Shown here: positions 1 through 19,822 of the stretch, piece by piece
Numbering within the stretch: position 1 is the stretch's first letter
Layout: the number at the start of each line of letters is the position of its first letter
Source: an uncultured Mycoplasma sp.
Lineage (GTDB): Bacteria; Bacillota_I; Bacilli_A; Mycoplasmatales; Metamycoplasmataceae
Length of the DNA stretch: 19,822 nucleotides
Direction of reading: 5' to 3'
Assembly: GCA_949284615.1 (NCBI GenBank)
Contig: CASDWL010000060.1
Span: forward strand, 1-19,822
The notes under the pieces: model-generated
Told to the model about the DNA's origin: nothing
The model's database searches: none
What the model saw: the letters and a program-made list of their open reading frames with translations, nothing else
Program-made: the position numbers and the translations under genes

Positions 1-16
1 TAATTTAATATTATTT

Positions 17-22
17 TATAAT
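17..22 (+). promoter_or_regulatory. Putative -10 box for uvrB
   Basis: A perfect TATAAT lies 9 bases before the uvrB ATG at 32, with no Shine-Dalgarno-like sequence between them. Transcription would start at about 29-32, giving a leaderless or near-leaderless mRNA. No -35 box can be judged because the window starts here. In such A+T-rich DNA a TATAAT can occur by chance. Confidence 0.45.
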
Positions 23-31
23 TTAAATTAT

Positions 32-2005
32 ATGTCATTGAAATTAGAAACAAATTTTAAACCTTCTGGAGACCAACCTGAAGCAATTAAAAAATTAGTT
101 CAAGGTGTAAAAAATAATGTTAAGAATCAAGTTTTATTAGGTGTAACAGGAAGTGGAAAAACTTTTACAATTGCAAATGTTATTTATCAATTACAAAGAC
201 CAGTTTTAGTTCTATCACATAATAAAACATTAGCTTCTCAATTATATTCTGAATTAAAATCATTTTTTCCTCATAATAATGTAGAATATTTTGTTTCTTA
301 TTTTGATTATTATCGTCCTGAATCTTATCTTCCTCAATTGGATGTTTATGTAGAAAAAACTTCAAAAACTAATCATGATTTAGAAATGATGAGAATGTCA
401 ACAATGAATTCTTTATTGACTTCTAATGAAACTATTGTTGTAGCTTCTGTGGCTGCAATTTATGGTGCTAATAAACCTGAAGAATATAAAAATTCTTTTT
501 TAAATATTGAAGTAGATCAAAAAATAAAAAGAAATGATTTTTTTGTTATGCTAGTTCAACAACAATATCAAAGAAATCAAGTTTCTATTGAAAGTGGAGA
601 ATTTAGTGTTAAAGGAGACGTTATAGAAATTGCTCCTGGATGAACACATCATTATAATTTAAGAATTGAATTTTTTGATGATGTAATTGAATCCATAAAT
701 AAAATTGATCCTTTAACTAAAAAGGTAATTTCAAAAGAAGAAAAAGCTTTAATATTTCCTGCTAGCTCATATGTTGTAGAATCAAATAATATTGATGGAA
801 CTATTCAATTAATTGAATTAGAACTAGAAAATAGATTAAAAGAATTTAAAAAACAAGAAAAACATTTAGAATATCAAAGACTAAAAGATAGAACTAAAAA
901 TGATATTGATTCTTTAAAAGAATTTGGATATTGTTCAGGAATTGAAAATTATTCTCGTCATATTGATAGAAGAAAAGAAGGTGAAAAACCTTACACTTTA
1001 TTTGATTACTTACCTTCTAATACATTACTAATAATAGATGAATCACATATGATGATTCCTCAATTAAATGGTATGTATAATGGTGATCATTCTAGAAAAA
1101 TGAATTTGGTTGAATATGGTTTTAGATTGCCATCAGCTCTTGATAACCGTCCTTTGAAATTTGAAGAATTTGAAGAATATGATTTTCAAAAAATATATAT
1201 TTCTGCAACTCCTGGAAATTATGAATTAGATCTAACTGGCAGAGAAGTTGTAACACAATATATTAGACCTACAGGACTATTAGATCCTGTAATAGAAATT
1301 CATCCTGCCAAGAACCAAGTTGATGATATGTATGATGAATTGCAAAAACAAATTAAAAATAAATCTAGAACTATTATTGTTACTACAACTAAAAAAACTG
1401 CTGAAGAATTAACAAAATTTTTTCAATCTAAAAAAATTAAGATTGCTTATATTCATTCTGAACATAAAACTTTAGAAAGAAATGAAATATTAAGAAAATT
1501 AAGAAAAGGAATTTATGATGTTGTAATTGGAATCAATTTATTAAGAGAGGGAATTGATTTACCAGAAGTTAGTTTAATTATGGTTTTAGATGCCGATAAA
1601 GAATCATTTTTTAGATCTAAATCTTCATTAATCCAAATTGTTGGTAGAGCTGCCAGAAATGAAAATGGTAGAGTAATTTTTTATGCAGATTCTATAAGTA
1701 AAAGTATGCAGGCAACTATAGATGATAATCTAATGAAAAGAAAAATCCAAATGGAATATAATAAGAAAAATAATATTACTCCTCATACTATTAAAAAACC
1801 AATTTTTGAACCTATTGAAGGTCATGATATTTCTAATGCTATTAAATTAATTGAAAATCAAAAATCTAATAGTAAAAATAAAGAGCTAGAAATTAATAAA
1901 ATAATTGAAAATTTAAGAAAAGAAATGAAAAAAGCAGCAGATAAAATGGACTTTGAAAGAGCTACACAACTAAGAGACATGATATTAGAATTAGAAGCTG
2001 AATAA
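32..2005 (+). CDS. uvrB: UvrABC excision nuclease subunit B
   Basis: The product (657 aa, the usual UvrB length) is the damage-verifying helicase-like subunit of nucleotide excision repair. It is loaded by UvrA and recruits UvrC for incision. The Walker A motif GVTGSGKT lies near residue 40. The DNA-clamping beta-hairpin region [13 protein letters not shown] follows near residues 90-105, the Walker B box DESH near residue 335, and helicase motifs including [13 protein letters not shown] and QIVGRAARN in the C-terminal half. A UVR domain at the C-terminus ([12 protein letters not shown]), which contacts UvrC, closes the protein. One in-frame TGA at 641-643 encodes Trp. The start at 32 fits the family N-terminus ([11 protein letters not shown]). 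No ribosome-binding site precedes it. The next gene starts 19 bases downstream. Confidence 0.97.
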
Positions 2006-2011
2006 ATATTG

Positions 2012-2017
2012 TATAAT
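2012..2017 (+). promoter_or_regulatory. Putative -10 box for the lipoprotein gene at 2025
   Basis: TATAAT in the context TTGTATAATT sits in the 19-base gap after uvrB and ends 7 bases before the ATG at 2025. This is the distance expected between a -10 box and the transcription start, so the mRNA would begin at or next to the start codon. There is no Shine-Dalgarno sequence. The mraZ promoter has nearly the same octamer, TGTATAAT. Confidence 0.45.
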
Positions 2018-2024
2018 TAAATCT

Positions 2025-2825
2025 ATGATTAAATTAAGTAAACTATTTATTGGAATTGTTACATTACCACTTCCTATATTATTTGTTACATCTTGTGGCA
2101 ATTCATTAACTAATAATACAAGTTATCAAAAAGAAATAACCAATAAATTAAATTCAGCTTTATTAGATAATGCTAATAATTATATTAGCCCAAAAACTAA
2201 CTTAACAACCGAAATAAACAATTTTATATCTTTTACTTCATGAACCAGCTTAGATTATTTAATTGGTGAAGAAATGTTAGGAAAATATTTTACTATTAAT
2301 GAAACATTCAAAAACTTGTTATCAGAAAATGATAATGAAATATTTAAAAATATTAAAAAAGTTACTATTCAACCTCAAGAAAATTCGAGAAATTTAACAA
2401 TCATTTTTTATTTATTTAATCCTTCTACAGATGCAAATATTGTATCAAAAGAGATAACTAATGCTTTAAGTTCTAATTTTTCTTATAAAAATAAAATTAA
2501 TATAGGAAAAAATCCAAATTTAACTAAATATAATGATACAGATGCTTTTAATGTAGATTGAAATAAAATAAGTAATCCTGAAACTTGTCAAGAAACAGAT
2601 TTAAAAAATTTTTTAGATAATATTTTTATTTCAACTACTACAGATTGGGTAACCAAAATTTATGAAGGTTATAAATCTAAAAATATATCTATAAAAAATA
2701 ATAATTATAAAATAACTATTCAATTTTTACCAGATGCAATAAATAAGGGGTATATTTTTGAATTTACAGGCATTACTCAAAATAATGTAAAAGATATCTT
2801 TTTTACTTCAGATTCATTGATATAA
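2025..2825 (+). CDS. Putative surface lipoprotein
   Basis: This encodes a 266-aa protein that I cannot assign to a family. A hydrophobic signal segment at residues 7-22 ends in the lipobox VTSC, followed by Gly. Cys24 would be lipidated and the mature chain anchored to the outer face of the membrane. The mature part is rich in Asn, Ser, Thr and Lys, as mycoplasma lipoproteins often are. It contains two stretches of alternating hydrophobic residues suggesting beta strands (LTIIFYLF near residue 125 and YKITIQF near residue 230), each after a similar NNFIS/KNFLD helix-like piece. A two-repeat fold is possible but weakly supported. In-frame TGA codons at 2241 and 2559 encode Trp, and one TGG also occurs. 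The stop codon overlaps the putative -10 box of the next gene. The gene is fragmented if read with the standard code. Confidence 0.85.
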
Positions 2826-2826
2826 T
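2821..2826 (+). promoter_or_regulatory. Putative -10 box for the pseudouridine synthase gene
   Basis: TATAAT overlaps the TAA stop of the lipoprotein gene and ends 11 bases before the ATG at 2838. A transcript starting here would carry a leader of only a few bases. The spacer (TAATTAAAACAA) has no Shine-Dalgarno sequence. Read-through from upstream is also possible. Confidence 0.4.
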
Positions 2827-2837
2827 AATTAAAACAA

Positions 2838-3749
2838 ATGACAATCAAAGATGAAATTATTATTAAAGTAGAATATCAAGACCGGATTGATAAATATATT
2901 TCTGATCATTCTGATATTTCTAGAAATGATATTAAAAACATCATTAAGGACTATGGTGTTTTTGTTGATGAAACTGTTGAAGTTAGGAAACCAAATTTTA
3001 TTGTAAAACCTAACCATATAATCAAAATTACTAAAAAAATAGCAAAAGATCATTATAATATAAAAGCTCAAGACATTCCTTTAGATATTATTTATGAAGA
3101 TGAACATATAATTATTGTCAATAAAAAATCTGGAATGATAGTCCATCCTGCTCCAGGAAACCATAATAATTCTTTAGTTAATGCTTTGTTATATCATTTC
3201 AAAGATTTATCAGATTTAAATGGACCAATAAGACCAGGAATCATTCATAGGATAGACAAACATACATCAGGTTTATTAATTGTTGCAAAAACAAATGAAG
3301 CTCATAGATATTTTGCTGATTTAATTAAAAACCATGAAGTTAATAGAGAATATTATGCCATTGTAAAAGGAGTAATTAATAATATTATTCACATAGATGT
3401 TCCTATAGGAAGAAATCCTAATGATTTTCAAAAAATGATGGTAACTAAACAAAATTCTAAAAATGCTTATACAGATATTTATCCAATTTATAATTATGAT
3501 AATGAATATACATTAGTAAGATGTGTTTTAAAAACAGGTAGAACTCATCAAATTAGAGTTCATTTAAAATATATAAATCATCCTGTACTAGGTGATGATT
3601 TATATGATCAATATTTAGATGAATTTAGACAAAGGTTACATGCATATAAAATTTCATTTAAACATATTAATGGAGAAGATATGACATTCATAATTGATTA
3701 TCCTAAAGAATTTTTTGAAAATATTCCAAAAATTTATAAACCAAAATAG
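2838..3749 (+). CDS. rluD: RluA/RluD-family 23S rRNA pseudouridine synthase
   Basis: The product (303 aa) isomerises specific uridines to pseudouridine in RNA. The RluD type acts on 23S rRNA helix 69, but the exact target cannot be read from sequence. An N-terminal S4-like RNA-binding domain (residues 10-75, with DYGVFVDE and VRKPNFIVKPNHII) precedes the catalytic domain. That domain carries the family signature HRIDKHTSGLLIVAKT near residue 140, whose Asp is the catalytic nucleophile. Further conserved blocks are IVNKKSGMIVHPAPG, REYYAIVKG and the substrate-binding TGRTHQIRVHLKYINHPVLGD. No Trp codon is needed. The length matches the RluD class with an S4 domain. The symbol is by family resemblance; mycoplasmas often have two or three RluA-type paralogues, so rluD rather than rluB or rluC is likely but not certain. 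Confidence 0.9.
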   Translation: MTIKDEIIIKVEYQDRIDKYISDHSDISRNDIKNIIKDYGVFVDETVEVRKPNFIVKPNHIIKITKKIAKDHYNIKAQDIPLDIIYEDEHIIIVNKKSGMIVHPAPGNHNNSLVNALLYHFKDLSDLNGPIRPGIIHRIDKHTSGLLIVAKTNEAHRYFADLIKNHEVNREYYAIVKGVINNIIHIDVPIGRNPNDFQKMMVTKQNSKNAYTDIYPIYNYDNEYTLVRCVLKTGRTHQIRVHLKYINHPVLGDDLYDQYLDEFRQRLHAYKISFKHINGEDMTFIIDYPKEFFENIPKIYKPK

Positions 3750-3766
3750 AAATTGAAAAAAAGTAT

Positions 3767-3772
3767 TATAAT
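3767..3772 (+). promoter_or_regulatory. Putative -10 box upstream of the DhaM-like gene
   Basis: TATAAT (context TATTATAATTAA) lies in the 104-base gap between the pseudouridine synthase and the DhaM-like gene. Transcription would start near 3779, leaving a leader of about 75 bases. No convincing -35 box is visible. The gap holds no hairpin terminator or other clear structure. Confidence 0.3.
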
Positions 3773-3841
3773 TAATTTGATTATTTATATCTAACAACAA
3801 TTTTGTAATAGATAATAATTTAATTGTTTTATTTAAAATCA

Positions 3842-3846
3842 TGGAG
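3842..3846 (+). promoter_or_regulatory. Shine-Dalgarno sequence deciding the start of the DhaM-like gene
   Basis: TGGAG lies 7 bases before the ATG at 3854. The frame is also open to a TTG at 3824, but that longer version would add ten residues including a Trp from this TGG, which is rare here. It would also have no ribosome-binding site. The 3854 start aligns with the N-terminus of DhaM proteins. Confidence 0.6.
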
Positions 3847-3853
3847 CTTTTTT

Positions 3854-4237
3854 ATGATAGTTTTTTTAATTATTACTTATAAATTACATTTTTCTCAAGA
3901 GATTATCAAATATTTTAAATCACAAAATATGTGTAATGGTTTTAATTTTACATTTTTACCTATTGGATTAGATCAAGGTGATGAAAAAGATATTTTAATC
4001 CAAATTGATCAAAAAATAAGTGAACTTAAAAGAACAGAAAATGTTGTTATTTTTTCTGATGCAGGATTATCTACAAAATTAGCTAAACAAGTAAATTTAA
4101 GCAATCCTAATATTAAATTATTTAGATCTAAAGGTTCATTAATTGAAAATGGGTATTTAACATATATTATGTTAAATACTAAAGCTCCGATTCAAGTAAT
4201 TGAGCAAATTATTAATGAACCCATAGAAAAAGATTAA
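3854..4237 (+). CDS. DhaM-like phosphotransfer protein (PTS EIIA-mannose fold)
   Basis: The product (127 aa) resembles the DhaM EIIA domain, which passes phosphate from HPr of the phosphotransferase system to the DhaL-bound ADP of dihydroxyacetone kinase. The resemblance covers the whole length: an N-terminal hydrophobic beta strand (IVFLII), a GLDQGDEKDI block matching the Gly/Asp-rich DhaM loop, the strand-turn NVVIFSDAG corresponding to VLVMMDMGS, and the C-terminal SLIENGYLTYIM corresponding to PLVEGTLAA. The DhaM active-site His (family VSHS) aligns with Tyr9 (ITYK); His12 is close by. It may therefore be an inactive or altered phosphocarrier. No dhaK or dhaL lies nearby. The gene converges with tmcAL, the two stop codons being three bases apart. 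The assignment is by pattern recognition and needs a profile search. Confidence 0.62.
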   Translation: MIVFLIITYKLHFSQEIIKYFKSQNMCNGFNFTFLPIGLDQGDEKDILIQIDQKISELKRTENVVIFSDAGLSTKLAKQVNLSNPNIKLFRSKGSLIENGYLTYIMLNTKAPIQVIEQIINEPIEKD

Positions 4238-4240
4238 AAA

Positions 4241-5161
4241 TTATTTTTCAATGTTTAACAAGACATAAAGCATTACTCTTTTAATCCTGCTTGAAGTATA
4301 TCTTTTAGAATTAGATAAATTAACAAATTCTTCATATGTGGCTGCATTAATATTTTTTTTAAATAAGTTTTCCATTCCTTCAGACATCATTTTAATGTTT
4401 TTTAATTTTTCAATTTCTGAATTTCTTACAATATTTTGAAATTCTTTATAATAATTTTCAATTCTATCAGGAATATTATCAAAAACCATAGGAGTATATT
4501 TTTTATATTCCTTGTTATTATCAAAAATCAACTTTCTTATATAAGTCGCACTAGCAAGATTTTCAAATGTTTCTAATGAATGGAAATCAATTGTTCTTTT
4601 AATAGAAAATGCTTTTATTGGATAGTTATTATTTACAATAGCTTTTACATATTCTAATCCCAATATATCATTTGGCATATTAAAAGATTTCCCTACTAAT
4701 TTCTCTAAAACAATTTGATTTGCTTTTGGAAAAGAAATGCCTGATTTCATTTCTTTTTTTAAATTTTTATAATATAAATTTTCATTATTTTTAATTGTAT
4801 TAGCAATTAAATAGAAACTTTCAATATCATCTGTTTCTGATCCAAATACCAAATAATCTATATTGTATTTATTTAATTCAAAAATTGCCCCTTGGGCAAA
4901 AATATGAGCAGCTTGTGTTGCATATTCAAATGGTAATTCATAAACTTCATCAATTTGATAATTCATCGCAATTTTCTTTCGGTCTTCAAAAGATGCAACA
5001 GCAATTTCTCCTCTTTGTACATATTTTCCAGATAAAACTACAATTATTTTAGAATTTGGTCATCTTTTTTTAATTTCGTTAATTTGATAAATATGACCAT
5101 TATGAAAAGGATTGTATTCAGCAACAATACCAATTCTTATTGCTCTATTTTCTTTTGTCAT
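4241..5161 (-). CDS. tmcAL: tRNA(Met) cytidine acetate ligase (TmcAL, YlbM family)
   Basis: This nucleotidyltransferase-like enzyme uses ATP and acetate to make N4-acetylcytidine at the wobble position of elongator tRNA-Met, as known for the Bacillus homologue. The N-terminus GIVAEYNPFHNGHIYQI (residues 11-27) is the family hallmark, with the FHNGH nucleotide-binding motif. LVFGSETDD, MPNDILGLEYVKAI and SATYIRKLI are further conserved blocks, and the protein ends with KRYTSSRIKRVMLYVLLNI. The ATG at 5159-5161 is needed to include FHNGH; a TGA Trp codon at about residue 33 splits the frame under the standard code. At 306 aa it is about 100 residues shorter than the roughly 400-aa Bacillus type, stopping right after the KRYT...R block. 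It is the last gene of the rpsP-trmD-rplS operon, although it may also have its own promoter. Confidence 0.88.
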
Positions 5162-5171
5162 AATCTTTAGT

Positions 5172-5177
5172 TTTATA
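5172..5177 (-). promoter_or_regulatory. Possible -10 box for tmcAL
   Basis: TATAAA on the minus strand lies in the 20-base gap after the small lipoprotein gene, ten bases before the tmcAL ATG. If used, the leader would be only a few bases long. Co-transcription with the upstream genes is the alternative. Confidence 0.25.
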
Positions 5178-5181
5178 CTAA

Positions 5182-5610
5182 TTAAAAAGTGATTTCTCAA
5201 ATCAAATTATTATTAGGAAGTCTATATGGACATTGTTTATTAATATTTGAGTTGTTTATATTAACAACTTGAAATTCTTTTAATTTAATGACTAATTTGT
5301 ATGGTTGATTATTAGAATTTAACTCAAATGAAATTTGTTCAAATCAATTATCGCCCATAGCTTGAACTGTATAGCGATCAAATTCAAATGTTGTACTAGT
5401 TTTAACAATTTTTTCTAATTTGGTTATAGAAATCATTTCATTATTAAAAGTTTCATAATCTGCAGATTCTTTTTTGATCTTATCTATATCAAATGATCAA
5501 GACATTGTTTTAAAATCACTTGAGGTAGTCCCACAAGAGATAGTAAATGAAACAAAGAAAAGATTAGAAAATATTAAACTACTATTCAATAATATTTTTT
5601 TAATTTTCAT
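5182..5610 (-). CDS. Small putative lipoprotein
   Basis: This encodes a 142-aa protein of unknown function; two in-frame TGA (Trp) codons break the frame under the standard code. It begins MKIKKILLN, a basic n-region, followed by a hydrophobic stretch rich in Phe, Leu, Ile and Ser that ends in the lipobox TISC followed by Gly. The lipidated residue is about Cys26. The mature part is short (about 115 aa) and has alternating strands (FEQISFEL, YKLVIKL) that suggest a beta-rich domain. No family is recognised. It lies six bases after rplS and 20 bases before tmcAL on the same strand, so it is probably co-transcribed with the ribosomal genes, an odd place for a surface protein. There is no Shine-Dalgarno sequence before its ATG. 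Confidence 0.82.
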
Positions 5611-5616
5611 AATAAT

Positions 5617-5979
5617 TTAATTATTTTTTTTAATTCTAATTTCTTTAAGTCTTGATGATTTACCTTTTAAGTTTCTCATATAATATAATTTTGCTCTTCT
5701 AATTTTATTTCTTCTTAAAATTTCAATAGAAGAAATGTTAGGATTATGAATTGGGAAAGTTCTTTCTACACCTATACCATATGATATTTTTCTAACAGTA
5801 AAAGTTTCTTTGGTTCCTGAATGTTTTTTTGCAATAACAAGACCTTCAAAAATCTGAATTCTTGTTTTTTCTCCTTCTTTAATTCTTACGTGAACTTTTA
5901 CATTATCACCAACTTCAAATTTTGGTAAATCATTACGTTTTTGTTTTTTTTCAACTTTATCTATTAAATTATTAATCAT
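5617..5979 (-). CDS. rplS: 50S ribosomal protein L19
   Basis: L19 (120 aa, normal length) lies at the 30S-50S interface of the large subunit. Family blocks are visible in order: [13 protein letters not shown] near residue 21, the EGLVIAK stretch, the segment with [18 protein letters not shown], and [18 protein letters not shown], followed by a Lys/Arg-rich tail. The start codon overlaps the 3' end of trmD by eight bases. Its ribosome-binding site (AAAGGAAAG) lies inside trmD, so translation of the two genes is probably coupled. The rpsP-trmD-rplS order is conserved in bacteria. Confidence 0.97.
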
Positions 5980-6646
5980 TTTCTTTCCTTTCTAAAAGAT
6001 CAGGTCTTTTCTTTTGAGTATTAGCAATAGCCATTTCTCTTCTTCATTTTTCAATTTCTTTATGATTTCCATTCAATAACACTTCAGGTACTTTCATTCC
6101 TTTATATTCTGCTGGTCTAGTATACTGAGGATAATCTAGAAGATTATTTTGAAATGAATCATTAATAAAACTTTCTTCTTTAATTACATTTGGTACCAAT
6201 CTAATAATTGCATCTGCAAGAACCATTGACGGTAGTTCTCCTCCTGTTAATACATAATCACCAATAGAAATTTCGTCATCAATTAAATTAGAAATTCTTT
6301 CATCAAATCCTTCATATCTACCCGCAATTAAAGTTATTGATTTTTCTTTTGCAAGTTCATTGGCTATTTTTTGATTAAATTGTCTTCCTTGAGGAGATAA
6401 CAAAATAATTTTTGATTTTTCTTTAATTGATGCTAAAGCACGATCAATGGGTTCAATCATCAACAACATTCCAGAACCACCTCCATAAATTTCATCATCT
6501 ACTTTTTTATGTTTGTATGGTGTGAATTCTCTAAAATCAATAACATTGATATCAATTATTTTTTTTTGAATTGCTTTTGCAACTATTGATTCTGTTTTAA
6601 AAGCTTTATAATATTCAGGAAATATTGTTAAAAAATTTATTTTCAT
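5972..6646 (-). CDS. trmD: tRNA (guanine-37-N1)-methyltransferase TrmD
   Basis: TrmD (224 aa) uses S-adenosylmethionine to methylate G37 next to the anticodon of tRNAs reading CNN codons, which prevents frameshifting. It is a SPOUT-fold dimer. Visible motifs are [11 protein letters not shown] at the start, [31 protein letters not shown], the trefoil-knot cofactor loop [13 protein letters not shown], and [19 protein letters not shown], then [25 protein letters not shown] at 6044-6046 encodes Trp, continuing into WRREMAI and a 24-residue tail before the TAA at 5972-5974. Calling the stop at that TGA would truncate the protein. It starts directly after the rpsP stop codon and overlaps rplS by eight bases. 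The rimM gene found between rpsP and trmD in many bacteria is absent here. Confidence 0.97.
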
Positions 6647-7024
6647 CTATTTATTTTTTTCAACTTCTTTTTTAGATTTAGATGATTGTTTCTTTGTAGA
6701 TTGTTTTTTATCTTTAGTATTTTCTTTTGCTTTAGATTTTCTAGTTTTTGTTTTCTTAACTACTTTTTTAGGTTTATTTTTATTGTATTCAGTAATTAAT
6801 TTTTCTTTTGTAAATAAATCTTTTGCTGCGTCTGTTAATTGAGCTCCATTTGATAATCATTTAAAAGCTAATTCTTTTTCAATTTTTAATTCTTTGTTAT
6901 GTGGATTATAAAATCCTATTTCTTCAATAAATTTTCCATCTCTAGGTGCTCTTGCATCAGCTACAACAATTCTATATATAGCATTAAATTTATTACCAAT
7001 ACGTTTTAATCTAATTTTTACCAT
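6647..7024 (-). CDS. rpsP: 30S ribosomal protein S16
   Basis: S16 (125 aa) is a small-subunit assembly protein. The core is at residues 1-80: [20 protein letters not shown], then [21 protein letters not shown], and [11 protein letters not shown], whose Trp is a TGA codon that hides the gene from standard-code calling. After the core comes a tail of about 40 residues made almost only of Lys, Ser, Thr and polar residues ([15 protein letters not shown] and onward). This makes the protein longer than the usual 80-90 aa. A strong Shine-Dalgarno sequence AAGGAGG (7029-7035) precedes the ATG. It is the first gene of the rpsP-trmD-rplS-lipoprotein-tmcAL operon. Confidence 0.95.
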
Positions 7025-7065
7025 TTATCCTCCTTAAATTATTATTCAATTTAAAATTTAATAAA

Positions 7066-7071
7066 ATTTTA
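7066..7071 (-). promoter_or_regulatory. Possible -10 box for the rpsP operon
   Basis: TAAAAT on the minus strand lies about 40 bases before the rpsP ATG and directly after the terminator of the upstream MATE gene. An rpsP promoter is expected between 7025 and 7076, but the region is all A/T and other choices are possible. No clear -35 box is seen. Confidence 0.25.
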
Positions 7072-7076
7072 TCATA

Positions 7077-7107
7077 AAAAAAATATGTCAAGCAAAAATG
7101 CTTGACA
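7077..7107 (-). terminator. Intrinsic terminator after the MATE transporter gene
   Basis: A perfect 9-bp inverted repeat TGTCAAGCA / TGCTTGACA (7086-7094 and 7099-7107) with a 4-base loop is followed on the minus strand by a run of T (7077-7083). It lies 25 bases after the stop of the MATE gene and separates that transcript from the rpsP operon. Confidence 0.88.
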
Positions 7108-7132
7108 CCTAATTGTATTATTTTCTAATGTA

Positions 7133-8662
7133 TTATTCTAATGTAACATTTTTGGCCCAATCAACTCTATAATAAACAAATTCATAAACAATCATTTTAA
7201 AAACATCTGAAATAAAGAAAATGAAATAAGCTCATGCAAATGATACTTGTAATCTTGTCAAACCAAGAACTATCATAAGTAATCACAATAATTGAAAAAT
7301 TCCTGTTATGGCTTCTATAGTGGCAACTGTATTAGTCAATCCACCTATTGAAATTATTCTATCTCTTGAAACAAATCAAACAAACAAGGGGATAAATACT
7401 ATAATTCCAATTAATGTATTTCTTACATTGTTTAAAAAAACTTCTCTACCTTCATTTATAACATCATTTAATGTTATGTTAGGTGGTAATAAATTATTTG
7501 GATCTTGATAAAATTCTTCTATTCCTTTAATATAACCTTCAGATAAAAATGACATATATCTAGTTAAAAAAGCAAATATTAAAGCAATTAAACCAATTGA
7601 TAATCCAATGACAAGATGAAATCCTTGTAATTGTTTAGCATTTTTCTTAGCTTGTTCTATATTATTATTTCCAAGTTCTTCACCAACATAAACTGCTACT
7701 GTTGCACTTAATGCTTCAAATGTTGTTCAAAAAATATTAAAGAACATTCCTGTGATGCCCAAAATAGTAGCAGATGAAATTCTTAAATAATCATTCCCTA
7801 CTGAAGAAACACCATATCCTAAATTTCATAAAGTAAATCTAATATTAATAGTTAAAGATCCTATTGTAAATAATATAAATGATGGCATTCTATGTAAAAA
7901 TTGTTTAAAAATATCTTTTGATATTTTAAAAATTTTAAAAATATTTATAAATAATATTCTTTCCTTAAATCAAATTCAAGTTGTTAAAAATAATATTTCT
8001 ATTAATAAAGAAATAATTGTTGAATAAGCTAAAAAAACAATGCCTTGATTTAAGACATATATAAAAATTGAATTTAAAATTATATTAACTATTAAAGTTA
8101 AAGATGCAGCAAATAAAGAAATAAATCCATGATTTTTCTCTCTTATAATCATTTGCAAAGTAAATGCTCAAGCATTAATAATTCAAGATATTGCTATTAT
8201 TCTTAAATAACTATTTGCATTTAATCTTATATCATTAGACATATTATCATCAAAACTTGATATAAGCCTAATCATAAAATCATTAAAAATAATACAAGGA
8301 ATAGCAAAAATAAGAGCAATAACAAGAGCAAAGATCATTCTTAAATTAATTACTTCTTTAACTTTGTTTCATTCTTTTTTTCCAACATATTGTGAAAACA
8401 AAGAAGTCCCTACAATAGTAGTAACAGAAATAATACCTAACTGAATTTCAGTTCAAGCATTAGCATGTGCTAATGATTCATTTCCTCCCGGCAAATTTAT
8501 TGCCATAAAATTATCTACAAAAGCATTTAAAGCAAAAATTAAAGAAGAAAAAATTACTGGTAAAGCTGTTAAAGTAAATAATTTTCAAGTTTTAGAATTT
8601 TCTGGAAAATTTAATTTTAAATTGTAAAAAATTGTTTTTCATTTATTTAATATATTCGTCAT
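7133..8662 (-). CDS. MATE-family (multidrug/toxin extrusion-like) transporter
   Basis: This encodes a 509-aa, highly hydrophobic inner-membrane protein with about twelve predicted transmembrane segments. The layout and the segments following FTLTALPVIFSSL (with D-N-F near the end of the first helix) and GTSLFSQYVGKKEW (the MATE-type xFSQYxG block) point to the MATE/polysaccharide-flippase superfamily of cation-coupled exporters. Many in-frame TGA codons encode Trp, so the gene appears heavily fragmented under the standard code; only one TGG is used, near the C-terminus (VDWAKN). A hydrophilic insert of about 35 residues (EGYIKGIEEFYQDPNN...) in the second half makes it somewhat longer than the usual 450 aa. 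The substrate cannot be inferred. It follows gpmI by 35 bases without a Shine-Dalgarno sequence and ends at a clear terminator. Confidence 0.85.
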
Positions 8663-8697
8663 ATATTTTTTTAATCTACATCAAGTTTATTTATTTT

Positions 8698-10197
8698 TTA
8701 TTTAACAATTAAAGATTCTTCATTCATTGAAGATGGTTTTTTGATATTCATATAATCCAAAATAGTTGGAGCAATATTTGCCAATTTCCCATCTTTTAAT
8801 TTTAATGATTTATCTGTAGTTATCAACATAACAGGACTTGAAGTGTGTTTTGTTGCTGGGTTGCCATTTTCATCTTCAGTAATTTCAGCATTTCCATGAT
8901 CAGCTGTAATAAACAATACTCCCCCTATTTTTTCAACTCAATCTTTTATTCTTTTAATTTGAGAATCTAAAAATGAAACTGCTTCTATTGTTGATTTTAA
9001 ATTCCCTGTATGTCCAACCATATCTGGATTAGCAAAATTCATAATTACTAAATCATATTTTTCCCCATTTGCTAATAGATAATCTGTAATTCCTTCTGCA
9101 GACATATGAGGAGCATCGGCATAAGACTCTATTTTTAATGATTCAATCATTTTTTTATCCATGTTTGGATAAACAATGTCAATTCCTCCATCCATAAAGA
9201 AAGTAACATGAGCATATTTTTGAGTTTCAGCTAATCTTAATTGCTTTAATCCATTTTCAGAAATAACTTTTCCAATAGGATTTTTAACTTCCATTTCTGA
9301 ATATGCAACAATAGTATCTAATCCTTCATATTTCATCATAGAAACAAATTTATTGATTTTAACTGATTTAGATGGTTTAACATCATAAACATTTGAACCA
9401 ATAAATAAATGTGTTAATTGTCTTGCTCTATCAGGTCTAAAATTAAAGAATATAATTGAATTTCCATCTTTAACAAAATCTGCTTTAGGATTAATTGCTG
9501 GAACTAAAAATTCATCGCTAATATTTTCTTTATATTGTTGATTAACATAATCTATACCAGAACTAAATGTATGATCAGATTTACCCAAAATTGCTTGATA
9601 AGCTTTTTCATTTCTATCAAACATTTTATCTCTATCCATAGCATAAAATCTTCCTGAAATTGATGCTAAATTATAATTATATTTTTTTAATTGTTGTTCT
9701 AATTTTTCCATTGAACTTAATATAGATTTTGGAGCCACATCTCTACCATCTCCAAAAACGTGAACTGAAACATTTTTAACATTATTTTCATGTGCAGCAT
9801 CTATTAATAAAAACAAATGCTCTTCTAATGAATGAACACCTCCAGGTGATAATAACCCCATTAAATGTAAAGTTGAATTATTTTTATTAACATCATCAAA
9901 AACTTCTTTAAAGTATTTATTAGATTTGAATTTATTTTCTTTTATTTCTTTACCTATTAATGATAATCCTGTATAAACTATTTCTCCAGCTCCTATGTTT
10001 AAATGACCAACTTCTGAGTTTCCCATTTGCCCTTTTGGCAATCCAACGTATTCACCTGAAGCCTGGATGATTGAATTTGGATAATTTTTAAATAAATCAT
10101 CAAATGTTGGTGTATTAGCTTGTTTAAAACCATTTCCCTGAACTTCATTTCTTAAACCTAAACCATCAATAACACATAAAACTACTGGTTTTTTCAT
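8698..10197 (-). CDS. gpmI: 2,3-bisphosphoglycerate-independent phosphoglycerate mutase
   Basis: The enzyme (499 aa) interconverts 3- and 2-phosphoglycerate in glycolysis using two Mn ions and a phosphoserine intermediate. Visible motifs are the metal-binding VIDGLGLR near residue 9, the catalytic serine in GQMGNSEVGHLNIG (Ser61), HVFGDGRDVAP, SGRFYAMDRDKMFDR, the substrate-binding FRPDRARQL, MNFANPDMVGHTGN, and TADHGNAE near the C-terminus. A TGA Trp codon at 8935-8937 splits the frame under the standard code. A good Shine-Dalgarno sequence (AAGGAG, 10203-10208) precedes the ATG. It is the first gene of a two-gene transcript with the MATE gene and is divergent from mraZ. Confidence 0.97.
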
Positions 10198-10231
10198 ATT
10201 TTCTCCTTCAAATTACACAATCTTTATATTT

Positions 10232-10237
10232 ATTATA
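10232..10237 (-). promoter_or_regulatory. Putative -10 box for gpmI
   Basis: TATAAT on the minus strand lies 34 bases before the gpmI ATG, leaving room for a leader of about 28 bases that carries the AAGGAG ribosome-binding site. The -35 region is weak, as is common in mycoplasmas. Confidence 0.45.
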
Positions 10238-10326
10238 TATTGTAGCAACTTGTTTTAAATAATAAATCCACTTTTCAATTGTTTTACTTAATTTTTTTTA
10301 AAAATATCATTTCAAATATAGTAATT

Positions 10327-10350
10327 AATATAAATTTAATAATTTATATT
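10327..10350. repeat. A/T-only 10-bp inverted repeat in the gpmI-mraZ divergent region
   Basis: AATATAAATT (10327-10336) and its exact reverse complement AATTTATATT (10341-10350) flank a 4-base centre. It lies about 90 bases from the gpmI promoter and about 80 from the mraZ promoter. It could be an operator or simply arise by chance from the base composition. The rest of the 267-base gap (10198-10464) holds only the two promoters, the gpmI ribosome-binding site and the MraZ box. Confidence 0.35.
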
Positions 10351-10427
10351 TATAAAAAAAGTATGTTTTTACCAATATTTTTTATTTGAAAATCAAAAAA
10401 AATTAAACAATATTTTTGCTAATTATG

Positions 10428-10433
10428 TATAAT
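10428..10433 (+). promoter_or_regulatory. Putative -10 box for the mraZ division operon
   Basis: TATAAT (context TGTATAATTTTGGG) puts the transcription start near 10440, inside the MraZ repeat array that follows directly. A recognisable -35 box is missing (AAACAA-like sequence at the expected place), which would fit a promoter that depends on an activator. Confidence 0.55.
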
Positions 10434-10435
10434 TT

Positions 10436-10460
10436 TGGGTGATAGTGGTAGAAAGTGGGT
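10436..10460 (+). promoter_or_regulatory. MraZ box: three 10-bp-spaced repeats before mraZ
   Basis: Three repeats TGGGT (10436-10440), TGGTA (10446-10450) and TGGGT (10456-10460) are separated by exactly five bases each (GATAG, GAAAG). This is the TGGGN-N5 layout known for MraZ operators in walled bacteria. It also contains the AAAGTGG-type element reported for mollicute MraZ at 10452-10458. The 10-bp period places all repeats on one face of the helix, as expected for the ring-shaped MraZ oligomer. The last repeat ends four bases before the mraZ ATG, so the array fills the 5' leader. No separate Shine-Dalgarno sequence exists. Confidence 0.85.
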
Positions 10461-10464
10461 GAAA

Positions 10465-10908
10465 ATGTTTATAGGTCAATTTGAACGTAATATTGATTCT
10501 AAAAATAGAGTTGTATTACCTCCAAGTTTTAAAAATGACTTAGGAAATATTTTCTATCTTACTATTTCCTCTAAAGAAAGATTAGAAATTAGAAATGTTC
10601 AAGAATTTGAGAATTTTGTGGATAAAATTGATCAAAATAATCAATTAGATCCTCAAATTCAACAATATAAAAGATTTATCCTTTCTAAGACAATAAAAGT
10701 AGAAACAGATAAATTAGGTCGTTTCTTAATTCCTGAAAATTTTTTAAAGGCTATCGCTATCAAAAAAACAATTTCATTTGTAGGTATGGGAAGAATTATA
10801 GAAATATGAGCTTCTGAGAACTTGGAAATGAAATTAAATGAGTTGGAAAATGATACGACTATTGATGATTTAGCTGCAGAAATGCTTAAAAAAGGATATA
10901 AGTTATAA
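10465..10908 (+). CDS. mraZ: Transcriptional regulator MraZ
   Basis: MraZ (147 aa, normal length) is a DNA-binding regulator of its own division operon. It has two copies of a swapped-hairpin AbrB-like domain. The first carries DSKNRVVLPPSF near residue 14 and the second DKLGRFLIPENF near residue 85. These DxxxR and GR..IP signatures are the DNA-contacting parts. A TGA Trp codon at 10807-10809 must be read through to reach the full length. The ATG at 10465 gives the canonical start MFIGQFERN; the frame is open upstream to a TTG at 10435, but that stretch is the operator array and not family sequence. Its stop overlaps the rsmH start by one base (TAATG), implying coupled translation. Confidence 0.96.
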
Positions 10909-11798
10909 TGCATATTCCTGTTATGTTAGATGAAGTAATTAATTCATTAAACATAAAACCAGATGGAATATATGTGGATTTAACTCTTGGAAGAGCAGGA
11001 CATTCTGAAGCTATATTAAAAAATATCAAAAACGGTAAATTAATAGCATTTGATAAAGACAAAATTGCTATTGAGGAATCTCAGGGCCGTCTTGTTAAAG
11101 TTAATAATCATTTCAAATTAATTCATTCAGATTTTAAAAATTTTAAAGATGAATTAAATAAATTAGGAATAAAGAAAGTTGATGGTATTATTGCAGATTT
11201 AGGGGTTTCATCACCTCAACTCGACAATCAAGATCGTGGATTTTCTTACAATAAAGATGGTTATTTAGACATGAGAATGAATCAAGACCAATCGTTAAAA
11301 GCTTGAGATATTGTCAATAATTGAAAAGAAGAAGAAATAATAAATATTTTAATCAATAATGCAGATGTAAAATTCCCTAAAAGAATTGCGAATGCAATTG
11401 TGAAAAATAGACCAATAAATTCTACTTTTGAATTAGTTGAAATTGTTAAAAGTTGTTTACCAGCGAAAATTATAAGGCAAAAAAATCCAGCAAAAACTGT
11501 GTTTCAAGCCATAAGAATTGCTGTTAATAATGAATTAGAATCTCTTGAAATCATTCTTAAAGATTCAATAGACTTATTAAATCATGATGGAGTGATAGCA
11601 ATAATAACTTTTCACTCTATTGAAGATAGAATTGTAAAAAATTATTTTGGAAATTTAATCAAAGATAAACATGATCCAAAAATTCCAATTCAGGAGACTA
11701 AAAAATATACTGTTAAAGTTATGTATCCAAAAAATGAAGAAATTCTTATAAACAGAAGATCAAAAAGTGCAAAATTAAGAATTTTGAAAAAAATCTAA
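10908..11798 (+). CDS. rsmH: 16S rRNA (cytosine-1402-N4)-methyltransferase RsmH
   Basis: RsmH (formerly MraW, 296 aa) methylates N4 of C1402 in the 16S rRNA decoding centre with S-adenosylmethionine. The start HIPVMLDEVI is canonical. The SAM-binding loop reads DLTLGRAGHSEAIL where most homologues have DGTLGxGGHS. IIADLGVSSPQLDNQDRGFSY follows, with LDMRMNQ, then FQAIRIAVNNELESL and IITFHSIEDRIVK in the C-terminal half. Two TGA Trp codons lie close together (11304 and 11322) and hide the gene from standard-code calling. It begins within the mraZ stop codon and is followed by a 35-base gap with a good ribosome-binding site for the next gene. Confidence 0.96.
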
Positions 11799-11833
11799 AT
11801 TAAACACTTGTAAATAAAACAAAAGGATAAATT

Positions 11834-13141
11834 ATGAATAAAAATATTATGGTAAATGCTTATATAAGTCAAAATAATATAAAAATTATTGCAACTGCAA
11901 GGCACAATGATCATATTATTAATATTCATGAAGAGTCGATATCTGAATACAATGATAATAACAATTCAAAAAATAAGAATAACATCAAGTGTTCTATCAA
12001 AAGAATTGTTGAAACAATTGAAAGTAAAATATCTAAAAAAATAAAATCAATTGGTATCATTTTTGATGATTTTATGAAATCTTCTGAATTATTTGAATTT
12101 TCTACAAAAATTATTGAAGAAAAAATTGAATGCAATGATAAAAAATTTTTAAATATTGATGATTATGAATTAATTATTAATAAAAATAAACATGGTGCAT
12201 CTTTAAAAAATAATGAAGAAGTATTAATATCTATTATTCCATTCAAATTCTTTTATGTAGAAAATGATCAAATTATTGAAAAAGAATCTAATCAGTTTCC
12301 TTTTAATAAAAAAGTTAAAAAGTTAAGAATTTTATTTACAACTAGATATATGGATAAAAAATGTTATCAAAGAATTATAGATTTGTTTGATTTGATATCT
12401 AATGTAAAAATTAAAGAAATTGCATTGGAATCTCAGATTGCAGTTTATGATAATAATTTAATTAATACAAATAATGATTTTGTTGATAAATTAAGTTATG
12501 GAATTGCTATCAAAAAAAACAAAACAATGTTGATAACAAGTATTAACAACATAGTAATTAAAACTAATAAGTTAGATTATTCATTTTCAAATCTAATTGA
12601 TAAAATTGCTAATGATTTTAACATTTCTAATTATGAAGCAAAAAAATTGCTTGATTGTTATGGAGACTTGGACAATAATAACAGTAACAGAAATATTTAT
12701 TTTTCTCACTCAATAAAAAAAGATATTTCTAAAAGTATTACTAAATCAAATATTTCTGATGTAATAAAATCATTTCTAAAATCAATTTGCATTCAAGCAA
12801 ATAAAATTATGACAGAATCAAAGATCAACAATAATTGGATTAACAATAGAATTGAATTAAAATTCATTGGATATTTATCTAAAGATAATAACATTAAACA
12901 ATATTGCTCTAAATATTTTGATAACAATAAAATAAAAATTAATATGGTTAATAATAATGAATCAATATATGAATGAAATAATTCATATGTATATTCAAAA
13001 AATTTTCGATTTTACATAGATACTTTAAATAATCTAAAAACAGATAATATTTATTACAATACAAATTATAATTATTATCCTAAAAATAGTTTATTTGTTG
13101 AAGGATCTCCAGTAAAAAATATTAGTGCTTCTACAATATAG
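11834..13141 (+). CDS. Degenerate FtsA-like protein in the ftsA position
   Basis: This encodes a 435-aa protein, about FtsA length, between rsmH and ftsZ where ftsA lies in other bacteria. The order of parts parallels FtsA: an N-terminal strand pair (residues 6-19), a helix-strand piece ending KSIGIIFDD (71-79), the 1C-to-2 transition ISIIPFKFF (132-140), a KLRILFTT strand (163-170), VKIKEIALESQIAVYDN (191-207) matching the FtsA LEPLASAEA region, and YEAKKLLDCYGDLD (267-280) matching AEKLK...YG. The three actin-fold nucleotide motifs are unrecognisable: DIGSxK reads NAYISQNN, DIGGGTTD reads YGIAIKKNKT and the late GG motif reads IGYLSKD. ATP binding is doubtful. No C-terminal amphipathic helix is obvious. 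One TGA Trp codon lies at 12974. A good AAAGGA ribosome-binding site is present. The FtsA link is inference from position and pattern. Confidence 0.65.
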
Positions 13142-13147
13142 AAAGGA
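13142..13147 (+). promoter_or_regulatory. Distant Shine-Dalgarno sequence before ftsZ
   Basis: AAAGGA directly follows the TAG stop of the FtsA-like gene but lies 15 bases from the ftsZ ATG at 13163, longer than the usual 5-10. A stop codon at 13148-13150 in the ftsZ frame rules out a further-upstream start, so the ATG is secure and weak translation is possible. Confidence 0.45.
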
Positions 13148-13162
13148 TAAAATAATTATTTA

Positions 13163-14314
13163 ATGAATATAGCTGTTGTTGGTATAGGTGGAACAGGATG
13201 TAAAATTGTAGATATTGTCAAAAATGATAATACTATTTTAAATCCTAATATAAATTTTATTTATATTGACAATAATAAAAATTCATTAGAAAATTATGAT
13301 CATAATTCATCAATTCTATTAAATTGTAATGAAGATATTAATGAACAAAACTTTGATGATGCACATATAGTAAATAATGCTATAAGAGAATCATTAGAAT
13401 TGATCAAAAATAATTTTTCTAATATTGATGTTTTGATTTTATGTTCAGGATTTGGTGGAAAGACTGGAACTTTAGCGTTACCGTTTATTGCAAAAATTTC
13501 TAAAGAAATGGGCATTCTAACTATTGCAGTAGTTACTTCTCCATTTTCTTATGAAGGAATAGTAAAAGAAGTTAATGCTTTAGCAGGTTTAAATAAATTA
13601 AAAGAAAATATTGATGTATTAATCCCTATTTCTAATAACAGAATTTTAAACAATTATCCAGATATTGCAGCTAATGACATATTCAAATTAATTAATAAAT
13701 TGTTAAAAAATACTTTAATTTATTTTATTAACTTATTTTCAGACAATCTAGATTTTAAAGTTTCTTGAAGTGAAGTTTTAGATTGCTTAAGAAACAAAAA
13801 AGAATCATATATAGGTTTTGGTTCAGGAATAGGTAAAAATAAAATAATTAGAGCTGTAAACCAAGTTACTAATTCCAAGATTATTGATACTGAATTTTAT
13901 GATTCAAAAAATATTGTTATGACAATAATTGCAGATCCTAGTTTTACTGCCAAACAAATAGAAGAAGTTGAAAAAGAAATAAGAAAAAAAATAAGAACTG
14001 ATCAACCAAATATATTATTATCTTTGAAAACTGATGAAAAATTAGTAAATGAAATTAGAATATCATTAATATCAACTTTTAATACTATTATTAGAAAAGA
14101 ATCTTTTAATAATAATCAAGATTTATTACAAAAATCTCAAGAGATATTATTAAAAATTGGAAATACATTAGAAAATGAAATGAATGGTTATATTACAAAT
14201 GAAATTGACCTATCTAATGAAAATGATTCTATTGAAAACAACAATCTAGATGACAATCTTATTGTAAGTGAAGGAAACAAAGATGAAGATGACATTCCAT
14301 TTTTTTTAAAATAA
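13163..14314 (+). CDS. ftsZ: Divergent cell division protein FtsZ
   Basis: FtsZ (383 aa) is the tubulin-like protein that normally forms the GTP-driven division ring. Family blocks in order: IAVVGIGGTGCKIVD (residues 3-17; usual GGGG-N), LILCSGFGGKTGTLALPFIAK (91-111), GILTIAVVTSPFSYEG (117-132), LKENIDVLIPISNNRIL (146-162) and SDNLDFKVS (193-201). The tubulin signature GGGTGTG reads GGKTGTL, with Lys100 in the phosphate loop. In the T7 synergy loop NLDFADV, the first Asp is kept (Asp197) but the second is replaced (FKVS). An acidic linker leads to a C-terminal peptide DDIPFFLK like the FtsZ tail that binds FtsA/SepF. One TGA Trp codon lies at 13766-13768. It is the last gene of the mraZ operon, before a terminator. 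Confidence 0.9.
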
Positions 14315-14381
14315 ATATAATTGATGTTTCGAAAATTTAATTGTTTTAATAAAAATTTTGTCTTCAGAATTCTTAGTATCT

Positions 14382-14408
14382 AAAACCTAGCAAATGCTAG
14401 GTTTTTTT
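14382..14408. terminator. Bidirectional intrinsic terminator between ftsZ and rpoD
   Basis: An inverted repeat with the core AACCTAGC / GCTAGGTT around an AAAT loop (14384-14391 and 14396-14403) is preceded by A and followed by seven T (14402-14408). It can end both the + strand mraZ-ftsZ transcript and the - strand greA-glyS-dnaG-rpoD transcript. The stretch 14315-14381 between ftsZ and the hairpin shows nothing else. Confidence 0.88.
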
Positions 14409-14420
14409 ATATTTATTTAA

Positions 14421-16178
14421 TTAATTTTCATATTTATAAAATTCTTTTAATTTTTTAATTTTTTGAGGTTGTTTTAATTTTCTTAAAATTTTACCTTCTA
14501 ATTGTCTAATTTTCTCTTTACTTGTTCCTCGATCACGAGCAATTTCTTCTAATGAATGTACTCTAATTGTTTCACCTTTTTCATTTGTTCCAAAACCAAA
14601 TCTCATTTTTATTATATATTTTTCTTCTTCTGTTAAAGCATCATTCATAAGTTCATTTAAAATGTTAGACAATTGTTCTTGAGCTGCATAATCTACTGGA
14701 TTTATAACATTTTTGTCATTAATAAAATCACTAATTGATGAATCTTCACCCTTTCCTATAGTTTTATCTAAAGATATTGGATCATTATTAATTCTTCTAA
14801 TATATCTAACTTTTTCTGCAGTAAAATCTCCACCATATCTTTCTGCAATTTGTTCATCTGTAGGTGTTGTTCCTAATTCTTGTTGTAATTCTCTTCTAAT
14901 TTTAACTATTTTATTTATAGTTTCTACCATATGAACAGGCACCCTAATAGTTCTTGCTTGATCAGCAACAGCTCTAGTGATTGCTTGTCTAATCCATCAT
15001 GTAGCATATGTTGAGAATTTAAATCCTTTTCTTCAATCATACTTTTGAACGGCTTTCATGATACCTGAATTACCTTCAGAAATTAAATCAATAAAAGATA
15101 GACCTCTATTTTTATATTTTTTAGCATTATTAATAACAAGCCTTAAATTTCTTTTTATTAATTCATCTTTAGCTTTTTTTCCTTTTCTTGTATTATGTTC
15201 TGCTTCTTTTGCTAGTTTTAATTCTTCTTCAGCAGAAAGTAAATTTCCATATTTACCTATTCATCTCATATATCATTTAACAATATCATTTGTTTCTGAT
15301 AGTTTATTTACTAAATCTGCAGATTGAATTTTTCTTTCTTCTTTTTTATTAATAAAAGCTATATCTTCATTTGCATAATCTTCAAAGATAAATTCATTTT
15401 GATCAGACTCTTCTTCTTCATCATCAAAAATTTCTTCATCAAGATCATTATCATAATAGTAATAAGATTCATCACCGCTATCAAAATCATCATCACTTAT
15501 TTTTTTATCATCTTGAACTAAATCATTAATATCTGTAAAATCATTTTCATCTGTATATTCATCCATGAATTCATTAGTATCAGTATCAAGTTGTTTTTTT
15601 GATGATAATTCTTTATAAATTTGTTTTTCATCTACAAATTCCCCAAGTTCACTTTCAATTTCATCACTTATTATCTGTTTTGATATTAAAATATTAAATA
15701 TTTCATCAACTTCTTCTGAAATATCTATTTTCTTTTTCTCAAATAATTTCATTACTTCATCTTGAGTTAAAGATTTTTTATTTTTATCTTTTTTTTGTTT
15801 GTTTTTTAATTCTTTGTTAACAAGGTTAACAATTAAAGATATATTTTCATCTTCAATATCATTAAAATCTTTTTCGATTGTTTCATCAAAACTATCATAA
15901 AAATCTAATTCATCATTTGAACTTTTGGTTTTTGATTTATTTTTTTTATCACTTATAGAGTTATTTATTTTTTTTGCAATTTTTTCTTCTTTTTTATTTG
16001 TTTCTTTTTTCTTAGGAGCTTTTTTAGTTTCTTTTTCTTTTATTTTTAAATCTTTTTCTTTTGATTCTTTTGAGATTTTAGTAGAATTCTTTCTAGTACT
16101 TAAAGATTCTTTTTTATCTTTAGCAATAGAAGAATTTGAGATTTTTTTATTATTTTTTACTTTGTTTTTTTTAGTCAT
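14421..16178 (-). CDS. rpoD: RNA polymerase primary sigma factor (RpoD/SigA)
   Basis: This sigma-70 factor (585 aa) directs core RNA polymerase to housekeeping promoters. Region 1.2 is [18 protein letters not shown] (near 302). Region 2 has [24 protein letters not shown] and the -10-binding [17 protein letters not shown] (about 385-400, Trp from TGA and TGG). Region 3 starts [12 protein letters not shown]. Region 4, which binds the -35 box, has [11 protein letters not shown] and the helix-turn-helix [22 protein letters not shown]. Ahead of these are about 300 residues: a Lys/Ser-rich tail (1-85), a likely region 1.1 (about 113-180, [18 protein letters not shown]) and a very acidic stretch (180-280). 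Typical firmicute SigA is near 370 aa. It lies nine bases after dnaG, with ribosome-binding site AAAGGAT. Merged across TGA Trp codons; the middle piece is essential. Confidence 0.96.
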
Positions 16179-16187
16179 AATTATTTA

Positions 16188-17915
16188 CTAATCCTTTCTA
16201 GATTTAATACTCATTTTGATTTTTAATAATTCTGCAATGTGATCATCATCTTTAGAATTATTAATTAATTGATCTATATAATCTAGTTTATTTTTTTTAA
16301 AATCCTTTTTCGATCTATTGATAAGTTCATCAAAAGAAATTAAATCTTTAGGTAGAGATTCTTTTGAAAATAAACTATTGGATTTATCATCTAAAAAATC
16401 TTTTGAATATTTTGATAAAGGTATTTGATTATTGTGATAATTCACAATATCATCATAAACTTTTTTATATCTTGCTTCAGGTCAATTAACATTTAATATA
16501 TTTTGAGACTTCAAAAATGAAGGGTTCTGTCATATAGATATTAATATTTTATTAATATTTATGGGTTTACTTAAACTCTTTTCTAATCCATTTTGGACAT
16601 TTATATTATCATTATTTGATTTTACCACATTCGTATTTGATTTAAAATAATTAGAAACAATTTCTTTCTCAATGTTATATTGAGAAGAAATTCTATTAAT
16701 CAAATCTAGCTGAATAAATTGATCTAAATTTTTAACATAATTTGAAATGCTTATGATCATTTCTTTAATTTGATCGTAATTATTAGATTTTATGCTTTTT
16801 GTATAAAAATCATAAATAAAATCTATAGGCTTAATTTTATTATTAAAAATTAATTTTATTTTTTCTTCACCATTTTCTGAATTTATAATTTCATCAACAT
16901 CTTTTGATTCCTTATTCACAATAATATGCAACTTAATATCATTAATTAAAAATATGTTAATTAATTTCATTGTGGCATTTTGACCAGCCTGATCATTATC
17001 TAAACACAACAATATTTCTTTATGATTTTTAAGTTTTTGAATAATTCCACTAGATATATTAAGACCCATCAATGCTATTGCATTTTCATAACCTAACTTG
17101 ACTAAAGAAATAACATCCATAAAACCTTCAACTATAATAATAGAATCAAATTTTTTAGCATTGTTGTAATTATAGATAATAGATGATTTTTTAAAAATTA
17201 ATGATTCTTTTGAATTTAAATATTTTGGCAAAGAATCATTGTTATCATTTATTTTTCTTCCACTCAAAGCAACAATATTATTGTCTTCATCAAATATAGG
17301 AAAAATTAAACGATCAATATAGAATGGATGTGTTCCATTATCATTCAATATTGAAGCATTAATTAATGTAGATTTGTCATTATTTTTTTTCTCCAAAATG
17401 CTAATATAATCATTATTTTTGTCAATTTTAGGTGCATAACCTAATTTAAATTTATCAATAACATCTTTTGTTAATTTTCTTTTATTAATAAAATTCTTAA
17501 TTTCAGTTTCAGAATCATCTAAATATATATTTAAATAATAATTAAATATATCACTAGATTCTAATAATACTTTTAATAATTTATTTTCTTTTTCACTTCT
17601 AGGTTTTCTATTGTGAAATAATGATTCAAAATCTTCTACATTTTGACCTGAAGCTTTAATTAAATATTCAACAGCATCATTATAAGAAAATTTTTGTGCT
17701 CAAATCAGATAATCTAAAGCATTACCTCCATGATCACAAACAAAGCATTTATATATTTGTTTCTTAGGATTAATTGATAATGATGGAGTTTTATCTCCAT
17801 GAACATTACAAAGAGTTTTTAATGAAGAACCAAATTTTGTTAATTTAGAAAAATTTTCAATAATATCAACAATATTTACTTTTTCAATTAAATCATTTAT
17901 TTTGATATTCTTCAT
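16188..17915 (-). CDS. dnaG: DNA primase DnaG
   Basis: DnaG (575 aa) makes RNA primers for replication at the fork. The N-terminal zinc ribbon has Cys36, His39, Cys57 and Cys60 (CNVHGDKTPS ... YKCFVCDHGGNALDYL), the CHC2 type. The catalytic core follows with LGYAPK, LIFPIFDEDNNIVALSGR and PKYLNSKES. The TOPRIM domain has SIIIVEGFMDVISL, IALMGLNIS and the metal-binding LLCLDNDQAGQNA. The C-terminal part, rich in Asn, Ser and Lys, is where DnaB binds in other bacteria and is poorly conserved. Several TGA Trp codons (17700, 16530 and others) break the frame under the standard code. A strong AAAGGAGG (17920-17927) precedes the ATG. It lies between glyS and rpoD; the dnaG-rpoD pair is the classic firmicute order. 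Confidence 0.96.
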
Positions 17916-17930
17916 TAAACCTCCTTTAAT

Positions 17931-19301
17931 TTATTTATTATTTAAAATAAATGAAACTATATCAGCAATTTTGATTCTTTTTTGTTCCATAGTGTCTCTA
18001 TGTCTTATTGTTACTGAATCATCATTTATCGAATCATAATCATATGTTATACATCAGTAAGTTCCAATGCTGTCTTGTCTTCTATATCTTTTACCTATTG
18101 AACCCACTTCATCATATGCTGCCATAATATCTTGTTCAATTAATGAGTGAAAAATTTTTTTAGCAAATTCTGCTTGTTTTTTAACAAGTGGCATAACACA
18201 AACTTTATATGGACAAAGATTATAATTTAATTTCATAACAACTCTAGTTTCATCATTTACTGATTCTTCTACATATGAATCAACAATAATTGCAAGCAAA
18301 AGACGATCAACACCAACTGATGGTTCTATTACATATGGTACTATTCATTCTTGTTTTTCTTGGTCAAAATATCTTAATTTTTCATGTGCCAATTTATTGT
18401 GTGATTCTAAATCAAAATTAGTTCTATTAGCTATTCCCATTAATTCTCCTCAACCAAAAGGAAAATTAAATTCAATATCAGTAGTACCTTTTGAATAATG
18501 TGCTAATTCTTTTTCATCATGTACTCTTAATTTTATTGATTCTTCTTTAAGACCTAATGAAAGTAAAAATTGTTTTGACTTTGAAACATAATAATCATAA
18601 AATTCTTCATCTTGTCCTGGATAAGTGAAAAATTCTAATTCCATTTGTTCAAATTCTCTTGTTCTAAAAATAAAATTTCCAGGAGTCACTTCATTTCTAA
18701 ATGACTTACCTATTTGACCAATACCAAAAGGTAGTTTTAATCTCATCGATCTTTGGACATTGTTGAAATTAATAAATATTCCTTGAGCTGTTTCAGGTCT
18801 TAAATATATTTCATTTTTCTTATCTTCCAATACACCTTGATTTGTTTTAAACATTAAATTAAATTTTTTAATGTTTGATCAATCAGTTTTTGAACCATCA
18901 TATTCTTTAACATTATTTTTAATTCATTCTTCTAATTCATCTAATGTTGAAAAAGAAGTCGATGATTTTGATGTAATTTCTTCATATATATGATCTGCTC
19001 GATATCTTTTGTTATTAATTTTATTTTCGATTAATAAATCTGTAAAATTTGAAATATGTCCCGATGCTTTTCATACACTAGGATTTAAAAGTATTTTAGA
19101 ATCTATTCCTACATTATTCTCTTCTTTTAGAACAAACTGATTTCATCAGGTTTTTTTAATATTATTAATTAATAAAACTCCTAATGGTCCATAATCTCAA
19201 GTATTTGCTAGACCTCCATAAATTTCAGAAGATTGAAAAACAAAACCTGCATTTTTTAAATGGTTAATTATGGTAATAATATCTTTTTTGTCATTCTTCA
19301 T
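17931..19301 (-). CDS. glyQS: Glycyl-tRNA synthetase (single-chain, class II)
   Basis: This enzyme (456 aa, family-typical) charges tRNA-Gly and acts as a homodimer. It is the alpha2 type found in firmicutes, archaea and eukaryotes, not the alpha2-beta2 type. Class II motifs are visible: [18 protein letters not shown] near residue 25, motif 1 helix [23 protein letters not shown] and motif 2 [23 protein letters not shown] in the middle, and motif 3 [13 protein letters not shown]. The anticodon-binding domain follows with [25 protein letters not shown] and [10 protein letters not shown] near the C-terminus. Many TGA Trp codons split it into short pieces under the standard code. It starts 12 bases after greA without a Shine-Dalgarno sequence. 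The start and end are set by continuous homology and the TAA at 17931-17933. Confidence 0.95.
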
Positions 19302-19313
19302 ATTGACTATTAT

Positions 19314-19787
19314 TTATTTAATTTCCAAAATTTCAATTTCATATTTTGTTGGAGCTTCAACAATAACAACATCTCCCTTTGATTTACCAATTAATGATAA
19401 AGCTAATGGAGATTTATTAGATATTTTATTTTCAAATGGATCTGATTCATAAGTAGAAACAATTGAATAAGTCTCTTTTTGATTTGAAAGTTTATTTTTA
19501 ATAGTTACAATAGAACCAATTGAAATAATATCTTTTTTACTTGTTTTAATTTCTTGAGCATTTTCTAAAGTTTTTTCAATTTCAGCAATTCTATCTTCAA
19601 TGATTCCTTGTTTTTCTCTAGCTGCTTCATATTCAGCATTTTCTGACAAGTCTCCTTGAGCTCTTGCATCTACAATTTCTTGAATTACTTCTGGTCTTTT
19701 TACTTCAATAAGTGTTTTTAATTCTTCTTTTAATTCTTTAATAGCTTCTTTGGTTAGTAATATTTTTGAATCATTAATTGTTGACAT
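19314..19787 (-). CDS. greA: Transcription elongation factor GreA
   Basis: GreA (157 aa, normal length) enters the RNA polymerase secondary channel and stimulates cleavage of backtracked RNA. The N-terminal coiled coil (residues 8-75) carries LKTLIEVKRPEVIQEI and the tip motif DARAQGDLSENAEYEAAREKQ with the catalytic acidic pair (D, E) near residues 43-46. The C-terminal FKBP-like domain includes ISIGSIVTIKN, TYSIVSTYE and SPLALSLIGKSKGDVV. A clear ribosome-binding site AAAGGAGA (19794-19801) precedes the ATG. It is the first gene seen in the greA-glyQS-dnaG-rpoD transcript; anything upstream lies outside the window. Confidence 0.97.
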   Translation of the reverse strand: MSTINDSKILLTKEAIKELKEELKTLIEVKRPEVIQEIVDARAQGDLSENAEYEAAREKQGIIEDRIAEIEKTLENAQEIKTSKKDIISIGSIVTIKNKLSNQKETYSIVSTYESDPFENKISNKSPLALSLIGKSKGDVVIVEAPTKYEIEILEIK

Positions 19788-19815
19788 TTTAAATCTCCTT
19801 TATTTATATATAAAT

Positions 19816-19821
19816 ATTATA
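19816..19821 (-). promoter_or_regulatory. Putative -10 box for greA
   Basis: TATAAT on the minus strand lies 28 bases before the greA ATG, which would give a leader of about 20 bases holding the AAAGGAGA ribosome-binding site. The -35 region is outside the window, so the call is tentative. Confidence 0.35.
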
Positions 19822-19822
19822 A

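Follow-up and report, generated by a model that had tools for sequence, protein, structure and literature searches.

A mycoplasma clade in which FtsZ retains its C-terminal tail and residues of the GTP switch are replaced

The ftsZ gene studied here closes a division gene cluster of an uncultured Mycoplasma sp. The window, the whole 19,822-nucleotide stretch of DNA that was analysed, carries mraZ, rsmH, an FtsA-like gene and ftsZ in this order on the forward strand. The stretch 5' of mraZ (10404..10459, +) contains promoter-like hexamers (10404-10433) and, after them, MraZ-box-like GTGGG repeats (10435-10459); these are consensus matches only, with promoter-like sites numbering 50 in the region against 43.6 expected and the box pattern, built on what we take to be the MraZ-box motif, occurring three times in the window, once inside ftsZ, against 0.47 expected. 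The first gene, mraZ (10465..10908, +; Pfam MraZ, 72.5 bits), has an ATG picked by eye at 10465 in an ORF that runs from 10435. It is followed by a gene which we take from its position in the cluster to be rsmH (mraW; 10908..11798, +), by the FtsA-like gene (11834..13141, +) and by ftsZ (13163..14314, +), 3' of which lies the sole terminator-like hairpin in 10200-14500 (14382..14405; a consensus match, 0.3 expected). Scanning the window for Rfam families and tRNA genes gave no match. The rsmH, FtsA-like and ftsZ genes stand together in all eight other genomes of the genus whose fetched region covers the locus (G134 is partial, and G131 and G132 have no FtsZ match), and rsmH, matched in the same 8/8, served as the rate yardstick. 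Elsewhere in the window, an RpoD-like ORF (14421-16178, -) has a charged, low-complexity N-terminal extension of about 280 residues as judged by eye, and two lipoprotein-like ORFs (2025-2825, +; 5182-5610, -) have no convincing Pfam or NCBIfam match.

Descent, fold and position identify the last gene product as FtsZ. Under code 4 the gene is a single open frame of 383 codons with one TGA codon, Trp202, bearing out the intact frame of the original prediction. Pfam finds both Tubulin (88.1 bits) and FtsZ_C (35.3 bits), the AlphaFold2 model (pLDDT 80.7, pTM 0.76) has the tubulin/FtsZ fold, and the best 50 of 1,873 Foldseek matches are all FtsZ entries, with a best E of 1.4e-30 and TM values normalised by target of up to 0.92. 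Orthology and gene order as in the dcw cluster are found by tree and synteny. The NCBIfam ftsZ equivalog score of 159.6 bits lies below the cut-off of 295.2 bits, a weak criterion because just 63 of 135 family genomes pass it. The model also predicts a C-terminal helix at residues 317-341, SQEILLKIGNTLENEM (14111..14185, +), whose IGNTLE sequence occurs in the canonical sister proteins P0046 and P0048 and is absent from G126, G127 and G130. This FtsZ is the sole FtsZ/tubulin match in its own genome (G000; 629,290 bases, 90.34% complete), where no second, canonical FtsZ was found; three relatives (G124, G125 and G133) likewise have one match apiece, although at 84-96% completeness of these four assemblies a single match is not proof that a second copy is lacking. 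One relative, P0025, is annotated by its source as 'hypothetical protein [Mycoplasma sp.]'. We assume a wall-less host because its genome groups with mollicute-like genomes and uses code 4.

Judged by predicted fold and profile comparison, the ORF directly upstream of ftsZ is a divergent FtsA. Its 435-residue product gives a weak model (pLDDT 64.7, pTM 0.50, TM of about 0.5), in Foldseek searches with which ranks 1-19 among the best 50 are FtsA entries (best E 7.6e-22): 16 are titled FtsA and three are chains of 3wt0, which bears no title beyond 'Cell Division Protein' and which we take to be FtsA. HMM-HMM comparison of its profile with one built from 20 FtsA sequences gives a probability of 98.2% over 382 columns, so that fold and profile both point to FtsA, the fold by a low-confidence model. 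Direct sequence models see little of this: Pfam FtsA has no match in G000 and weak matches below its cut-off in 3 of 12 genus genomes, the NCBIfam ftsA model has no G000 match at 1e-5, the NCBIfam MAG3720 family scores 48.4 bits (cut-off 70), and a PDB sequence search with the profile reaches FtsA only at E 0.74. The FtsA ATP-binding motifs are missing, with ISQNN in place of DIGSS and a second phosphate motif, IAIKKNKTM, devoid of glycines. The gene at this position is already called ftsA in an M. pneumoniae paper (PMC7737663) and is listed as uncharacterised in an M. genitalium paper (PMC8475190), both, like the other papers given here by PMC number, cited from excerpts. A search for SepF in 12 genomes of the genus gave no match.

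This FtsZ retains much of the nucleotide pocket but is altered in several of its loops. In the 144-row alignment, the T1 loop reads GIGGTGCKIV (residues 7-16; 13181..13210, +), with Lys14 in place of N24 (E. coli numbering), and the T4 G-box reads SGFGGKTGTLA (residues 95-105; 13445..13477, +). The GGTGCK (residues 9-14) and GGKTGTL (residues 98-104) of the original prediction are therefore present as reported, the latter where the canonical G-box has GGGTGTG, and so are its PFxxEG and SNNR blocks, as PFSYEG and SNNR. The T2 loop is DNNKN (residues 36-40; 13268..13282, +), with Asn38 for D45 and Asn40 for Q47, and the site of the T3 gamma-phosphate loop is NEQNFDD (residues 60-66; 13340..13360, +) in place of the canonical GLGAGAN. 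T5 reads PFSYEGIVK (residues 127-135; 13541..13567, +); E138 is kept and R142 is replaced by Lys135. The G-box lysine at G107 is peculiar to this protein, found in 1 of 44 rows of its clade against Ile in 22 of 44, and so is not the key feature.

The T7 loop had to be realigned. It most likely lies at K199-V-S-W-S-E204 (13757..13774, +), with the TGA codon for Trp202 inside it (13766-13768, +), so that N207 is Lys, D209 is most likely Ser201 and D212 most likely Glu204. The reading 'NLDFKVS instead of NLDFADV' had been anchored on N195-L-D-F198 (13745..13756, +), most likely a false anchor: it aligns a look-alike, off by four residues, and close relatives read KQDF or NQDF at this site. SWSEV is the best match to DFADV. 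All four inspected alignments from a phmmer search against solved FtsZs (49 chains matched) put KVSWSE on NxDFAD, the 144-row MAFFT alignment places K199-V-S-W-S-E204 on N207-x-D209-F-A-D212, and HMM-HMM alignment of G000 and three close relatives with 15 canonical FtsZs puts SWSEV on DFADV. BLASTP against canonical FtsZs agrees in 10 of 15 pairs; the other five align NLDF with NLDF through a four-residue gap, setting D197 on D209. Intermediate loops in relatives (INVSKSDL in G124, INISTNDL in G125/P0028 and INLSIIDI in P0029) support the SWSEV placement. By sequence and HMM-HMM alignment an acidic residue, Glu204, thus most likely occupies the position of the second T7 Asp, whose loss had been proposed. 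What survives of that proposal is that one catalytic Asp is gone, most likely the first, and one is gone whichever alignment is chosen. KVSWSE does not fit the NxDxxD pattern of the synergy loop.

These replacements are shared by a whole clade. Among the best 120 of 211 matches in a protein search, relatives at 36-99% identity are followed by canonical FtsZ at about 30%. We counted 44 clade rows including this protein, many of them near-copies and 23 of them (P0001, P0003-P0024) forming a close subclade; the fragments P0002, P0026, P0027 and P0051-P0053 were left out and P0050 was kept apart. In E. coli numbering, D209 is lost in 44/44 rows (Ser 39, Thr 3, Asn 2), R142 is Lys in 44/44, Q47 and the T3 motif GAGA are each kept in 0/44, and D45 is lost in 42/44 (Asn 41, His 1) and kept as Asp in 2. 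N207 is kept in 18/44, and the D212 position holds Glu in 24, Asp in 17, Gln in 2 and Asn in 1. Many residues that contact the base, ribose and phosphates stay across the 44 rows. The C-terminal conserved peptide, DDIPFFLK in this protein (residues 376-383; 14288..14311, +) and comparable to E. coli DIPAFLRK, is identical in 43/44 rows and EDIPFFLK in the other. DDIPFFLK is also found in 4/4 sister canonical rows and DEIPFFLK in 5/5 canonical rows of the genus, and five of the six fragments outside the count likewise end in DDIPFFLK, the sixth, P0002, being out of frame there.

A column analysis indicates which parts of the protein were lost. We scored 16 thinned clade members at the 63 columns that hardly vary among 23 canonical FtsZs. 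At least 15 of the 16 retain 18 of these columns, including G17, G19, G22, G103, G105 and G106 as well as G109, P134, F135, E138, G139 and N165; F182 and N186 are mostly retained, and 9/16 have N207 and D212. By contrast, 27 of the 63 are lost in at least half of the 16, including D45, Q47, G67, G69-A72, R142 and L208-A211. Loss affects 9 of 11 switch columns and 18 of the remaining 52 conserved ones (Fisher p 0.006), for a switch set drawn up after the table had been seen, with PMC8936486 as one of its sources. The split is not clean, G20, N24, G107 and half of G111 being lost too. In a tree of 61 of the 144 rows, made by a quick method with SH-aLRT support only, 18 clade rows form one group (support 100), joined at 100 to a group of P0046-P0049 and P0050 (94). 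The sisters P0046-P0049 have full catalytic motifs and the same DDIPFFLK tail. P0050, on a long branch among them, has Asn at both T7 Asp positions, which may represent a separate loss.

To place the clade, we surveyed FtsZ across the family. An FtsZ match is present in 116 of 135 genomes, and T7 loops were counted in 115 of them after dropping the partial G134 and the extra copies of G053. Both T7 Asp are kept in 94, both are lost in 14, only D209 in two and only D212 in five. Loss common to the whole clade, set against both Asp kept in 94/115 genomes, points to more than chance. The 21 genomes with a T7 loss comprise 4/9 of genus g1, 15/15 of g5 and 2/49 of g12. In all 15 g5 genomes ftsZ is preceded by an ORF with an RsmH-like end pattern, so that no FtsA-like gene lies between, and FtsZ is without the IPFFLK tail. 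At g5 loci such as L041-L046 and L051, an adjoining RsmH-like ORF, a missing tail and T7 Asp loss occur together, apparently as parallel erosion; canonical sisters separate the g1 clade from g5 on the tree, implying at least two losses if lost residues are never regained. The link between tail and FtsA does not amount to a family-wide rule. In 21 g7 and 42 g12 genomes a different ORF precedes ftsZ, yet a simple pattern finds no such tail, and G025, G029 (g7) and G084 (g12) combine an RsmH-like ORF upstream with an intact T7 loop.

Judged by the catalytic features examined, all read from sequence, the protein falls short of a functional FtsZ GTPase. The original prediction of slow or absent GTPase activity, or of a non-polymerising role, remains reasonable because D209, N207, D45, Q47, R142 and the T3 loop are changed; the ground it gave, the second T7 Asp, was wrong, Glu being present there. 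We suggest, at a probability of roughly 0.47, that this FtsZ has been retooled into a scaffold that holds a guanine nucleotide, does not cycle and is tied by its tail to the FtsA-like protein. The predicted fold is that of FtsZ, and the residues that would cradle base, ribose and phosphates are largely kept. Those expected to sense the gamma-phosphate (T3), to bridge subunits (D45 and Q47 in T2, here also N207 in T7) and to catalyse hydrolysis (D209, R142) are replaced. GTP or GDP may be held as a lasting cofactor, treadmilling would not occur and assemblies would be static or short at most. The tail, an FtsA-binding kind of end peptide kept almost letter for letter, would hold the FtsA-like protein encoded directly upstream, which changed pace together with FtsZ, and through it the membrane or division site. 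In walled bacteria, FtsZ treadmilling is powered by GTP hydrolysis and tied to septal wall synthesis. A wall-less cell makes no septal wall whose synthesis treadmilling could distribute, and hydrolysis could therefore become dispensable and the scaffold be kept. A broader version, in which the only FtsZ of the lineage and its FtsA-like partner form a pseudo-enzyme pair that builds the division site via the tail without any nucleotide cycle, seems to us rather unlikely.

The clade-wide switch loss, retained pocket residues, tail, fold, FtsA-like neighbour and evolutionary rates given below support the scaffold reading, as does g5, where from sequence neither an FtsA-like gene between rsmH and ftsZ nor the tail is present. 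Support by analogy comes from S. aureus, where D46A, R143Q, N208L, D210N and D213N each suppress assembly and Q48A and R143K leave assembly in place with about six-fold lower GTPase (PMC8936486, excerpt). The six positions of the interface mutants D46A, Q48A, R143K, N208L, D210N and D213N are all changed here, but as a natural combination of Asn, Asn, Lys, Lys, Ser and Glu rather than as single laboratory substitutions. Hydrolysis is also reduced by changes at the T7 position in E. coli, whose FtsZ is more permissive: D212A hydrolyses slowly and still forms filaments, and hydrolysis-deficient D212G, which may lend further support, is said by citation to constrict liposomes and to work in division (PMC4383033, excerpt), although it needed suppressors for complementation in another study (PMC5405962, excerpt). 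These E. coli mutants are unlike the clade in that one residue only is changed, with D209, T2, T3 and R142 intact. Against the scaffold reading stand the incomplete tail-to-FtsA link in g7, g12, G025, G029 and G084, the loss of G20 and N24, near the phosphates, in many rows and perhaps the lack of a clear amphipathic membrane helix at the FtsA-like C-terminus, whose maximal hydrophobic moment averages 0.21 over 14 rows of the clade, other groups having means of 0.16-0.33.

The main rival is slow decay, in which FtsZ is nearly dispensable, weak constraint has let the switch erode and the gene is being lost, as has happened in some mycoplasmas; we consider this somewhat unlikely. Evolutionary rates bear on both readings. 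NG86 omega of ftsZ is 0.36-0.50 in six clade pairs against 0.06-0.16 in five canonical pairs, about 2 to 8 times the canonical value, and that of the FtsA-like gene is 0.38-0.65 against 0.08-0.28; for rsmH it is 0.11-0.23 against 0.10-0.19. The ratio of FtsZ to rsmH distance is 2.65-2.91 in six clade pairs and 0.66-1.73 in ten canonical pairs. Constraint on FtsZ and the FtsA-like protein is thus relaxed, not gone, and the rsmH omega is not raised. The raised omega fits decay as well as the scaffold reading, and the FtsZ of P0002, 99% identical and on a 3,427-base contig, is 339 residues long with its end out of frame, either a sequencing error or a broken allele. According to excerpts of PMC8475190, M. 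genitalium can do without ftsZ, and M. mobile and Ureaplasma urealyticum lack the gene; 19 of the 135 family genomes have no FtsZ match. Decay is opposed by intact frames of 383-396 residues in 42 clade rows counted from the protein search, by omega below 1 even with dS near saturation in AT-rich codons, so that the true clade omega is probably lower, by a tail unchanged in 43/44 rows whereas g7 and most g12 FtsZs that keep the T7 residues lack it, and by erosion patterned by function, switch columns against others. The earlier claim of a maintained protein rather than a pseudogene is therefore carried by the intact frames, the omega values and the near-invariant tail, and qualified by the raised omega and by P0002.

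An enzyme compensated from within, in which Glu204, Ser201 and Lys135, or D197, rebuild a slow GTPase site and polymerisation persists, appears improbable. The D212 position is acidic in 41/44 clade rows (24 Glu, 17 Asp), Lys at R142 is also found in 18 of 47 g12 FtsZs with intact T7 Asp, R143K of S. aureus still assembles (PMC8936486, excerpt), and D197 falls on D209 in five of 15 BLASTP pairs; yet D45, Q47, T3 and D209 are gone together, D210N and D46A each suppress S. aureus assembly alone, and D197 is unconserved outside the immediate subclade. A use outside division, for example at the surface in adhesion, would accord with the reported contribution of FtsZ to cytoadhesion in M. bovis (PMC12706882, excerpt) and is very improbable with the tail conserved and ftsZ staying behind rsmH and the FtsA-like gene here and in 8/8 comparable genus genomes.

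Other FtsZ systems help to delimit the clade. Canonical mycoplasma FtsZs (P0046-P0049; G126-G130) share the IPFFLK tail and, in G126-G130, the gene order, but keep the NTD motif, the T3 loop, EGxxR and NLDFADL/V or NLDFSDL, all of which the clade lost. The g5 FtsZs resemble it in losing at least one T7 Asp in 15/15 genomes and keeping the FtsZ profile match, but stand apart on the tree, lack the tail and have the RsmH-like ORF directly upstream. Nitrosopumilus maritimus FtsZ likewise departs by nature from the canonical G-box and T7 loop and did not polymerise in yeast; T7 mutations are described there as disrupting polymerisation and not GTP binding. It differs as a distant archaeal protein, accompanied by Cdv division proteins, of which the authors think that it may not bind GTP (PMC3684127, excerpt). 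FtsZl1 and FtsZl2 belong to the FtsZ superfamily, and FtsZl1 seems to be without elements needed for filaments (PMC2875224, excerpt), but they are separate families, whereas the protein here is a direct FtsZ orthologue. Spiroplasma FtsZ keeps its GTP-binding and hydrolysis residues, is a slow GTPase and, with SepF, forms membrane-constricting ring-like structures in E. coli L-forms (PMC11987601, excerpt). Among the papers listed by the literature searches, mostly as titles and the beginnings of abstracts, none dealt with the clade or with T7 Asp loss in mycoplasma FtsZ. Natural variation here separates the GTP-holding half of the FtsZ pocket from the GTP-sensing half and hints that a cell may retain a division protein for a role other than its usual dynamic ring. 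One genus has both canonical and switch-less FtsZs with the same cluster, tail and FtsA-like neighbour, which makes the role of FtsZ without a wall directly testable: is hydrolysis then needed, or only anchoring and shape?

Two candidate markers of inactive FtsZ were rejected in the survey. A low FtsZ profile score alone does not denote a dead enzyme, since 14/14 divergent FtsZs from other families of the order keep both T7 Asp. Loss of R142 fails likewise: the residue is non-Arg in 23 of 47 g12 FtsZs with an intact T7 loop (18 Lys, 5 others) and in 5/5 such g6 FtsZs, none of them Lys. None of the named genome contigs that were scanned could be confirmed as a relative. Two g12 loci (L047 and L048 of G112 and G098) carry an FtsZ without the second T7 Asp, T3 and R142, with an ORF of FtsA length upstream. 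G053 of genus g9 has five FtsZ matches (L008, L049, L050), unusual for a mycoplasma; four are long and have the canonical T7 Asp residues, and one is a fragment at a contig end. In another family of the order, six genomes (G198, G202, G207, G217, G224, G232) have second, divergent FtsZ copies (L161-L166) with intact T7 Asp and no clear C-terminal peptide. Finally, L155 and L160 (G203, G229) contain FtsZ frames of 612-638 residues, far longer than the FtsZ domain and with a basic tail end.
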